Below the pieces are notes generated by a model. The model was not told where the DNA came from and ran no database searches. It saw nothing but the letters and a program-made list of their open reading frames with translations. A program made the position numbers and the translations under genes. A stretch of 64,000 bases of DNA from assembly GCF_019916085.1 (NCBI RefSeq), contig NZ_CP049834.1:1038501-1102500 (forward strand). Reading direction: 5' to 3'. Source of the stretch: Aquirufa lenticrescens. GTDB lineage: Bacteria; Bacteroidota; Bacteroidia; Cytophagales; Spirosomataceae. Shown here piece after piece: positions 1 through 64,000 of this stretch. How positions within the stretch are numbered: the first letter of the stretch is position 1; each line of letters starts with the position of its first letter.

Positions 1-1520
1 GTAATAGACCCGGTACCTAGTGTCAAAGTTCCACTTATCGTCATCGAACCAAGGCCCGTCGTGACCAAGGAAACGTTTGTCCCAGTGACGGTTTGATGGA
101 ATGTCAAGCTTCCAGCATTGCTGTTGAGGGTGGTGCTTTGGCCTAAAACGACAAGGCCTTCCCAGCTATTGTTCCCACTTTCATTTGATAAGGTGACCCC
201 GTAGGTATTCAGGGCTAATTCCTCCGGCCCCACCTGGATATTATTGTATAAGGCTAATTTCCCCGTTCCCCTAACGATGGTCCCTGCGCTGGTGCTTCCT
301 AAGGAACGGCTGTTATAAATGGCTAAGGTTCCCGCGTAGATCGTGGTCAAACCGGTGTAGGTGTTCACTTGGCTGTGGGTGGCATTTCCAAGGGAGAAGG
401 ATTCTCCGTATTTGGCCAAAGACAAAACTCCCAATCCATCTTCCATCAAACCGGTATACACCGTATTCAAATTACTCAATCCCAAGGTCAACGTGATATT
501 CCCCGCCACGCTACTGGTCACTTTCCCGTATCCATTTACACTGGCAATCGAACCAATCGATTCCGAAAATCCGTTTAAATCCAAGGTCGTGTTTGCCCCA
601 GTAAAAGATAGCGTATTGTAGTCAGGTAAAGCCGTGCCCCCCGCTAATTGCAACGTTCCGTCCGCCAGCTCAGAAGAGGATACGGCATTATTCGTTGCGC
701 TCAACTTCAGAATTCCTGCCCCCATTTTTTTAAAGGCTCCTCCGTTCATAACTCCGCTTATTCCATCATTCGCACCGCCCGTGGTAACACTCGTGTTCCC
801 ATCCAAAATAGTAATAGCTCCCGCAGAATACACCCGACTCGTAGAAAACAAGGTCCCGGAAACACTCACGCCAGCCGCCCCTTTGATAGTGATGGAACCA
901 CCCGTACCGTTGTAAAGACCTGAATTTATGGCATTAGTAGACCCACTGCAATTGATATTCCCAGTCACTTTCACGGCCCCATCAGTCGAATTGAGCGTAA
1001 CAGAACCGCCCTCGTTTATAATGGCAGAAGCATAGGATGGAGCTAAATTCGTCATCGAAATATCTGCCGTAACCGAAATATTTCCAGGGGTATTAATCAC
1101 TAAACTTAATGACCCTTTGTTTGTATTATTCGTAGTGGTACTACGCATCGCAATGGCATTAGGTACTGTTACGTCTGAGGCCGCGTTGAAAGTAATCGTT
1201 TTGTTGTAGGTAGGACCATTTTGGTTGTACGAGGAGAAAGAAGTGCTAAAGGTAACTTGACCTGCTTGAGTGCAGCTTGCACAAGCCGTATTAATGATGA
1301 CATGGCTGTATTTCACCCGCAACAAATCATCTATTTCCGTCACGCTGACTGTCGCATCGTCAGCATTAGGGGTGAAGGTATACGTCGTTTGTGTGGTGGC
1401 GGAGGATAATAGCGGCGACCAGGTTCCTCTACTCGTGGCGCCAGCGATGATGGTGAGATTGCTATTTTGGGCGTATAGTTGCCCCGCAAAAAATAGGAGT
1501 ACGAATAAGAGCTTCTTCAT
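1..1520 (-). CDS. Exported autotransporter-type beta-strand-repeat protein (partial, C-terminus beyond left edge)
   Basis: An open frame runs from an ATG at 1520 to the left edge, about 506 codons with no stop. It starts with a clear signal peptide (MKKLLFVLLFFAGQLYA, then Q). The body is rich in Gly, Ser, Thr and Asn. It contains units such as GAGILKLSATNNAV followed by LADGTLQLAGG, which resemble autotransporter-associated beta-strand repeats (PATR), so a right-handed beta-helix on the cell surface is likely. A CASC motif lies near residue 70. The start is one base after the stop of the 767-aa repeat protein, so the two are probably co-transcribed. The anchoring or secretion domain is not visible, so export by type IX secretion cannot be judged. 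Confidence 0.8.
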   Translation of the reverse strand, partial: MKKLLFVLLFFAGQLYAQNSNLTIIAGATSRGTWSPLLSSATTQTTYTFTPNADDATVSVTEIDDLLRVKYSHVIINTACASCTQAGQVTFSTSFSSYNQNGPTYNKTITFNAASDVTVPNAIAMRSTTTNNTNKGSLSLVINTPGNISVTADISMTNLAPSYASAIINEGGSVTLNSTDGAVKVTGNINCSGSTNAINSGLYNGTGGSITIKGAAGVSVSGTLFSTSRVYSAGAITILDGNTSVTTGGANDGISGVMNGGAFKKMGAGILKLSATNNAVSSSELADGTLQLAGGTALPDYNTLSFTGANTTLDLNGFSESIGSIASVNGYGKVTSSVAGNITLTLGLSNLNTVYTGLMEDGLGVLSLAKYGESFSLGNATHSQVNTYTGLTTIYAGTLAIYNSRSLGSTSAGTIVRGTGKLALYNNIQVGPEELALNTYGVTLSNESGNNSWEGLVVLGQSTTLNSNAGSLTFHQTVTGTNVSLVTTGLGSMTISGTLTLGTGSI

Positions 1521-1521
1521 C

Positions 1522-3825
1522 TTAGTACGAGTAAACAAATTGAATGCGATCTCCTAGTGCAATCACATAGGAGCCATTGTTTGCTGTATTGTAGGCCAAA
1601 TAAGGCGTAGGCGCCGTGGCATTCGTCGAAAATGCGCTTGTGGTCTTGTAGCTGTAGGCGTTTTGGCTGATCAAAATACCATTCACATACATCTTGAGTT
1701 TCGCCGTTGTGTGCGGCGTTTGCGTGAGGGTAAAGTTCGTTTGACCAGCTGTTACGGCTACTAAATTCCCCGTGGAACCGGTAGCTGTCGTTTCGTCAAA
1801 GCCATCTCTTAAGGTGCTTGTCCAGCTAGCCACACCGGAGGAGGTTAAACTCAAGACTTGACCCGTGGCACCCGGATTGGATGGGAATGTCGTTCCACCC
1901 AGCGTTAACGTTCCGGTTAAACTCGAATTCACAAAGGTCTTGTTCGTGAGTGTTTCCGTGCCAGCTAGCGTGGCCATCGTACCAGAGGTGGGAAACGTAA
2001 TGTTCGTGACACCCGTGGTGTTGATCGTCGTGGAATAATTCCCGGAAGTCACGAGGTCGCCCGCTAAACTTATCGTTTTGCTACCATTGTTTATTCCCGT
2101 TCCGCCGTAAGTGGGCGAAAGGATTCCTATAATCGCGGCGCTTCCGTCGAAGGGATAGCCGAAGATAGTTTGGGGGGAGGAAAGGGTGGTGGCGGTGGTG
2201 GCGGCAGTCGCGAAAGTTGCGCTTGCCGCGATGGCAGCTGTGTTAGAAGTTAAGGCTGTTGTGGCGAAAGTGGCTGAAATTGCCGTAGATGCTGAGTTAG
2301 CTGTTACAGCAGTCAAAGCCGTCGTGGCTGACGCAGCAGTAACTGCAGTCAAAGCCGCTGTTGCCGTACTCGCATTACCCGTTAATTCCCCCACAAAATT
2401 CGTTGCACTAATAGAGTTGAATCCAGACATACTGGAAAAGGTTCCTCCTAAAATAGCAATCGTAGAGCCTAAAGTAATTTGATTGTTAGCTAATTGGCCG
2501 TTGGTGATGCTAGCGGTGGCGGAAAGGTTAGCAGTTGTTAAGCCAGTGGCTTGGATGGCGTTTCCAGTAAGGGAAATGCCTGAACCGGCGGTTAAGGGGG
2601 CTTGATAATCTGTCCCAGCGATAAGTGGTATTTGGTAATTGATCCCGGCTACTAATGGAACCTGAAAATCCGTTCCTGCAATAAGCGGCCTCTGATAATC
2701 AGTCCCCGCAATTAATGGTATTTGATAGTCGACCCCAGAAACTAACGGTACTTGCACATCTATCCCGGGCCGTAAAGGCCTTTGAAAATCGACACCTGCA
2801 ATAAGAGGACGCTGGTAATCAGTACCTGCCATTAAGGGCTGCTGATAATCAATCCCAGCCACCAGTGGAACCTGATAATCCGTCCCAGCCATAAGCCGCG
2901 CCTGTACATCCAATCCAATCCGCAACCCTAAATTCGCTCGCGCCGAAGCCGCGGTCGTAGCTCCCGTTCCACCCTTTTCCAACGGAATAACTCCCGTTAA
3001 TACGGAGGCGTCTATTGGTATGGAAATATTTGTAGACCCATCAAAAGGCACTCCATTGATTGTGCGCGCGGTTTCTAAGGCCGTGGCCTTGGTTGCTAAA
3101 TTTGCCGAACTCGCCTGGCTTGCGACGCTTGCATTCGCCGTACGACTATCTACATACTCTTTCACCGCTTTCACGGACGGATATTTTACCTGAGACGCAG
3201 AGTCTGAAAGAATCGAATTAGATTTATTAGCCAGGGATTCTTTGGTATTTAATTGGGCCAAAACCAAGCCAGACACCGGCTTGTCCACATCCGCCGTATT
3301 GTCTACATTGCCTAGCCCTAAATTCGCACGCGCGGCAACAGCGGTGGTAGCACCCGTCCCTCCGAAGGTAAGTGTCAAAGTACCACTCAGCTTTCCCGCC
3401 TCCTCCGCAAAATGCGCATAAGGCAAGTAATTTAGGCCGCGATTGCTGACCTCGGTGTATTTGGCACCTAAATCAAAACTCACCTGCGTCACCAATTTCT
3501 TCACCGGACCGCCCCAGTTCAAACTGGCAAAAGTCCCGGCTGCACTTGAATTCTCCCCTGCCCCTATCTCCAAATTAATCAGCCCATACGCATCCGTCTT
3601 CGTCTTATGCAACTCCTCAAACTGCAACGTGCTCCCCGCATAAATCCCAAACTTCACCCAAATATCCTTGTTCAAATACAGTTGCGCCTGAACCCCATTT
3701 CCGGGCAATTCAATGGCAGCCGGATCTACGATCAGGGCCTGGTAATTAATCGACTTCAGAGGAGTTTGCGCGTGCGCACAATAGAAACTGCACAGCAAGG
3801 CTGTGAGAATGAAATAGTTTTTCAT
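1522..3825 (-). CDS. Exported repeat protein with tail-fibre-like GGTGATT motifs and ten decapeptide repeats
   Basis: About 767 aa with a signal peptide (MKNYFILTALLCSFYCAHA). An in-frame TTG at 3831 is possible, but the ATG at 3825 gives the better signal peptide. Residues 20-150 form a head domain also found in the 847-aa neighbour (INYQALIVDP, FEELHKTKTDAYGLINLEIG, LPYAHFAEEAGKL). Next come two GGTGATTA..ARANLGL motifs typical of phage tail fibres and Bacteroidota surface proteins. Ten decapeptides of the type PLIAGTDYQR follow, then an Ala/Thr-rich stretch and a C-terminal GATGQVLSLTSSGVASW motif with a beta-rich tail. No phage genes surround it. Function unknown; a surface fibre or adhesin is an inference. 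Confidence 0.88.
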   Translation of the reverse strand: MKNYFILTALLCSFYCAHAQTPLKSINYQALIVDPAAIELPGNGVQAQLYLNKDIWVKFGIYAGSTLQFEELHKTKTDAYGLINLEIGAGENSSAAGTFASLNWGGPVKKLVTQVSFDLGAKYTEVSNRGLNYLPYAHFAEEAGKLSGTLTLTFGGTGATTAVAARANLGLGNVDNTADVDKPVSGLVLAQLNTKESLANKSNSILSDSASQVKYPSVKAVKEYVDSRTANASVASQASSANLATKATALETARTINGVPFDGSTNISIPIDASVLTGVIPLEKGGTGATTAASARANLGLRIGLDVQARLMAGTDYQVPLVAGIDYQQPLMAGTDYQRPLIAGVDFQRPLRPGIDVQVPLVSGVDYQIPLIAGTDYQRPLIAGTDFQVPLVAGINYQIPLIAGTDYQAPLTAGSGISLTGNAIQATGLTTANLSATASITNGQLANNQITLGSTIAILGGTFSSMSGFNSISATNFVGELTGNASTATAALTAVTAASATTALTAVTANSASTAISATFATTALTSNTAAIAASATFATAATTATTLSSPQTIFGYPFDGSAAIIGILSPTYGGTGINNGSKTISLAGDLVTSGNYSTTINTTGVTNITFPTSGTMATLAGTETLTNKTFVNSSLTGTLTLGGTTFPSNPGATGQVLSLTSSGVASWTSTLRDGFDETTATGSTGNLVAVTAGQTNFTLTQTPHTTAKLKMYVNGILISQNAYSYKTTSAFSTNATAPTPYLAYNTANNGSYVIALGDRIQFVYSY
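2600..2899 (-). repeat. Ten tandem 30-bp coding repeats
   Basis: Ten consecutive 30-bp units lie in frame inside the 767-aa protein gene, each encoding a variant of PLxAGxDYQx. The units are diverged at the DNA level, yet length and the Pro-Leu, Gly and Gln positions are kept. This suggests an old expansion held by selection on the protein. There are no unique spacers, so this is not a CRISPR array. Confidence 0.9.
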
Positions 3826-3907
3826 AAGCAATCTTTTAAACAGAACAGATTGCTTATTAGTGGTTAAGAAGCAATACGAATATAAATTGAGGGTATTGTG
3901 TTGATAA

Positions 3908-3936
3908 CAAAGGTACTAGGATTTTGCAGAGGGCAA
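3908..3936 (-). promoter_or_regulatory. Bacteroidota-type promoter for the repeat-protein/PATR pair
   Basis: On the minus strand TTG (3936-3934), 18 bases, then TACCTTTG (3915-3908) match the Bacteroidota -33/-7 consensus (TTG, then TAnnTTTG). It lies about 80 bases before the start at 3825 and after the terminator of the upstream gene. Motif match only. Confidence 0.55.
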
Positions 3937-3969
3937 TGGGGGAGGGATTTTTTAATTTAGGGGTGGGGC

Positions 3970-3997
3970 AAAAAAATCCCCAGTTGTTAGCTGGGGA
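3970..3997 (-). terminator. Intrinsic terminator after the 847-aa protein gene
   Basis: On the minus strand a 7-bp stem TCCCCAG/CTGGGGA with a 7-base loop is followed directly by a run of seven T. It starts 20 bases after the stop codon at 4017. It separates the 847-aa gene from the 767-aa gene, which has its own promoter. Confidence 0.85.
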
Positions 3998-4016
3998 CCA
4001 ATTAGTTGCATTCGTT

Positions 4017-6560
4017 TTATTTTATGTAGTATCTTTTTTGGCCAGCAGTTGTAATAACATACATATTCACAGCCGCGCCTGGGTTAATCGAAAAAGTTGA
4101 AACTCCGCCGTTACCACTAGTACTAGTATAGTATAAAGTTGTTGCGGGGGTGTTAGACGTCCAGGTACCATTACTATAATTACAAATTGTCAATGTAAAT
4201 CCATCAGGCAAATTATCTGGAATATTAGGCATACCCGTATGTTGTGTCGATATGATATATCCTGAATATTGATATAAATCTGAAGCTGCAATAAAAGGCC
4301 AATCATCATATGTCTTTGTGGCTATTGACTGCCAAGAAGATGTCCCATTCGCATTTGCGGTTAATACTTGCCCCTGAGTACCATTAGTATTAGGGTAAGT
4401 AACAGCCCCTGCCGTAATTGAGCCACTTGTTTTCACATTTGTGACAGATGTATTTCCTAATTGAATCGTATTGCTTGCCGTCACTTGAGCCCCATATCCA
4501 ACAGCCGTTGCATTGTTCAATGTAGCGGAAGACGCATCGGCATCTGTACCCAAGATCGTATTTTGACTTCCGGATGTAATTGTTTGACCTGAACGTTTAC
4601 CTACACCCACGTTACTATTCCCTGTCACACTAATCAATGATTGATTACCGATGGATGTATTTTCTTGGCCAGTCACTAAAGACATCATTGACTCCGCTCC
4701 TACAGAAGTATTTCCAGAACCTGAAGTCATACTAGGTAAGTTATTGTAACCAATACTAGTATTATTATCCCAAGCGGTACCATTATAACGAGCCATTGCA
4801 AAAGCACCTAGGGCTGTGTTACGTTTACCATTAACATTGGAAGACCCCATCGCGCCTTGTCCAATGGCTACGCTCTCATCATTATTACCTGCTCCACGAC
4901 CCAATGAAACACCATTAGCAGAAATATTTGAACTAAAAGTTTTAACTCCAGCAATTGTTTGAGCTGTTGTTAAATCAACAAATCCTCCTGTCGAGGTAGT
5001 CACTTCTTTCGTTCCGGCATTATAATACAACAAATTGGAAGTTGCGGAAGCGCTACGAATGGGATTCACATAAAAACCGGCATTGCTCGGATTCAATGGG
5101 CTACTACTACCTGCAGCGTTCAAGGCGATACTGTTCGCCGCTTGATTGCTTTGGCCAGCAAAAGTTCCAATGGCGATAGCGCCTGTTCCTTGATTATTTT
5201 GACCGGCAGCAAAACCAATCGCAACTGATTCTCCTGCTTGATTTGCCTGGGCCGCGTTACCCCCTATTGAAATACTATTTGCCCCTTGATTTTGGTCTCC
5301 AGAAACGTAACCGATAGCGATCGAACTTTGACCTTGATTCCCTCTTCCTGCGCCTCCACCAATGGCTACGGTGTTCTTATTAACGCCTTGATTCGGAGTT
5401 CCAGCTTGTGAGCCGATGGCGATATTATTATTTGCCAAACCAAGTGTAGTCAGTATTCCTGCTACCGTCGTTTGGCCCGTTCCTCCAGCTGCTACTGGAA
5501 TCACACCTGTGATTTTAGATCCTGCTACCGAGGTAATTTTCGCGTCAGTTACCGCACCGTTCGCAATTTTAACCGTGGAGATTGAATTATCAGCAACTCC
5601 TGCAGAAGCCATAGCTACAGATACGGCAGCATCCGTATAGGCGGTTGTCGCTAGTTGTGTTGAATTTGTTCGTGGACTTGCTGTGGGGGCTGTAGGAACT
5701 CCAGTTAAAATAGGAGAAGCAAGTGGTGCTTTGGTACTTAGAGCCGCTTGCGTTGCTGTTGAAATCGGCTTTGCCGCATCAGTCGTATTATCCACTGAAC
5801 CTAAACCGACCATTGATTTCGTAATACCAGAAACGGTCCCAGTAAACGTAGGGGAAGCAATCGGTGCATAATTATTCAAATCCGTCAATGCCGCCTTCGT
5901 CGCTAACATACTGGTATCTACCGTGATCGCCATGTGAGCCGCTAATGCCGCTGCACTCGCTTTTAAGTCTAGCGCTGCATTTACATCCGCCACATTTGCT
6001 TTAAAGTTCAAAGCCGCCTGCGTTGCTGCAGAAATTGGCTTATCAGCATCTGAAGTATTATCGACATTCCCTAGACCTAGGTTAGCACGAGCCCCTACGG
6101 CCGTTGTTGCACCCGTTCCACCACCAGTAATTCCTAGCGTTCCTCCTAGTTTTCCTGCCGTTTCTGCAAATAAGGCATAAGGACTATAAGTTAGTTTTTG
6201 GTCTGATACTTTCGTGTATGAGGTTCCGTTATCAAAACTTACGAATACCTGCAATGATTTTTGATTCGCGTCCCAATTTACCGCATTGAATGCCGTGCTT
6301 GCCACAGAACCAATGGTAAGGTTCACTAAACCATAAGCGTCCGTTTTCGATTGTTGCACTTCTTCGAATTGAATGTTAGTACCTGAAACGATAACAAATT
6401 TCACTGTGACATTCCCGTTGACTAAAGGTTGGCCTGTAATGTCAGCTCCGGGTAATTCGATTTTTGCAGGATCTAATATAACCGCTTGGTAAGAAATCCC
6501 TTTTTGGGCTTTCGCCACAACAGAAATAAATAATAGAACAAAGAGTAACAGTTTTTTCAT
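4017..6560 (-). CDS. Exported repeat protein with tail-fibre-like and YadA/Hep_Hag-like head repeats
   Basis: 847 aa with signal peptide MKKLLLFVLLFISVVAKA. The N-terminal ~150 residues match the head domain of the downstream 767-aa protein (ISYQAVILDP, FEEVQQSKTDAYGLVNLTIG, YSPYALFAETAGKL), so the two are paralogues. Then come GGTGATTA..ARANLGLGNVDNT motifs and a coiled-coil-like Ala-rich part. About six 16-residue units with AIG..AG..NQG lie around residues 375-480, similar to trimeric-autotransporter head repeats. A second head-like block (SVAIGQGAMG, NTSIGYNNLP) and a GQVLTANANGTSSW motif follow near the C-terminus. It lies 25 bases after the beta-barrel gene. A trimeric surface fibre is inferred from the repeats; no membrane anchor is recognised. 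Confidence 0.88.
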   Translation of the reverse strand: MKKLLLFVLLFISVVAKAQKGISYQAVILDPAKIELPGADITGQPLVNGNVTVKFVIVSGTNIQFEEVQQSKTDAYGLVNLTIGSVASTAFNAVNWDANQKSLQVFVSFDNGTSYTKVSDQKLTYSPYALFAETAGKLGGTLGITGGGTGATTAVGARANLGLGNVDNTSDADKPISAATQAALNFKANVADVNAALDLKASAAALAAHMAITVDTSMLATKAALTDLNNYAPIASPTFTGTVSGITKSMVGLGSVDNTTDAAKPISTATQAALSTKAPLASPILTGVPTAPTASPRTNSTQLATTAYTDAAVSVAMASAGVADNSISTVKIANGAVTDAKITSVAGSKITGVIPVAAGGTGQTTVAGILTTLGLANNNIAIGSQAGTPNQGVNKNTVAIGGGAGRGNQGQSSIAIGYVSGDQNQGANSISIGGNAAQANQAGESVAIGFAAGQNNQGTGAIAIGTFAGQSNQAANSIALNAAGSSSPLNPSNAGFYVNPIRSASATSNLLYYNAGTKEVTTSTGGFVDLTTAQTIAGVKTFSSNISANGVSLGRGAGNNDESVAIGQGAMGSSNVNGKRNTALGAFAMARYNGTAWDNNTSIGYNNLPSMTSGSGNTSVGAESMMSLVTGQENTSIGNQSLISVTGNSNVGVGKRSGQTITSGSQNTILGTDADASSATLNNATAVGYGAQVTASNTIQLGNTSVTNVKTSGSITAGAVTYPNTNGTQGQVLTANANGTSSWQSIATKTYDDWPFIAASDLYQYSGYIISTQHTGMPNIPDNLPDGFTLTICNYSNGTWTSNTPATTLYYTSTSGNGGVSTFSINPGAAVNMYVITTAGQKRYYIK

Positions 6561-6585
6561 GGTAGTAGAACAAATGAATGAGTAA

Positions 6586-7188
6586 TTATTTCGTAGCTAT
6601 TTTAAGGCCAAAACTGAAGGTAGACGGAACGAAATTCAGCGTGGATGAACCGAAAGTGTTCGTATCTAGGTGTTGAAAAGAAGTGTAAACAGACATCTGA
6701 TCGTTGACTTTTTTAGTGATCGATAAGGTAAAACCTACCGAGAATTTCAGGCCGTTAAATTGGTCGTCATCTGCTAAATCCAGGTACCTGTTTTGTAAAA
6801 ACTGAGTGCCGTTAATAAGGGTTTGGACGGCTGCTGAAGCTTTGGCAGAAACAGTTAAACCATGAAGGCCGGTATAAGAAGGTCCGATGCCACCGGTCAA
6901 GCCCATAAAATCTGCCTGATAAGAAAAAGGAATGTTTTGCACATCGCCCACATTGTTGTATTGATTATAGGCTAAACCCAAATCATACACAAAAGCTTTT
7001 GATATTTTATTCTCGCGGGATAAAGCCAAATGAAGACCAGAACTAGACTTCAAGAAGTCAGGATTGTTTCCAGCAGAATTGGTAAAAACATAACGGGTGA
7101 TGTTATTGCCGGTTTCGAAATTCCAGGTTTGCGCTTGTAGCGACGAAACGAAAAATAGGGCAATCAGGAGGGTAAAAATTGATCTCAT
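6586..7188 (-). CDS. Outer-membrane beta-barrel protein
   Basis: 200 aa with a signal peptide (MRSIFTLLIALFFVSSLQA). The rest alternates polar and hydrophobic residues and is rich in aromatic residues, as in small outer-membrane barrels (for example the strand FKFSVGFTLSITKKV); it ends SFGLKIATK. It lies 25 bases upstream of the 847-aa protein gene on the same strand, so it may help anchor or display that product. No family name can be assigned with confidence, and the ligand or role is unknown. Confidence 0.78.
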   Translation of the reverse strand: MRSIFTLLIALFFVSSLQAQTWNFETGNNITRYVFTNSAGNNPDFLKSSSGLHLALSRENKISKAFVYDLGLAYNQYNNVGDVQNIPFSYQADFMGLTGGIGPSYTGLHGLTVSAKASAAVQTLINGTQFLQNRYLDLADDDQFNGLKFSVGFTLSITKKVNDQMSVYTSFQHLDTNTFGSSTLNFVPSTFSFGLKIATK

Positions 7189-7291
7189 AGAACAGAATTA
7201 AATCTTGAAGACCAATATTAGTTCAATGGAGTTCGGAAAAGAATTTTTAGAACATTCAGCTTGTTTCGATTCGCCGAATTGAATCAAATCA

Positions 7292-8452
7292 CTAGGAAAG
7301 ATTTTTTAAATAGACCGAAGGTGATTCCCCCGTTTGCGTTTTAAATGCTTGAATAAAATTAGAGCGAGATTTGTATCCACAAGCCTTACCTACACTTTCT
7401 AAGGTATTGGTTTCGGCTTTACCCGCTTTTAAAAGCATGACCGCTTCCTCGATGCGAAGCTGATTTTTCCACTTTAGAAAAGTAATGCCTTTGTAGGTAT
7501 TAAAGTAATAGGTTAATACATGTTCCGGCGTAGCAAGATCTTTAACTAAATCCGACATCGCGAATCCAGGCACTAAAAACTTCTTCACTAGAACATATTC
7601 ATTGAGCTGCTTTTCCACTCGTTTAATCCTTATTTTACTGAGTTCAAATGTCTTCGCATTAGTAGCTATTTCCTCGTTTAATTTCACCACAGCTAACAAA
7701 CTCGCATCCGATTTTCCTTCTAAACCATATAATACAGATGGGAAAAAATAGATAGATACCATCAATCCAAACATAATGATACTAGCAACAGATCTTCCTC
7801 TACCCTGCTCATCTAATACAATCATAAGGTCATTCGCAAAATAGGAATGGGTACTTAGTGCAATCAAACTTATATTAAAGATTAAACCCAAAATCAGATA
7901 TACTTGTAACCACTTCCTTAATACGGCGGCAGATTTCAATTTTCCCTCTTGAATAGATCTAAATAAAATTACCGCTGCGAATACCATATAGCAAAACGAT
8001 ACCACCGAACGCGAGATGAAATAAAATGAAAAGGGGACTAACGGAAAATATACCTGGTAGATGATACGAGAATTATGATGAATCCTTTCTGCTAGATCTA
8101 ACTTAAACGCCCAAGAATGGAAAGTATAGGGCAAAATATTAAGCACAATAATAAAAAAGGGGATGAAATGTAGATAATCCCAACCTCGAATGATTTTTTT
8201 CTCCGTTAAAATAGCTCGAACATAAAAATACAAGAAAGGTGTATTCAATAAATAAAAGGGAAAATAATGAATGGCCGAAATCGCGCGTAATGTTTCATTA
8301 TCAGACACAATAGACGACCAATGCGCAAAACTAAATAAACTATTCAGTATAAAATGATAGGCCAAATAACGATTTGCCACATTAACCCGATCGGTAAAAT
8401 GTAGGAGGAGAAAAGCGCTTAAAAACCCAACAAGGCTAATGGCAGGAAGCAT
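7292..8452 (-). CDS. Membrane-anchored AraC-family transcriptional regulator
   Basis: 386 aa. Residues 1-240 hold about seven to eight hydrophobic segments (MLPAISLVGFLSAFLLLHF, YLNTPFLYFYVRAIL and others). Residues 280-386 form an AraC/XylS DNA-binding domain: LRIEEAVMLLKAG, then SVGKACGYKSRSNFIQAFK and TGESPSVYLKNL. This layout is common in Bacteroidota and suggests a one-component sensor that binds DNA from the membrane. It is the first gene of the minus-strand surface-protein locus and is the best candidate to control it. Its signal is unknown. Confidence 0.88.
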   Translation of the reverse strand: MLPAISLVGFLSAFLLLHFTDRVNVANRYLAYHFILNSLFSFAHWSSIVSDNETLRAISAIHYFPFYLLNTPFLYFYVRAILTEKKIIRGWDYLHFIPFFIIVLNILPYTFHSWAFKLDLAERIHHNSRIIYQVYFPLVPFSFYFISRSVVSFCYMVFAAVILFRSIQEGKLKSAAVLRKWLQVYLILGLIFNISLIALSTHSYFANDLMIVLDEQGRGRSVASIIMFGLMVSIYFFPSVLYGLEGKSDASLLAVVKLNEEIATNAKTFELSKIRIKRVEKQLNEYVLVKKFLVPGFAMSDLVKDLATPEHVLTYYFNTYKGITFLKWKNQLRIEEAVMLLKAGKAETNTLESVGKACGYKSRSNFIQAFKTQTGESPSVYLKNLS

Positions 8453-8540
8453 ATTTTTTTGAACACTGAGTTAGTGACAATTTACAAAATTTTAGCTGCG
8501 ATGCTATCTGGACAGGGAATTTATTAAGGGTTTAAAAACA

Positions 8541-8570
8541 AAAAAGCCTTCCCAAAGGAAGGCTTTTTTA
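8541..8570 (-). terminator. Intrinsic terminator after tRNA-Leu
   Basis: A perfect AAAGCCTTCC/GGAAGGCTTT-type stem with a CAAA loop, flanked by A and T runs, lies 14 bases beyond the 3' end of tRNA-Leu on the minus strand. It also insulates the AraC-type gene at 8452 from tRNA transcription. Confidence 0.85.
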
Positions 8571-8583
8571 GACGCTTGAATTG

Positions 8584-8669
8584 TACTTGGGATGGGAATC
8601 GAACCCACACGAGCGTTACGGCTCACGGGATTTTAAGTCCCGCGTGTCTACCAGTTCCACCACCCAAGC
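8584..8669 (-). tRNA. tRNA-Leu (anticodon TAA)
   Basis: 86 nt on the minus strand with a long variable arm, as expected for a class II tRNA. The anticodon stem CGGGA/TCCCG encloses loop CTTAAAA, giving anticodon TAA. The T-arm has GGTTCGATTCC. The acceptor stem pairs with a G-T at 1-72. CCA is not encoded. Confidence 0.96.
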
Positions 8670-8683
8670 GTCCTAGTAAAACT

Positions 8684-8705
8684 AAAAGCACCGATGGTGC
8701 TTTTT
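8684..8705 (-). terminator. Small hairpin between the two tRNA genes
   Basis: AAAAGCACC/GGTGCTTTT with a 3-base loop lies just beyond the 3' end of tRNA-Gly on the minus strand, followed by a short T-rich stretch. It may be a weak terminator or a processing signal between tRNA-Gly and tRNA-Leu. Confidence 0.6.
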
Positions 8706-8712
8706 CGTTTTG

Positions 8713-8785
8713 AGCGAAAGACGGGGTTCGAACCCGCGACCTCGACCTTGGCAAGGTCGCGCTCTACCAGCTGAGCTACTTTCGC
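8713..8785 (-). tRNA. tRNA-Gly (anticodon GCC)
   Basis: 73 nt on the minus strand. Acceptor stem GCGAAAG/CTTTCGC is fully paired. The D-arm has AGCTCAGCTGGTAGAGC, the anticodon stem CGACC/GGTCG encloses TTGCCAA (anticodon GCC), and the T-arm is GCGGGTTCGAACCCC. CCA is not encoded. It lies upstream of tRNA-Leu and may share its transcript. Confidence 0.97.
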
Positions 8786-8883
8786 GTTTTGTGGATGCAA
8801 AAATAAGGCCTCCTATTGAATTATGCAAGTCGAAATCAAATTTTAGTGAAAATATTCTCTAAATTTATGCTTTCGAAAAAAAT

Positions 8884-9354
8884 ATGAGCATCAACAAACT
8901 CGACCAAACTGATCACAAATTACTAGAGATTCTTCAGCAAAATGCGAAGATCACAAACGCCCAATTATCGAAAGAGATTGGTCTTTCTCCGGCTCCTACT
9001 TTAGAGCGCGTGAAGAAATTAGAGACTTTGGGAATTATCCAAAGCTATCACGCTCAGGTGGATAGAGAAAAAGTAGGCTTAGGTGTGAGTACGTTTGTGA
9101 CGGTGACTTTGACGGGTCACAAGAAGCAAGTAACGGAGTCGTTCGTGAAACAAATCAACCAAATTCCAGAGGTAATCGAGTGCCACCACGTGACGGGTTC
9201 TGGCGATTTTATGTTGAAAATAATTTCGAAAGATATTTCCACTTATCAGAAATTAATGCTCGAAAAAATCAACGAAATCGAAGAAGTGGCTGCCACTTCC
9301 ACGATGGTGATCTTGTCTTCGTTCAAAGAAAGTAAGGTTTTGCCTATACCTTGA
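8884..9354 (+). CDS. Lrp/AsnC-family transcriptional regulator
   Basis: 156 aa, the usual length. Residues 5-55 form a winged helix-turn-helix (DHKLLEILQQNAKITNAQLSKEIGLS, with the family motif SPAPTLERVKKLE). Residues 70-145 form the ligand-binding RAM domain (VIECHHVTGSGDFMLKI is the characteristic core). Such proteins respond to amino acids or related metabolites as octamers or dimers. It stands alone on the plus strand, and its targets cannot be read from the context. Confidence 0.95.
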   Translation: MSINKLDQTDHKLLEILQQNAKITNAQLSKEIGLSPAPTLERVKKLETLGIIQSYHAQVDREKVGLGVSTFVTVTLTGHKKQVTESFVKQINQIPEVIECHHVTGSGDFMLKIISKDISTYQKLMLEKINEIEEVAATSTMVILSSFKESKVLPIP

Positions 9355-9360
9355 TAAAAC

Positions 9361-9383
9361 GTTTCGCGTCTTGCGAAACTTTA
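9361..9383. terminator. Hairpin between convergent lrp-like and tgt genes
   Basis: GTTTCGC/GCGAAAC with a GTCTT loop follows the Lrp stop and overlaps the 3' side of tgt. T-rich sequence lies on both sides, so it could end transcription in both directions. Confidence 0.6.
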
Positions 9384-10514
9384 CAATCGGTGCATAAACT
9401 GCGGGATCATTCGGTTTTTCCAAGCCGTAAAAGTTCCCGCTTGAATTTCCTTGCGTGCCTCGCCTACCATCCACAGATAGAATCGCAGGTTGCATACACT
9501 CGCGATCATTGCGCCCAGCATTTCCTCACATCTAACCAAGTGTCGTAGGTAAGACTTCGTGTATTGCCCATGCACATCATTCACGAAATGTGGATCGATG
9601 ACCGAAAAGTCAGACTCCCATTTCTTATTCTTGATATTAATAATTCCCTGCGTTGTAAAAATCATCCCATTACGGGCGTTTCGCGTAGGCATCACGCAAT
9701 CGAACATATCGATTCCGAGTGCTATCCCTTCTAAAATATTGGCCGGAGTCCCCACGCCCATTAGGTAACGCGGCTTGTCTTTGGGCAAAATATCTGTCAC
9801 CTCATCCGCCATCGCGTACATATCTTCAACTGGCTCGCCCACAGATAAACCGCCGATGGCATTACCGAATGCACCTTTGGAGGCGATATATTCCGCAGAC
9901 ACCTTACGTAAATCGGAGTAAACACTTCCCTGAACAATTGGAAATAAGGTCTGATTATAGCCGTATTTAGGATCTGTTTCATCAAAACGCTTGATGCAAC
10001 GATCTAACCAACGGTGCGTCATGTCCATCGATTTGCGCGCGTATTCGTAGGTACACGGATAAGGCGTGCATTCGTCGAAAGCCATCATAATATCCGCCCC
10101 GATCGTGCGCTGAATATCCATCACCCCTTCCGGCGTGAAATAGTGGATACTTCCGTCGATATGTGATTTGAATTTGACTCCTTCTTCCTGAATTTTGCGG
10201 CCGGTTCCTGCCAAAGAGTACACTTGGTAGCCTCCCGAGTCCGTCAAAATAGGCCCCTGCCAGCCATTGAATTTATGCAATCCCCCCGCCTTTTCGATCA
10301 CCTCTAAACCCGGACGCAAGTACAGGTGGTAGGTGTTACCTAGGATAATTTGGGCCTTAATAGGATCCGTTAATTCAGAAATATGAACGCCTTTAACGGT
10401 CCCCGCAGTGCCTACAGGCATGAAAATGGGCGTTTGAATCGTCCCGTGATCTGTGGTAATTTCCCCTGCGCGCGCCTTCGAGCTAGGATCCGTGTGGCTA
10501 ATTGAGAATTTCAT
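9381..10514 (-). CDS. tgt: Queuine/preQ1 tRNA-guanine transglycosylase
   Basis: 377 aa, full length. It exchanges guanine-34 of tRNAs with GUN anticodons for the queuine precursor preQ1. Visible motifs are GNTYHLYLRPG, the substrate-binding TDSGGYQVYSLAG, GGLSVGE, and the nucleophile region FDCVMPTRNARNG. The usual C-terminal CxCxxC zinc cluster is not seen: the segment before YTKSYLRHL reads IDPHFVNDVHGQ. The protein ends with NLRFYLWMVGEARKEI. Bacteroidota homologues are recalled to vary here. A TAnnTTTG-like box lies four bases upstream of the ATG. Confidence 0.96.
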   Translation of the reverse strand: MKFSISHTDPSSKARAGEITTDHGTIQTPIFMPVGTAGTVKGVHISELTDPIKAQIILGNTYHLYLRPGLEVIEKAGGLHKFNGWQGPILTDSGGYQVYSLAGTGRKIQEEGVKFKSHIDGSIHYFTPEGVMDIQRTIGADIMMAFDECTPYPCTYEYARKSMDMTHRWLDRCIKRFDETDPKYGYNQTLFPIVQGSVYSDLRKVSAEYIASKGAFGNAIGGLSVGEPVEDMYAMADEVTDILPKDKPRYLMGVGTPANILEGIALGIDMFDCVMPTRNARNGMIFTTQGIINIKNKKWESDFSVIDPHFVNDVHGQYTKSYLRHLVRCEEMLGAMIASVCNLRFYLWMVGEARKEIQAGTFTAWKNRMIPQFMHRL

Positions 10515-10518
10515 AGCG

Positions 10519-10526
10519 CAAAACTA
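10519..10526 (-). promoter_or_regulatory. Possible -7 box immediately upstream of tgt
   Basis: TAGTTTTG on the minus strand fits TAnnTTTG. It ends only four bases before the tgt ATG, which would place the transcript start at or near the start codon. No clear -33 TTG is at the right distance, so confidence is low. Confidence 0.3.
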
Positions 10527-10533
10527 ACCATTA

Positions 10534-10617
10534 AATGGTAAATGGTGAATGATAAATGGTGAATGATGGACAGTAATTTAATTTTCATTTACCATCTACC
10601 ATTCACCATTCACCATT
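10534..10617. repeat. Imperfect inverted repeat made of ATGGTRA heptads
   Basis: A left arm at 10534-10565 and a right arm at 10586-10617 pair over 32 bases with four mismatches, all of the A/G transition type, around a 20-base AT-rich loop. Each arm is built from 7-base units close to ATGGTGA. It fills the gap between tgt and the ThuA-domain gene (both minus strand). A related single arm is at 15381-15408. Confidence 0.85.
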
Positions 10618-10629
10618 TTGAAAGCCGCA

Positions 10630-13600
10630 TTATTCCACTTTCATCACCCCATTCATAATCCTCCAGTGTCCTGGGAACGTACACAAGAAGGGATAATTAC
10701 CAGGAACGCTAGGCGCTTTGAAGACCACTTTTACGCGGCCATCAGATTCCACTAATGGCGTATAGGCTAACACTTCTGGCATCGCAGGAATGTAGTTTTT
10801 CGCTGCACCATCTGCCGCCGTAATCATTTTGTCTGCCGCAAAGCCGATTTTTTCTTGGCTTCCTAAAGCCCCTAAAACCCAGTTATGCTGCATCGCATCT
10901 ACGTTTTCGAAGATCAACTCTACCGTCGCGCCTGCTGGAACGTTGAATTCCGCTGGGCTGTATTTCATCGCTTCTTTGATCGTCATAATCGTACGTTTCA
11001 CGACTACTCCTTTCACTTCGGCAGTTGGTATTTCAACTTTCCAAAGACCCGCCAAGCGCTCATAGGCCTCCACATCCTGCGGACGTAATTGCTTCCCTAA
11101 GCCTTTTAAGAAGTCCGTATTTTCAGTGGATAAATCTGCCGCACGTTTCGCATTCCAAGTCGCTGAAGCGCCTTTCAAGGCAGCGCCCATGGTAGGGCTA
11201 GCCACTTGTTTGATCGAACGCAATAAAGCGACGATATCGTTAGCTGAATCATCTGAAGTCATTCCGCGGAACGATTTCTCTACGATGTACGATCCTAAAT
11301 CGGCAGGTAGGGAAACCACGATGGGTTGTCTGAAGATATTGTTGTTACGATTTGATTCGCCTAATATGGCTTTCGTGTCTAAGGCAATTTCCATCACGTA
11401 ATTGCCTGCTTCGTCAGCTGTCCAGCCTAAGTTTCCTGTCCAAGGACCATTGTTATTTTTGACTACAGAAACTGTTTCACCTGGAGCCGCTCCGTCTGTG
11501 AACGTGTAAGATTCCAAATCCGTACGACGGCCCATTCCTTCGATTTTGACGGTTAAAGGAAGTGGGGTGCCTTTTGGCAAGGCTTTATCGCCTCTATTTT
11601 TCACGCGGATCACGAAACTAGCGCCTTCACGTAAACGGAAGTTTCCGCCTTTAATTTGAACTTCTTCCACGACTAGGTCGAGGCCTGATTCGGTTCCAGC
11701 TGTTGTAGGATTTTTAGCCTCTTTCGCTAATTTCTCTGCTACCACCGCGCTTGATTGAGCGCCTTGTTTCGCGATAAATGCGTTACGACGTGCAGGACCA
11801 CCCGCCATTACGTAAGCCGTTAAAGCATCTGGGATCCAGCGATCGGTTGTTTTTTGAGAGACAGCGATTTTGCGCGCCATCGCCGCTTCTACCGCAGGGG
11901 AAGATGGGGATTCGATTAAAGCTAAAATAGAATGCAACACAACTAAGGAATCTTTGTCGTTCAGCATTTTTTGGTCCAAAATCAATTTCGCCGAAGCCGC
12001 TGTACGAGGTAATACTTGCACCGCTTGCTTGCGCACCGCCGCAGATGCATGTTTCATCGCACGCGCTAAAGCATCCATTGGTAAAACGCCTAAACCTTCT
12101 AAGGTTCTTAGCGCGTGGATAGCACCTGGAGCGAGACCGATTTCATCTGTTTTGGCAGAACTAATTAAAGCTACCAAAGCAGGAACCACGTCTTTATTTC
12201 CGCGTTCCACTAATAAACGCTGCGCCTGTAAACGCCAAAACAAGTTCGAATTACTCAACGCCGCCACACATTCCGCCGGCGTTTTCAACGAAACTGGCGT
12301 GTATTCTGGCGCTTTATTATAGCCCACGCGGTAAATACGACCGTGGGTAAAATCACGCAAATCCGTGTCATAGGCATTCCCGCCACCGTTCTTAAATCCT
12401 TGCGGAACCGGGTTGTGCTGAATAATGTACGAATACCAATCCGCTACCCAAACAGCTCCATCCGGACCCACCTGCGCAAATACCGGGGATACCCATTCGT
12501 CAGCACCAGCTAAGAAATTAAATGCTTCTTTGTCGTTGAAATCAGAGCCCGTCGGCACTTGGCGATTCTGGTGAATCACGTGACCTGTTGGTTCTGAAAC
12601 GAAAGCGATTTGGTTCCAATATTCTTTCGGGAACGAGCGTGCAGAATAGAAATTATGTCCAGCTGCTGCCGTAAATCCACCAAAAACATCCACCTGACGC
12701 ACTTTCTTCGTGATCGTCCGCATGTCCTTGTGTGTATCCGTATTTTTGGAACCATTCAAGGTCATAGGCGCATGCCAAATATTACGGTGCGGAATAGCCA
12801 TATACCAGCCGTGCGCGTTATTTGCCGTCGAACCGAACACATCACCTGCCTCATTGAAGTCGAAGCCCCAGGTATTGTTCGAAGTGGTCGTCATGTGTTC
12901 CATCTTCGAACCATCTGGCTTGAAGCGGAAGAATGCCTGCGCAAATTGAAGCGAATCCGCTCCCACTTTGCCCTTATATCCGGAATAACCCACACAACCC
13001 CAGATCCAGTTATCAAATCCATAATGCAAATTCGAAGGTCCAGCATGGGTATCACCTGTTCCAAAACCGGTGAATAAAATCTTCTTCTCATCCGCCACAT
13101 CATCGCCATTCGTGTCTTTCAACAAGATCATGTGAGGCGCCTGAGAAATAATCAAGCCGCCATTCGCGAACACCATCCCCGTAGGAATGCTTAGGCCTTC
13201 CGCCCATTTCGTGAATTTATCTGCTTTGCCATCTTTATTCGTGTCTTCACACAATAAGATGTAATCGCTACCTCCCGTTTCTTTGCGTTCGTTTGGATAG
13301 TCTTTCGTGATCAACACGTACAAACGTCCGCGCTCATCCCAAGCCATGGCAATCGGGTGCATCACGTTTGGTTCAGAAGCGAAAACTTGCAAATTAAAGT
13401 CCACCGGAACCTGAATAAACTTCACCGATTCCTCAGGACTTAAAGGTAATTGCTGTAGTTGAGCGCCTTCGCGTTTCTCGTAGTTAGGCAATTTCGCTTC
13501 GCGGTATTTCAAAACCGGGATGTCCAATGCCGTTAATAAGGCTCTTTTCTCTGCTCCTACAGCATGCAAAATTCCTTGTGTCACTAGATCCTGAAATCCT

Positions 13601-14235
13601 TCCGTTTCCCAAGTACGCTCGTCGTGACCATAAGCTGTGTAAAACACATTTCCTTTTCCGTACGTACGCGTCCAAGTATAGGGTTCGGTGGTGGCACCTG
13701 GCTTATCTTTGGCCTGCTCAGGTCCTAGAATTCGTGATTGCCAAATCTGGTTATCCGGCTGCAATTGGCTATGCAAATAGGTCTCGTCGACCGTCTTGAT
13801 TTTCACGTAGGTATTCGCCTCGTTTTTCACGCGGATCGAATCCATCCCGTGACGCCAAAACTGACCGCCCACCATCTTCACAAATTCCCTCGAATTGCGG
13901 AAGTTGAACGAAGCACAGTGAATCGCCACCAAACCGTGACCTGAAGCCACATAATTCAAGAGCGCTTTCTCCTGTGGCGCCGCGATCGAATCGTGGTTCG
14001 CATAGATCACCAAGGCATCGAATTTATTCAAATACGCCTCATTCAAATCCTTCAAGGATTCCGTGTAGGTGATATTCATCCCTTTGATTCCCACCGCGGA
14101 TTGCAATGCAGGATATCTGTCAAAGGGTTTGTGGTGGCCTTTATCGCCTAAAAATAATAATTCGAGACGTCTACCAGGAGCAGCCGAAACCGAAAATTGA
14201 AACAAGAATGCCGCAGCAAATAAGAGAAAACGCAT
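10630..14235 (-). CDS. ThuA / PVC-type dehydrogenase / HEAT / CARDB / cupredoxin multidomain protein
   Basis: 1201 aa, exported (signal peptide MRFLLFAAAFLFQFSVSA). Domains in order: ThuA, a glutamine-amidotransferase-like fold (about 25-235, with YANHDSIAAP and VAIHCASFNF); a six-bladed propeller dehydrogenase like those of Planctomycetes and Bacteroidota (about 275-640, IAMAWDERGRLYVL, HAGPSNLHYGFDNWIWG); HEAT-like repeats (650-790); a CARDB-type Ig domain (about 860-960); and a C-terminal blue-copper domain (about 1080-1201). The last has MQHNW and CTFPGHWRIM, giving the His, Cys, His, Met type 1 copper ligands. No CxxCH haem motif was seen, so copper may replace cytochrome c as electron acceptor. 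It lies three bases after the Gfo/Idh gene. A periplasmic sugar oxidase is inferred. Confidence 0.88.
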   Translation of the reverse strand: MRFLLFAAAFLFQFSVSAAPGRRLELLFLGDKGHHKPFDRYPALQSAVGIKGMNITYTESLKDLNEAYLNKFDALVIYANHDSIAAPQEKALLNYVASGHGLVAIHCASFNFRNSREFVKMVGGQFWRHGMDSIRVKNEANTYVKIKTVDETYLHSQLQPDNQIWQSRILGPEQAKDKPGATTEPYTWTRTYGKGNVFYTAYGHDERTWETEGFQDLVTQGILHAVGAEKRALLTALDIPVLKYREAKLPNYEKREGAQLQQLPLSPEESVKFIQVPVDFNLQVFASEPNVMHPIAMAWDERGRLYVLITKDYPNERKETGGSDYILLCEDTNKDGKADKFTKWAEGLSIPTGMVFANGGLIISQAPHMILLKDTNGDDVADEKKILFTGFGTGDTHAGPSNLHYGFDNWIWGCVGYSGYKGKVGADSLQFAQAFFRFKPDGSKMEHMTTTSNNTWGFDFNEAGDVFGSTANNAHGWYMAIPHRNIWHAPMTLNGSKNTDTHKDMRTITKKVRQVDVFGGFTAAAGHNFYSARSFPKEYWNQIAFVSEPTGHVIHQNRQVPTGSDFNDKEAFNFLAGADEWVSPVFAQVGPDGAVWVADWYSYIIQHNPVPQGFKNGGGNAYDTDLRDFTHGRIYRVGYNKAPEYTPVSLKTPAECVAALSNSNLFWRLQAQRLLVERGNKDVVPALVALISSAKTDEIGLAPGAIHALRTLEGLGVLPMDALARAMKHASAAVRKQAVQVLPRTAASAKLILDQKMLNDKDSLVVLHSILALIESPSSPAVEAAMARKIAVSQKTTDRWIPDALTAYVMAGGPARRNAFIAKQGAQSSAVVAEKLAKEAKNPTTAGTESGLDLVVEEVQIKGGNFRLREGASFVIRVKNRGDKALPKGTPLPLTVKIEGMGRRTDLESYTFTDGAAPGETVSVVKNNNGPWTGNLGWTADEAGNYVMEIALDTKAILGESNRNNNIFRQPIVVSLPADLGSYIVEKSFRGMTSDDSANDIVALLRSIKQVASPTMGAALKGASATWNAKRAADLSTENTDFLKGLGKQLRPQDVEAYERLAGLWKVEIPTAEVKGVVVKRTIMTIKEAMKYSPAEFNVPAGATVELIFENVDAMQHNWVLGALGSQEKIGFAADKMITAADGAAKNYIPAMPEVLAYTPLVESDGRVKVVFKAPSVPGNYPFLCTFPGHWRIMNGVMKVE

Positions 14236-14238
14236 GGC

Positions 14239-15351
14239 TTAGAATTTAGGAATTTCAATGATTTTTCCGCCTTGAAGAGCAGATTCGTGAGCTAGTATAC
14301 CTACCGACGTCCAGTTAGCGGACTGCGGAGCATTCGGGAATGGATCGCGATCTGCGACCAATGCCTGCAAGAATTCGTTTACCAAATGGGGATGTGATCC
14401 CCCGTGTCCACCCCCTTGGGTAAACGAAAGGTGGGTGTTATCCTCCTCATCGTACACGCCTTTGGTCGTGAAACGTTGAATTTCTTCCGGTAAATAATGG
14501 GCAAAATCAGGTGTAGGAACCTTCGACGGAATCTCTGGCTCCGGTTTTTTAGCCGTGTGCACCACTAATTCTTCTCCTTCAATTAAAGGCCATTCTACCG
14601 ATTTCTTCGATCCATACACCTCAAAACTTTCGCGGTATTGACGCGCCACATCGAAAAGTGAACGGTATACCATTGCGCTCAAATCCGAATCACGGAACTT
14701 AATGTGCGCTGATTCCACCGCAAATGGAGAGTTATAATGCTGAATCAATTCTTCGCGAATCGTACCTGAACCGAAGCAAGAAACATATTCCGCTTCTAAA
14801 CGCAACAATCCAGCCACCGGACCTACGCAGTGTGTCGCATAGTGCATGGGAGGCAAGCCTGGCCAATAATCCGGCCATCCGTCCATATCTTGTTGATGCG
14901 ACGCTTTCAAGAATTGAATCTTGCCTAGCTCGCCCTTTTCGTATAATTCTTTGATGTACAAAAACTCGCGCGCATAGACCACGGTCTCCATCATCATGTA
15001 TTTTTTACCCATGCGCTTGCTCGCCTCCACGATCGCTTTGCATTCCTCTACGGTCGTCGCCATAGGCACCGTACAAGCCACGTGTTTGCCTGCATTCAGC
15101 GCTTTCAGCGTCTGTTCTGCGTGCAAGTGAATAGGAGAATTGATGTGAACGACATCTACATTCGGGTCTTGGATTAGCTTCTCAAAATCCGTGTAGCGCG
15201 TCTCGATCCCATAAGCATCCCCGATGGAGTTGAGTTTTTCTTCATTTCTTTGGCAAATCGCATACATGTTCGCCAACGGATGCTTCAAATAAATAGGAAT
15301 AAATTCTGCGCCGAAACCTAGTCCGACAATCGCAACGTTATATTTTTTCAT
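14239..15351 (-). CDS. Gfo/Idh/MocA-family NAD(P)-dependent oxidoreductase
   Basis: 370 aa. The N-terminal Rossmann fold is clear (NVAIVGLGFGAEFIP, then VDVVHINSPIHLHAEQTLKALNAGKHVACTVPMA). The C-terminal substrate domain follows from about residue 125. Members oxidise sugars, inositols or 3-keto sugars using tightly bound NAD. No signal peptide is seen, so it should be cytoplasmic. It lies between a TIM-barrel isomerase gene and the ThuA/dehydrogenase gene, a grouping typical of 3-keto-sugar or polyol catabolism. The exact substrate cannot be read from the sequence. Confidence 0.92.
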   Translation of the reverse strand: MKKYNVAIVGLGFGAEFIPIYLKHPLANMYAICQRNEEKLNSIGDAYGIETRYTDFEKLIQDPNVDVVHINSPIHLHAEQTLKALNAGKHVACTVPMATTVEECKAIVEASKRMGKKYMMMETVVYAREFLYIKELYEKGELGKIQFLKASHQQDMDGWPDYWPGLPPMHYATHCVGPVAGLLRLEAEYVSCFGSGTIREELIQHYNSPFAVESAHIKFRDSDLSAMVYRSLFDVARQYRESFEVYGSKKSVEWPLIEGEELVVHTAKKPEPEIPSKVPTPDFAHYLPEEIQRFTTKGVYDEEDNTHLSFTQGGGHGGSHPHLVNEFLQALVADRDPFPNAPQSANWTSVGILAHESALQGGKIIEIPKF

Positions 15352-15380
15352 AGTTTAAAAGATTTCAATTCAACCAACAT

Positions 15381-15408
15381 ATACCATTCACCACTTACCA
15401 TTCACCAT
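15381..15408 (-). repeat. ATGGTGA-type heptad repeat overlapping a gene end
   Basis: On the minus strand the stretch reads as two near-copies of ATGGTGAATGGTA. It is related to the inverted repeat at 10534-10617. The TAA stop of the isomerase gene (15397-15395) lies inside the first copy, so the repeat encodes the last residues Gly-Glu-Trp and the stop. Confidence 0.75.
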
Positions 15409-16234
15409 GGATAAATCTGAAAGATTTATCCACAAGCTCGCGCTCTGAATTAAACATTTTTCGCCAAATATGGGCCGCCGGTAATTTCTCGCTAAAGGCC
15501 TCTACCACGAGCCAGCCAGCATAATTTACCTCCTTAATCGACTGCAATACAGACGGCCAGTTCACCTGTCCCTCGCCCAAAATCCCCCGTGTACTCTCCG
15601 ACAATTGAATGTGAGGAGTCAGCTTCGCGATCCGACGAATCGCCTCTGCCGTACTCACTTCCTCGATATTCGCATGGAATGTGTCAAACATAATCTCCAC
15701 ATACGTATGATTTATCTGCTCTACCAGGTTATATAATTCATCCGCACAAGAGACCAAATAGCTCTCGAAACGGTTTAAATATTCTAAACAAAGGGTAATG
15801 TTTTTCGTAGCTGCGTGATCCGCTACCTCCCGAATGCCGGCGATGGACCAGTCGATTTCTTGTTGAGTGGCTTTGGCCCCTGTAAAAACTCCTAAAGCCG
15901 AATGAAATGGCCCAGACAAATAGGGCGATCCTAAAAAAGCCGCCACATCTACTGCTCCTTTTAAATACGCAATCCCCGCCGCTCTGATAGCTGGATCCGG
16001 TGAAATCAAATTCTCCGCAGGCCCCGCAATCGCACAAGCGAAAGGTTGTAAACCCAGCCGATCGACCTCCTTTTTCCAAGCAGACCAATGCGCTAAATCA
16101 ACATTAAATACCGGAATTTCAACGCCTTGATAACCCACCTCTTGAATAAAGGCAAGCTCTGATAATACAGATTCATTCATATCTGGCCCGTAAACGAGCA
16201 GATTCATGGCGATTGGGTTCATAGGTTTAGTCAT
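15395..16234 (-). CDS. Sugar phosphate isomerase/epimerase (TIM barrel, AP endonuclease 2-like)
   Basis: 279 aa. The fold is recognised from QEVGYQGVEIPVF, NITLCLEYLNRFESYLVS, VEIMFDTFHANIEE, PHIQLSESTRGILGEGQVNW and GWLVVEAF, with metal ligands Glu (CLEYLNRFE), Asp/His (FDTFHAN) and Glu (VVEAF). Related enzymes are D-tagatose/psicose 3-epimerases and keto-sugar hydratases. It is the first gene of the three-gene minus operon. The ATG at 16234 lies inside a hairpin-mosaic linker; ATGs at 16222 (MNPIAMNLL) and 16207 are alternatives. The stop codon lies in an ATGGTGA-type repeat. Confidence 0.9.
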   Translation of the reverse strand: MTKPMNPIAMNLLVYGPDMNESVLSELAFIQEVGYQGVEIPVFNVDLAHWSAWKKEVDRLGLQPFACAIAGPAENLISPDPAIRAAGIAYLKGAVDVAAFLGSPYLSGPFHSALGVFTGAKATQQEIDWSIAGIREVADHAATKNITLCLEYLNRFESYLVSCADELYNLVEQINHTYVEIMFDTFHANIEEVSTAEAIRRIAKLTPHIQLSESTRGILGEGQVNWPSVLQSIKEVNYAGWLVVEAFSEKLPAAHIWRKMFNSERELVDKSFRFIHGEW

Positions 16235-16354
16235 TAGTCGCTGCTTCGCAGCTTAGTCGCCTTCGGCTTAGTCGTCACTTCGTGACTTAGTCATTTCGCG
16301 ACGAAGTCGCGAGGTCATCGCTGCGCGATTTAGTCGCTGCTTCGCAGCTTAGTC
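16228..16354. repeat. Hairpin mosaic, left array (TTAGTC linkers on plus strand)
   Basis: Six small palindromes follow each other: GCTGCttcGCAGC (16240), GCCttcGGC (16259), GTCACttcGTGAC (16274), TCGCGACgaaGTCGCGA (16296), ATCGCtgcGCGAT (16317), GCTGCttcGCAGC (16336). They are joined mostly by TTAGTC. Stem sequences differ while loop size (three bases) and linker stay nearly fixed. The array lies directly upstream of, and includes, the ATG of the sugar isomerase gene. Confidence 0.9.
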
Positions 16355-16419
16355 AAAACAGTTTAACAGCTAAATATAAAAGAAATAATTGAAGATATCT
16401 ACCCGGAATGAACAACATA

Positions 16420-16542
16420 GACTGAGACGCAGGCGACTAAGCGACTCCGTCGCGACTAAATCGCACAGCGATGACCAAGCTGCGAAGCAGCGACTAAGGC
16501 GAAGCCGACTAAATCGCGCAGCGATGACTCAGTCCGCAGGAC
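16420..16542. repeat. Hairpin mosaic, right array (GACTAA linkers, inverted orientation)
   Basis: After a degenerate start come GCGACtccGTCGC (16441), ATCGCacaGCGAT (16460), GCTGCgaaGCAGC (16479), GGCgaaGCC (16498), ATCGCgcaGCGAT (16513) and GTCCgcaGGAC (16532). They are joined by GACTAA, GACCAA or GACTCA, the reverse complement of the left array's linker. The GACTCA linker carries the TGA stop of the EamA transporter gene. The 65-base core between the arrays (16355-16419) is AT-rich and must hold any promoter of the isomerase operon. Confidence 0.9.
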
Positions 16543-17410
16543 GTCGCGACAAAAAAGGATGCGCCATCACCGTCAGCACCAACAGACCTGTTCCCCAATA
16601 GAAGGCGGGTTGCATGACTTCTTTTTGGCCAAAAATAAAGACCGCCAACAATATCCCATATACGGGCTCGAGCGTGATCACGAGATTGATCGAAAAAACG
16701 GAGAAAACCTTGTACAAATGGATGGTCTCGGTGTAAGCGTAAACGGTACAAACAACGGCCAAAATCCCGATCCAAAGCCAATCTAGCCCGGCCGGAACGA
16801 AACCAGGCGAACCGCCTAACAGGCCGCTCAGCCAGACGGCGCCGGTGATAATTCCAGCGGCCACCATCTCGTAAACGGTAATCAATTTTGGGTCGTGGGT
16901 GTGGGTATAATTTCCGTTTATGACAGAGAATAATGCTCCGAAAAATCCAGCCCCAATGCCCATCACCAAACCGATCCACTGGCCTGGTTCTACCGAGAAA
17001 ATAATACCCAGGGCAATCACGACTAAGATTCCGAGAAATACTTCAATCTTCGCGATAGGTTTTTTCTTCGCGATGGGCTCTAATATAGAGGTCCAAAAAG
17101 TCTGTGTAGAAAGACCAGCAAGGCACATGGCGACCGTAGAGACTTTGGCAGCACCAAAAAACAATAGCCAGTGAAGCGCAACAAACGCACCATTCAACAG
17201 CCAAATCTTCACAACCGATGCGGGGACCTGAAAAGACTTTTTAGATGCTGCAAGCATCAGCCCTAATCCGGCAGCTGCAATCACACAGCGAAAGAAGACA
17301 ATCGTCAGCGCATTCGCCTCTGTTGCGTTGCCTAGAATAGCGGTAAACGCATACAAAATGACGATAAAATGTATCTTAAAATAGTCGAGAAGCCGAGGAG
17401 CCTGTCTCAT
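16529..17410 (-). CDS. EamA/DMT-family transporter
   Basis: About 293 aa from the ATG at 17410; a GTG at 17443 is also in frame but overlaps the upstream gene. Around ten hydrophobic segments form two EamA repeats (FIVILYAFTAILGNATEANALTI in the first; GAGFFGALFSVINGNYTH opening the second). It is an inner-membrane exporter or permease of small metabolites; the substrate is unknown. The ATG follows the LptG-type stop by one base, so the genes are coupled. The final RRPAD-stop is encoded by the hairpin mosaic. Confidence 0.9.
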   Translation of the reverse strand: MRQAPRLLDYFKIHFIVILYAFTAILGNATEANALTIVFFRCVIAAAGLGLMLAASKKSFQVPASVVKIWLLNGAFVALHWLLFFGAAKVSTVAMCLAGLSTQTFWTSILEPIAKKKPIAKIEVFLGILVVIALGIIFSVEPGQWIGLVMGIGAGFFGALFSVINGNYTHTHDPKLITVYEMVAAGIITGAVWLSGLLGGSPGFVPAGLDWLWIGILAVVCTVYAYTETIHLYKVFSVFSINLVITLEPVYGILLAVFIFGQKEVMQPAFYWGTGLLVLTVMAHPFLSRRPAD

Positions 17411-17411
17411 T

Positions 17412-18482
17412 TTAGCGTGGGATAGTGTAATAAAGTCCCACACCCACGGCGGAGAACACGATATTAGGCAGCCAAACCGCTAACAACGGAGGCATTCCCC
17501 CACCCTCCGCGATTCCCTTACTCATCATAAAGAAGAGGATATAGATGAAGGCCAAACTAAAGCCCAACGCAATTTGGAATCCAACGCCGCCACGTGCTTT
17601 TCGAGCCGAAACCAAGAAGCCAATAATGGTCAAAATCATCACAGAAAAAGGATTAGCGAAGCGAAGGTATTTCTCGATTTGAAAGACTTCGATCCCGTCC
17701 GCACCGCGCGATTGCACTAAGTCAATGTGGCGATTTAGCTCTGGGAGGGTAAATGTTTCGTGCAATAAGTGTTTGTTCTCGAAGTCTTTGGGAAACAAAT
17801 TAAGCGTCGTATCAATCTTCGCGCCAAACTTCAACGAGGTTGCCCCTGTCGTCCGAATGCGGTAATCATGAATCGTCCATTTCTTCGAAGTCGAGTCCCA
17901 GGTGATGCGATCCGACATCAATTTCTGCTGAATTTCCGTCCCCACAATACGCTCCAAACTGAAGCGATAGCCCGTATTCGTCGTATTATCGTAAGTCTCT
18001 AAATAGGCGTAAGTCTCCGGTCCAATCTTAATATGGACGTCCCGTTTGTCGAAATAATAGGTATTGTTGATGTACTTATGCTCGAAAGGGACACGAATCT
18101 TGTTCGCGTTTGGCACTACCCAACCGATCATAATAAAAGTGCCCACCGCTAAGATGCCTGAGCCGATTAAATAGGGACGCATCAAACGCGTGAAACTAAC
18201 GCCAGAACTCAGAATGGCAATAATTTCCGTCTTGGCTGCAAGGTTTGCGGTAAAGAAAACGGTCGCGATAAAGACCATTAAAGGACTAATATACGAGGCC
18301 CAATAGGGAATGAAATTCAGGTAATAATCGAAGAGAATCTCACGTAATGGCGCCTCTTTGCGAATAAAATCATCAATTTTCTCCGTGTAGTCGATCACCA
18401 TCACGATAAGAACGATGATGAAAACGGCGAAAACGTAGGTCTTCAGAAATTTCTTTAAAATGTAATAATCAAGAATTTTCAT
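17412..18482 (-). CDS. LptF/LptG (YjgP/YjgQ)-family permease
   Basis: 356 aa. The N-terminus MKILDYYILKKFLKTYVFAV with three hydrophobic segments is followed by a large periplasmic region (about 110-265) and then three more (MILTIIGFLVSARKARGG, LAFIYILFFMMSKGIAEGG, LPNIVFSAVGVGLYYTIPR). The family forms the transmembrane part of the LPS export ABC transporter LptB2FG. A second LptF/G-like gene is not in the window. It overlaps the upstream DUF983 gene by 14 bases. Confidence 0.93.
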   Translation of the reverse strand: MKILDYYILKKFLKTYVFAVFIIVLIVMVIDYTEKIDDFIRKEAPLREILFDYYLNFIPYWASYISPLMVFIATVFFTANLAAKTEIIAILSSGVSFTRLMRPYLIGSGILAVGTFIMIGWVVPNANKIRVPFEHKYINNTYYFDKRDVHIKIGPETYAYLETYDNTTNTGYRFSLERIVGTEIQQKLMSDRITWDSTSKKWTIHDYRIRTTGATSLKFGAKIDTTLNLFPKDFENKHLLHETFTLPELNRHIDLVQSRGADGIEVFQIEKYLRFANPFSVMILTIIGFLVSARKARGGVGFQIALGFSLAFIYILFFMMSKGIAEGGGMPPLLAVWLPNIVFSAVGVGLYYTIPR

Positions 18483-18867
18483 GCTTAGCAGCAGCGCTTG
18501 GGTCGTAATTTAAACCAGAGAACCAATGTATAAATAATACACGAGCAGTCCTAAAATTAGCCGGCACTAACAGCAGCGAAACGGTCGTGATAGGCACCAC
18601 GTAGCCCTCAGCCGGAGGATCGTTTAGGAAATTAAAGACCAGTATTCCCCCTACTAACATGATCCCCACCGTAAACGCATAGGAGATGTACATCGCGCCG
18701 TAGAAAAATCCCGGTTCTACCTCGTAGCGAACGTCACAAGATGGACAGTGTTCGTGCATTTGAGCAAAATTAAGGACATTCCACCATTTGTATTTGAACA
18801 GACGGCCTTCGTGGCAATGCGGGCAACGAGCGTTAAACATAGCCGTTAGCTTGCTGGGATTTGACAT
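18469..18867 (-). CDS. DUF983 membrane protein
   Basis: About 132 aa from the ATG at 18867. A longer frame to 18969 exists, but a TAnnTTTG promoter box at 18888-18895 lies inside that extension, which argues for the shorter start. Two zinc-knuckle-like pairs (CPHCHEG and CPSCDVRYE) are followed by two hydrophobic helices, the usual DUF983 layout in Bacteroidota. Function is unknown. It is the first gene of an operon with an LptG-type permease and an EamA transporter. Confidence 0.88.
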   Translation of the reverse strand: MSNPSKLTAMFNARCPHCHEGRLFKYKWWNVLNFAQMHEHCPSCDVRYEVEPGFFYGAMYISYAFTVGIMLVGGILVFNFLNDPPAEGYVVPITTVSLLLVPANFRTARVLFIHWFSGLNYDPSAAAKHENS

Positions 18868-18887
18868 AGAATCGGGTAATTTGTGCC

Positions 18888-18895
18888 CAAAGGTA
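18888..18895 (-). promoter_or_regulatory. -7 box for the DUF983/LptG operon
   Basis: TACCTTTG on the minus strand matches TAnnTTTG and ends 20 bases before the start codon at 18867. The -33 element is not clear. Confidence 0.5.
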
Positions 18896-18947
18896 AAGAA
18901 AATTAGACGATTAAACGTAACAAAGGTCACGTTACGGAGGCTTTTTG

Positions 18948-18955
18948 TATCTTTG
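18948..18955 (+). promoter_or_regulatory. -7 box for the 145-aa membrane protein operon
   Basis: TATCTTTG matches TAnnTTTG and ends 20 bases before the ATG at 18976. It forms a divergent pair with the box at 18888-18895. The -33 element is weak. Confidence 0.5.
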
Positions 18956-18975
18956 CTAAAATTAAACACACTCTT

Positions 18976-19413
18976 ATGTATTCAACTTTCGTTACCATTC
19001 ACTCGATCTTGTTTCTAGTGGTTTTAGCCCTAGGAATTTTATCTATTTTCAAAGGCTTGACAGGCAAAACTTTCACAGAATCTGATCGCAAAGTAGGCTT
19101 GTTTTACATGATCTCCTTGCACACGCAATTATTGATCGGATTAGTGCTTTATGTAGCGCTTAGCCCGGTTACGACGGCTGCCTTTGCTGATTTTGGTGCA
19201 GCTATGAAAGATTCAGCGACTCGCTTGATCTTAGTAGAACACGTTACGGTTAATATTATCGCGATCGTTTTAGCGACGGTGGTGAATGCCAAAAACAAAA
19301 AAGCCATCACTGATGCCGCGAAGTTCAAAAACATGTGGTTATTGAACGGCCTTGGTCTAGTTTTGATTTTGAGCCGTATCCCTTGGAGCCGCTTAGCTGC
19401 TTTATTTGCCTAA
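18976..19413 (+). CDS. Four-helix membrane protein (cytochrome-b-like Bacteroidota family)
   Basis: 145 aa with four hydrophobic segments. His residues at 9, 49 and 89 fall in or near three of the helices (TIHSILF, SLHTQLL, VEHVTVN), which could ligate haem. The ending LNGLGLVLILSRIPW and the FKGLTGKTF..SDRKVGLF segment match a Bacteroidota family loosely called cytochrome B; that name is recalled, not tested. It precedes the GmhB-like gene by ten bases. Haem binding is an inference. Confidence 0.78.
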   Translation: MYSTFVTIHSILFLVVLALGILSIFKGLTGKTFTESDRKVGLFYMISLHTQLLIGLVLYVALSPVTTAAFADFGAAMKDSATRLILVEHVTVNIIAIVLATVVNAKNKKAITDAAKFKNMWLLNGLGLVLILSRIPWSRLAALFA

Positions 19414-19423
19414 ATTGAATTGA

Positions 19424-19933
19424 ATGAATAAGTGTATTTTTTTAGATCGCGATGGCGTTCTAAATGTGGATCGCGTTGATTACGTGTACCATTTAGGCCA
19501 CTTTGTGATCCCACCCGGCGTGAAGGAAGGCTTACAGGCTTTAAAGAACGCAGGATATTTGTTGATTATTATTACAAACCAAAGTGGTATCGCAAAAGGC
19601 GTTTACAAACGCGAAGACGTGTACTTAATTCACGACGCGATCCAAGAGGGAACGGGCGTGAAATTAGATGACATCTACTTCTGCCCTTACCACGAGAATT
19701 TTGACAGTCATTCGCTGACGCGCAAACCCGGATCATTAATGATCGAGAAAGCTGCTGCGAAATACGATATCGATATGGGTGCCTCATGGATGGTGGGCGA
19801 CCACGAACGTGATATTACCGCTGGAACTCGGGCTGGCTTGCGCACCATTCGGTTAGCGCCTGCTGGAACAGAAACCAAAGCCACGCATTTAGTGGATGAT
19901 TTATTAGCCGCATCTAAAATTATTGTAGCATGA
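19424..19933 (+). CDS. HAD-IIIA phosphatase, GmhB-like (heptose bisphosphate phosphatase family)
   Basis: 169 aa. Motif I is FLDRDGVLNVD, motif II IIITNQSGIAKG, the loop carries CPYH and RKPGSLMI, and motif IV is MVGDHERDITAG. These match D-glycero-D-manno-heptose-1,7-bisphosphate 7-phosphatase, which acts in making LPS-core heptose. The zinc-loop cysteines typical of GmhB are reduced to a single Cys in this copy, so another histidinol- or sugar-phosphate substrate is possible. It overlaps the next gene by four bases (ATGA). Confidence 0.88.
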   Translation: MNKCIFLDRDGVLNVDRVDYVYHLGHFVIPPGVKEGLQALKNAGYLLIIITNQSGIAKGVYKREDVYLIHDAIQEGTGVKLDDIYFCPYHENFDSHSLTRKPGSLMIEKAAAKYDIDMGASWMVGDHERDITAGTRAGLRTIRLAPAGTETKATHLVDDLLAASKIIVA

Positions 19934-20823
19934 AAAAAGTATACTTAAGTGACGCCGGTCCCAAAGTTTCACCTGCCATCTATGGCTTTTGGCGTTGGGA
20001 AAAAGAAGACAAGAAAATGGACGAAATCGTTCATTTCTGTTTAGACAAAGGCATTAACACTTTTGACCATTCGGATCGTTATGGCGAATACACGGCGGAG
20101 AAGACTTTTGGAGAGCTTTTGGCGAAAAAATCCATCCAGCGTTCTGACATTGTTTTGTTCTCCAAATGTGGGGTTAACATCCCATCTGCCGCAAGACCGG
20201 ACATCCGCGTTGCACACGTGAATACCTCAGCAGCCCACATCACGGCTTCCGTTGAAAACTCGCTTCGCAACTTACAAACGGACTATTTGGACGTGTTTTT
20301 ATTAGACCAATTAGATCCTTTATCAGATATTGAAACGACGGCTTTGGCGCTCGAGAAATTAAAGAGCTCCGGAAAAGTGAAGAACATCGGTGTTTCGAAC
20401 TTCTCGGTTTACCAACACCAATTGTTAGTTTCCTTCCTGAACATCCCAGTTGTTTCGAACCACATCGACTTGAACTTGTTGAATACAAGCGCATTAGATA
20501 ACGGAATCGTAGATTATATCAAGCAAAAATACATGCGCCCACTAGCGGTTTCGCCATTAGCGGGTGGTCGCATCGAGCACGGCACTGATGAGCAAGCCTT
20601 GAAATTGCGCAAGAAATTGAATGAGATGGCCACGAAATACGATAGCAATATCGAATCAGTTGCCGTGGCGTGGTTGATCAAATTAGGCGCTTTGCCATTA
20701 ATCGGCACCTTGGAAGAGAAACGCATCCAAAACATCGTAGACGCATTCGAAATCGAGATGGATCACCAGGATTGGTATGAGTTGTATAATACGACTAAAC
20801 CGACGCAGGCGGTTTTGGATTAG
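19930..20823 (+). CDS. Aldo/keto reductase (YdhF-like)
   Basis: 297 aa TIM-barrel NADP-dependent oxidoreductase. Visible are the catalytic Asp/Tyr (FDHSDRYGEYTAEKTFG), the Lys (LFSKCG), the cofactor-binding NIGVSNFSVYQ and SVAVAWLIKLGALPLIGT. The catalytic His usually found in LLIHRPD-type motifs is replaced: the segment reads FLLDQLDPL, so activity may be altered. The TAG stop is the first codon of a TAGAGAT-type repeat. It is translationally coupled to the GmhB-like gene. Confidence 0.93.
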   Translation: MKKVYLSDAGPKVSPAIYGFWRWEKEDKKMDEIVHFCLDKGINTFDHSDRYGEYTAEKTFGELLAKKSIQRSDIVLFSKCGVNIPSAARPDIRVAHVNTSAAHITASVENSLRNLQTDYLDVFLLDQLDPLSDIETTALALEKLKSSGKVKNIGVSNFSVYQHQLLVSFLNIPVVSNHIDLNLLNTSALDNGIVDYIKQKYMRPLAVSPLAGGRIEHGTDEQALKLRKKLNEMATKYDSNIESVAVAWLIKLGALPLIGTLEEKRIQNIVDAFEIEMDHQDWYELYNTTKPTQAVLD

Positions 20824-20855
20824 AGATAATAGAGTAGAGATAAAAATCTCTTCAT
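20821..20855 (+). repeat. TAGAGAT-type heptad repeat at the aldo/keto reductase stop codon
   Basis: TAGAGATAATAGAGTAGAGA starts at the TAG stop, followed by AGAGAT/ATCTCT around an A-rich loop. The same 20-mer occurs at 36720, and a one-base variant at 37497. Confidence 0.85.
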
Positions 20856-20858
20856 ACA

Positions 20859-20890
20859 TAAAAAAAGGCTTCGAATTGAAGCCTTTTTTT
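20859..20890 (+). terminator. Intrinsic terminator after the aldo/keto reductase gene
   Basis: AAAAAAAGGCTTC pairs with GAAGCCTTTTTTT around a short loop, giving a strong stem with T tract on either strand. It lies between the convergent aldo/keto reductase and rnr genes. Confidence 0.88.
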
Positions 20891-20925
20891 ATTCTAAGTC
20901 TACGCCTGTTACTAAGAGAGAGAGA

Positions 20926-20984
20926 AATTTTATGTTTCATTCGAAAATTATTGCGCAGCACAATTTTGAATGAAATATAAAATT
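20926..20984 (-). terminator. Long AT-rich inverted repeat at the end of rnr
   Basis: Arms at 20926-20949 and 20961-20984 (AATTTTATGTTTCATTC and its near complement) form an imperfect stem of about 23 bp. The right arm overlaps the rnr stop codon (20983-20985). It may protect or end the rnr transcript. Confidence 0.65.
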
Positions 20985-23217
20985 ATCTTCTCCTTTTCCC
21001 CTTCGGAATCACTCTTCCACCCCTCGGCGCTTCTCTCTTACGAGAACGGTTGTTAGCGAATTTACCTACTAGGCCAGAACGCATTCCCACTAATTCTAGG
21101 TCGATGGTACGTTTAGCTAAATTCGTGTCGCGGACCTTTACTTGCACCTTATCTCCAAACGTGAAGACACGGCCATTCGATTTACCCACGATACGGTAAT
21201 TGTTTTTATCTAAATCATAGAAGTCATCATTCAAGTCGACCATGCGGACAAGGCCCTCGCAAGACGTTTCGCCAATTTCGACGAAGATTCCGAACTCAGT
21301 TACACCGGTGATGATACCATCGAAAACTTGTGGTTCGTGCAAGCTCATGTATTCCACTTGCTTGTACTTAATCGAAGCGCGTTCCGCATCAGAAGCGAGT
21401 TTTTCGCGGTCTGAGCTGTGCTTACATTGGATTTCTAAAGGCGCGCGTTCCGCTGGAGTACCTCCGTCTAGATAGTGTTGCAACAGGCGATGCGTCATGA
21501 CGTCTGGGTAACGGCGAATCGGACTGGTGAAGTGCGAATAGAACGGGAATGCAAGGCCGAAGTGACCGACAGGATCGGTGCTGTAACGGGCTTTGGACAT
21601 CGTACGCACGGCTAAACTCTGCAATACGTGCTCTTCGCCTTTGCCCTCGATGTTCTCCATCAAGGCGTTGAACGATTTGCTTACGTGCTGTGGATCAGTC
21701 GTTACTTGGTAGCCAAATTTCTTCGCGAACGAAGAAAATACCTGTAATTTCTCTGGATCCGGTGCTTCGTGGATACGATACACCATCGTGTTTTTAGGCT
21801 CGTCTTTTTTCTTATTGAAGACGAATTCGGCCACTTTTTTGTTAGCCAACAGCATAAACTCCTCAATCAATTTGTGCGCATCCTTGCGAATACGTGGGTA
21901 AACGCCGATTGGCTTTCCGTCCTCATCTAATTCGAAGCGGACTTCGGCTGTTTCAAAGTTCACGGAACCGTGATCGAAACGGGCTTTGCGGTAAGTTTTA
22001 GCAATGCGGTTCAAATCACGAATGACCGGAACTAAGGCATCGTCTGAATCATTTTCGATTAATTCCTGCGCCTGTTCGTAAGCGAAACGACGGTCCGAAT
22101 GAATAACCGTACGACCAAACCACTCTTTAACGATGGTGTCGTTCGCGTCTAGTTCGAAAACGGCAGAAAACGTTAATTTATCTTCATTTGGACGAAGAGA
22201 ACAAAGTCCGTTTGATAGTTTTTCCGGCAACATAGGCACCACGCGGTCTACTAGGTAAACCGACGTTGCACGCTTGTAAGCTTCGATATCGAGTACACTG
22301 CCGGGTTTCACATAGTGGGAAACGTCAGCGATGTGAACACCGATTTCGGTGTTGCCGTTCTTTAGTTTTTGGTAAGAGATGGCATCGTCAAAATCCTTCG
22401 CATCGATCGGGTCAATCGTGAAAGTTAAGACCTTGCGCATGTCCTTACGCTTCTTGATTTCAGTGGCAGGAATCTGCACCAAGATCGAGGCAGCAGCTTT
22501 TTCTACTTCTTCCGGGAAGTCGTAGGGCAAGCCGTATTCCGCTAAAATCGAGTGCATTTCGGTGTCGTTCTCTCCGGCTTTACCTAGCACTTTGATGACA
22601 CGACCTTCGGCCTTTTTGCCGTCCGTTCCCCAGCGAGTGACTTCTACGATCACTTTGTCTAGGTGCTTTGCGTCCTTGATTTCGAACTTAGGCAAGTAGA
22701 CATCTTCGTAAATTTTCTTCGAATCCGGGATTAAAAACGAGTAGTGCGGAGTCACTTGAATGACACCCACTAGTTCAACGGAACGACGTTCCAATATCTG
22801 TACGACCTCTCCTTCCGGACGGTCATTTTTTCTTTTTTCTGATGGGCGACGTGCTTGGACGATGACTTTATCCCCGTCTTTGGCATTATTTAAATCGCCA
22901 GTAGCCACCCAAATATCCTTCGCCCCGTCTTCCGGAATCACGAACGCAAAACGCGCATTTACGTGATCCACGCGTCCTGTCACCTGGAAAGATTCATTGT
23001 CAAAACGAACATTCCCCTCCTCATTCTTGATCAAGCGATTTTCGGCAATCAACTTACCGACTAGGTCAGAATAAATCTCCTTCGTCTTGCGATCGCGAAT
23101 GGCAAAAGCCTTGTGTAATTGGTTCAAAGAATACGAACGGTAGTCGTTCAATTCAAAAAACTCCAATATTTCAGCTTTTAAGCCGCTCAAAAATTTCAGT
23201 TCCTTAGGGGAAGGCAT
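20983..23217 (-). CDS. rnr: Ribonuclease R (3'-5' exoribonuclease)
   Basis: 744 aa. It degrades structured RNA processively. In order: N-terminal helix-turn-helix-like and cold-shock domains (to about 220), the RNB catalytic domain with the acidic cluster TIDPIDAKDFDDAISY near 265-280 and IGVHIADVSHYV, LFSALRPNE-type and HFTSPIRRYPDVMTHRLLQ motifs, then an S1 domain (GIITGVTEFGIFVEIGE). The C-terminus is strongly basic (NRSRKREAPRGGRVIPKGKRRR is its core). It is monocistronic and converges with the aldo/keto reductase operon. Confidence 0.96.
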   Translation of the reverse strand: MPSPKELKFLSGLKAEILEFFELNDYRSYSLNQLHKAFAIRDRKTKEIYSDLVGKLIAENRLIKNEEGNVRFDNESFQVTGRVDHVNARFAFVIPEDGAKDIWVATGDLNNAKDGDKVIVQARRPSEKRKNDRPEGEVVQILERRSVELVGVIQVTPHYSFLIPDSKKIYEDVYLPKFEIKDAKHLDKVIVEVTRWGTDGKKAEGRVIKVLGKAGENDTEMHSILAEYGLPYDFPEEVEKAAASILVQIPATEIKKRKDMRKVLTFTIDPIDAKDFDDAISYQKLKNGNTEIGVHIADVSHYVKPGSVLDIEAYKRATSVYLVDRVVPMLPEKLSNGLCSLRPNEDKLTFSAVFELDANDTIVKEWFGRTVIHSDRRFAYEQAQELIENDSDDALVPVIRDLNRIAKTYRKARFDHGSVNFETAEVRFELDEDGKPIGVYPRIRKDAHKLIEEFMLLANKKVAEFVFNKKKDEPKNTMVYRIHEAPDPEKLQVFSSFAKKFGYQVTTDPQHVSKSFNALMENIEGKGEEHVLQSLAVRTMSKARYSTDPVGHFGLAFPFYSHFTSPIRRYPDVMTHRLLQHYLDGGTPAERAPLEIQCKHSSDREKLASDAERASIKYKQVEYMSLHEPQVFDGIITGVTEFGIFVEIGETSCEGLVRMVDLNDDFYDLDKNNYRIVGKSNGRVFTFGDKVQVKVRDTNLAKRTIDLELVGMRSGLVGKFANNRSRKREAPRGGRVIPKGKRRR

Positions 23218-23290
23218 GGTATTTCAATTCAAATTATCCTGCAAGGTACACATTATTGATTTCTTAATTCCTAATTCGGCATTGTATTGC

Positions 23291-23298
23291 TATCTTTG
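23291..23298 (+). promoter_or_regulatory. -7 box for the M28/gcvT/comB/thrC operon
   Basis: TATCTTTG matches TAnnTTTG, ending 24 bases before the ATG at 23323. No good -33 TTG is seen at the expected spacing. Confidence 0.5.
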
Positions 23299-23322
23299 AG
23301 CTTGTTTTTCAGCATTTCTTAG

Positions 23323-24318
23323 ATGAACCGTTCCCGCATTGCCCTCTTTTTACTGCTTGTTTTCGCCCTCACCGGCGCTTACTTTGTTTGGAAGCCGGCG
23401 GCGGAGGTACCAGCTGCGGAAGTTAACCTCGTGGAAACGCCTGATTTCAAAGCGGATTCGGCCTATCAGTATATTGCGCAACAAGTGGCTTTTGGCCCGC
23501 GTGTTCCCGGTTCAGAAGCGAGCGCAAATACCCTGAAGTTTTTAGTTGCCAAATTAAAATCCTACGGCTGGACCGTAACAGAACAGCCTTTTACGGCTTT
23601 CCGCTACGACGGCAAGAAATTACAAGGCACGAACATCATCGCGCAATTCCAACCAGCCATAGCTAAACGTATTTTGTTGTCGTCCCACTGGGATGCCCGC
23701 AGCATTGCGGACAAAGATTCGGTGCGTAAAGACGAGCCAATCGACGCTGCAAATGACGGCGCAAGTGGTGTGGGGGTCTTATTAGAAATCGCGCGCAATT
23801 TGCACGAGGCTAAGACTAAACCTGCGGTGGGTGTCGATATTGTCCTTTTTGACCTAGAAGATCACGGGGAACCGGAAGATTATACCGGAGAACACAAACC
23901 CAACAGTTGGGCTTTGGGCTCACAGCATTGGGCTGCGAACCTTGTTCCAGCGAACTACCGCCCCTATTATGGTATCTTGTTAGATATGGTGGGTGGAAAA
24001 GGCGCGATGTTCCCGCACGAGGGGACTTCGATGCAATATGCGCCGGGAATTGTGCGCTCGGTTTGGGCGACGGCGGCGGATTTAGGATACAGTAATCTAT
24101 TCGTGGATCAGGATGCCTTCGGAATTTCAGATGATCATACGGCGGTAAATGAGATTGCCAAAATCCAAATGATTGATTTAATCGATTTACGCGCGTCGAA
24201 TGGCGGCTTCGAGTTTGGAAGCTTCCACCACACGCATGCAGATAATTTAGCTAACATCGACAAATCGACCCTGAAAGCGGTCGGCCAAACACTTTTACAA
24301 GTTCTATACCGAGAATAA
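23323..24318 (+). CDS. M28-family zinc peptidase / glutaminyl cyclase-like protein
   Basis: 331 aa with an N-terminal membrane anchor or signal (IALFLLLVFALTGAYFVW). The catalytic fold spans about 45-330. Metal ligands are likely the His in LLSSHWDAR, Asp in DAANDGASGVGVLLE, Glu in VLFDLEDHGE and His in FHHTHADN. The SHWDAR and DLEDHGE pattern is closer to glutaminyl-peptide cyclotransferases than to classical aminopeptidases. It would act in the periplasm, cyclising N-terminal Gln or trimming peptides. First gene of an operon with gcvT (three-base gap). Confidence 0.9.
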   Translation: MNRSRIALFLLLVFALTGAYFVWKPAAEVPAAEVNLVETPDFKADSAYQYIAQQVAFGPRVPGSEASANTLKFLVAKLKSYGWTVTEQPFTAFRYDGKKLQGTNIIAQFQPAIAKRILLSSHWDARSIADKDSVRKDEPIDAANDGASGVGVLLEIARNLHEAKTKPAVGVDIVLFDLEDHGEPEDYTGEHKPNSWALGSQHWAANLVPANYRPYYGILLDMVGGKGAMFPHEGTSMQYAPGIVRSVWATAADLGYSNLFVDQDAFGISDDHTAVNEIAKIQMIDLIDLRASNGGFEFGSFHHTHADNLANIDKSTLKAVGQTLLQVLYRE

Positions 24319-24321
24319 TCC

Positions 24322-25407
24322 ATGGAAGAAACAAACTTACAACAGGTTCATTTAAATGACCTTCACGTATCGCTAGGCGCGAAAATGGTGCCCTTTGCTG
24401 GCTTTAATATGCCCGTATTGTACACGAACCTAATTGAAGAGCACCTGTGCGTGCGCAATTCAGTAGGGGTTTTCGACGTGAGTCACATGGGCGAATTCTT
24501 CTTGAAAGGGGACCGCGTTTTGGACTTTATACAATACGTGACGTCGAACGACGCGTCTAAATTAGTGGACGGAAAAGTGCAGTACAGCTGTTTGCCAAAC
24601 AATGAGGGCGGCATCGTCGATGACTTATTAGTCTATCGTGTGAACGCAACCGAGTACATCTTGGTTGTGAACGCCTCCAACATTGAGAAAGATTGGAACT
24701 GGATTTCCTCACACAATACCTTCGGGGTGGAGATGGTGAATCGCAGCGACGAATATAGTTTGTTAGCGGTGCAGGGGCCGAAGGCGATTTTAGCACTACA
24801 AAAATTAACGTCTGTCGTTTTAGCAGACATGCCGTATTATACCTTCAAAATAGGTGAAATGGCCGGTTTCTCAGACATCATCATCTCCAATACGGGCTAT
24901 ACCGGCGCGGGCGGATTCGAGATTTATGTGAAAAACGAAAACGCCTTAGCCATGTGGAATGCGATCTTCGAAGCAGGTGCAGAATTCGACATCAAACCGA
25001 TCGGTCTAGGTGCGCGCGATACACTTCGTACGGAGAAAGGCTATTGCTTGTACGGACACGACATCGATGACACAACGTCACCGATCGAGGCTGGCCTAGG
25101 CTGGATCACGTCATTCAACAAAGATTTCATTATGAAAGACCACCACGCCGCCATCAAGGCGAATGGTCCTTCGAAAAAATTAGTGGGCTTTGAAATGATT
25201 GACCGAGGTATCCCTCGTCAACATTACCCGATTTTAAATGCGGCAGGTGAGACAATTGGTGAAGTAACGTCTGGCACCCAATCGCCATCTTTATCAAAAG
25301 GAATCGGTATGGGCTATGTGAGCACGAAGCACGTGGGATCTGAAATCTTTATCTCGATCCGTGACAAAGCCATCAAAGCCGAAATCGTCAAATTACCGTT
25401 CTTATAA
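24322..25407 (+). CDS. gcvT: Aminomethyltransferase, glycine cleavage T protein
   Basis: 361 aa, full length. It transfers the aminomethyl carbon from the H protein to tetrahydrofolate and releases ammonia. Motifs: [14 protein letters not shown], the catalytic-Asp region [41 protein letters not shown] and the C-terminal [20 protein letters not shown]. The H and P proteins are not in the window. It sits between the M28 peptidase and comB with gaps of three bases and one base. Confidence 0.97.
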
Positions 25408-25408
25408 A

Positions 25409-26113
25409 ATGAAGAAAATCGACGTCTGTTTATCGCCGGACTTGATCCATTTATATGATTTATCCTCCGTAGCGGTAGTTGTGGTGGATATTTTCCGGGC
25501 GACTTCCTGCATGGTGACTGCTTTTGCGAGTGGTGCATCGGAGATTGTTCCCGTAGAAGAAGTGGAACTTTGCCAGCAATATGGCGCTAAAGGGTATTTG
25601 ACGGCGGCGGAACGCAACGGGATTACCCCAGCAGGATTCGATTTCGATAATTCCCCTTTTTCGTATCAAGTAGATAAAGTGAAAGGGGGCAAAATTTGCG
25701 TCACTACCACGAACGGTACCGTAGCTATTCGTCGGTCCAGCAGTGCGCCTGCCGTTTATGTGGGAGCATTCTTGAATATTTCCCGAGTAGCGGACGCTTT
25801 AAAAGCCTGGAACGGAAATGCCTTAGTGGTATGTGCAGGCTGGAAAGGGAAACCAAATTTAGAAGACACCTTGTTTGCGGGTGCCTTGATTGATGCCTTG
25901 ACGGGTGAATATGAAGTGGCAGACGATGCCGCTTTGATGGCTTGGAAACAATATAACCTGGCATCTAATGACTTATTGACAGCGGTGAAGAACTCTTCAC
26001 ACGTAAACCGCTTGTTAGGTTTAGGCATTGAAAAAGATATCGCGTTTTGCCTTGAATTTGATCGGTATTCTGTACTTCCTACACTGGAAGGAGATGCCTT
26101 AAGATTAGTATGA
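25409..26113 (+). CDS. comB: 2-phosphosulfolactate phosphatase family (ComB)
   Basis: About 234 aa from the ATG at 25409, one base after the gcvT stop; a longer frame overlaps gcvT and is less likely. Motifs VVVVDIFRATSCMVTAFASGA, ICVTTTNGTVAIR, VGAFLNISRVADAL and VCAGWKGKPNLEDTLFAGAL are typical ComB signatures. In methanogens ComB acts in coenzyme M synthesis; in Bacteroidota no coenzyme M pathway is expected, so the substrate may be another phosphosulfonate or be unknown. It overlaps thrC by four bases. Confidence 0.92.
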   Translation: MKKIDVCLSPDLIHLYDLSSVAVVVVDIFRATSCMVTAFASGASEIVPVEEVELCQQYGAKGYLTAAERNGITPAGFDFDNSPFSYQVDKVKGGKICVTTTNGTVAIRRSSSAPAVYVGAFLNISRVADALKAWNGNALVVCAGWKGKPNLEDTLFAGALIDALTGEYEVADDAALMAWKQYNLASNDLLTAVKNSSHVNRLLGLGIEKDIAFCLEFDRYSVLPTLEGDALRLV

Positions 26114-27414
26114 TATTATATAGCACCGAACACAAAAGTCCTAATGTAAGCCTAGAAGAGGCTATTTTCCGTGGTCTTCCCCCGGACAATGGCTTGTATA
26201 TGCCTACTGAAATTAAACCATTGCCGGCTTCGTTTTTCGAAACGATTCAGGACCGTACCTTGCCAGAAATTGCAATGGCAGTGTGTGAAAATTTGCTTGG
26301 GGATAGCTTGAGTTCGGCGGATATTAAAAAAATCATCGATCAATCGATGACATTCGAGGCGCCTATTGTCTCCTTAGAACCGGGTACGGAAGTGTTGGAA
26401 TTATTCCACGGGCCATCGATGGCGTTTAAGGATTTTGGAGCGCGCTTTATGGCGGCGATTATGTCGCACTATTTGTTGCAATCGAAGCGGGAAATCCGCA
26501 TTTTGGTGGCCACTTCTGGGGACACGGGTGGTGCAGTAGCGCAGGGTTTTTTCAACACTCCGGGGATCTCAGTCACCATTTTATATCCGACTGGAAAGGT
26601 ATCCGATATTCAGGAGAAACAATTGACGACCTTGGGTGGAAATGTGACCGCTTTAGAAATAGACGGAACATTTGATGATTGCCAAAGACTCGTCAAACAA
26701 GCTTTCCTCGACGAAGAACTACGCGCCGCTTTCGATTTAGCCTCTGCTAATTCTATCAATATTTCCCGCTTAATTCCACAGTCCTTCTACTACTTCGCGG
26801 CCTATGCGCAAGCGAAAAATAAAGGATTGAATGCCCCCTTGGTATTCAGTGTGCCTTCGGGGAATTTTGGAAACCTGAGCGCTGGATTAATGGCCTACCG
26901 AATGGGTCTTCCGGTAAAAGCGTTCATTGCTTCTTGTAATGAGAACCACCCGGTGGCTGATTATTTACGTACCGGCGAATACAATCCGGTTGCCTCAGTC
27001 GAAACATTATCCAATGCGATGGATGTGGGTAGCCCGTCGAACTTCATTCGCATGCGTTTACTAGCAGGTGACGAATGGTCTCAGGTGCGCGAGATCATCA
27101 AAGGCTATTATACAAACGACCAGAAAACGCAGGAAATCATGGCTGACGTGTTCGCACGCACAGGTTATGTGATGTGTCCACACACGGCTGTTGCCTACGA
27201 TGGTTTGCAACAATATGCGGCTGAATATCCGGGCGAAATCACGGGAATTCTATTATCTACAGCCCATTATGCCAAGTTCTTACCTACCGTGGAGGGAACG
27301 TTAGGCGTTTCTGTTCCGGTTCCTGCACGCTTAGCGGAGCTTTTGGATAAAACAAAAAAGTCCATCCCCATGGGGACGGACTTCGCTGAGTTCAAGGCAT
27401 ATTTATTACAATAA
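26110..27414 (+). CDS. thrC: Threonine synthase
   Basis: 434 aa. PLP-dependent enzyme that turns O-phospho-L-homoserine into threonine. The N-terminus MILYSTEHKSPNVSLEEAIFRGLPPDNGLYMP is typical. The PLP-lysine lies in FHGPSMAFKDFGARF, and the phosphate-binding regions are VATSGDTGGAVAQGF and VPSGNFGNLSAG. It is the last gene of the M28/gcvT/comB/thrC operon; gcvT and thrC both belong to glycine/threonine metabolism. Its 3' end overlaps the convergent DoxX gene by nine bases. Confidence 0.97.
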   Translation: MILYSTEHKSPNVSLEEAIFRGLPPDNGLYMPTEIKPLPASFFETIQDRTLPEIAMAVCENLLGDSLSSADIKKIIDQSMTFEAPIVSLEPGTEVLELFHGPSMAFKDFGARFMAAIMSHYLLQSKREIRILVATSGDTGGAVAQGFFNTPGISVTILYPTGKVSDIQEKQLTTLGGNVTALEIDGTFDDCQRLVKQAFLDEELRAAFDLASANSINISRLIPQSFYYFAAYAQAKNKGLNAPLVFSVPSGNFGNLSAGLMAYRMGLPVKAFIASCNENHPVADYLRTGEYNPVASVETLSNAMDVGSPSNFIRMRLLAGDEWSQVREIIKGYYTNDQKTQEIMADVFARTGYVMCPHTAVAYDGLQQYAAEYPGEITGILLSTAHYAKFLPTVEGTLGVSVPVPARLAELLDKTKKSIPMGTDFAEFKAYLLQ

Positions 27415-27771
27415 AGCCTTGAATTTATCTCTTTCTTGGTAAGCGATAATCGCTGATAATACCACTAAGGCGATACTTGCGCCCAATCCGCCTACAAAGC
27501 ACAATTCAAATAACAAGATATTCACTGAAATGGGTGCTAAGATGGTTAAACCTAAAGCGCGCATGCTTGGGAAAAGAATTAAAGCTCCACCTATAATTTC
27601 AAGCACTTTCACTACCTTCATAGTGCCTGAAGATTCTAACAACTTCATATAAGAAACTGCATCTGCAGGGAGAGGAGGTGTCTCGCCGAAATGTAAAAAA
27701 TAACTAATTCCTCCGAACAAGAACAAGGCTCCTACGAGAATTGAAGGCAATAAATCGAGTACTTTTTTCAT
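27406..27771 (-). CDS. DoxX-family membrane protein
   Basis: 121 aa with four hydrophobic helices (LPSILVGALFLFGGISYFLHF; VVKVLEIIGGALILFPSM; LTILAPISVNILLFELCFVGG; ASIALVVLSAIIAYQERDKF). This matches the DoxX/DoxD-like family, some of which are linked to quinone or redox chemistry. Its role here is unknown. It follows recJ by 35 bases on the same strand and its 3' end overlaps thrC. Confidence 0.85.
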   Translation of the reverse strand: MKKVLDLLPSILVGALFLFGGISYFLHFGETPPLPADAVSYMKLLESSGTMKVVKVLEIIGGALILFPSMRALGLTILAPISVNILLFELCFVGGLGASIALVVLSAIIAYQERDKFKALL

Positions 27772-27806
27772 ATGTAGTTTTTTGATTATGGCTAAAATTA
27801 TAATTT

Positions 27807-29543
27807 TTAATTAAAAGATGCAAAATCTAGCACCCGTAATTGTAAGGTGCGATTCCCTAAATATTCATTCACTTCCAGATGGTAAACCAGTTTGATGGGC
27901 AAGCGCTGTTCATAGGCAGCACATAATCCGTCATAGAAATCAGCCTTCATCCCAAATCCAACCACCTCTAATCCTCGCTCATCAGGCGTGGAACCCACGT
28001 AAATTTTCAGATGCTCTTCCTTCATGACAAAAGGACTTTTCGTTACAAAAACAGGCCCTGAAACGAAATTTGGCAACATATTACCTGGTCCATAAGGCGA
28101 TAGACGAACCAATAGTTTATCATAAAAAGACAAACTCAAGGCTTCTAAAGGAACCTGTAAATCGACCGGCAAATCCGCCTTAGGCGATATATTCGCTAAC
28201 CCTTCCTGCGCGATTCGCTCAAATTTTTCAATGAATGCCTGCAAATTCTCCGGTTTCAAATGCAAACCTGCCGCGTGCGTGTGCCCACCGAATTGCTCTA
28301 GTAAATCCGCACATTCCTCCAAAGCGTGATGCACATCAAAACCTCGAACGGAACGGGCAGAACCCACTAGTTGACCGTGTGATTCCGTTAAAATAATCGT
28401 GGGTCTGAAATATTGGTCTTGGATCTTGCTCGCTACAATTCCCACCACTCCTTTATGCCAAGCCGGATTAAATAACACCGTACTGCGTGCTGAGAGTAGA
28501 AAATCATTCCCTTCAAACATCGCCAAAGCCTGCGCCACAATCTCCTTCTCCACCACACGGCGATCCAGATTTTGTTGAATCACTGCCTCCGCCAGCGCCT
28601 CCGCCTCCTGATCATCTGCGGCTAGCATCAATTTCACCGCTCCATGCGCATGGTCCATTCGGCCGGCTGCATTAATGATAGGAGAAATAGAGAATACGAT
28701 ATCAGAGATTTGAATGGGCGCTTTTTTCTTCGCCTTTTTCAATAGGTAAGCAAGTCCGGGACTTGGATTGGAACCTAATTTAGCTAAGCCAAAAAAGGCC
28801 AAAACTCGGTTCTCCCCGTTCATTGGTACAATATCCGCTGCGATACTGCAGGCCAAAAGATCCACAGATTCCCATAAAGGATCTTGTTCTAAGTCATTCG
28901 CAATGGCAAAGGCTATCATCAATTTAAATCCAACGCCAGCACCGGTTAATTCTTTAAATGGATAAGGACAATCTTTTCTTTTAGGATCTAAAACCGCAAC
29001 CGCAGCTGGAATAGTTGCCTCCGGTAAGTGGTGATCACAGATGATAAAATCAATTCCATTTTCGTTGCACCAAGCCACGCGATCGTGGGCTTTAATACCG
29101 CAGTCAAGAGAGATGATTAAAGTATAATCATTGTCTTTCGCATATTGAATTCCTGCCTGCGATACGCCATAGCCTTCCGCATAGCGATCCGGAATATAAT
29201 AGTCGCAATCCGCGCCTAAAATACCTGCGAGATAACTATAAACGAGGGTAACAGCCGTCGTACCATCCACGTCATAATCGCCGTAAATCAGGATTTTTTC
29301 TCCAGATTCTAGTGCCAGACCAAGACGTTCCACCGCTTTGTCCATATCCTTCATCAGGAATGGGTCGTGTAGTTGGCTAATTTCTGGAACCATGAAGTCC
29401 TTTACTTCTTGGAAAGTCTTAATTCCTCGTGATACGAGTAAGGACAAAAAATAGGGATTCTTTAAGCCCAAAGCCTCCCCTAATGCCTCCACCTCCGCTG
29501 CCGGCGGTGCGGGCACGTATTTCCAATTCTTTTTTGGCTCCAT
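27807..29543 (-). CDS. recJ: Single-stranded-DNA-specific exonuclease RecJ
   Basis: 578 aa. A 5'-3' exonuclease for recombination and mismatch repair. Motifs: IYGDYDVDGTTAV (DHH motif I), ISLDCGIKAHD, the DHH itself (FIICDHHLPEA), LTGAGVGFKL, then DHHA1 motifs VGSARSVRGFDVHHALEEC and FGGHTHAAGLHL, and a C-terminal OB fold with the ending NRTLQLRVLDFASF. The gene starts one base after the OmpA-family stop, so it is expressed in a cell-envelope operon, an uncommon partner for a repair gene. Confidence 0.97.
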   Translation of the reverse strand: MEPKKNWKYVPAPPAAEVEALGEALGLKNPYFLSLLVSRGIKTFQEVKDFMVPEISQLHDPFLMKDMDKAVERLGLALESGEKILIYGDYDVDGTTAVTLVYSYLAGILGADCDYYIPDRYAEGYGVSQAGIQYAKDNDYTLIISLDCGIKAHDRVAWCNENGIDFIICDHHLPEATIPAAVAVLDPKRKDCPYPFKELTGAGVGFKLMIAFAIANDLEQDPLWESVDLLACSIAADIVPMNGENRVLAFFGLAKLGSNPSPGLAYLLKKAKKKAPIQISDIVFSISPIINAAGRMDHAHGAVKLMLAADDQEAEALAEAVIQQNLDRRVVEKEIVAQALAMFEGNDFLLSARSTVLFNPAWHKGVVGIVASKIQDQYFRPTIILTESHGQLVGSARSVRGFDVHHALEECADLLEQFGGHTHAAGLHLKPENLQAFIEKFERIAQEGLANISPKADLPVDLQVPLEALSLSFYDKLLVRLSPYGPGNMLPNFVSGPVFVTKSPFVMKEEHLKIYVGSTPDERGLEVVGFGMKADFYDGLCAAYEQRLPIKLVYHLEVNEYLGNRTLQLRVLDFASFN

Positions 29544-29544
29544 C

Positions 29545-31242
29545 TTATAAAATTTCTATTTCTACGCGGCGGTTGATTTGGCGTCCTTCCTCGGTGGCAT
29601 TATCCGCCTTTGGTTTCGACTTACCATAGCCTTTCGCTTTAATTCTCGCTTGATCAATTCCCCCTTTCAGTAGGTTTTCCTTCACCGCATTCGCCCGCTC
29701 TAATGACAATTTATTATTGATCTCATCTGATCCCGTGTTATCCGTGTGCCCACTAATTTCGATGACCAAAGCTGTATTCTCTTTCATCACCTGAAGGATC
29801 CGCTTCAATTCAGGCTCGGATTCAGGCTTTAAAGTCGCCTTTCCTAGGTCAAAGAATAAGTTATTAATCGTCGCCGTATTTCCTTTTACAAGTGGTACCA
29901 TCGACAGGTCGCGGTCATCTAATTCCAAATAGCGCCCGCGGGCCGTACTCAAATCGAGATTAATAGAAGTGGGAATTAGACCTTTAGCCTTCGCCGTAAT
30001 CCCGTAGTTCTTTCCATAGGGAAGGACTAGTTTGTATTTACCCGTCGTAGGATCCGGCTTTGCTTGACCTAACACTTTTCCGTTTGATAGGTCTTCGTAT
30101 GTCACCGAAGCATCCTCCGGTACCTTACCTGTTTGCTGATTTAGCACTGTCCCAGACAATAAAACCACCGGGTCAGATTCTTGGGAGGTTACTGAACGCG
30201 TAGATGAAGGGCCAAAACGAGTATCAGCCATCGAGGCATCTGCAGGCGCATTGCCTATTTTCCCACCGGACGTATTTCCTCCGGACTCATTGACTGAGCC
30301 GGGGCCTCCCGGCGACTCTTTGACTGAGCCTCCGGAAGCTTCGCTGCCCGGAGGCGACTCGACTGAAAGTCGAAATATATCCTTCTTCCCCAGTGACCCC
30401 TTCCCAGACATAAAATAAGCATAATCGCCCTTTGCCGCGATGGAATAATAGGCATCGTATTCATCTGTGTTGATGGGAGAGCCTAAGTTTTGAGGTTTAC
30501 GCCAGTGTTGCCAAGTATCATCTAGACGGCGAGTTAAGTAAATATCTTGACTCCCTTGACCACCCGGTCGGTCCGATGAAAAATAGAGTGTCTTCCCATC
30601 AGCGGATAAAAAGGGGGTAGTCTCTGAGTATTTCGTATTAATCTCATCGCCTAATTCAAGCGGTCGCGTCCAGCGCCCATCCTCGAAAAAACTGATGTAT
30701 AAATCGTCATCTTCGCTGTTCTTCTTACGGGCAAAAGCCAGTAAAATCGCCTTGCCATCCATGGTCAAATAACCATATTCATTCTTCCCCTTACTCATTT
30801 GTTCGTAGCCCGGGATGTCGACTTTGACGGGAACGGTCCAGCCGGCAGTCGTTTTATTCGAGATGGAGAACCCACGTGTTTCATAGGTGCCATTGACATA
30901 GGCGCCTTTTAAGAGGATTGTTTGGCCGTCTGGCGAAATCGATAAAATGGTGTTGTATTGGTCGCGATTTAGAACCTCGGAAAGTCGTCTTGCGGTGCTC
31001 CAGGTATCTCCTACTTTCTCCGAGAACCAAATATCCTGGGAACCCGAAATAGTTTCAGAGCCTTTCACTCCGTAGCGATTAGCGGGATGGTTTTTACGTC
31101 CGAAATACAGCGTTCTTCCATCCGGTGAAATCACCGGATTCAATTCGGAAAATTCTGAATTCACGGCAGAACCTAAGTTCTCCGGGGCTTTTTGGGCCAT
31201 CAGAGATCCCGACATCAACAAGAAGAACAACAGCTTTCTCAT
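29545..31242 (-). CDS. OmpA-family protein with PD40 propeller repeats and a hairpin-encoded linker
   Basis: About 565 aa from the ATG at 31242, which overlaps the LOG gene stop as ATGA. Signal peptide MRKLLFFLLMSGSLMA. Residues 30-290 hold WD40-like PD40 repeats (NPVISPDGRTLYFGRK, PFLSADGKTLYFSSDRPGG). A Gly/Ser/Pro linker spans about 295-345, then a CNA-B-like domain, and a C-terminal OmpA peptidoglycan-binding domain (ISGHTDNTGSDEINNKLSLERA). The linker DNA (30271-30373) is made of palindromes with GACT-type linkers. The protein likely ties the outer membrane to peptidoglycan. Confidence 0.93.
   Translation of the reverse strand: MRKLLFFLLMSGSLMAQKAPENLGSAVNSEFSELNPVISPDGRTLYFGRKNHPANRYGVKGSETISGSQDIWFSEKVGDTWSTARRLSEVLNRDQYNTILSISPDGQTILLKGAYVNGTYETRGFSISNKTTAGWTVPVKVDIPGYEQMSKGKNEYGYLTMDGKAILLAFARKKNSEDDDLYISFFEDGRWTRPLELGDEINTKYSETTPFLSADGKTLYFSSDRPGGQGSQDIYLTRRLDDTWQHWRKPQNLGSPINTDEYDAYYSIAAKGDYAYFMSGKGSLGKKDIFRLSVESPPGSEASGGSVKESPGGPGSVNESGGNTSGGKIGNAPADASMADTRFGPSSTRSVTSQESDPVVLLSGTVLNQQTGKVPEDASVTYEDLSNGKVLGQAKPDPTTGKYKLVLPYGKNYGITAKAKGLIPTSINLDLSTARGRYLELDDRDLSMVPLVKGNTATINNLFFDLGKATLKPESEPELKRILQVMKENTALVIEISGHTDNTGSDEINNKLSLERANAVKENLLKGGIDQARIKAKGYGKSKPKADNATEEGRQINRRVEIEIL
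30271..30373. repeat. In-frame hairpin mosaic inside the OmpA-family gene
   Basis: Palindromes GCCGGGgcctCCCGGC (30298-30313), GCCTCCGG/CCGGAGGC (30328-30355, 12-base loop) and TCGACTgaaAGTCGA (30359-30373) are joined by two near-identical 14-mers, GACTCATTGACTGA and GACTCTTTGACTGA. Linker type and the GAA loop recall the intergenic mosaic at 16228-16542. The reading frame stays open and encodes Ser/Gly/Pro/Glu-rich sequence. Confidence 0.8.
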
Positions 31243-31820
31243 CCCACGTAAATCCACTTCTTTTCCATCTTCTCTGGCTCATAGGCCATGATCCAATCCG
31301 CTAATTTTTCTGGATCTGATTCTACTTGCATGGCATCCATATTAGGCTGCTTTAAGAATCCTTCATCCACCATGTGTTGAATTTGTTTCAATTGGTGGTC
31401 AAAATACCCATTGATATTAAACACCGAAACCGGCATCTCGTGCAAATCTAATTGCTTCCAAGTAAGGATTTCGAACAATTCGTCCAACGTCCCAAAGCCG
31501 CCCGGCATCGCAATCACGCCATCCGCCATGTCAGCCATCAAAGCCTTACGCGTGTGCATCGTATCAGTCACGTGCAGTTCTGGCAAGCCCTTGTGCTTCA
31601 CTTCCCAAGGCTCCATGAATTGAGGAATCACCCCAATCGCGTGACCGCCTAAACGTAAGAACTCATCGGCTAATACACCCATCAATCCCACACTTCCTGC
31701 GCCAAAAATCACTTGGCAACCATGGGCATGCAAAGCCTGCGCTAATTTCACTACTTGTTCCGCATAAACGGGGTTGTGGCCTTTCGAAGACCCACAATAA
31801 ATCAATATTTTTTTAGACAT
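31239..31820 (-). CDS. LOG-family protein (TIGR00730, cytokinin riboside phosphate phosphoribohydrolase-like)
   Basis: 193 aa. The Rossmann-like fold carries YCGSSKGHNPVY, IFGAGSVGLMGVLADEFL, MHTRKALMADMADGVIAMPGGFGTLDELFE and LTWKQL. The PGGxGTxxE motif is the hallmark of LOG/lysine-decarboxylase-like proteins, which hydrolyse nucleoside 5'-monophosphates to base and ribose phosphate. It overlaps the upstream SDR gene by eight bases and the downstream OmpA gene by four. Confidence 0.95.
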   Translation of the reverse strand: MSKKILIYCGSSKGHNPVYAEQVVKLAQALHAHGCQVIFGAGSVGLMGVLADEFLRLGGHAIGVIPQFMEPWEVKHKGLPELHVTDTMHTRKALMADMADGVIAMPGGFGTLDELFEILTWKQLDLHEMPVSVFNINGYFDHQLKQIQHMVDEGFLKQPNMDAMQVESDPEKLADWIMAYEPEKMEKKWIYVG

Positions 31821-32703
31821 GTACTAGTTCTTTTAATGCTTCCTCGAAGCGGACAAAGGTAAAGGAAAAGGCTGCGTCTTTTTCTATTTTGGCCGAAGAC
31901 ACGCGGCTCCCTCCCAGCACTAAACACGCCATCTCGCCTAAAACCAGGCGAAGTAAAAACCCTGGAATAGCAGGTAAGAAAAAGGGTCTGTGTAATGCTT
32001 TGGCAATTTGTTTATTCATATCTCCTGCCCTAATAGGCTCCGGAGCTACGCCATTATAGACGCCTGATAGACTCGAATTTATCAGTAACTCGTTAAATAT
32101 TCTCACAAGGTCGGTAATGTGAATCCAGGATTGCCATTGCTTTCCTGAACCTAAATTAGCGCCTACGTAATACCGAATCGGTTTTGAAATAACCGGGAAA
32201 ATCCCCCCTGCTGCACCCATAACTAAGCCAATGCGGACTTTAGCTAGGCGAATACCTAAGGTGGCGATTAAATCGACTGCTTCCTCCCATTGTTTGGTAC
32301 AGTCCGCTAGAAAATCCGATCCTGCAGGTGAGGTTTCCACACATTCCTGCTCGCCCGTATCCGCTCCGTAAAAGCCGATGGCAGAAGCAGAAACGACCGT
32401 TTTAATCGAGTGGGGAATCGTCGATAAAGCCTGGTATAAAACCGCGGTGCTTCGCACGCGGCTGTTAATTAATTCTCTTTTGCGCGCGGCAGACCAACGC
32501 TCATCCGCGATGCCCGCCCCGGCTAAATGCACGATCGCATCTACGCCTTCGAATGCTGCTGGATCGATGTAGCCATAGGAAACATCCCATTGGAAGTCTC
32601 CGCCAGATCGCGATAAAATCACCACCTCGTGGCCCTGAGTCAACAAAAATTGCTTCAGAGCACCACCCACAAATCCTGTACCCCCCGTGATGAGAATGCG
32701 CAT
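31813..32703 (-). CDS. TIGR01777-family SDR (YfcH-like epimerase)
   Basis: 296 aa. Extended short-chain dehydrogenase fold with the NAD-binding ITGGTGFVGGALKQFL at the N-terminus, VDAIVHLAGAGIADERW, VSASAIGFYG, and the C-terminal DUF1731-like region (FFLPAIPGFLLRLVLGEMACLVLGGSRVSS). The family is common in bacteria, with unclear substrates. It follows the GH3 fusion gene by one base and overlaps the LOG gene. Confidence 0.94.
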   Translation of the reverse strand: MRILITGGTGFVGGALKQFLLTQGHEVVILSRSGGDFQWDVSYGYIDPAAFEGVDAIVHLAGAGIADERWSAARKRELINSRVRSTAVLYQALSTIPHSIKTVVSASAIGFYGADTGEQECVETSPAGSDFLADCTKQWEEAVDLIATLGIRLAKVRIGLVMGAAGGIFPVISKPIRYYVGANLGSGKQWQSWIHITDLVRIFNELLINSSLSGVYNGVAPEPIRAGDMNKQIAKALHRPFFLPAIPGFLLRLVLGEMACLVLGGSRVSSAKIEKDAAFSFTFVRFEEALKELVHV

Positions 32704-32704
32704 A

Positions 32705-35700
32705 TTAGTTTCCTTTTTTAATCGCTTGGTAAATCACTTCATTGATTCCTGTGCGAATGTTCATATCCGAAATTTTGGAATTATTCCGCGTCGGATACAC
32801 TCGATTCGATAAGAATACGTAGACTAAATCCTGCGTAGGATCAATCCACGTGTACGTTCCCGTAAAACCTGAGTGGCCGAAGCTCTCCGGACTCGCCGAA
32901 GCAGCCGCCGAAATACCCGCTTTATTGCGATCCACTTTGTCAAATCCTACCCCACGACGCGCATTTTCACTAGCACTAAATGGATAGGAAGTCCACTGTT
33001 TGATGGTGGATTCTTGAATGAATTGCTGGCCACCGTAATAGCCTTTTTGGAGGTACATCTGCATTAATTTCGCTAAGTCATTCGCATTCCCGAACAAACC
33101 CGCGTGACCTGAAATACCATCTAATAAGGCAGCGCCCTCATCGTGCACCTTGCCGTGAATCAACGTCTTGCGGAAAAGGGAATCATATTCCGATGGCACG
33201 ATACGCGCTAAAGGGAAATGTTTCTCTGCTTGATAAACTAAGGTCGACGCACCTAAAGGTTTGTAAAACGAATCCGCTAAAAAGTCCGTCCAAGGCTTTC
33301 CGGACATACGTGGCGATTCAGCTGGCAACAAATAATAAGACAAATCCGAATACACATATTCTTTCTTCTCGCGCAATGGACTCTCCTTAATTGCTGTCAT
33401 TATCTGCTCTTTCAAGGTCTTGTGTGCCCATAAAGTAGGCGCCACCTGCGTAGGGTATTCTTCTGATTGTGCATAAGATAAGGTAAATGGCTTCCATCGC
33501 GTCACGTCTTTCGTAATGTCCACGAATTCTTTCCACATGGCCTTCTGGTCTGTAATATTTTTCTTCAAACGCGCTTCCCCAGAGGCTGGGCTCAAGAAAC
33601 GTTCAATGTATTTGTACTTCACATCGTCCTGCGTGTATTTAGCTTGGAATTTCTTGCTGTGGAAAATCATATCGGTACTATCGATATAGTCCATCCAGAA
33701 TGGAATCCAGGCTTTCAAACGAGCCTGGTGAGTCAATACATCTTCGTATAGAAGTCCTGCTTTATTCGATTTAGCAAAAGAAGGAACGAGTTGTCCCATC
33801 GTCGTTTTCAAGGAGAATTTCCCCTCATCTTGCCATTTCATCAAGGCCGGAACCGAAGTGGAAATCTTCGTAATAGAAGCTAAATCGAAGATATCAGACG
33901 TCTTTAATGGAACAGGCGTTTCATAGATCTGGTTGCCAAAAGCCTTGTGGTAAATAACCTTCCCTTCTTTGGCAATCAACACTACCACACCCGGAGCGCC
34001 CTTCACTGCGATCGCTAATTTCGCCATCGAATCCACTTTTGCATTCAAATACGCAGACGAAATGCCCACCGCTTCCGGAAGCAAATTGTATTGCAAACGC
34101 GCTAAGGAAGTCGTTGTTACTCCCATTCCCTGCTTATAAATCGCATTCAAACTAACCGGTAATTTCCCCGTCGCCGGAATCGCCCCAAACACAATCTCCG
34201 CCGCCGCTTCCTGTTGCGTTATTCCATCCTGATAAGCCGTCATCAAAGCTCCAGCGTTCTTTAAGCTGTCAAATTGTGTCAAGGTATTCACGTTCGCAAA
34301 GTGAATCGCCACCGTTTTAGGCGTGGCAAAACGGTTCACTAACGTCTTAATCGCGGGCTTCAAACTGTAATTATTCGCCGGGCGAATCGAAATGCTATGA
34401 ATCCCCATCAACACTACATCGTAGTTTTTCAGGGTATTTTCGATGCGCGCAATCGTCGTATCTGCGCTCGTCTCATCTAGGTAGAAATGAGGCATTTCGA
34501 CGTAGTTGTTGGCCATTTTTTGGAACTCCGTAGGGAAAGCGGAGCCGTAAGATGGCTTCCCGATCGCTAAAGTCGCGATGCGTGTTTTGTCCAAAGCTTT
34601 AATAGGAACTAACTCCCCCGGATTCTTAATTAAGGTGATCGACTTCTCCGCTAATTCACGATTCAATACTTCGCTCTTAATCGGATTCAAATCCTTGAGT
34701 AAGTTCTCCACGACGATAGGCTCGTAGTGGGCAAGTCCCGCCCAGGCTTTGGCATGTAAAATACGTTTTACACGCTGATCGATATCCTCCTGCGAGATTT
34801 CGCCGTTCGTTAACGCCTTTTTAATCGCGTCAAAAGCCGCCGGAACGTCCACAAATGTTTCTAATATATCGTTGCCAGCCAGGATCGCCTTCACGTTCGC
34901 CGTGCCTTCTGGGAACATCTTCGTCGCCCCTTTCATGTCCATCGCATCCGTAAACACGAGGCCTTGGAATTTCAATTCATCGCGCAATAAACCGGTCACA
35001 ATCGGCTTAGAAAGCGTCGAAGCTAAAGACTTCGTCGTATCTAACGCCGGTAAATTCAGGTGAGCCACCATCACGCCCTGCAAACCATTCGAGATCAATT
35101 CTCGATACGGGTACAATTCCAAACTATCCAAACGAGCACGCGAGTGATTCAAGACCGGAATATCAAAATGAGAATCCACGCCTGTATCGCCGTGGCCTGG
35201 AAAATGTTTCGCTGAGGTAATGATTCCGGCTTTTTGGAGCCCTCTCATATAGGCCAAAGACTTCGCCGTCACATCCTCCCGGTTCTCCCCAAACGAGCGG
35301 AAATTAATCACCGGGTTCAACGGATTATTGTTCACATCCACCACCGGCGCATAATTAATGTGCACACCCATTCGTCTACATTGCTCCCCAATTTGAAGGC
35401 CCATCTTCTCGATCAAGGCCGTATTTCCTTGCATCGCGCCTAAGGTCATTTGGTATGGAAAACGGAACGTCGAATCCAAACGCATCGCCAATCCCCACTC
35501 TAAATCCATCCCGATAAACAGCGGAACTTTTGTTCTATTTTGTAATTCATTCACTAACACTGCCTGCTTCACCGGATGTCCTTTAAACAGCACAAAGCCT
35601 CCCACATGGTAATCTTTCACAATCGAATACAAACGCGTCGTATCGTAAGTGTCCGCCACATTCCCACGGGGCATTAACATTTGACCGATTTTCTCGTCTA

Positions 35701-35818
35701 CACTCAAGGAATTGAAAACGGAATCCACCCATTTTTGCTGGGTATGCGGGAATAAATCCTGTGAAAAGGCCTGAAAACTTAAAAGGAAAAGCAGTAATCC
35801 GGTGCTGATTTTTTTCAT
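32705..35818 (-). CDS. Fusion of GH3 (NagZ-like) glycosidase and beta-lactamase-fold serine hydrolase
   Basis: About 1037 aa from the ATG at 35818; the ATG at 35836 would place six extra residues before the signal peptide MKKISTGLLLFLLSFQAFS. GH3 domain about 30-370: PLFIGMDLEWGLAMRL, and KHFPGHGDTGVDSHFDIP, the NagZ-type His/Asp loop. A GH3 C-terminal-like domain covers about 390-590. A serine hydrolase domain follows from about 610: LASITKISTS (SxxK), YSDLSYYLL and HSGFTGTYTW. NagZ enzymes remove N-acetylglucosamine from peptidoglycan fragments, so the protein may cut both sugar and peptide of cell-wall material. First gene of a six-gene minus operon. Confidence 0.93.
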   Translation of the reverse strand: MKKISTGLLLFLLSFQAFSQDLFPHTQQKWVDSVFNSLSVDEKIGQMLMPRGNVADTYDTTRLYSIVKDYHVGGFVLFKGHPVKQAVLVNELQNRTKVPLFIGMDLEWGLAMRLDSTFRFPYQMTLGAMQGNTALIEKMGLQIGEQCRRMGVHINYAPVVDVNNNPLNPVINFRSFGENREDVTAKSLAYMRGLQKAGIITSAKHFPGHGDTGVDSHFDIPVLNHSRARLDSLELYPYRELISNGLQGVMVAHLNLPALDTTKSLASTLSKPIVTGLLRDELKFQGLVFTDAMDMKGATKMFPEGTANVKAILAGNDILETFVDVPAAFDAIKKALTNGEISQEDIDQRVKRILHAKAWAGLAHYEPIVVENLLKDLNPIKSEVLNRELAEKSITLIKNPGELVPIKALDKTRIATLAIGKPSYGSAFPTEFQKMANNYVEMPHFYLDETSADTTIARIENTLKNYDVVLMGIHSISIRPANNYSLKPAIKTLVNRFATPKTVAIHFANVNTLTQFDSLKNAGALMTAYQDGITQQEAAAEIVFGAIPATGKLPVSLNAIYKQGMGVTTTSLARLQYNLLPEAVGISSAYLNAKVDSMAKLAIAVKGAPGVVVLIAKEGKVIYHKAFGNQIYETPVPLKTSDIFDLASITKISTSVPALMKWQDEGKFSLKTTMGQLVPSFAKSNKAGLLYEDVLTHQARLKAWIPFWMDYIDSTDMIFHSKKFQAKYTQDDVKYKYIERFLSPASGEARLKKNITDQKAMWKEFVDITKDVTRWKPFTLSYAQSEEYPTQVAPTLWAHKTLKEQIMTAIKESPLREKKEYVYSDLSYYLLPAESPRMSGKPWTDFLADSFYKPLGASTLVYQAEKHFPLARIVPSEYDSLFRKTLIHGKVHDEGAALLDGISGHAGLFGNANDLAKLMQMYLQKGYYGGQQFIQESTIKQWTSYPFSASENARRGVGFDKVDRNKAGISAAASASPESFGHSGFTGTYTWIDPTQDLVYVFLSNRVYPTRNNSKISDMNIRTGINEVIYQAIKKGN

Positions 35819-35953
35819 AGCAAGGTTAACATTCATATAAGGTGTGAAAATACGCTAAATGTGGGAATCTTCTGAAATATCCGGCCTAATTTTTCGTGCT
35901 AATTTTCATTCCACGGAAAGCATTCGTAATTTTAGGACTTAAATGATGAACGT

Positions 35954-36715
35954 ATGAGAAAAAAAATTGTTGCAGGTAACTGGAAAATGAACAAAACGGC
36001 GCAAGAAGCATTCGTTTTGGCTACTGAAGTAGCAGAATTAGTGAAGTCTAGCGTTTCCGCGGATGTTCAGGTGATTATGTCGACACCGGCATTGTATTTG
36101 ACAGGTGTAAATCAAGTAATTGAGGGCATTCCAAATTTAGCCGTTGCAGCTCAAAACTGCCACGAAAAAGCCTCTGGCGCTTACACAGGAGAGATTTCTG
36201 CTCCCATGTTAGCTTCTGCTGGCGTACAATATGTCATCTTAGGACACTCAGAGCGTCGTCAATATTTTGCAGAAACCAACGAGCAATTAGCGGCTAAAAC
36301 GGACGCGGCTTTGGCAAACGGCTTAACGCCTTTATTCTGCTGCGGCGAAAGCTTAGAAACGCGCGAAGGCGCAGATTTCTTAGGCCACGTAGCTCAACAA
36401 TTAACAGAAAGCTTATTCCACCTTTCAGCGGAGGAATTCAGCAAAGTGGTGATCGCTTACGAACCTATCTGGGCGATCGGAACCGGTTTAACTGCTTCTT
36501 CAGATCAAGCACAAGAAATGCATGCTTATTTACGTGCACATATCGCTAAGAAATATGGCCAAAGCGTAGCCGACAGCATCTCTATCCTATACGGTGGAAG
36601 CTGCAACGCGAAAAACGCGAAAGAATTGTTCGCTTGCCCAGACGTAGATGGTGGTTTAATCGGTGGCGCATCTTTGGTTGCGGCTGATTTTATTACGATT
36701 GCGACTTCATATTAA
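35954..36715 (+). CDS. tpiA: Triosephosphate isomerase
   Basis: 253 aa, full length. It interconverts dihydroxyacetone phosphate and glyceraldehyde 3-phosphate. Motifs: VAGNWKMNKT (catalytic Lys), YVILGHSERRQYF (His), VIAYEPIWAIGTGL (catalytic Glu) and ILYGGSCNAKN with GLIGGASL for phosphate binding. It is transcribed alone; a long heptad-repeat hairpin with a T tract follows its stop. Confidence 0.98.
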   Translation: MRKKIVAGNWKMNKTAQEAFVLATEVAELVKSSVSADVQVIMSTPALYLTGVNQVIEGIPNLAVAAQNCHEKASGAYTGEISAPMLASAGVQYVILGHSERRQYFAETNEQLAAKTDAALANGLTPLFCCGESLETREGADFLGHVAQQLTESLFHLSAEEFSKVVIAYEPIWAIGTGLTASSDQAQEMHAYLRAHIAKKYGQSVADSISILYGGSCNAKNAKELFACPDVDGGLIGGASLVAADFITIATSY

Positions 36716-36719
36716 GAAT

Positions 36720-36805
36720 TAGAGATAATAGAGTAGAGAGTATAGATTGTAGATAGAGATTAACCCATCTCTACTCTATGCTCTATAATCTCTACTCTTT
36801 TTTTA
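36720..36805 (+). terminator. TAGAGAT-type inverted repeat and T tract after tpiA
   Basis: TAGAGATAATAGAGTAGAGA opens the left arm (36720-36762). The right arm (36766-36799) is its near complement, with about 26 of 31 positions pairing over the inner part, followed by seven T. It looks like a long intrinsic terminator built from a heptad repeat. Confidence 0.8.
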
Positions 36806-36815
36806 TTTTAGCATC

Positions 36816-37499
36816 ATGGAACATGTAATCGCATTCGACGCAGACGACACCCTTTGGGTGAACGAACCCTATTTTAGAGAGACAGAAGACAAGTTCTGTG
36901 CGCTCTTAGAAGACTATTTACCCGTCCACACCACCGGTCAAGAGCTTTTCAAAGTCGAGATGAATAACCTCGCACTGTATGGTTATGGGGTCAAAGGATT
37001 TATGCTCTCCATGGTCGAAACAGCCATTCAAGTTTCTGGCGGAACAATGGGCTTAGATGGGATAGAAAAGATTCTCAACCTAGGCAAAGAATTACTTGAA
37101 AGAGAAATTGAAATCTTGCCCGGCGTGGTCGAAGTTCTACAATCCTTACAAGGCAAATATCGATTAGTCGTGGCCACCAAAGGTGACCTATTAGATCAAC
37201 AACGAAAACTCGCTAAATCTGGCTTAGAGCAATATTTCCACCACATCGAAATTATGTCGGATAAGCAAGAAAGCGATTATTTAAAACTGATCAAACACCT
37301 CGATGTCGATCCAGCGCATTTCACGATGATTGGGAATTCATTGAAATCAGATATCCTTCCTGTCCTTGCTGTGGGCGGTCACGGAATCCATGTTCCCTAT
37401 CACACAACATGGGCGCACGAAGTGGTTTCTCACAAGGTGGAGCATGAGCATTTTAGAGAGGTGGAGGATTTGAGGGAGGTGCTGCAATATTTAGATTAG
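36816..37499 (+). CDS. HAD-superfamily hydrolase
   Basis: 227 aa. Motif I is FDADDTLW, motif II VVATKGD, and motif IV MIGNSLKSDILPVL, with an alpha-helical cap between about 20 and 95. The sequence is close to the YjjG/phosphoglycolate-like HAD group; the substrate is unknown. The last codons Leu-Asp-stop run into the TAGAGATTATAGAG repeat, whose first triplet is the stop. Convergent with the Nfu gene. Confidence 0.92.
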   Translation: MEHVIAFDADDTLWVNEPYFRETEDKFCALLEDYLPVHTTGQELFKVEMNNLALYGYGVKGFMLSMVETAIQVSGGTMGLDGIEKILNLGKELLEREIEILPGVVEVLQSLQGKYRLVVATKGDLLDQQRKLAKSGLEQYFHHIEIMSDKQESDYLKLIKHLDVDPAHFTMIGNSLKSDILPVLAVGGHGIHVPYHTTWAHEVVSHKVEHEHFREVEDLREVLQYLD

Positions 37500-37605
37500 A
37501 GATTATAGAGTAGAGAGTATAGAGTAAAGAGAGGAGATAAAAATTCTCTACTCTATCATCTACTATCTATACTCTCTACTCTCAAAATTTCCTCCGGAAA
37601 TTTTA
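37497..37605. repeat. TAGAGAT-type inverted repeat plus hairpin between convergent HAD and Nfu genes
   Basis: The left arm (37497-37540) and right arm (37543-37583) share a perfect 16-bp pairing, AGAGTAGAGAGTATAG. A second palindrome, AAAATTTCC/GGAAATTTT (37584-37604), follows and overlaps the Nfu stop codon (37603-37605). Together they probably end both transcripts. Confidence 0.8.
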
Positions 37606-38196
37606 AACCCCTTCCGCCACCACTTCCTTCACACCCGGAACCATACGCGTTAATAACGCTTCGATTCCCTGTTTTAGGGTCATGGTTGAAGATGGGCAGC
37701 CAGAGCAAGAACCTTGCAATAATACCTTTACTTGGCCTGTTGCTTCGTCAAATGAGTGGAAGGTGATCGCGCCGCCGTCGGATTCTACCGCTGGGCGAAC
37801 GTATTCGTCTAGGGCTTGCTTGATTTGTTTGATGGCTGGCGTGTCGTTAGACTGATCGTCAGCAATCGTCGCTTCTGGTAAAGAGAAAACGGGGCGTTTC
37901 TCCTCGAAATATTTCTTTAAATAAGTCTTGATCCCGAATAACTCATCTTCCCAAGCCACTGACTCGGATTTTGTTAAGGTGATGAAATTGTTCGTGATGA
38001 AAACGCGGGATACGAAATCAAATCCAAAAAGAGCGACCGCTAGTGGAGAGTTTTTCTCCTTCGTTAATCCGTCTGCTGGTTGGGTGTAATCGAATGACAT
38101 GCCTTCCGGTAGTAATTCCATATTGAAGACAAACTTCATGGAATGTGGATTAGGCGTAGATTCGGTGTAAATATGGATAGTTGAAACTGTATTCAT
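37603..38196 (-). CDS. NifU-family Fe-S scaffold (Nfu type, with Nfu N-terminal domain)
   Basis: About 197 aa from the ATG at 38196. The longer frame to 38253 includes a TACCTTTG promoter box at 38220-38227, so the shorter start is better. The N-terminal Nfu_N domain (YTESTPNPHSMKFVFN) spans about 8-95. The C-terminal NifU domain (about 125-197) has VRPAVESDGGAITFHSF and the cluster-binding LLQGSCSGCPSSTMTLKQGIE (CxxC). It carries Fe-S clusters to target proteins and is not evidence of nitrogen fixation. Confidence 0.95.
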   Translation of the reverse strand: MNTVSTIHIYTESTPNPHSMKFVFNMELLPEGMSFDYTQPADGLTKEKNSPLAVALFGFDFVSRVFITNNFITLTKSESVAWEDELFGIKTYLKKYFEEKRPVFSLPEATIADDQSNDTPAIKQIKQALDEYVRPAVESDGGAITFHSFDEATGQVKVLLQGSCSGCPSSTMTLKQGIEALLTRMVPGVKEVVAEGV

Positions 38197-38219
38197 GAGG
38201 GGTATTTTAATATCTAGAA

Positions 38220-38227
38220 CAAAGGTA
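38220..38227 (-). promoter_or_regulatory. -7 box for the Nfu gene
   Basis: TACCTTTG on the minus strand fits TAnnTTTG. TTTG elements lie 16 and 23 bases upstream. The predicted leader to the ATG at 38196 is about 17 bases. Confidence 0.55.
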
Positions 38228-38251
38228 CAGCCTATTTGGTTTCCAAAAAAC

Positions 38252-38283
38252 AAAAAAACCCGGCATTTTCATGCCGGGTTTTC
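38252..38283 (-). terminator. Intrinsic terminator after rpmA
   Basis: AACCCGGCAT/ATGCCGGGTT with a four-base loop is followed on the minus strand by a seven-T run. It lies about 20 bases after the L27 stop codon. Confidence 0.92.
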
Positions 38284-38301
38284 TATGTCTAACGAATGAA
38301 A

Positions 38302-38760
38302 TTACTCCGCCTTAGCTGCTTTCTTTGCGGCTGTTGTGGCTGGTGCTTTTTTCTCTGCTGCTGGAGCTGCTGCTTTTTTCGCAGGAGCTTTCTTAGCTGG
38401 AGCCTCAGCTGCTGGAGCTGCTTCTACTGCTGTTTCTGCTACTGGAGCTGGAGCTGCTTTCTTAGCTGGAGCTTTCGCTGGTGCATCTGCAGGAGCTGCA
38501 TCAGCTGAAATAGGTAATACGTGAACGAATGAACGTCCTTTGAAACCTTTTTGGAACTTAACAACACCATCAGCTAAAGCGAATAATGTGTGATCTTTTC
38601 CGATTCCTACGTTTAAGCCAGGATTGTGAGCAGTACCACGTTGACGAACGATGATATTTCCTGCAATGATTGCTTGACCTCCAAATAACTTAACGCCTAA
38701 TCGTTTTGAATGTGATTCGCGACCGTTTTTGGATGACCCGGCGCCTTTCTTATGTGCCAT
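38302..38760 (-). CDS. rpmA: Ribosomal protein L27 with a long Ala/Lys/Pro-rich C-terminal extension
   Basis: 152 aa against the usual 85-90. Residues 1-84 are a standard L27 ([24 protein letters not shown]... FVHVLPI), which lies near the peptidyl-transferase centre. Residues 85-152 form a low-complexity tail of repeated [12 protein letters not shown] and [10 protein letters not shown] units, like histone H1 or AlgP tails. The stop is clean and a strong terminator follows, so the extension is not a frameshift artefact as far as can be read. Co-transcribed with L21, 45 bases upstream. Confidence 0.96.
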
Positions 38761-38805
38761 GTTATTATTTATTTATGCGTTCCGAAGAATCGCTTAGTTT
38801 AAGAC

Positions 38806-39120
38806 TTATTTTACGTTAATTGACTCAATCAATACTTTCGTCAAATCTTGACGGTGACCATTCATTTTTTGGTAGGTCTTTCTACGCTTTTTCTTGAAAA
38901 CTAAAACTTTCTCGCCACGAACGTGTGCAACAATTTTAGCTGTAACAGTGGCTCCAGCTACTGTGGGAGCTCCTACGGAAATTTTTCCGTCATTGTCAAC
39001 AAGTAATACCTTGTCGATAACCAGTGCAGCGCCTTCTGCTCCCGCTAAACGGTGAGTGTATACAGAACGGTCTTTTTCTACTTTAAATTGCTGCCCGGCA
39101 ATTTCTACGATTGCGTACAT
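38806..39120 (-). CDS. rplU: Ribosomal protein L21
   Basis: About 104 aa from the ATG at 39120 (MYAIVEIAGQQFKVEKD), the standard L21 start; a frame to 39150 would add ten unlikely residues. Features: KVLLVDNDGKISVGAPTVAGA and the C-terminal basic KKKRRKTYQKMNGHRQDLTKVLI that binds 23S rRNA. Heads the rplU-rpmA operon behind a strong promoter at 39207-39238. Confidence 0.98.
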   Translation of the reverse strand: MYAIVEIAGQQFKVEKDRSVYTHRLAGAEGAALVIDKVLLVDNDGKISVGAPTVAGATVTAKIVAHVRGEKVLVFKKKRRKTYQKMNGHRQDLTKVLIESINVK

Positions 39121-39206
39121 TTTTACTGTATTTAAGTGAAACAATCCCACGAGGCTAGTGATTCAAGACAAATGAAAAACTTTTAAAAGCCTTTTAAATG
39201 GGGGTG

Positions 39207-39238
39207 CAAATCTAAAAATTAATTCGCTTAATAGCAAA
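39207..39238 (-). promoter_or_regulatory. Promoter of the rplU-rpmA operon
   Basis: On the minus strand TTTG (39238-39235), 20 bases, then TAGATTTG (39214-39207) form the best -33/-7 pair in the window. The predicted leader of about 80 bases holds a small AT-rich hairpin and could carry autoregulation, but no known L21 leader motif was recognised. Confidence 0.65.
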
Positions 39239-39240
39239 CA

Positions 39241-40410
39241 CTATTCATAAATAAATTCTCCGCAAGGGCTGCTGATGGTCAGCTTCTTAGTCGCTGAGGC
39301 TTCTACGCGGCCCACGATTTGGGCAGGAATACCAAAGGACTGGGAGATGCGGATGATTTCATCCGCGTGTGCTGGATTCGCATAGACTTCTAAGCGATGG
39401 CCCATGTTGAATACTTGGTACATCTCTTTGAAGCTGGTTCCGCTCTCTTTTTGAATCAAATCAAACAGCGGTGGAATCGAGAACAAATTATCCTTAATCA
39501 CATGGACATTATTCACAAAGTGCATCACTTTCGTCTGCGCTCCACCGGAACAATGCACCATTCCGTGCAAATGAGGACGTAATTCAGTTAATAAAGCCTT
39601 CACGACCGGCGCGTAGGTACGCGTAGGGGAAAGGATCAATTGACCTACATTTAAAGGAGTTCCAGGAACCGCTTCCGTTAAGTTGCGTGAACCGGAATAC
39701 ACTAAATCCGAAGGAACGGATGGGTCAAAGCTTTCTGGGTATTTGTTCGCCAAATATTTTCCTAACACGTCGTGGCGTGCGGAAGTCAGGCCATTGCTGC
39801 CCATTCCGCCGTTATAAGTCGTTTCGTAATTTGCTTGGCCATCTGAGGCTAAGCCGATGATCACGTCGCCTGCTTGGATATTACCGTTTGAAATGACGTC
39901 TGAGCGCTTCATACGACCGATGACCGTGCTGTCCACGATGATTGTGCGCACTAAATCGCCCACGTCTGCGGTTTCGCCGCCGGTGGAATAAATGCCGATG
40001 CCGTTATCGCGTAGCATTTGTAGGACTTCTTCGGTCCCGTTGATGATTTCGGCGATGACCTCGCCTGGAATTAAGTTCTTATTGCGACCAATGGTGCTGG
40101 AAAGCAACATTTGGTCTGTCGCGCCCACGCAGATTAAATCGTCCGTGTTCATCACTACGGCGTCTTGCGCGATGCCGCGCCAGACGGAGATGTCACCCGT
40201 TTCTTTCCAGTATAAGTAGGCCAAAGAAGACTTCGTCCCCGCCCCATCCGCGTGCATAATGTTGCAATAGTCCGCATCACCACCCAAGATATCTGGGGAG
40301 ATTTTGCAGAATGCCTGCGGGAAAAGACCTTTGTCTAAGTTCGCAATGGCTTTGTGAACATCTTCTTTCGAGGCAGAAACACCTCGTTGCATGTAACGGT
40401 CTGACGACAT
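39241..40410 (-). CDS. purM: Phosphoribosylformylglycinamidine cyclo-ligase (AIR synthase)
   Basis: 389 aa, slightly longer than the ~345-aa E. coli enzyme, as in other Bacteroidota. Fifth step of purine synthesis, ATP-dependent ring closure to aminoimidazole ribotide. Motifs: MHADGAGTKSSLAYLY, AVVMNTDDLICVGA, STGGETADVGDLVRTI, GDVIIGLASDGQANYETTYNGG and the C-terminal VFNMGHRLEVYA. It lies 13 bases after hemB on the same strand. Confidence 0.95.
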   Translation of the reverse strand: MSSDRYMQRGVSASKEDVHKAIANLDKGLFPQAFCKISPDILGGDADYCNIMHADGAGTKSSLAYLYWKETGDISVWRGIAQDAVVMNTDDLICVGATDQMLLSSTIGRNKNLIPGEVIAEIINGTEEVLQMLRDNGIGIYSTGGETADVGDLVRTIIVDSTVIGRMKRSDVISNGNIQAGDVIIGLASDGQANYETTYNGGMGSNGLTSARHDVLGKYLANKYPESFDPSVPSDLVYSGSRNLTEAVPGTPLNVGQLILSPTRTYAPVVKALLTELRPHLHGMVHCSGGAQTKVMHFVNNVHVIKDNLFSIPPLFDLIQKESGTSFKEMYQVFNMGHRLEVYANPAHADEIIRISQSFGIPAQIVGRVEASATKKLTISSPCGEFIYE

Positions 40411-40423
40411 CGTAGGATCTATT

Positions 40424-41395
40424 TTAGGATAGTTTTAATTGGGCAAATTCTTTAGCAAAATAGGTCAAAATGACCTGAGCTCCGGCGCGCTTCATCGAAA
40501 GCAAACTTTCTAACATCGCTTTTTCGCCATCGATCCAGCCGTTTGCTGCGGCTGCTTTGACCATCGCATATTCACCTGAAACGTTGTAGGCGGCGATCGG
40601 TAAATTGGTATTGTCGCGGAGTAAAGAAATGATGTCTAAATAGGCCAAAGCCGGTTTGACCATCAAGAAATCCGCTCCTTCTAATTCATCTAGTTCCGCT
40701 TCACGAAGGGCTTCGCGGCTGTTTGCGGGGTTCATTTGGTAGGTCTTTTTATCGCCAAATTTGGGCGCAGACTCCAGCGCATCGCGGAATGGTCCGTAAA
40801 AAGCAGACGCATATTTCGCGCTGTAGGCCATAATACCCACATTCGTGAAACCGGCATCGTCTAAGGATTCGCGTAAATAACCCACGCGGCCATCCATCAT
40901 ATCCGATGGACCTATCAGTTTTGATCCGGCTTGGGCTTGTGCAACGGCCATTTTGGCTAACACCTCTAATGTCTCGTCGTTCAAAATCTCACCATTCTTA
41001 ACGATCCCGTCGTGACCATCTGAACTGTAAGGGTCCATCGCCACGTCCGTTAACATCGAAATCTCCGGAAAACGGCTCGTCACAGCGTGAATGGCTTCTA
41101 AATACAAACTTCCTTTGCGGTGAGATTCAGTCGCTAGCGAATCCTTGCGGTCCTCTGCTACTTGAGGGAAAAGGGCGTAAGAGGTAATTCCTAGGTTCAA
41201 ACACTCCTCGATTTCTTTCAATAAAAGGTCGGTAGTGTAGCGGTAAATGCCCGGCATCGACTTGATTTCGGTTTTAGTGGCGAACCCATCCATCACAAAA
41301 AGAGGGAAGAGTAAATCCTTCACCGAAAGGCGATTTTCCTCCACCATCGTGCGGATAGCGGCACTGGAACGGTTACGACGCGGTCTATTCAACAT
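40424..41395 (-). CDS. hemB: Porphobilinogen synthase (delta-aminolevulinate dehydratase)
   Basis: 323 aa. It condenses two aminolevulinate molecules in haem synthesis. Start MLNRPRRNRSSAAIRTMVEE, catalytic lysines in YQMNPANSREAL (preceded by KFGDKKT) and LMVKPALAYLD, and AYNVSGEYAMVKAA. The active-site metal loop reads TDVAMDPYSSDGHDG, with Asp in place of the Cys cluster of zinc enzymes, which indicates the magnesium-dependent type. Confidence 0.97.
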   Translation of the reverse strand: MLNRPRRNRSSAAIRTMVEENRLSVKDLLFPLFVMDGFATKTEIKSMPGIYRYTTDLLLKEIEECLNLGITSYALFPQVAEDRKDSLATESHRKGSLYLEAIHAVTSRFPEISMLTDVAMDPYSSDGHDGIVKNGEILNDETLEVLAKMAVAQAQAGSKLIGPSDMMDGRVGYLRESLDDAGFTNVGIMAYSAKYASAFYGPFRDALESAPKFGDKKTYQMNPANSREALREAELDELEGADFLMVKPALAYLDIISLLRDNTNLPIAAYNVSGEYAMVKAAAANGWIDGEKAMLESLLSMKRAGAQVILTYFAKEFAQLKLS

Positions 41396-41458
41396 AGGAA
41401 TTGATTTTGAACCTGCAATTTAGGCATAAGCCCTGATTCCGCAATAAAAAAAGGGGGA

Positions 41459-41794
41459 TTAAAGGCGGCGATTCGATAAATCCCGCACTTGCTCTTGGAG
41501 ATCACGAACGAGGCCCACGTAGGCTTCGAATTCATAACGGGAAACGGGAGCGGTCGAACCTCCGGGATCGGCGACGCCGGAGAAATGAGGATAGTCTTTG
41601 GGCTTAAAAAGCAAGGATAAATCTACTTCAAGTACGGCCGCAATTTGCTTCATGCGACTTAAAGATGGGTCAGTTAGGCCGCGTTCAATTTTAGAATAGG
41701 CCGATAAAGTGATTCCTATCTCCGTGGAAACGTAATCTTGGCTGTAGCCTTTGTCTAACCGAGCCTTTCGAATTAAAGTAGGAAATTCTATCAT
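41459..41794 (-). CDS. XRE-family helix-turn-helix regulator
   Basis: 111 aa. Residues 6-62 form a Cro/C1-type HTH (LIRKARLDKGYSQDYVSTEIGITLSAYSKIERGLTDPSLSRMKQIAAVLEV in outline). After a short linker, residues 88-111 are predicted coiled coil (YEFEAYVGLVRDLQEQVRDL), probably for dimerisation. It lies between hemB and the M61 peptidase on the same strand. Targets are unknown. No toxin partner is adjacent. Confidence 0.92.
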   Translation of the reverse strand: MIEFPTLIRKARLDKGYSQDYVSTEIGITLSAYSKIERGLTDPSLSRMKQIAAVLEVDLSLLFKPKDYPHFSGVADPGGSTAPVSRYEFEAYVGLVRDLQEQVRDLSNRRL

Positions 41795-41875
41795 TGCAGT
41801 AAAATTCCTAAACTATCAGGAAAAATAGTAGTCACTAAAATGACAAAATATATACTTGAAATATAATACACGCAA

Positions 41876-43243
41876 TTAAATTGCGTTATAATCCATTAAT
41901 GTCCAGCCTTTCTCTTGATCTTGCTCGAATTTCATGCCTAATTTTGCAATAATCGTCTGTAAATCTGCAGTAATATCCGTGGATTTTTCGACATAGTTTT
42001 GGAAGAATTCCTGTAAAGATCCGCCGTAAACCTGCTCGCAGATGCGGATGAAATCAGCTTTCGTGTAACCTTTTTTCAAAGTGCCGAATTCCGCGTTCAT
42101 AGCTTGCATAACTTGACGGAGCGAGCTGCCGTTTTTTGCCTGTAATTGTAGGTCCAAAGCCAAAGCGACCACCGCCCCCTTGTAATAAATCGATGAGCGC
42201 TTGTTAGGCAAGCTCGTCCCATAACCATCCAGCCATAAATCGATCGAACTTTCCTCCAGCGACTGTTGCGCATCAGCGTCGCGGTCAAAATGCAATTTCA
42301 AGTTTCCTAATAAACCGGCGAGGTATTCTTGGCGAGACCAAACGCCTGATTCATACAAAAACCAATCCCCTACATAAGTCGTGATTCCCTCTACCACCCA
42401 ACCCGTTGAAAAGGGGATTTCGCGGTCGTAAGCATAAGGGAATAGTTCTTTAGGCCGAATTGTCGCGATGTTCCAAACGTGAAAGAGTTCATGAGAACCT
42501 AAGCCGATCAAATCTTCATAGGCATCGCGGTCCGGCGGACCCATCACCATCATCGTGGATTTCGTGTGTTCCACGCCGTGGTAATAAGGCGTAGGACAAA
42601 CCCAAAGCATGTAATGGTATTCTTTGACGGGGAAAGTGCCCATCCAGTCGAGCTGGGTTTGGGTGAATTTCTCGTAGGCGTCTGTCAGTTTTTTCGTCAA
42701 AGCCTGACGCGAACCCACCACATCGATAGCAAATTTCACACCATTGCATTTCCATTTGTGTTGAAAGATGGCCGGTGCGGCGATGTAGGGCGAATCCACT
42801 AGTTCGCGATATTTTCCACCATTTTTAAAGGTGCAAACGCTCTGCCAACCAGCTTGTTTTTCGATTTGGATTTCGCAACGCTCGTTTTCGCGACCCTTCA
42901 CATACAGAAGACAGTTGATGAAATTGATGTAAAGTAAGTCGGGTTCCACCACTGATCCACCCGCATCGGGTTGATTCGCATAATAACTGTAGCGAATTTC
43001 TACGGGTTCCGATGCTTCTAGTTCCCAGGTGGAAGAGGCTGTTTTAGCAATTGCAACGGGAACACCTCCGCTGTATGCCTTTAAAATATGAATGTTTTTA
43101 GCAAAGTTTTGAGCCTGGTAGCGACCTGGGCGCCAAATAGGTAATTGAATCACCTGTTTGCCCGGTTTACGTGGGGTAAACTGAAAGGTGATGTCCAAAT
43201 AGTTCGGCTGCGCCGAAGGTTTCAGAGCGTACAGGTTTGGCAT
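41876..43243 (-). CDS. M61-family peptidase (glycyl aminopeptidase-like), short form
   Basis: 455 aa. An N-terminal beta-sandwich domain (about 1-155) has IQLPIWRPGRYQAQNFAKNI. The gluzincin catalytic domain carries GSHELFHVWN (HExxH) and the third ligand Glu in VVEGITTYVGDWFL. The C-terminal PDZ domain of most bacterial M61 proteins (about 600 aa) is missing; the protein ends soon after the helical domain. No signal peptide is visible. Start and recO stop overlap as TAATG. Confidence 0.93.
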   Translation of the reverse strand: MPNLYALKPSAQPNYLDITFQFTPRKPGKQVIQLPIWRPGRYQAQNFAKNIHILKAYSGGVPVAIAKTASSTWELEASEPVEIRYSYYANQPDAGGSVVEPDLLYINFINCLLYVKGRENERCEIQIEKQAGWQSVCTFKNGGKYRELVDSPYIAAPAIFQHKWKCNGVKFAIDVVGSRQALTKKLTDAYEKFTQTQLDWMGTFPVKEYHYMLWVCPTPYYHGVEHTKSTMMVMGPPDRDAYEDLIGLGSHELFHVWNIATIRPKELFPYAYDREIPFSTGWVVEGITTYVGDWFLYESGVWSRQEYLAGLLGNLKLHFDRDADAQQSLEESSIDLWLDGYGTSLPNKRSSIYYKGAVVALALDLQLQAKNGSSLRQVMQAMNAEFGTLKKGYTKADFIRICEQVYGGSLQEFFQNYVEKSTDITADLQTIIAKLGMKFEQDQEKGWTLMDYNAI

Positions 43244-43920
43244 TAGGCTAATACTTCTTGTAGAATTTGCAAGGAACGAATCTCTCCGAAATTTTCCATG
43301 TGCAATTGATAATAATTGAGCATTCCGGCCAATAATTCTTTGCGTTCCGCCCGGTGAAGTACAATGGGGTGACCGTAATCCGCGTGAATCAAGGCATCCA
43401 ATTCTGTGAAATTAGGCACGATGCAGCCGGCAGCTTTTAACTGCTGGTAGAATTCCGCGGCATTACCTGCCCCAAAACCCAGAAAAGCCGCTAATTGCCA
43501 CAAAAACTGCAAATGGAAATTTTCGAAATTTGCCTCTGCGCGATCTAGATATTGCATGGAATGGCTCAAGAACTCGAACAGAGCGGGATTTGCCTCCTCT
43601 TCTTTCAATACTTTGCTCAAAACTTCAGAAAGAAATAAGGCTAAAGACGACTTCGCGATATCGAAGGGAATAGCCTGGTAAGGGAAGAAGCATTTGGCCT
43701 CTGAAATCCGGTGTAAACCCTTGCCCGGCTTGTGGTAGACTTCTAAATCCAACAAGGTGAGTGGTTGGAAGAGGGCCATTTTATGCTTGGCTTTGGCAGA
43801 ACGCACCCCGTTTTCAATGTAAGAACTGATCCCCATTTCCGCGGTGTAGACGTTCACCAGGATCGAGGTTTCCCGATACCGCATGTAGGAAATGACTATG
43901 CCTCGTGTTTTAGTTAGCAT
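43243..43920 (-). CDS. recO: DNA repair protein RecO
   Basis: 225 aa. The N-terminal OB fold has TRGIVISYMRYRETSILVNVYTAEMG and SYIENGVRSAK; the helical domain follows (SSLALFLSEVLSKVLKEEE). RecO loads RecA onto SSB-coated gaps. The zinc-ribbon cysteines of some RecO proteins are not seen. It overlaps the PlsC-type gene by 11 bases and the M61 gene by one. Confidence 0.95.
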   Translation of the reverse strand: MLTKTRGIVISYMRYRETSILVNVYTAEMGISSYIENGVRSAKAKHKMALFQPLTLLDLEVYHKPGKGLHRISEAKCFFPYQAIPFDIAKSSLALFLSEVLSKVLKEEEANPALFEFLSHSMQYLDRAEANFENFHLQFLWQLAAFLGFGAGNAAEFYQQLKAAGCIVPNFTELDALIHADYGHPIVLHRAERKELLAGMLNYYQLHMENFGEIRSLQILQEVLA

Positions 43921-44710
43921 TCGTATCGACCATCGGAATACCGGTTTCGTCCGAAATTCGCTGTAAAATTTCTTCGATTGTATCTGATTCTTTGAAGCGA
44001 ATCGGGTCTTTAAATTCCACGCTCAGAGTCGTGTTACGTTTCTTTAAGAAAAAGCCTTTCTTGTCAAAAGCGCGGCGAAAACCGTTGATTTGGACAGGAA
44101 CGACAATCGGATTCTCCGCCTTAATCAAGTGAGCGGTTCCTTTTCTGATCGGTGCAAAAGCGCGGGTAGTTCCTTGTGGAAAACTGATGACCCAACCGAA
44201 TTTCAGGCCTTTCCCTACTTTAGTTTGGGCTTCTAAATCTACTTCTCTTTTTACGTCTTGGCCGTGTGCACGCCACGAACGGTTCACTAAAATCGCCCCA
44301 GCTAAAGAGAAAATCCGCGGCAAAAATCCATCCTCCTTCATCGTCTCCGTAGCCGCCACATAAAACAGGCGAGAACGCGGAGCTAACAGGTAAAAGGGGA
44401 AGCGAATGCTGTTGTTCATCCGCCATTTCACGGAGAAGAAGATGTGGTAGAGGCAAATCACGTCCATGAAATAGGTTTGGTGATTCGACAGGAACAAGAC
44501 GCCTTCGCGAGGCAAATCCTGAATCTTTTCCGTGCCTTTAATCTCTGTTTTATTGTAAATACTCAAACGAGCATAAGTCAACCAACCTAATACAAATACG
44601 ATAATGCGCTTCATACCGATGGGATTCCCAAACGGATCGCGACGGACCAGACCCCAGCGGTCCAGGCAATCAAAAAACTTCTTTAAAAAGGTTATACTCT
44701 TAAAATCCAC
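43910..44710 (-). CDS. 1-acyl-glycerol-3-phosphate acyltransferase family (PlsC-like)
   Basis: 266 aa starting with GTG at 44710; the next ATG at 44614 would remove the conserved-looking DRWGLVRRDPFGNP segment. Motifs: FLSNHQTYFMDVI (His-x5-Asp, one residue longer than the classical Hx4D), ISFPQGTTRAF, and PIVVPVQINGFRRAF. It acylates lysophosphatidate in phospholipid synthesis or a related lipid. It overlaps the end of the large exported protein gene and the start of recO. Confidence 0.92.
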   Translation of the reverse strand: MDFKSITFLKKFFDCLDRWGLVRRDPFGNPIGMKRIIVFVLGWLTYARLSIYNKTEIKGTEKIQDLPREGVLFLSNHQTYFMDVICLYHIFFSVKWRMNNSIRFPFYLLAPRSRLFYVAATETMKEDGFLPRIFSLAGAILVNRSWRAHGQDVKREVDLEAQTKVGKGLKFGWVISFPQGTTRAFAPIRKGTAHLIKAENPIVVPVQINGFRRAFDKKGFFLKKRNTTLSVEFKDPIRFKESDTIEEILQRISDETGIPMVDTNAN

Positions 44711-47700
44711 CGCTCTTTTCTTTGCCTTTTGTGGCTGGTTTTGTTTTTGTTGGTTCTTTCTTTACCGGTGCTTTCTTCACCGGAATCAATGGTTTGTAAT
44801 ACGAAGTGAAGCGCTTGATGAAGGCATTCTTTTCTTCTGCGGCAGCCTCTACGACTTTAATTCCGCCTTTTTTCTGCGTCTTTAACGACTCTCTCACCGC
44901 GGCAAGGAAGGAATTATCCGAAGAATAAACGCCTAACTCACCCTCAAAATAAGCGAAATAATACCAAAGATCTTCCGATAATTCCCAATAGGCGTAAAAC
45001 TCTTCCTTGTTTGGCTTCTTAACCACCTCCATAAATCCTTTAATCGTCGCATTCACATCTACCGGTCCCACGTTAATCAGAGGCAAATCCCCAATCGAAT
45101 AAAAAGCACTCAAATTAGGCGACCAAGCCCATTTTACGGAGGAGAAATTAATCATGCTCGTGAATTCAGGATCCACTTTATCTAGGGCCAAATGCTCCCG
45201 ATCCATGCGTGCTTTTGTGGCCTCGGGAATTTTTTTGCCTAAAATCGGTTCCACCCGCTTTAAGTATTCATCTCGATCCGCCGGTTCATCGGCGGCGGCA
45301 GTTAGTAAACCTTCCTCTAAATTATATTTGACAATGCGATCGCCCATTTTCTGCAGAATGGGAACCGGCACTTGGAACTGTAAACTCAGCCAGGATTCGA
45401 TGCGTGGAATCAGCGTGTCGATGGACATGGAAATCTTGCCAAAAGACCGAACTAGTTTGTTACCCGTGAATAATTGCACCATTCCGTCCGTGTCCACACG
45501 CTTTTTCGGAATCGATAAATGCATCTGCGATTCCACATTTTTAATGCTATAAACCTCAGCAGCCTCCGTCACTTCGCCGGCCGCTTTGAACAAAACTGGG
45601 TCGTCTTCATTCGACATCGGGCCTAAGAAAGAAGGGTATAATTTATTCGCCGCATTCACGAAAATGCCGGCGGTGACCGAGCGACCGAGTTCGTCTTTTA
45701 ACTCGTCGTTCACCACAATTCCCTTCGAATTCGCGAACGGAATCCAGGCCGTTTTGAACTTCAACGTGCCTAATAAAGGCCTGATCGAGCCCTTGAATTC
45801 CAAGCTCGGTTTTTCAGAAAGAAAAAACACATCGCCCTTAAATTCTTGGTGCGAGGTTAATTTTAAAGGGGTTTTCTCGATGTAGCGTGCTTCAGCTCTG
45901 ATTCCTTCGGGCAGAAAATCGAAGTTCTTCATCGGGATTACCAAACTGTCGCTTCCCTCTACCGGCAGTAGATAATTCGCGGTTCCCGTAAATCGATTCG
46001 CGTTAGCGGTGACGGTGTTAATGTTTGCCAAAACGTGGCCATTCACCGTCGCCCTCGCACCTATCAAAGATTTGAATTGGCCGCCCTTCGCAATGGCAAG
46101 CAAGCCTTTTGCCGGATAAACCGTCGCTGGTCCGATCTCGATTTCCTTCACTCCCTCTAGCGAAATGACCTCGGAGACTTGATCCAACACGCCAGATTTT
46201 GCCGTGATAGGGCTGGCTTTCGAAGTGGAATCTAGGGTTTGTAAAACGGGCCTCTGTAACTTAATTTTTTGGTTTTTTTGCTCCCAAACCGCCCCTGTGT
46301 AAGCGGTTTTATATCCTTGAATCGGCAATAAAGCTGGCGATTCCTCCACCGGTTTAAAAGTCAGATTCACGGCCCCGGGTGCGGCTTCGATCGAAATCCG
46401 TTCCGCGTTGAAAACCGGTTTCTTCAATCCAATGGTGAGCGATGCATCCTTCGATTTCCACGTCGCAGGTTGGAAATAATACAGTTCTGATTTCAGTTTT
46501 CCATCACCTAAGGTAATGTCGCCCTTCCCAAATACCTGCTTCTTGTGCATCCAAACCGGCCCCTCTAATTGCAACTGATTCGCATAGAGTGCAAAGGAAT
46601 TCTTCTCCGGATAAATCGCTAGCGAATCCTCGCGCGGCAACCAAGTGAATCGGTGACCAGGAAGACTCGCGATGGGTCCTTTTTTGTTTGCCATCTCCCC
46701 TAGTTTCCCCTCCGATCCGACACTAATTAGCGAATCCGGGTAAAGGAAGGCCTCTTTCATGGATGATTGAAAACCCTCCATGGCAAAAGATCCTGCCGTA
46801 TGAAGGCCCTTTTTGTCCATTTCCAGCGGGGCGCTTAGGCTGAGGTTGGCCTTGTTTTGATAGATTTTTAGGGGCGTTTTCTGGGTGTAGGTAAAACCAA
46901 AACTTTGGTCCGGCTTCAAGATCAATTGCGTGCTTAAGGGAGGTAAAAGCCCTTTAGAGTGAAAGGTACCCACAAATACCGGTGCCTTTTGGGTCAAACT
47001 ATCCAGAGCGATGCTAGGAACTTTAAAATAGTAGGTCGAATCATACACCCCTTTCGCGCGCCATGGCTCGTCGAAGTGGGCGGTCATTCCTTTGGGAATA
47101 ATTAATTTAGGGTATTCTGCTACGCCAAAACGTCCCGACTTATTTCCTGGTGGACTCAAAATCAGAGATCCAGATCCATAGCGAAAAGCTCCTCCAAATT
47201 CCTTGGATTGGCCTTTAGGGATAAATGTAATCGAATCAATCTGCGCGAATTGAGCCGTAAAGTCGTTGAATTTGAAGGCAAAATCTGGGCCTCGGAAACG
47301 GTAATCGCCGATCTTGATTTCGCCTAGGAAATTAAAGTCGCGGCCTTTTTGGAAGGTCAACGCCTCATCATAGGGAATAAATTCCGCCTTCAAGGAATCC
47401 GAAATCATCACCTGCTGAATACCCCGAATGCGCAATTTCTTGTCCACTAAATCGAGGGAAATCGAGGCCGAATCCGCATCAAGGTTTTCGCCCATCGAGG
47501 CCGCATAAAAGGTATCAAAATCCTTTTTCTCATAGGCTACCCTCGCGTAATGCCGCCCCAAAGCCGTAAAAGAATACAAATCGTCCACCACTTGCATGTA
47601 GCCAGCATCCACATAAGACTGAAAACCGGAATGAATCTGCTCCGGCCTGCGATTCACTAAAACTGCTAGGTCGCCGATGGTCGCCGCCTCCACTTTATTT

Positions 47701-48635
47701 TCGACTAAATAGCGGTACAAGATCCGCATAGGGCTATAATTCAGCAATCCTTGTAAATCTTGAATACGGCCGTCATTATAATAATCCTTTGACTCAAGCC
47801 AGGCAGGAACCTGGTTTCGGCCGGAAATTTGGTAAAAATCGATACGCTTTTCTTTCACTCGCAACACCCCTAAATCAACTGACATCCGCATCTCGTGGAA
47901 CGTGTCTTCGAACAAGGCGCGGTTCTTTGCACCGGTATTTTTCTTGAAATGAAAGGTCTGGTTTTTCGGGTAATACTGACCGGCTACATCCCCTCGAAAT
48001 AGGGAATCGTTTTCGCTCAATGGGCTACTCCAACGACCTGATGGAACTAATATGGTGGAATCTGGCAGAAACCAAATCAGCGGAGCTGACATCGTTCCCA
48101 GTTTTTGGAAATGCAAAGCTCCATCCCGCAATCCTTTGCGCAGATCCTTGAAGACAGGTTTGCCTGCCGCGGACCACACATCCCCCGTCATTTCGGTGGA
48201 TTCTGTTCCTTTAAATTCGAAGGCAAAATATTTCTCTTTTCGCCGTAAGGTAAGCGATCCCTCGCCATTTAATTCGCGTTCGTTTTCGATCCAATCCGCC
48301 GATACAAACCGTAATGTACCATTCGCCGGCTGAAATTGCATCGCATCGATTTGTAGACGCGCGTTCTTGTGACCTAATTTATCACCAGGAATTTCTCCGC
48401 CTTTGGCCATACCTGTTTTCGACTTTTCGTCCCAGGCAAATTCCGTCACCTGAAAAACAAGGCTGTCATTAGCAACCCGATAGGTGATTTCCGAAGGGCC
48501 CCACTGGTTTTTCTCTATCTGAGCGCCATTCACGCGCAGCGAATAGGGCCCCACCTGAATCTTTTGCGCAGAAAGGCTAAAGCTCAGGGCTAGGGTGAAA
48601 AGCAGGATGCGAAAGAATGTAATCGTATTCTTCAT
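44700..48635 (-). CDS. Large exported protein of unknown function (1311 aa)
   Basis: About 1311 aa from the ATG at 48635, which begins a clear signal peptide (MKNTITFFRILLFTLALSFSLSA). The longer frame to 48764 crosses the divergent kdsC promoter region and is unlikely. The chain is mostly predicted beta strand with many short phrases of the type GSLTLRRKEKYFAFEFKG or GKGDITLGDGKLKSELYYF, vaguely like OstA/AsmA-type lipid-transfer folds. A helical insertion near 320-400 includes SPMRILYRYLVENKV and HSGFQSYVDAGYMQVV. The C-terminus is Lys-rich (KKAPVKKEPTKTKP). It is divergent from kdsC and first in an operon with PlsC. No family was recognised. Confidence 0.85.
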   Translation of the reverse strand: MKNTITFFRILLFTLALSFSLSAQKIQVGPYSLRVNGAQIEKNQWGPSEITYRVANDSLVFQVTEFAWDEKSKTGMAKGGEIPGDKLGHKNARLQIDAMQFQPANGTLRFVSADWIENERELNGEGSLTLRRKEKYFAFEFKGTESTEMTGDVWSAAGKPVFKDLRKGLRDGALHFQKLGTMSAPLIWFLPDSTILVPSGRWSSPLSENDSLFRGDVAGQYYPKNQTFHFKKNTGAKNRALFEDTFHEMRMSVDLGVLRVKEKRIDFYQISGRNQVPAWLESKDYYNDGRIQDLQGLLNYSPMRILYRYLVENKVEAATIGDLAVLVNRRPEQIHSGFQSYVDAGYMQVVDDLYSFTALGRHYARVAYEKKDFDTFYAASMGENLDADSASISLDLVDKKLRIRGIQQVMISDSLKAEFIPYDEALTFQKGRDFNFLGEIKIGDYRFRGPDFAFKFNDFTAQFAQIDSITFIPKGQSKEFGGAFRYGSGSLILSPPGNKSGRFGVAEYPKLIIPKGMTAHFDEPWRAKGVYDSTYYFKVPSIALDSLTQKAPVFVGTFHSKGLLPPLSTQLILKPDQSFGFTYTQKTPLKIYQNKANLSLSAPLEMDKKGLHTAGSFAMEGFQSSMKEAFLYPDSLISVGSEGKLGEMANKKGPIASLPGHRFTWLPREDSLAIYPEKNSFALYANQLQLEGPVWMHKKQVFGKGDITLGDGKLKSELYYFQPATWKSKDASLTIGLKKPVFNAERISIEAAPGAVNLTFKPVEESPALLPIQGYKTAYTGAVWEQKNQKIKLQRPVLQTLDSTSKASPITAKSGVLDQVSEVISLEGVKEIEIGPATVYPAKGLLAIAKGGQFKSLIGARATVNGHVLANINTVTANANRFTGTANYLLPVEGSDSLVIPMKNFDFLPEGIRAEARYIEKTPLKLTSHQEFKGDVFFLSEKPSLEFKGSIRPLLGTLKFKTAWIPFANSKGIVVNDELKDELGRSVTAGIFVNAANKLYPSFLGPMSNEDDPVLFKAAGEVTEAAEVYSIKNVESQMHLSIPKKRVDTDGMVQLFTGNKLVRSFGKISMSIDTLIPRIESWLSLQFQVPVPILQKMGDRIVKYNLEEGLLTAAADEPADRDEYLKRVEPILGKKIPEATKARMDREHLALDKVDPEFTSMINFSSVKWAWSPNLSAFYSIGDLPLINVGPVDVNATIKGFMEVVKKPNKEEFYAYWELSEDLWYYFAYFEGELGVYSSDNSFLAAVRESLKTQKKGGIKVVEAAAEEKNAFIKRFTSYYKPLIPVKKAPVKKEPTKTKPATKGKEKSGGF

Positions 48636-48687
48636 AAAGGGATAAAAATACATAAAATATTCAGATATTTGGGTCAAAATAATCCCT

Positions 48688-49197
48688 ATGTCTAACGTAC
48701 TTTCCTTATTTAAAGATATCAAAGCCTTCATTTTTGACATCGACGGTGTGATGACGGACGGCAATGTACACGTTCTGGAGACAGGCGAACATTTCCGAAC
48801 CTTCTACATACGCGATGGCTATGCGCTAGAAAAAGCGCGTGAGGCTAATTTTCAAATGTGCGTAATAACAGGTGGAAGTCATCCGGGGGTCAAAAAACGT
48901 TTAGAAAATCTCAAGTTTCAACACATCTATTTCGGTTTAGGTGGGAAAGATAAGCTGGAAACTTATTTAGAATTATTGCCAAAATTAGGGGTTAAAGAGA
49001 ACGAAATCTTATATATGGGAGACGATATGGCTGACCTGAAGGTCTTGTCTCGCCCAGATATTTTGAGCACCTGTCCGGCAGATGCGATTCCTGAATTACA
49101 CCAAGTCGTGAAATACGTTTCGCCATTTAATGGTGGCCGCGGTGCGGTGAGAGATGTGATTGAAAAAGTATTAAAACTCCAAGGAAAATGGGCTTAA
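48688..49197 (+). CDS. kdsC: KDO-8-phosphate phosphatase (KdsC-like HAD)
   Basis: 169 aa. Cap-less HAD (C0) with FDIDGVMTDGNVHVL (motif I), FYIRDGYALEKA, VITGGSHPGVKKR (motif II) and YMGDDMADLKVL (motif IV), the typical KdsC pattern. It removes phosphate from KDO-8-phosphate during LPS core synthesis, acting as a tetramer. First of three overlapping plus-strand genes. Confidence 0.95.
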   Translation: MSNVLSLFKDIKAFIFDIDGVMTDGNVHVLETGEHFRTFYIRDGYALEKAREANFQMCVITGGSHPGVKKRLENLKFQHIYFGLGGKDKLETYLELLPKLGVKENEILYMGDDMADLKVLSRPDILSTCPADAIPELHQVVKYVSPFNGGRGAVRDVIEKVLKLQGKWA

Positions 49198-49709
49198 TCT
49201 TGCCAGTGAAAGGGATATCGCCTGTTTTAGGAGAAGACAATTGGGTCGCACCTAATGCCACGATTGTGGGAGATGTGCAGACCGGAAAGCAGTGCACGAT
49301 TTGGTTCAATGCGGTTGTTCGCGGGGATGTGAATTCCATCCGCATCGGCAATTATTCGAATATTCAAGACGGTGCCGTGGTGCATTGCACCTACCAAAAA
49401 ACCGTCACTTCCATAGGCGATTATGTTTCTATCGCACACAATGCCATCGTTCACGGTTGTACCATCGAAGACAATGTACTCATTGGGATGGGGGCCATCG
49501 TGATGGACAACGCGTACATCGAAGAAGGCAGTATTGTGGCGGCAGGAGCAGTAGTCACCCAAGGAACACGGGTGCCGGCTGGCACTATTTATGCGGGCAA
49601 CCCGGCGAAATATTTAAAAGATGTCAGCCCAGAGGCGGCTGAAGTTTTCAAGCGCACGGCCTATAATTATGTAGAATACGCGTCTTGGTTTTCAAATCCT
49701 ACCCAATGA
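49188..49709 (+). CDS. Gamma-carbonic anhydrase family protein
   Basis: 173 aa left-handed beta-helix with hexapeptide repeats ([40 protein letters not shown]). Metal-binding histidines fit in [19 protein letters not shown]. The C-terminal helix has [10 protein letters not shown]. Members may hydrate CO2, or act only as trimeric scaffolds. It overlaps kdsC by ten bases. Confidence 0.94.
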
Positions 49710-49957
49710 GTAACGACCCACTTCACGGTGTAACCTTAGAGAAAATCTTAACGGATCTAGTCGATTTATTAGGCTGGGAAGAGATGGCTCGCAAGATCCG
49801 AATTAACTGCTTTGCGAGTGATCCGAGTATCAAATCTAGCTTGACATTCTTGCGTAAGACGCCATGGGCGAGGGCGAAGGTGGAGACGCTGTATATTTGG
49901 AATATTAAAAAGATCGAAAAGAAAAAGGCGAGTTCAGCCTCTAATCTGGAAGATTAG
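49706..49957 (+). CDS. VF530/DUF2132-family DNA-binding-like protein
   Basis: About 83 aa from the ATG at 49706, which overlaps the upstream stop as ATGA; a frame seven residues longer begins at 49685. The family signature is [42 protein letters not shown]. The structure-known member from Vibrio suggests a small helical nucleic-acid-binding fold; function is not established. The 3' end overlaps the BASS transporter by four bases. Confidence 0.9.
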
Positions 49958-50808
49958 TTTCGCAAATTCACTAGCCAGCCAAAAATAGCCGCGGTGATAA
50001 ACATCACAATGCTATACACCACCGCTGGAATCGTCATTGTTCCATTTCCGATCACATTCAAGGCAATAAAGATCGCCAAAGATCCATTGTGAATCCCGAT
50101 CTCCATCCCTATCGCGATGGCCTGCTTCTTCTCCAAATTCAATAGCCGAGGTAGAAAATAACCGATCGAAAGACAGGCGATATTGAATAATAGACAGGCT
50201 AAACCTACCGTTCGAATATCCGCCATCAAGTGATCACGCTCCTTCCATCCGGCTAAAACGATGATCAAGGCAAGGAAAATAGCAGAAAGAATTTTAACCG
50301 GCGACTCAAGTTTTTGCGCGAATTCGGGGACCTTTTTTCTGATCAACATCCCGATTGAAACGGGTAAAATCACAATCAAACACACTTCCAAGACTTTAGA
50401 AAATTGCAAGGGAACGTAGGCGTCTTGCTGCATCAATAATTTCATCGACAGATTGACGATGAGCGCAATCGAGATGACGGAAAGAATGCTGTTGAGGGCT
50501 GTGAGGGTGACATTGAGGGCTACATCGCCTTTCGCGATGTGCGAGTATAAATTCGCGGAAGGGCCGCCGGGAGCAGCGGCTAAAAGCATTAAGCCGACGG
50601 CTAATTCAGGGGGTAAGTTCAGCCCTTTCGCGATGAAAAAACAGATGATGGGCAGCAGGATCATTTGGGTTCCTAGGCCCACAATGACCGCTTTGGGGTA
50701 CTCGTACACGCGCTTGAAATCCGCAATCGTGAGTGACAAACCCAGGCCTGTCATAATGATGGCGAGGGCGATGGGCATTAAAACCACGGAGAGAAAGCTT
50801 GCTTGCAT
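49954..50808 (-). CDS. Bile acid:sodium symporter (BASS) family transporter
   Basis: 284 aa with about nine hydrophobic helices. Family marks: [65 protein letters not shown] (the conserved sodium-site crossover), and [18 protein letters not shown]. In bacteria these import organic anions such as pantoate, pyruvate or sulfated compounds with sodium; the substrate here is unknown. It diverges from the acyltransferase gene with only 17 bases between them. Confidence 0.93.
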
Positions 50809-50825
50809 GCGATATTTTTTAAACC

Positions 50826-51668
50826 TTGCGGTCGTTAAAATTAAAGAAATACTTGATCTTTCTCCTAAAAATCTTTGCTCGTTTAGCGCTTCGCCTGTTT
50901 TGCCCGTCCCTCGTGGTGAAAAATGCGGAGCTGATGAAAACCAAAGGCCCCGTTCTATTAGTCGTTAACCACCCGGATTCTTTTTTAGATGCGGTCATCA
51001 TAGGCGCATTGTATCCGCGAAATATCAACTATTTAGCGCGGGGTGATGTGTTCAGAAACCCTGTTTTCGGATTTTTGCTGAGGCAATTAAATATGCTTCC
51101 CGTCTTTCGCCAACGTGAGGGAAAAGAGCACCTGCACCTGAATTCAAACACCTTTCAAAAGGCAGTGGAATGCCTCCGGAACGACGGAATTGTATTGATT
51201 TTCATCGAAGGAATCTGCCTGAATACCCACGATTTGCAACCTTTTAAAAAGGGCGCGAGCCGCATTTTAGAGAGTGCGCATGCGGAAGGAATTTTCCCGA
51301 TTGTTCAGATTGCGGGGATTGGGTATTCGAGTTTTACGGCTTTTGGGAAGGGAATTCACCTGGCATTTGAAAACATGTCGTGGCCTACGCCTATCGTGGA
51401 CGCGACAGATCGAGTGAAATTTAATGCGGCGGTTTTTGAGAAGATGGAACGCTTGATTGAGGTGCCGCAGCACGTGGGATTCCCGCGCGGTTTACTCTAC
51501 TATTTTGCCTTGCCTTTGTATATCCCGATGCGGGCTTTTGCCTACGCGAAAACGAAAGGTTCTGTCTTTTATGATTCGGTTTTGTTCGCCCTTTTGCTTT
51601 TTACTTTCCCCGTCTACGTCGCGCTCGTGGTGACAATTGTTCTAAAGGTCAGGTTGATTCTGGGCTGA
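50826..51668 (+). CDS. PlsC-like acyltransferase
   Basis: 280 aa. A stop codon (50820-50822) is immediately upstream and no ATG occurs until residue 37, so the TTG at 50826 is the likely start. N-terminal hydrophobic segment (KKYLIFLLKIFARLALRLF), then VVNHPDSFLDAVIIG (His-x5-Asp), ARGDVF, and IFIEGICLNTHDLQPFKKGASRI in place of the FPEG motif; two C-terminal hydrophobic helices. Probably a glycerolipid or aminolipid acyltransferase. Its 3' end overlaps alkB by 55 bases. Confidence 0.87.
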   Translation: MRSLKLKKYLIFLLKIFARLALRLFCPSLVVKNAELMKTKGPVLLVVNHPDSFLDAVIIGALYPRNINYLARGDVFRNPVFGFLLRQLNMLPVFRQREGKEHLHLNSNTFQKAVECLRNDGIVLIFIEGICLNTHDLQPFKKGASRILESAHAEGIFPIVQIAGIGYSSFTAFGKGIHLAFENMSWPTPIVDATDRVKFNAAVFEKMERLIEVPQHVGFPRGLLYYFALPLYIPMRAFAYAKTKGSVFYDSVLFALLLFTFPVYVALVVTIVLKVRLILG

Positions 51669-52234
51669 TGCACTTTCGTGGTGGGCGGCAGACGATGCAG
51701 CCAGTGGGTTTGGGTTTCGCCTTTCATGACTAAAAGGCTTCCAGCTTCTAGAAACACGTCTATTTTTTCGCCGGACTGCTTGTGCTTGAAACAGAATTTT
51801 CTTTCTGCGCCAAAACTAAGCGAGCCAATTGCCCCATTTTTCCGCAAATCTTTTTCGCCATCACTGTGCCAGGCCATTCCTTCGGAGCCGTCGTGGTATA
51901 AGTTCAAAAGGCAGGAATTATAGGTTTCGCCGGAGTGCTTTTCCGCGAGGGATTTTAAGGCTTGCAATTCAGGTGTCCAAGGCAAGGCCGTCTTCGTGGT
52001 ATTGCTGTAGGTGTACGAAAAAGGCTGGTCTCCGTACCAAGCCACTTTGCGTTTCGTGATGATGCGTTTGCCATAAATGACCGCCTCATCGTTGCGCCAT
52101 TCAATGCGATCTAATAAGGCCTGTGCCATTTCAGCTGCTTCCGTAGAAGACATCAATTTTCCATAATAATGAACGATTCCGTCGCCTGGAAGCAGGTTTA
52201 TAGAAGGGTCCGCAGGAAAATCGAATAGTTCCAT
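51614..52234 (-). CDS. alkB: Alpha-ketoglutarate-dependent dioxygenase AlkB
   Basis: 206 aa. Fe(II)/2-oxoglutarate dioxygenase that repairs alkylated bases. Metal ligands His and Asp are in GMAWHSDGEKDL and the distal His in THWLHRLPPT. The 2-oxoglutarate-binding Arg pair is in PRINLTFRTI. SLLNLYHDG-type and GAIGSLSFGAERKF motifs match AlkBH2/3-like enzymes. It begins one base after the GH97 stop. The last 55 bases, which include the RINLTFR codons, overlap the convergent acyltransferase gene. Confidence 0.96.
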   Translation of the reverse strand: MELFDFPADPSINLLPGDGIVHYYGKLMSSTEAAEMAQALLDRIEWRNDEAVIYGKRIITKRKVAWYGDQPFSYTYSNTTKTALPWTPELQALKSLAEKHSGETYNSCLLNLYHDGSEGMAWHSDGEKDLRKNGAIGSLSFGAERKFCFKHKQSGEKIDVFLEAGSLLVMKGETQTHWLHRLPPTTKVHQPRINLTFRTIVTTSAT

Positions 52235-52235
52235 T

Positions 52236-54287
52236 TTAGTTCAGACGTCTAAGACTGATGGCGCAGCCGCCTCCGCGTTGCAAACGGAAAGTCATTTTTG
52301 ACTTCGCGGTTACAAGGCGTTTTTCGACTACGTAGGCTTCTGGATTCTTCTCAAAATCGGCGTCATCTGCGTCGCGGTAGAGCAACGCTTCGTAGGTTTT
52401 ATCTGGATCTAAAAAGTCTAAATCGAAAGACATATTTCTGGCCGTCGCGTTCGTGATCGAACCGATGAACCAGGTGTCTTTGTTTTTTGCCTTACGCGCA
52501 ATTGTTACGAATTCGCCCGGTTCTGCGGTGATGATTTTCGTATCGTCCCAGTCCACCGCGACGTCCTTGATGAATTGGAAGGCGTCTAGTTTAGGCTCGT
52601 AATTTTCTGGCAAATCTGCCGCCATTTGTAATGGGCTGTAGATGGTGACGTAGAGGGCTAATTGTTTGGCCAACGTAGAGCGTACTTTCGTCGTCCGCGT
52701 CGAATCGAATTGATTCAAGTTCATGTGGAAAAGTCCCGGCGTATAATCCATCGGGCCACCCATCAAGCGGGTGAATGGTAGAATAGTCGTGTGTTCTGCG
52801 TTAATTCCAAGCGTAGGCGCGTTGTTAAATTCCGATCCACGGGCGGCTTCTGCGGCCATCCAGTTCGGATAGGTACGATGCAAGCCCGTCGGGTGAACGG
52901 ACTCGTGTGAATCGACCATCAGGTGGTACTGCGCGGCTTTCTCAGCGACGCGGTTGTAGTGGTTCACCATCCATTGGCTGTCGTGGTGCTCGCCGCGCGG
53001 GATGATTTTACCTACATAACCCGTCTTAACGGTGTTGATTCCTTTGTCCACCATAAATTGGTAGGCTGCGTCCATTCGGCGCTCGTAATTCGTCACCGAA
53101 CTCGAGGTTTCGTGGTGCATAATTAGCTTCAAGCCTTTAGATGCGGCATATTTTGTGAGGGTGTCGATTTGGTAATCCGCGTAAGGTGTCACAAAATCGA
53201 ATACTTCTTCCTTCCAGTTTCCGAACCAATCTTCCCAGCCCGTGTTCCAGCCTTCCACTAAGACACCGTCGAATCCGTGCTTGCCCGCAAAGTCGATGTA
53301 GCGTTTCACGTTCTCCGTATTTGCGCCGTGTTTGCCACCAGCCAAAGGCCAGTTTGCTTTACCCACGTGCATTTCCCACCACATGCCCATGAATTTTTGG
53401 GGCTTGATCCAGGTGGAATCCTTGATTTTTGAGGGCTCGTTTAGGTTCAAGATTAGTTTAGAGGCCAAAATCTGTTCCGCCTTATTCGAGATCACCACCG
53501 TTCTCCACGGGGTGTTAAATGGCGTCTGTGCGTAGGCCTTATTTCCCACCGCATCAGGCACTAAAGCGGATGTAAATTCGAGTCCCTCCAGTTTCAAATG
53601 CATCGCCGGGTAATTCACTAATGCCGCCTCGTGCACATTCACATACATGCCGTCCGTGGACTTTAACATCAGGGGAGTTTGGACGAAGTTTTTGCCCATT
53701 AAAGACGTCACCGCGATGTCTTTTTCCTTTGCCGCTGCGGCTAGAGCATCGATTTCGGAGATTTTAGTTCTTTGGTAGGTATATTCATTCGTATCGTAAT
53801 CTCCCGGAATCCAGAAGGCATTGTGGTCGCCCGTCATCGTGAAAGAAGACCACTCGTTATCGACGATAAAATGTTTGAAATTGTCTTGCGAAGGGAAGAA
53901 ATAACGGAAGCCGATTCCATCATCAAAAACGCGGAAAATCACGTCCATTAACACCCCAGATTCCTTCAAATGCAGGGTCAATTCCTTGTAGTTATTTCTG
54001 ATCTCCTTTACCTCGCCCCACACCGGTTTCCAGGTGCCGTCCACGATGGTAGAATCCACGCCTAGGATTTGGAATTTACGTAATTCTAATGCCGGCTTTT
54101 TCAGGGTTAGACCTAAGTCGGAGGCTGCTATTACTTCTTTGGCTTTATAAAAAACCTGGTATTTAAGGGCTCTGTCTGCACCTTGCGATACTTGAATCGA
54201 AATTTGATCTGTAGGCGAAGCTATCTTAAACGATTTTTGGGCGAATAAAGAGACGCTCAAAAGCAGGAGAAGAAGGGTTTTGTTCAT
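52236..54287 (-). CDS. Glycoside hydrolase family 97 (alpha-glucosidase/galactosidase type)
   Basis: 683 aa with signal peptide (MNKTLLLLLLSVSLFA). N-terminal super-sandwich domain to about 285, then a TIM barrel: GFDGVLVEGWNTGWEDWFG, LIMHHETSSSVTNYERRMD, VDSHESVHPTGLHRTYPNW with MAAEAARGSEFNN, and a C-terminal beta domain. These motifs match SusB-type GH97 enzymes. It likely acts in the periplasm on alpha-linked sugars. It precedes alkB by one base, an odd pairing. Confidence 0.95.
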   Translation of the reverse strand: MNKTLLLLLLSVSLFAQKSFKIASPTDQISIQVSQGADRALKYQVFYKAKEVIAASDLGLTLKKPALELRKFQILGVDSTIVDGTWKPVWGEVKEIRNNYKELTLHLKESGVLMDVIFRVFDDGIGFRYFFPSQDNFKHFIVDNEWSSFTMTGDHNAFWIPGDYDTNEYTYQRTKISEIDALAAAAKEKDIAVTSLMGKNFVQTPLMLKSTDGMYVNVHEAALVNYPAMHLKLEGLEFTSALVPDAVGNKAYAQTPFNTPWRTVVISNKAEQILASKLILNLNEPSKIKDSTWIKPQKFMGMWWEMHVGKANWPLAGGKHGANTENVKRYIDFAGKHGFDGVLVEGWNTGWEDWFGNWKEEVFDFVTPYADYQIDTLTKYAASKGLKLIMHHETSSSVTNYERRMDAAYQFMVDKGINTVKTGYVGKIIPRGEHHDSQWMVNHYNRVAEKAAQYHLMVDSHESVHPTGLHRTYPNWMAAEAARGSEFNNAPTLGINAEHTTILPFTRLMGGPMDYTPGLFHMNLNQFDSTRTTKVRSTLAKQLALYVTIYSPLQMAADLPENYEPKLDAFQFIKDVAVDWDDTKIITAEPGEFVTIARKAKNKDTWFIGSITNATARNMSFDLDFLDPDKTYEALLYRDADDADFEKNPEAYVVEKRLVTAKSKMTFRLQRGGGCAISLRRLN

Positions 54288-54340
54288 ACCGCGAAATTAC
54301 TAAATTAATAGATTAAACGGTAAATGAACGCCAAAATTGC

Positions 54341-55447
54341 CTAAGGTAAAAACTCGATCGCCGGCTTCTTTCCTGTCTTCACAAAAGCGCGCATCGCATC
54401 GAATGCCTTCGCCGTCTGTGCATCCGTGAACTGACAATGGGCCTGACCATTCGTGTATTTAACGGCAAAATATTGATCGCGTCCTTGCGCATGAATCATA
54501 TTTTCAATGTTCGTCACGGCATAGGAAACCGGAATTAATTGATCGTAAATCGTGTGCATTAATAGGACAGGCTTATCAATTTTTCCCGTGCGATCGTAGC
54601 GCGCAAAGAGCTCTGCCTGATCCTTCGTGGCAGGTAAGCGTTCCGCTACTGCGTTTACTTTCAAGTTATCTGGGAAGCCCGTGTAAAGCGTTTCCGTGTT
54701 GTCAAAAGGATTGCCTTTTAGCTTGAGGGCGATGTCGCGTAACACGTTTTGGTTAAAAAATAAGGCCCCAGGCAGGTCATCGAATTTCAAGTCAAAACGC
54801 TTCGCAAAAGCTACTGCTAACACGGAGTCTTTCTGCAACAAAGCCTTTTTGATCTCCCCCATTCGTTTGCCTGCGGTTGCAAAGGATACGAAACCGACAG
54901 AGCTATTGACGTCAAAAATATCTTTCAACGAAGGCACAATTCCAGGAAACAAACCGTTCATCGTCGCGTACATATCGTACTCTTTTCTGCACTGTAAATA
55001 CGGGCGTGAAGAAAGTGGACATAAGGGTAATCCGCCATTATAATGTTGGCCAAAATTCTCCAAAGTCGCGAACGTAATTCCACCGCCCATCGAGTGCCCC
55101 ATCATAAAGGTCGAGTCCGGCTGGCCCATCTTTTTGATAAAGGCTTGGCGCAATTCTTCGGTCGCATCAACTCCCTCCGGTAAGGCAAAACCTTGGATAG
55201 GGTAATCAGACGCCGCAATGGCAAAACCACGATCTAAAATCACCTGCAAGCGCTTATCCAAACCCGCATTTGCACTCGCCGCTGGGGTTCCCATAAACTG
55301 ATAACCATGGGCATACATCACGAGTTTTTTGTTCCAATTTTTAGGCATCAAAACCTGATATCCGCCCCCTTTCAGGGTGCCTAAATCAATTTTTTCTTGG
55401 GCGAAAAGGGTGGTGCTGAGTGCGAGGAAGAGGAATAGTTTTTTCAT
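54341..55447 (-). CDS. Exported alpha/beta hydrolase
   Basis: 368 aa with signal peptide (MKKLFLFLALSTTLFA). The oxyanion/catalytic region has VMYAHGYQFMGTP and MMGHSMGGGITFATLE (nucleophile Ser). A late Asp in HTIYDQLIPVSYA and His in NGQAHCQFT could complete the triad. It resembles prolyl-oligopeptidase or tannase/feruloyl-esterase-like hydrolases; substrate not known. It is upstream of GH97 (53-base gap) and diverges from the pentapeptide gene. Confidence 0.88.
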   Translation of the reverse strand: MKKLFLFLALSTTLFAQEKIDLGTLKGGGYQVLMPKNWNKKLVMYAHGYQFMGTPAASANAGLDKRLQVILDRGFAIAASDYPIQGFALPEGVDATEELRQAFIKKMGQPDSTFMMGHSMGGGITFATLENFGQHYNGGLPLCPLSSRPYLQCRKEYDMYATMNGLFPGIVPSLKDIFDVNSSVGFVSFATAGKRMGEIKKALLQKDSVLAVAFAKRFDLKFDDLPGALFFNQNVLRDIALKLKGNPFDNTETLYTGFPDNLKVNAVAERLPATKDQAELFARYDRTGKIDKPVLLMHTIYDQLIPVSYAVTNIENMIHAQGRDQYFAVKYTNGQAHCQFTDAQTAKAFDAMRAFVKTGKKPAIEFLP

Positions 55448-55496
55448 AGTGCTAGTTAAGAGAAAGCAAAATAGGGAAAAAATGGTAATTTGCAGT

Positions 55497-56057
55497 ATGG
55501 AGAAGCCCTATATCGTCGACCAAAAATTCGAGAAAGAAAGCACACTCGCCATCGGCGAATACGAACATTGCGTTTTCAAAAACTGCCAGTTTGAATCAGA
55601 AGATTTCAAAAATTTCCAATTCGTGGACTGCACCTTTGAATCTTGCAATCTCAGTTTAGTCAAACTCAGCGGAGCAGCGCTCCAAAAAGTACATTTCAAA
55701 GACTGCAAAATGCAGGGCCTTCGCTTCGAAGCCTGCAATCCTTTTTTATTCGAAGTAAGCTTCAATACCTGCGTTTTAAACCTGTCTTCCTTCTACCAAA
55801 TCAAGGGAAAAAAGACGAAGTTCGCGGGCTGTTCCTTGCACGAAGTGGACTTCACAGAATCCGATTTCTCAGAAACCATTTTCGATGATTGCGATTTGGC
55901 TGGGGCGCTTTTTGACCAGACTAATGTGAGCAAAGCGGACTTCCGTAGCGCCTTTAATTTTGTGATTCATCCGAGCATTAATCAGATCAAGAAAGCGAAG
56001 TTTTCGAATGATGGATTGGCGGGATTATTGCAGGGCTTTGACATCTCTATATCCTAA
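55497..56057 (+). CDS. Pentapeptide repeat protein (Qnr/McbG-like fold)
   Basis: About 186 aa from the ATG at 55497; a longer frame back to 55377 overlaps the divergent hydrolase and is unlikely. Repeats of the type (A/C)xFxx run from about residue 18 to 150 (CVFKNCQFESEDF, FDDCDLAGALFDQTNVSKADFRSA) and form a right-handed square beta-helix. The ending HPSINQIKKAKFSNDGLAGLL is the conserved C-terminal cap. Such proteins can mimic DNA and bind gyrase; resistance activity cannot be claimed here. Confidence 0.93.
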   Translation: MEKPYIVDQKFEKESTLAIGEYEHCVFKNCQFESEDFKNFQFVDCTFESCNLSLVKLSGAALQKVHFKDCKMQGLRFEACNPFLFEVSFNTCVLNLSSFYQIKGKKTKFAGCSLHEVDFTESDFSETIFDDCDLAGALFDQTNVSKADFRSAFNFVIHPSINQIKKAKFSNDGLAGLLQGFDISIS

Positions 56058-56058
56058 T

Positions 56059-57540
56059 ATGAAAAAAATCTTATTCCTACTCCTGCTGAGCACCACGCTT
56101 TTCGCGAAAGGCCGCTATCCTCGTACGATCGTGACAACTGACGGCGAAATCGATGACGTAGACACCTTCATCCGGATGCTGTTGTATTCGAATGAATACC
56201 AGCTGGAGGGTTTGGTCTATTCGAGTTCGATGTGGCATTATAAGGGCGACGGGAAAGGGACCAAGTTCACCTCTGAAATGGAGATGACCCGCCAGATGTA
56301 CGGTGCGAAAACAGACCTTCGCTGGCCGGGCGTTCAATGGATTCAAGATTTATTGAAAGCGTATGGACAAGTTCATCCGAACCTGATTTTACATGACAAA
56401 AACTACCCATCTCCTGCCTATTTAAACTCACTGGTCAAGGTGGGGAATATCGATTTCGAAGGAGAAATGGAGCAGGTAACCGAGGGTTCGGAATGGATCA
56501 AAGCAAAATTGTTAGACAACGATCCGGAGCCCATCTACTTGCAAGCCTGGGGTGGAACCAATACGATTGCCCGCGCTTTGAAATCGATAGAAGAAGCTTA
56601 TTCGAAGGCGCCAGATTGGGCAAAAATCAAAGAAAAAATCTCTCGAAAAGCCATCCTCTACACGGTGATGGACCAAGATACTACCTTGAAGAATTACATC
56701 GCTAGAAATTGGCCGCAGATTCGCGTGTTTTACAATGCGCAGCAGTTTGCCAGTTTCGCTTATCCATGGAAGCGCGTGATGCCTAAGGCGACGCAACCCT
56801 ATTTTGAGGGAACCTATATGGGGCCTAAAATCATCCAGAATCACGGGCCTTTATTGAAGATGTATTATGCCTATGGAGATGGCCAAAAACAACCCGGCGA
56901 CGACGAGCACATACACGGTGATCCGACCAAATTGAAAGATGCGCAATGGGGATCTTTCCAACCTTTTGACTTTATTTCCGAAGGAGATTCACCCGCTTTC
57001 TTGCACCTAGTGGATGTGGGATTGAATAACTTGAACAACCCATCCTATGGTGGTTGGGGTGGTCGATTCGCTCTAGCGGAGGGAAATCCGTATCGTTTCG
57101 AAGACAACGAAAAGGCGGCGGATTTCAATCCGGATACCGGTAAATTAGATATTTCTTATTCCCAAACCCGCTGGTTAATCGCCGCGCAAGAAGACTTCGC
57201 AGCCCGCGCAGATTGGTGTGTGAAATCGTTCAAAGATGCGAACCATGCACCGCAAGTAACGGTCAGTGAAGGCATGTATGTGTACGCAAAACCAGGCGCA
57301 AGTCTTGACCTTCATGTGATCACTAGAGACCCCGATGGGCACGCCATTAAGCTGAAGGTTTGGCCCTATTCGGAGGCTGGATCTGGTAAAGTAGACGTGC
57401 AACTAGAAAACGCAACGGTAAAAGTGCAAATACCAGCGACCGCAAAAAAAGGTGACACTTTTCACGTCGTGGTCGAAGGAACAGATACGGGTTCGCCGGC
57501 TTTGACGAGGTACAGGAGAGTGGTGACTACTATAAACTAA
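56059..57540 (+). CDS. DUF1593 protein (nucleoside-hydrolase-like fold, exported)
   Basis: About 493 aa from the ATG at 56059, two bases after the pentapeptide stop. Signal peptide MKKILFLLLLSTTLFA. The N-terminal domain (about 20-300) has TTDGEIDDVDTFIRMLLYSNEYQLEGLVYSS, where the DGEIDDVD segment resembles the calcium-binding motif of nucleoside hydrolases, and LQAWGGTNTIARAL. The C-terminal about 90 residues form an Ig-like domain (GASLDLHVITRDPDGHAIKLKVW). Substrate unknown; homologues are often annotated as cellulose-binding or sugar-binding. Confidence 0.9.
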   Translation: MKKILFLLLLSTTLFAKGRYPRTIVTTDGEIDDVDTFIRMLLYSNEYQLEGLVYSSSMWHYKGDGKGTKFTSEMEMTRQMYGAKTDLRWPGVQWIQDLLKAYGQVHPNLILHDKNYPSPAYLNSLVKVGNIDFEGEMEQVTEGSEWIKAKLLDNDPEPIYLQAWGGTNTIARALKSIEEAYSKAPDWAKIKEKISRKAILYTVMDQDTTLKNYIARNWPQIRVFYNAQQFASFAYPWKRVMPKATQPYFEGTYMGPKIIQNHGPLLKMYYAYGDGQKQPGDDEHIHGDPTKLKDAQWGSFQPFDFISEGDSPAFLHLVDVGLNNLNNPSYGGWGGRFALAEGNPYRFEDNEKAADFNPDTGKLDISYSQTRWLIAAQEDFAARADWCVKSFKDANHAPQVTVSEGMYVYAKPGASLDLHVITRDPDGHAIKLKVWPYSEAGSGKVDVQLENATVKVQIPATAKKGDTFHVVVEGTDTGSPALTRYRRVVTTIN

Positions 57541-57548
57541 ATTCCCTC

Positions 57549-58106
57549 ATGATCACACTTCAATTAGTCAAAGCCAAGGTGGAGATGAAGGGCGTTTTAG
57601 CCTTACAGCAAGCTAATTTGCGTAAAAACATTACGCAGGAAGAAGCGGAGACGGAGGGTTTTTTGATGGCGGAATATGACCTTGATTTTCTGGAATTGCT
57701 GAACCAAAAAAGCCCAGGTATCATTGCGAAAGATAGAGAAAAAGTGGTGGGATACAGTTTAGTCGCGTTGCCAGAAACGGCACGCCAGCATCCTTTATTA
57801 GCAGATCTGGTGCAGAATATTGAACGCTGCATTTTCGAAGGTAAGCCGGTTGAAAATTATGCGATTGTGGCTCAGCTTTGTGTTTCGAAAGAGTATAGGG
57901 GACAGGATTTGGTCCAAAAACTCTACGGAAGTTTCCGAGATCATTATGCTAATCGTTACACGTATTGTGTAACAGACGTCGCCCAGGCAAATCACCGTTC
58001 GCTAAAAGCGCATCAAAAACGTGGATTCCAAGTAATTGATACCTTAGATTATGGTGGAATTGGCTGGAATATTGTGTTGTGGGATTGGAATAAAAAAACT
58101 TTTTAA
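57549..58106 (+). CDS. GNAT-family N-acetyltransferase
   Basis: 185 aa. The acetyl-CoA fold is seen in KVVGYSLVALP, IVAQLCVSKEYRGQDLVQKLYGSF (motif A, QxxGx-like) and DVAQANHRSLKAHQKRGFQVIDTL (motif B). Substrate unknown. It follows the DUF1593 gene by eight bases and its 3' end overlaps DUF2490 by four bases. Confidence 0.9.
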   Translation: MITLQLVKAKVEMKGVLALQQANLRKNITQEEAETEGFLMAEYDLDFLELLNQKSPGIIAKDREKVVGYSLVALPETARQHPLLADLVQNIERCIFEGKPVENYAIVAQLCVSKEYRGQDLVQKLYGSFRDHYANRYTYCVTDVAQANHRSLKAHQKRGFQVIDTLDYGGIGWNIVLWDWNKKTF

Positions 58107-58810
58107 GGGATACGGTGATATACCATAATGCTCAAAATACTGCGGTCGTAATAATTCAAATTAGGGCGTTGCTGAAAGGCGTGCAAATAACCCACATCAA
58201 CTGTTAAATTATCTCGTAAAGGAATACTGACTCCGGCAAACATCCGGTGTTGGTCTAACTCATTCGCAGGATTTTCCTGCGCCGCATTCAATAAAATTTC
58301 TGTATTCACTTTTCCCTGTATTCGCTTGATGAAGGGAAATAAGGCTTGAATTCGGTAACGAAGACGGTAATTGCTGAAGTTAATGTCATCCGTCAGTTCT
58401 GTACGAGTCGCATTCGTTACCCGGTTAAAGCGCATCTCTGATCTGAAACGATGATCCAGCCGAACTTTGGACCAGCGATGTTTGTATACGATATCTAGAT
58501 GAGGGCGGTATTCCGGAATGGCTAGTCTATTCGCCGTTCGCGGATCATTAGGCGTGTTTAGGAAAAGGGCTGCTCCAGCAGAAAGATCCCAATTATCCCC
58601 TATCGTATGATGCACATGCGCTCTAAAAGCATTTTGGTGGTGCACTAATGGGTCTACAAAATGACGGGTATGTGCCTCGCCTTGAACATACCATTTCGCA
58701 TTTAAAGAATGAGTGAGGTAATATCCGTACCAAACTTGGGATTGATGCTCTATTAGACCTTGGCTTTGCGCTGCGAAGACCGGGAACAAAAAGAAAAATA
58801 CATACTTCAT
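58103..58810 (-). CDS. DUF2490 outer-membrane beta-barrel protein
   Basis: About 235 aa from the ATG at 58810 (MKYVFFFLFPVFAAQSQ signal). A start at 58825 would contain the promoter box. The sequence alternates as amphipathic strands with many aromatic and His/Arg residues (WYGYYLTHSLNAKWYVQGEAHTR, LDHRFRSEMRFNR, LRYRIQALFPF), the DUF2490 pattern. Function unknown. Monocistronic, convergent with the GNAT gene. Confidence 0.88.
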   Translation of the reverse strand: MKYVFFFLFPVFAAQSQGLIEHQSQVWYGYYLTHSLNAKWYVQGEAHTRHFVDPLVHHQNAFRAHVHHTIGDNWDLSAGAALFLNTPNDPRTANRLAIPEYRPHLDIVYKHRWSKVRLDHRFRSEMRFNRVTNATRTELTDDINFSNYRLRYRIQALFPFIKRIQGKVNTEILLNAAQENPANELDQHRMFAGVSIPLRDNLTVDVGYLHAFQQRPNLNYYDRSILSIMVYHRIP

Positions 58811-58814
58811 TTGG

Positions 58815-58822
58815 CAAAGATA
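58815..58822 (-). promoter_or_regulatory. -7 box immediately upstream of the DUF2490 gene
   Basis: TATCTTTG on the minus strand matches TAnnTTTG and ends four bases before the ATG at 58810. This predicts a leaderless or nearly leaderless transcript. Confidence 0.45.
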
Positions 58823-58881
58823 CAATTTTATTCTATAAAAACGATAGACTAAGTATTCTTTGTGTATTTCTACCTAAAAAA

Positions 58882-60129
58882 CTAACTAAACAGCACATAA
58901 GCCACCGCCAATGTCACAAACACATTAAATAACTGCGCGATTAAGAAAGCGTATAAAGGCTTCTTTCCTTCCTTCGAGAATAGGTCTGAAAACTTGGTTT
59001 CTAAACCGATGCTAGTGAAAGCTAGGGCAAACCAAAGTCCTTGCAAAGCCTTGAAACCTCCCTTCACTGAATCGATCGTTTCGGATGAAATCACGAACGA
59101 GAACAATAGAGAAGCAGCGATGAATCCCAAAACGAACTTAGGGAAACGTTCCCAAATAATCGCTCCCGTTGGCTTCGCTTCTTGTACTGCCGAAGACTGA
59201 TTATTTGTCACCGTCCAATAAATTGAAATCGCAAATGCCGCAAAGCCCAAAAGTACGTTTTGGGAGAATTTAACAATCGTCGAAATCTTTAAGGCCTCCT
59301 CGCCTACCATCGTTCCCGAAGCAATCACCGCACCCGTCGTATCAATCGTTCCGCCTAACCAAGCGCCGGTTACCGCTTGCGAAAGACCCAAAGCTTGCGC
59401 AATAAACGGCAAAAAGATAATCATCGGAATCGCTGTAATCAAGACGATGGAGATGACATAGGATAGTTTTTTGGAATCCCCTTTAATGGCTCCAGACGTT
59501 GCAATCGCAGCTGAAACACCACAAATAGAAACCGCACTAGAGATCATGATGGCGAATTCTTCGTCGATGCCCATTTTTTTGGAAACCCAAAACGCAAAAT
59601 ACCAAACCGAAATCACCACCACTAATGCTTGAATCAAACCGAGTGAACCGGCCTTCAAAATGTCTCCAAAAATTACGCTCGTTCCTAATAGGATCAAACC
59701 GATTTTCACGAACAATTCCGTCGAAAGGGATTCCGTTAACCACGCCGGAAGCGTGAAGAAATTACTCAAAACCAACCCGATCGTTAAGCTGAAAATCACC
59801 GCTTCCAAGTTCCAATTTTTCAAGAATGAGTTCCCTGCTAACACTAGTGCAAGTGAGGTAAGCACGAAAACAATGGGAAAACCTTTGGCCGTACCTGCTA
59901 CACTTTTGCCTAAAACACTTGCCGCGAGAATCGCGATGATGTACGCGAAAATGAATAGCTGACCCAGCTTTACTAGGTTGCCGGCCGTGATTACCTTTTC
60001 GGTTAAATCACTCGTGGTCTCCCATCCGAAAGAGGGAGATGGAATTTTCACCCCTAAAAGGGCGACACCGATGATGATAAATCCAAGAAGGACGACTGTC
60101 CAATCTTCAGTTAAAAGGCTCTTCTTCAT
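58882..60129 (-). CDS. YeiH/UPF0324-family putative anion (sulfate) exporter
   Basis: 415 aa with about eleven hydrophobic helices. Family marks: LGFIIIGVALLGVKIPSP, AIMISSAVSICGVSAAIATSGAIKGD, and TGAWLGGTIDTTGAVIASG. The family is annotated as sulfate exporter on limited evidence. The start overlaps the DUF1080 stop as TAATG, so it is translationally coupled to the glucuronoxylan operon. An anion such as a sugar acid would fit that context better than sulfate, but this is inference. Confidence 0.93.
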   Translation of the reverse strand: MKKSLLTEDWTVVLLGFIIIGVALLGVKIPSPSFGWETTSDLTEKVITAGNLVKLGQLFIFAYIIAILAASVLGKSVAGTAKGFPIVFVLTSLALVLAGNSFLKNWNLEAVIFSLTIGLVLSNFFTLPAWLTESLSTELFVKIGLILLGTSVIFGDILKAGSLGLIQALVVVISVWYFAFWVSKKMGIDEEFAIMISSAVSICGVSAAIATSGAIKGDSKKLSYVISIVLITAIPMIIFLPFIAQALGLSQAVTGAWLGGTIDTTGAVIASGTMVGEEALKISTIVKFSQNVLLGFAAFAISIYWTVTNNQSSAVQEAKPTGAIIWERFPKFVLGFIAASLLFSFVISSETIDSVKGGFKALQGLWFALAFTSIGLETKFSDLFSKEGKKPLYAFLIAQLFNVFVTLAVAYVLFS

Positions 60130-61061
60130 TATTTTGCTGGAGTCAACACAATGTTTCTGTATTCCACTGGACCGTGGTCGCCTTGCATCATGATAGGACC
60201 CGGCGCTGCTTCGTCGCTGTCCATCGCGCCGCCGGTGATGCCGGGGATGTTTTGTTCGACGATGACTTTTTGGCCATTTAAGGTCACGGAGACCTTGCGT
60301 CCCACTAAAGTGATGTCATAGGTTTGCCATTCACCGGATGGTTTTGCGGCTTGGAAAAGCGGATCGATAAAGCCGTAAATACCGCCTAAATAGATGCTGT
60401 AAGGCTCTTTCCCAAAACTGTCTTCCACCTGCACCTCGTAACGGCCGCGCAAGTACACGCCACTATTACTTCCTGGAGGAAGACGGAATTCGATGTGTAA
60501 TTTGAAATCGTTGAACTTTTGTTCGGTGCATAAATTTGCACCAGAAGCAGGACTTTTCAGCACGCCGTTCTCTGCGATCCATTGGTTTTTAGGACCTAAG
60601 GCTTTCCAGCCTGTTAAATCTTTTCCATTAAATAGGGTGATCGGTTTTTGCCAAACCGGTTCCGCAGTTCTCCACAAAGAGGGAGCACGAACGCCCGTAA
60701 AGGCCATCGCTTTGCCGTTTGGTTTTACGATCGTTCCCGACAATTTTCCTTCTTTTAAATCCCCTTCGAATGACATGTAAGCTTCTTCTTTCTCCCACTG
60801 TGGCGGAATCTTAAACGACACGTGGCCATCCTTAAAAAACACCTCAGCAATAGGTCGCGAAGAACCACCATCTCCCACAAAATGGCCAAACAAGGTCTTG
60901 TGTCCTGAGTGGCGAACCTCTAACCAAGACGGGGCCGTCGATACTCCGCCATTGCGGTTTTCCATGGATACGTTTAAGTCCCAAGCTCCTTCTAAAGGGT
61001 GGTGTTCTTGTGCATAAGCACTCGTCGCGAAAGCGAATAAAGCAAAGAATAATTTTTTCAT
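60129..61061 (-). CDS. DUF1080 protein (3-keto-disaccharide hydrolase-like)
   Basis: 310 aa with signal peptide (MKKLFFALFAFATSAYA). Residues 20-125 form a small beta domain. The DUF1080 concanavalin-like domain covers about 140-308: LFNGKDLTGWKALGPKNQW, IEFRLPPGSNSGVYLRGRYEVQVEDSFG, GIYGFIDP and YRNIVLTP. Characterised relatives cleave 3-keto-glycosides. It is four bases upstream of nothing in its own frame but five after the MFS gene stop, inside the GH67 operon. Confidence 0.94.
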   Translation of the reverse strand: MKKLFFALFAFATSAYAQEHHPLEGAWDLNVSMENRNGGVSTAPSWLEVRHSGHKTLFGHFVGDGGSSRPIAEVFFKDGHVSFKIPPQWEKEEAYMSFEGDLKEGKLSGTIVKPNGKAMAFTGVRAPSLWRTAEPVWQKPITLFNGKDLTGWKALGPKNQWIAENGVLKSPASGANLCTEQKFNDFKLHIEFRLPPGSNSGVYLRGRYEVQVEDSFGKEPYSIYLGGIYGFIDPLFQAAKPSGEWQTYDITLVGRKVSVTLNGQKVIVEQNIPGITGGAMDSDEAAPGPIMMQGDHGPVEYRNIVLTPAK

Positions 61062-61065
61062 AGTC

Positions 61066-62331
61066 TTACGATTGAACCGCCTTCATCTGAGGCGAAATAA
61101 AATGTATGAGTAACCACGCAAATAAATAAGCGCAGCCACAAGCCACAAATATAACATTATATCCGGCTGACAAAGCCTGGTCTGCCTTGTAGGAATCTAA
61201 AATAACCCCAATAATGTAGGGGAAAATCACGCCTCCTAGCGAACCTGCCAAACCACCGATTCCCACGACAGAGCTTACCGCATGTTTCGGAAACATATCC
61301 GAAACGGTCGTAAAAATATTCGCAGACCAAGCCTGGTGCGCGGATGCCGCGATGGAAATTAAGAATACTGCCTGCCAAATATCCGTCGCCCAGCGCGCCC
61401 CAATAATCGGTACCGCACATAATGCAAAGAAGAACATCGAATACTTCCGTGCCTTGTAAACCGGCCAGCCTTTCTTAATGAAATATCCTGAAATATAACC
61501 TCCACCAATACTTCCAATCGAGGTACAGGTAAACAAAATCGCTAAATGCAAACTCGGCTTTTTCAAGTCAAGCGCGAAGGTCGTCGAGAAATAAGACGGC
61601 AACCAAAACAAGAAAAACCACCAGATAGGATCGGTGAAGAACTTGCCTACGATGAAGACCCAAGTTTGGCGATATCCAAATAATTTAGACCAGGCGATGG
61701 GTGCGACTTCTGATGTTTCTTCCTCAGACTGTATATGTGCTAATTCTTCTGAAGTAACCGAAGTGTGCTTCGCGGGTACTTCATAAAACCACCACCACAA
61801 AGCCAACCAAATAAATCCAATGGCACCCGTAATAATGAAGGCTTCTTGCCAGCCATAGGCTCCTAAAATCCAGGGCACCATAATGGGCGCGACCATCGCA
61901 CCGATGTTTGCTCCGGAATTAAAAATGCCGGTCGCTAATGCGCGTTCGCGTTTTGGGAACCACTCCGCGACTGTCTTAATCGCCGCCGGAAAATTTCCCG
62001 CCTCACCGGCTCCTAAAGCGGCGCGTGCCGCGCCGAACCCAAACGACGTTTTCGCCAAAGCATGCGCCATCGCCGCGAACGACCAGATGACGATGGAGAT
62101 GGCGTAACCCATTTTGGAACCAATCTTATCGATCACCTTCCCAAAAGCCAACAATCCGATCGCATACGACGCCGTGAAACACATCACGATGAAACTGTAA
62201 TCCGTCTCCGACCAGTTCAATTCCTTCTCCAGCGTGGGCTTCAACAAGCCGATCACCTGGCGATCCAAATAGTTAATCGTCGTTGCAAAAAACAAGAGGG
62301 CGACCACCACCCAGCGGTAATTTCCTTTCAT
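61066..62331 (-). CDS. MFS transporter, hexuronate (ExuT/anion:cation symporter) type
   Basis: 421 aa, about 12 helices. The N-terminal WVVVALLFFATTINYLDRQVIGLLKPTLE is typical of the ACS family that imports glucuronate, galacturonate and related acids. Also visible: ALGAGEAGNFPAAIKTVAEWFPKRERALATGIFNSGANIGA and the C-terminal SSVVGIGGLAGSLGGVIFPYIIG. Between SDR and DUF1080 with a one-base overlap to the SDR stop (TAATG). Uptake of (methyl)glucuronic acid released by GH67 is a good fit. Confidence 0.95.
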   Translation of the reverse strand: MKGNYRWVVVALLFFATTINYLDRQVIGLLKPTLEKELNWSETDYSFIVMCFTASYAIGLLAFGKVIDKIGSKMGYAISIVIWSFAAMAHALAKTSFGFGAARAALGAGEAGNFPAAIKTVAEWFPKRERALATGIFNSGANIGAMVAPIMVPWILGAYGWQEAFIITGAIGFIWLALWWWFYEVPAKHTSVTSEELAHIQSEEETSEVAPIAWSKLFGYRQTWVFIVGKFFTDPIWWFFLFWLPSYFSTTFALDLKKPSLHLAILFTCTSIGSIGGGYISGYFIKKGWPVYKARKYSMFFFALCAVPIIGARWATDIWQAVFLISIAASAHQAWSANIFTTVSDMFPKHAVSSVVGIGGLAGSLGGVIFPYIIGVILDSYKADQALSAGYNVIFVACGCAYLFAWLLIHFISPQMKAVQS

Positions 62332-63089
62332 TAGAATCCGATTGAATTCCCGCCGTCAACCGGGATTGAGACGCCTGTTACATAATTTGCTGCATCCGAA
62401 GCTAAATAAACTGCCGCCCAACCGATGTCTTCTGGTTTCCCGAAATAACCCATTGGCGTACGATCCATCGCCTTATGTTTGCGATCTGGATCCGAATTCA
62501 TCGCCGTTCTACTCATCGCCGTTTCGATAAATCCAGGAGCGATCGCATTCACACGAACGCCTTTGCCGGACCACTCGGACGCGAGCACGCGCACTAAACC
62601 ATAGATACCCGTTTTAGAGGATGCATAAGCTGCCACGCGATCGATTCCGTAATAAGCCGCCATCGAAGAGATCATGATGATAGATCCTTTTCCGCGGTCT
62701 AACATATGTTTTCCTACCTCCCGAGTCAGCGAGAAAACGGCATTCAAATTCACGTTAATAATGTTCGCAAAATCGTCATCCGAAACTTCCACGGCCGGGC
62801 GTTTCATGTTGATGCCCGCATTGTTCACGAGTATGTCTATTCCGCCATGTTTAGCTACCAGCTCAGCAACTAAAGATGAGGTCAGACTCAAATCAGAAAC
62901 GTCATTCACCGCATAATGTGCCCCTGAACCTAAATTGGCAACTGCCTCTTTCAGTACCTCTTCCCGTCGACCCGTAATCACGACCGTCGCGCCAGAAGCT
63001 AAGAAGCATTTGGCAATATCAAATCCGATTCCGGTTCCGCCGCCCGTGATGAGCGCCACGCGCCCTTGTAATGAGAATGGTTGTTGCAT
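62331..63089 (-). CDS. SDR-family oxidoreductase (gluconate 5-dehydrogenase/KduD-like)
   Basis: 252 aa classical SDR. Cofactor site ITGGGTGIGFDIAKCF, LVNNAGINMKRP, catalytic Ser and Tyr-x3-Lys in MISSMAAYYG and AAYASSKTG, and VNAIAPGFIETAM, ending ITGVSIPVDGG-like (YVTGVSIPVDGGNSIGF). Homologues near hexuronate genes reduce or oxidise keto-acids (fructuronate or 5-keto-gluconate). It lies one base after the GH67 stop and overlaps the MFS start. Confidence 0.94.
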   Translation of the reverse strand: MQQPFSLQGRVALITGGGTGIGFDIAKCFLASGATVVITGRREEVLKEAVANLGSGAHYAVNDVSDLSLTSSLVAELVAKHGGIDILVNNAGINMKRPAVEVSDDDFANIINVNLNAVFSLTREVGKHMLDRGKGSIIMISSMAAYYGIDRVAAYASSKTGIYGLVRVLASEWSGKGVRVNAIAPGFIETAMSRTAMNSDPDRKHKAMDRTPMGYFGKPEDIGWAAVYLASDAANYVTGVSIPVDGGNSIGF

Positions 63090-63090
63090 T

Positions 63091-64000
63091 TTATTTCAGT
63101 TGGTATATACGTACAATTTCTTTTATCTCTGCCAAAGTCCGCGTAGGCGTCCCATAGCTAATCGGTAATTTCGAATAGGTTTGAAAATACAGCAAATGCG
63201 CATCGCGCCATAAAACAGACTCACGTTGTTGCGCGGCCAAACGTCCGCGAACATCCGCAAAAATCTCCGGATCCACCTTGCCTTGTAGCGAATCCCAGTC
63301 CTTTTGCAAATCTTTCACTTCCTGTAAACCGGTATTCATTCGGTAACAGAATTCATCCCAAAGCGTGCGGCCCGAAGACAATTTCTCCTGCCAGCCTACA
63401 TGGTGGAACCAAAGTAAATAGTTTAAATCGGTCTTCGCTGGATCAAGCCACTGTTGAGCGACCGCTGGATGATATAAACTCAAGGCATTACTTCCAGATG
63501 CTTTTCGGTCAAAACCCAAGCCCACAGAATCTGCGCGGTGGTAATAAATCGAAGTCCAATCCGGACGTTGGCTACGCTCGAGCCAAGGCTCCGGGCCCCA
63601 GTGAATCCCTTGACCCATCACGTGGTGCAAGCCTAGAGGTGTCGTGAATTTCACATAAGTGTCGCGGGATTTGATCAGGATATCCGAAGCCGTTTTAGCC
63701 GCTTTATCGTCGTGGGTCAAGGTCTGTTTCACCCACTCGTCCGCAATTTTTTCGGAGCTCAAGGTGTGATCCCAAGCCAATCGACCGAAGGCATACCAGT
63801 TTGCTTGCGACAGTAAATGTCCTGTCCAGTTTCTGTCGGAACCTGTGTTTGCCACGCCCGCCATCATGGTGATTTGGTCGTTGCCCAGGCTGCCGTCGAT
63901 GACTTTTGCGACGGTGGAGCCTTTCCCGTTTTGGTAGGTATCTGAACCCAAGCATTCCTTGAAAAGGATGGATTGGTAAAAAACGTTCGTACTGAAACCG
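63091..64000 (-). CDS. Alpha-glucuronidase, GH67 (partial, N-terminus beyond right edge)
   Basis: The C-terminal 303 residues are visible, and the frame stays open to the right edge (upstream residues ...FYQSILFKECLG). Diagnostic segments are LHHVMGQGIHWGPEPWLE, YHRADSVGLGFDRKASGSNAL, LWFHHVGW and SGRTLWDEFCYRMNTGL, typical of the GH67 C-terminal half. GH67 removes 4-O-methyl-glucuronic acid from xylo-oligosaccharides. It heads, as far as can be seen, the operon GH67-SDR-MFS-DUF1080-YeiH. Confidence 0.96.
   Translation of the reverse strand, partial: GFSTNVFYQSILFKECLGSDTYQNGKGSTVAKVIDGSLGNDQITMMAGVANTGSDRNWTGHLLSQANWYAFGRLAWDHTLSSEKIADEWVKQTLTHDDKAAKTASDILIKSRDTYVKFTTPLGLHHVMGQGIHWGPEPWLERSQRPDWTSIYYHRADSVGLGFDRKASGSNALSLYHPAVAQQWLDPAKTDLNYLLWFHHVGWQEKLSSGRTLWDEFCYRMNTGLQEVKDLQKDWDSLQGKVDPEIFADVRGRLAAQQRESVLWRDAHLLYFQTYSKLPISYGTPTRTLAEIKEIVRIYQLK

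Follow-up and report, generated by a model that had tools for sequence, protein, structure and literature searches.

Several kinds of palindromic repeat that lie near or inside genes have been described, and we give them here as set out in the cited parts of the respective papers. Rickettsia palindromic elements (RPEs) are about 150 bp long, comprise ten families and code for a conserved peptide (PMC10969869). REPs and BIMEs are short hairpins that carry a tag beside the stem, often occur in opposite orientation and lie mostly downstream of genes, with some inside them (PMC3733652). In mitochondrial genomes, double-hairpin and repetitive hairpin elements form small modules that vary among relatives and sometimes sit inside genes (PMC2800124, PMC7218506), and mitochondrial genes of Nematomorpha carry coding inverted repeats of up to 284 bp whose arms encode conserved residues, with template switching as a possible mechanism (PMC6649704). 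In-frame palindromic repeats are thus already known from Rickettsia, and translated inverted repeats from some mitochondrial genomes. The present case is a group of ten related genomes from a free-living freshwater lineage that hold both intergenic hairpin arrays and in-frame units, which can be compared unit by unit, with stems that covary. Our literature search, which left subscription journals mostly outside its range, returned no description of this Aquirufa repeat, and a word search of the main text of three Aquirufa species papers (PMC10821818, PMC11861422, PMC9163014) gave no words built on repeat-, palindrom- or hairpin-.

The hairpin array in a PD40/OmpA linker

The window, by which we mean the whole 64,000-nt stretch of Aquirufa lenticrescens DNA that was analysed, contains a minus-strand gene (29545..31257) whose product is 570 amino acids long counted from a GTG, with an ATG at codon 6 as a possible alternative start. 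Pfam recognises PD40 (E 1e-21) and OmpA (E 5.4e-23, residues 468-563) in the translation, and the linker peptide, ESPPGSEASGGSVKESPGGPGSVNESGGN, is encoded by an array of hairpins. The array-bearing genome (G000) is a single contig of 2.5 Mb, and its same-genus relatives include Aquirufa antheringensis 30S-ANTBAC.

Read along the coding strand, the array consists of TCGACT-TTC-AGTCGA, a 28-nt palindrome, TCAGTCAAAGAGTC, a 16-nt palindrome, TCAGTCAATGAGTC and two 15-nt units, all of them annotated on the minus strand. The first, seen by eye at the upstream edge of the linker (30359..30373; TCGACT-GAA-AGTCGA on the plus strand), is a 6-bp hairpin with a GAA loop that makes up the codons R-L-S-V-E. 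It is followed by the 28-nt core 2 (30328..30355; GCCTCCGG...CCGGAGGC), for which palindrome and folding analysis gave an 8-bp outer stem, and which holds an imperfect inner hairpin with a GAA loop on the coding strand. Linker word 2 (30314..30327; GACTCTTTGACTGA on the plus strand), coding for Ser-Val-Lys-Glu-Ser, separates this core from the 16-nt core 1 (30298..30313; GCCGGG-GCCT-CCCGGC), whose 6-bp stem comes from the palindrome and recoding analysis. Linker word 1 (30284..30297; GACTCATTGACTGA on the plus strand) codes for Ser-Val-Asn-Glu-Ser, and the array ends in two adjacent short units (30260..30289), one of them GAGTCCGGAGGAAAT-like on the coding strand, which form a direct repeat (spacing 15, 73% alike) of a related type without the long stem; GAGTCCGGAGG-type words of this short-unit kind are present in the orthologues and between genes as well. 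A preliminary description of this DNA had given palindromes of 6, 8 and 6 bp together with two near-identical 14-mers, and its coordinates and words are correct; it had also related the array to an intergenic mosaic at 16.2-16.5 kb, and the 14-mer, at up to one mismatch, does join intergenic hairpins too. The array is presumably translated. A known structured RNA was rejected for the gene, as no Rfam family matched 29500-31300 up to E 1.

Chance palindromes from Gly/Pro codons can be rejected when the cores are taken together; for individual linkers and cores this holds only in part. Across the 18 cores that lie between linker words in nine orthologues, the outer stems sum to 90 bp, where 2000 synonymous recodings reach 46 bp at most, a significance that is overstated because the cores are related by descent and hence non-independent, and mirrored positions are paired in 111 of 148 cases (maximum 99 in the recodings). 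Taken singly, four cores fall below 5% of recodings, nine at 5-8% and five at 10-25%. Of 200 shuffles of the stretch 30278-30370, 198 fold less well than the stretch itself. Four of nine mosaic linkers have a better whole-linker folding energy than codon draws (L001, 2/200; L006, 0/200; L007, 4/200; L008, 1/200, which weakens to 17/200 under codon permutation); L002, L003, L004, L005 and L009 show no such excess (35-84 of 200), nor do any of the six linkers from other lineages, the mosaic locus L018 and the other locus L010 lying outside the test.

Intergenic units and their covarying stems

When at most one mismatch is allowed, the 2.5-Mb genome has 15 matches to the 14-mer and a single one to a reversed control pattern. 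Two of the 15 are those in the PD40/OmpA gene, and another falls in an ORF unrelated to it (L081). The other twelve stand amid hairpins in DNA that has no long ORF, and include a site at 1,021,774 with a run of 27-nt units. Most intergenic units have GACTAA as their linker word, and some share GACTCWTTGACTRA with the PD40/OmpA gene; to judge by this common word, intergenic and in-frame arrays are one kind of unit. The mosaic in the window has a left half in which hairpins are linked by TTAGTC (16226..16354, minus strand) and a right half in which they are linked by GACTAA (16420..16545, plus strand). Among 15 groups in 14 sources from the same genome, nine hold both orientations, and in eight of these the TTAGTC units lie to the left of the GACTAA units, head to head around a spacer (16226-16545 of the window, L078, L108, L109, L136, L138, L139 and L140, with L105 as the exception), so that whole sites are large inverted repeats built of small ones. 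On each strand, the linker word has a stop codon inside it (TAG, TAA).

All 13-nt cores in the unselected listings were counted. Of the 36 listed for G000, which come from the forward strand of its first 1.2 Mb, 33 are perfectly palindromic, as are 43 of the 50 listed for G019; of the ten imperfect ones, seven keep four of five pairs and three keep nought to one. An earlier count drew on a partly selected set, namely three of 30 listed loci (L105, L108, L109) and six of eight named stretches (L135-L140), and in these stretches, partly chosen as hairpin-like, GACTAA...GACTNA enclosed perfect arms in 9 of 9 cases at a spacing of 9 nt, 0 of 2 at 10, 2 of 3 at 11, 46 of 50 at 13, 1 of 1 at 14, 1 of 1 at 16 and 0 of 3 at 21. 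It was because of this selection that the 13-nt cores were recounted from the unselected listings, with a similar outcome.

The cores comprise 31 distinct sequences among 50 in the partly selected set and 20 among 36 in the G000 listing, and covariation was measured on distinct cores. For the 20 from G000, misses included, 96.0% of cells are paired against 66.7% in shuffles, 35 cells are altered on both sides against 9.7, and covariation reaches 0.885 against 0.284 in shuffles and at most 0.183 in slid controls; none of 500 shuffles reaches any of the three values. Two further counts in this set show no excess over shuffles: pairs that carry double changes (206 of 500) and pair types (258 of 500). 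For the 31 distinct cores of the partly selected set, the corresponding values are 98.7%, 56 cells and 0.900.

On the GACTAA strand, the loop is closed by a C-G pair in 34 of 36 copies in G000 and 46 of 50 in G019, and it has the sequence GNA in 28 and 35 of these copies, respectively. GNA loops closed by G-C (C-GNA-G) form unusually stable, nuclease-resistant DNA minihairpins, as described in the cited part of PMC4686876, and their occurrence on the GACTAA strand is a hint that single-stranded DNA may be the relevant, maintained form. A folding program gives equal energy for both strands of a hairpin, so this strand preference rests on the loop letters together with the published work, and the 28-nt OmpA core of G000, which has its GAA loop on the SVKES strand, runs contrary to the intergenic rule.

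The intergenic pattern is commonest in a single branch of the genus. GACTAAN{9,17}GACT counts are 61-185 in exactly ten genomes, which we call the mosaic lineage, and 7-37 in the other 28. The reversed control gives 31-104 over all 38 genomes and exceeds the pattern in G030 (74 against 61), and a looser pattern, rejected as a measure of abundance, gave 353 sites in G000 against 410 for its control; the enrichment is accordingly one between genomes only. Searched with up to two mismatches in 291 genomes of the order, one unit matched only G000; other unit types lay beyond the reach of this search, and Aquirufa was otherwise represented in the draw by six genomes, none of which matched and none of which belongs to the remaining nine of the mosaic lineage. 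The cited part of PMC10821818 describes an A. antheringensis branch whose genomes are around 2.5 Mb, and this branch presumably corresponds to the mosaic lineage. Words of the GACTAATTCCCTTCGGACT type recur in G006, a genome outside that lineage, and may be a short repeat of a related kind.

Variation at orthologous sites

OmpA loci were compared from 30 genomes of the genus, ten of the mosaic lineage and 20 of the other 28. The 14-nt word is found in nine of the ten and in none of the 20; the linkers of these 20 are either acidic or rich in proline, and most are shorter. The tenth orthologue of the mosaic lineage (G002), ended by a contig edge, has GAGTC and shorter words only. Among nine orthologues of this lineage, the 657-nt 3' flank is free of gaps in all 36 pairs, while the linkers range from 123 to 192 nt (41-64 codons) and differ in their hairpins. 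One close comparison is that of G007 with G023, the latter truncated at its 5' end, in which the flanks are 98.5% (over the 528 nt available in G023) and 96.5% identical and the linkers measure 192 and 123 nt. The 69-nt difference is made up of a 27-nt and a 42-nt unit bounded by the linker word; the two linkers also differ by one substitution within the word and by further substitutions elsewhere. Cores in the orthologues are 13, 16 or 28 nt long and, with the 14-nt word, give units of 27, 30 or 42 nt, so every unit preserves the frame. The longer cores look like a second hairpin nested in the loop of a first one, as where GCCTCC-TGGC-GGAGGC in G007 stands against GCCTCC-GGGCAGCGAAGCTGCT-GGAGGC in G014.

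At the upstream edge, the hairpin CGACT-TTC-AGTCG is present in seven of ten genomes and one base off in G023, and in G021 and G014 the same codons have other bases and no palindrome at unchanged length, which looks like a rewriting of the arms rather than an insertion, its direction being unpolarised. A clean empty site differing by nothing else was not found among the orthologues compared, and we use insertion here for differences in unit number and for presence or absence by lineage only. The preliminary description had proposed to align orthologues for the presence or absence of an in-frame insertion and to look for further in-frame copies, and had named equal-length linkers without palindromes, or drift at the level of codons, as results that would speak against mobility. 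Neither of the latter was found among the orthologues; whole in-frame units differ beside an intact 3' flank, all 20 orthologues from other lineages are without the word, and further copies exist in a second gene.

That gene encodes an outer-membrane barrel protein (Pfam OMP_b-brl_2). In G007 it contains ...SPLRGAVKESSQSDLVKESEVRSPES..., with two in-frame hairpins, each followed by a linker word, and at the same place G012 and G014 each have one hairpin of this kind with degenerate words. An in-frame CAGT-rich repeat, similar by eye to another intergenic repeat, occupies the site in G000, G021 and G030, and G002 has GAGTCCGGAG-type repeats; no repeat is obvious in G019 and G027, the sequence is a different one in G005, G009, G015 and G017, and G023 gave no match. 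At L184, L185 and L186, a CAGTCGGCAGT-type repeat lies in frame where relatives have hairpins. Different repeat types at one linker in different species suggest that linkers are invaded recurrently.

A histidine-kinase linker (L170) was considered as a third in-frame locus and kept as no more than a lead: it has similar words, no clear palindrome and a near-constant length; the comparison covers six of twelve loci, the other six being without a motif match. In this kinase-receiver linker (L170, L211-L217), CAGTCAATGAGTCAGAGAGTC resembles the linker word, which may be a remnant or chance.

Arrays between genes vary likewise. By eye, the 16.2-16.5 kb mosaic has the same linkers and flanks in G000 and G019 with different hairpins at several positions; G021 diverges further, and G012 has only the left half. 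In the orthologous 460 nt, also by eye, G002, G007, G014, G023 and G027 have no hairpin array and carry other wordy repeats; at L125, L127, L128, L129 and L134, TACTGACTACTGTC, AATGGTAAATGG, AGAGTAGAGA and CATAAAGAATAAAG stand in place of hairpin arrays. Downstream of the pyruvate dehydrogenase E1 gene, arrays are present in G000, G021, G007, G012 and G019 (L195, L196, L197, L201 and L202) and start at the stop codon TAG, which overlaps TAGTC (TAGGC in L202, from G019). G023, G002, G030 and G009 have no array after this gene, and their stop codon is TAA; G005 and G015 were unmatched in this comparison, and G014 and G027 have no clear orthologue. The site is not a clean empty one, as the downstream sequence is partly different, and G019 against G002 is the cleanest pair.

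Possible mechanism and relation to known systems

The units are modular, palindromic by compensation, bound to one lineage and open in frame between conserved domains. The linker DNA is, in our judgement, probably a translated array of a lineage-specific repeat, each unit a hairpin with a fixed word, that turns over in DNA synthesis and can be explained without a protein function. Units would be gained, lost and exchanged while DNA is synthesised: slippage or recombination between the repeated linker words would remove or add whole blocks of hairpin and linker, and fold-back template switching within a hairpin would rewrite or perfect its arms, so that stems vary and yet stay complementary. 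Template switching is described as homogenising inverted-repeat arms in yeast coding DNA in the cited part of PMC8604942. In coding DNA only the frame-keeping blocks of 27, 30 and 42 nt would survive, and they would persist where the protein tolerates them, here in the segment that joins the propeller to the OmpA domain. Each process has its limit, in that slippage gives the number of blocks, not the origin of new stems, and template switching perfects arms, not their spread to new sites. Turnover is what we infer from the comparison, in which the direction, gain or loss, is unpolarised for most units.

More tentatively, the array may represent a class of repeat defined by its fold, in which any short stem that is closed as C-GNA-G on single-stranded DNA and has GACTAA beside it would act as a module for copying, exchange and rewriting. 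Such a repeat would have spread in one Aquirufa lineage and could be translated where its length preserves the frame. We regard this as possible and hold it with reserve; if it is true, protein linkers would be built from selfish hairpins.

A true mobile element, in which a dedicated but unrecognised enzyme moves single-stranded hairpins that have the word at their sides, and in-frame arrays arise as RPE-like insertions, seems to us unlikely. It would fit the presence and absence of arrays at orthologous sites with related flanks, their confinement to one lineage of the genus and the finding of copies in a pair of unrelated genes as well as at many places between genes, but nothing is conserved beyond the linker word. 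The Y1 transposase/RAYT family PF01797 was found at E 1e-3 in none of the ten mosaic genomes against 12 of the 28 others, several of these assemblies being incomplete, and is rejected as the driver; reverse transcriptase (PF00078), in three of ten against two of 28, shows no association. An enzyme whose domain goes unrecognised could nevertheless account for everything. The genome itself has a PF00078 domain at G000:C1:1580154-1580918, which across the genus is unlinked to the repeats.

We consider it improbable that the linkers are a selected protein feature, their variability helping the cell and the DNA repeat serving as its generator. Both affected genes encode cell-envelope proteins, and linker length varies beside a constant 3' flank; intergenic arrays, however, vary in the same way without any protein, and a linker beside an OmpA domain that binds peptidoglycan would be expected to lie in the periplasm and hence to be hidden. 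Most improbable is a low-complexity linker evolving by codon-level slippage, with palindromes as a by-product of GGN/CCN codons, for although the segment is rich in Gly/Ser/Pro, five of nine linkers fold no better than codon draws and 14 of 18 cores are singly not below 5%, the summed stems exceed those of all 2000 synonymous recodings, the 14-nt word recurs between genes, which already disfavours it, G007 and G023 differ by two whole units, and all 20 linkers of other lineages are without the word.

The reading of the array as a translated, lineage-specific repeat places it beside several known systems. The preliminary description had seen in it an element that invades coding DNA as RPEs do; the part of this that stands is that intergenic and in-frame copies are the same kind of unit, and the part that does not is membership among the RPEs. 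Like RPEs, the Aquirufa units are palindromic repeats in frame inside otherwise conserved genes, here two with alignable flanks, and would be translated as protein. Unlike them, they are 15-42 nt long, with free stems and only 6- to 14-nt words and the fold in common; a conserved sequence or peptide of the roughly 150-bp RPE type is absent among the units compared, and with only word and fold kept, copying and inserting one conserved element does not describe the data. REPs and BIMEs, compared by description, are similarly short hairpins with a word beside the stem and opposite orientations, but REPs are sorted by GTAG/CGTC tags, whereas the Aquirufa word is GACTAA/TTAGTC, the stems are unconserved and the ten mosaic genomes lack a RAYT (PF01797). 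The mitochondrial hairpin elements, also set beside the Aquirufa units by description, share with them small hairpin modules that are patchy among relatives, and differ in being organellar and in their proposed routes of transposition. We place the Aquirufa units with short palindromic repeats able to enter genes, outside the RPEs, and they allow one to ask how hairpin repeats arise, spread, stay palindromic and turn into protein sequence. Nematomorpha mitochondrial genes likewise keep inverted repeats within translated sequence, whereas the arms in Aquirufa are short and belong to a linker of variable length.
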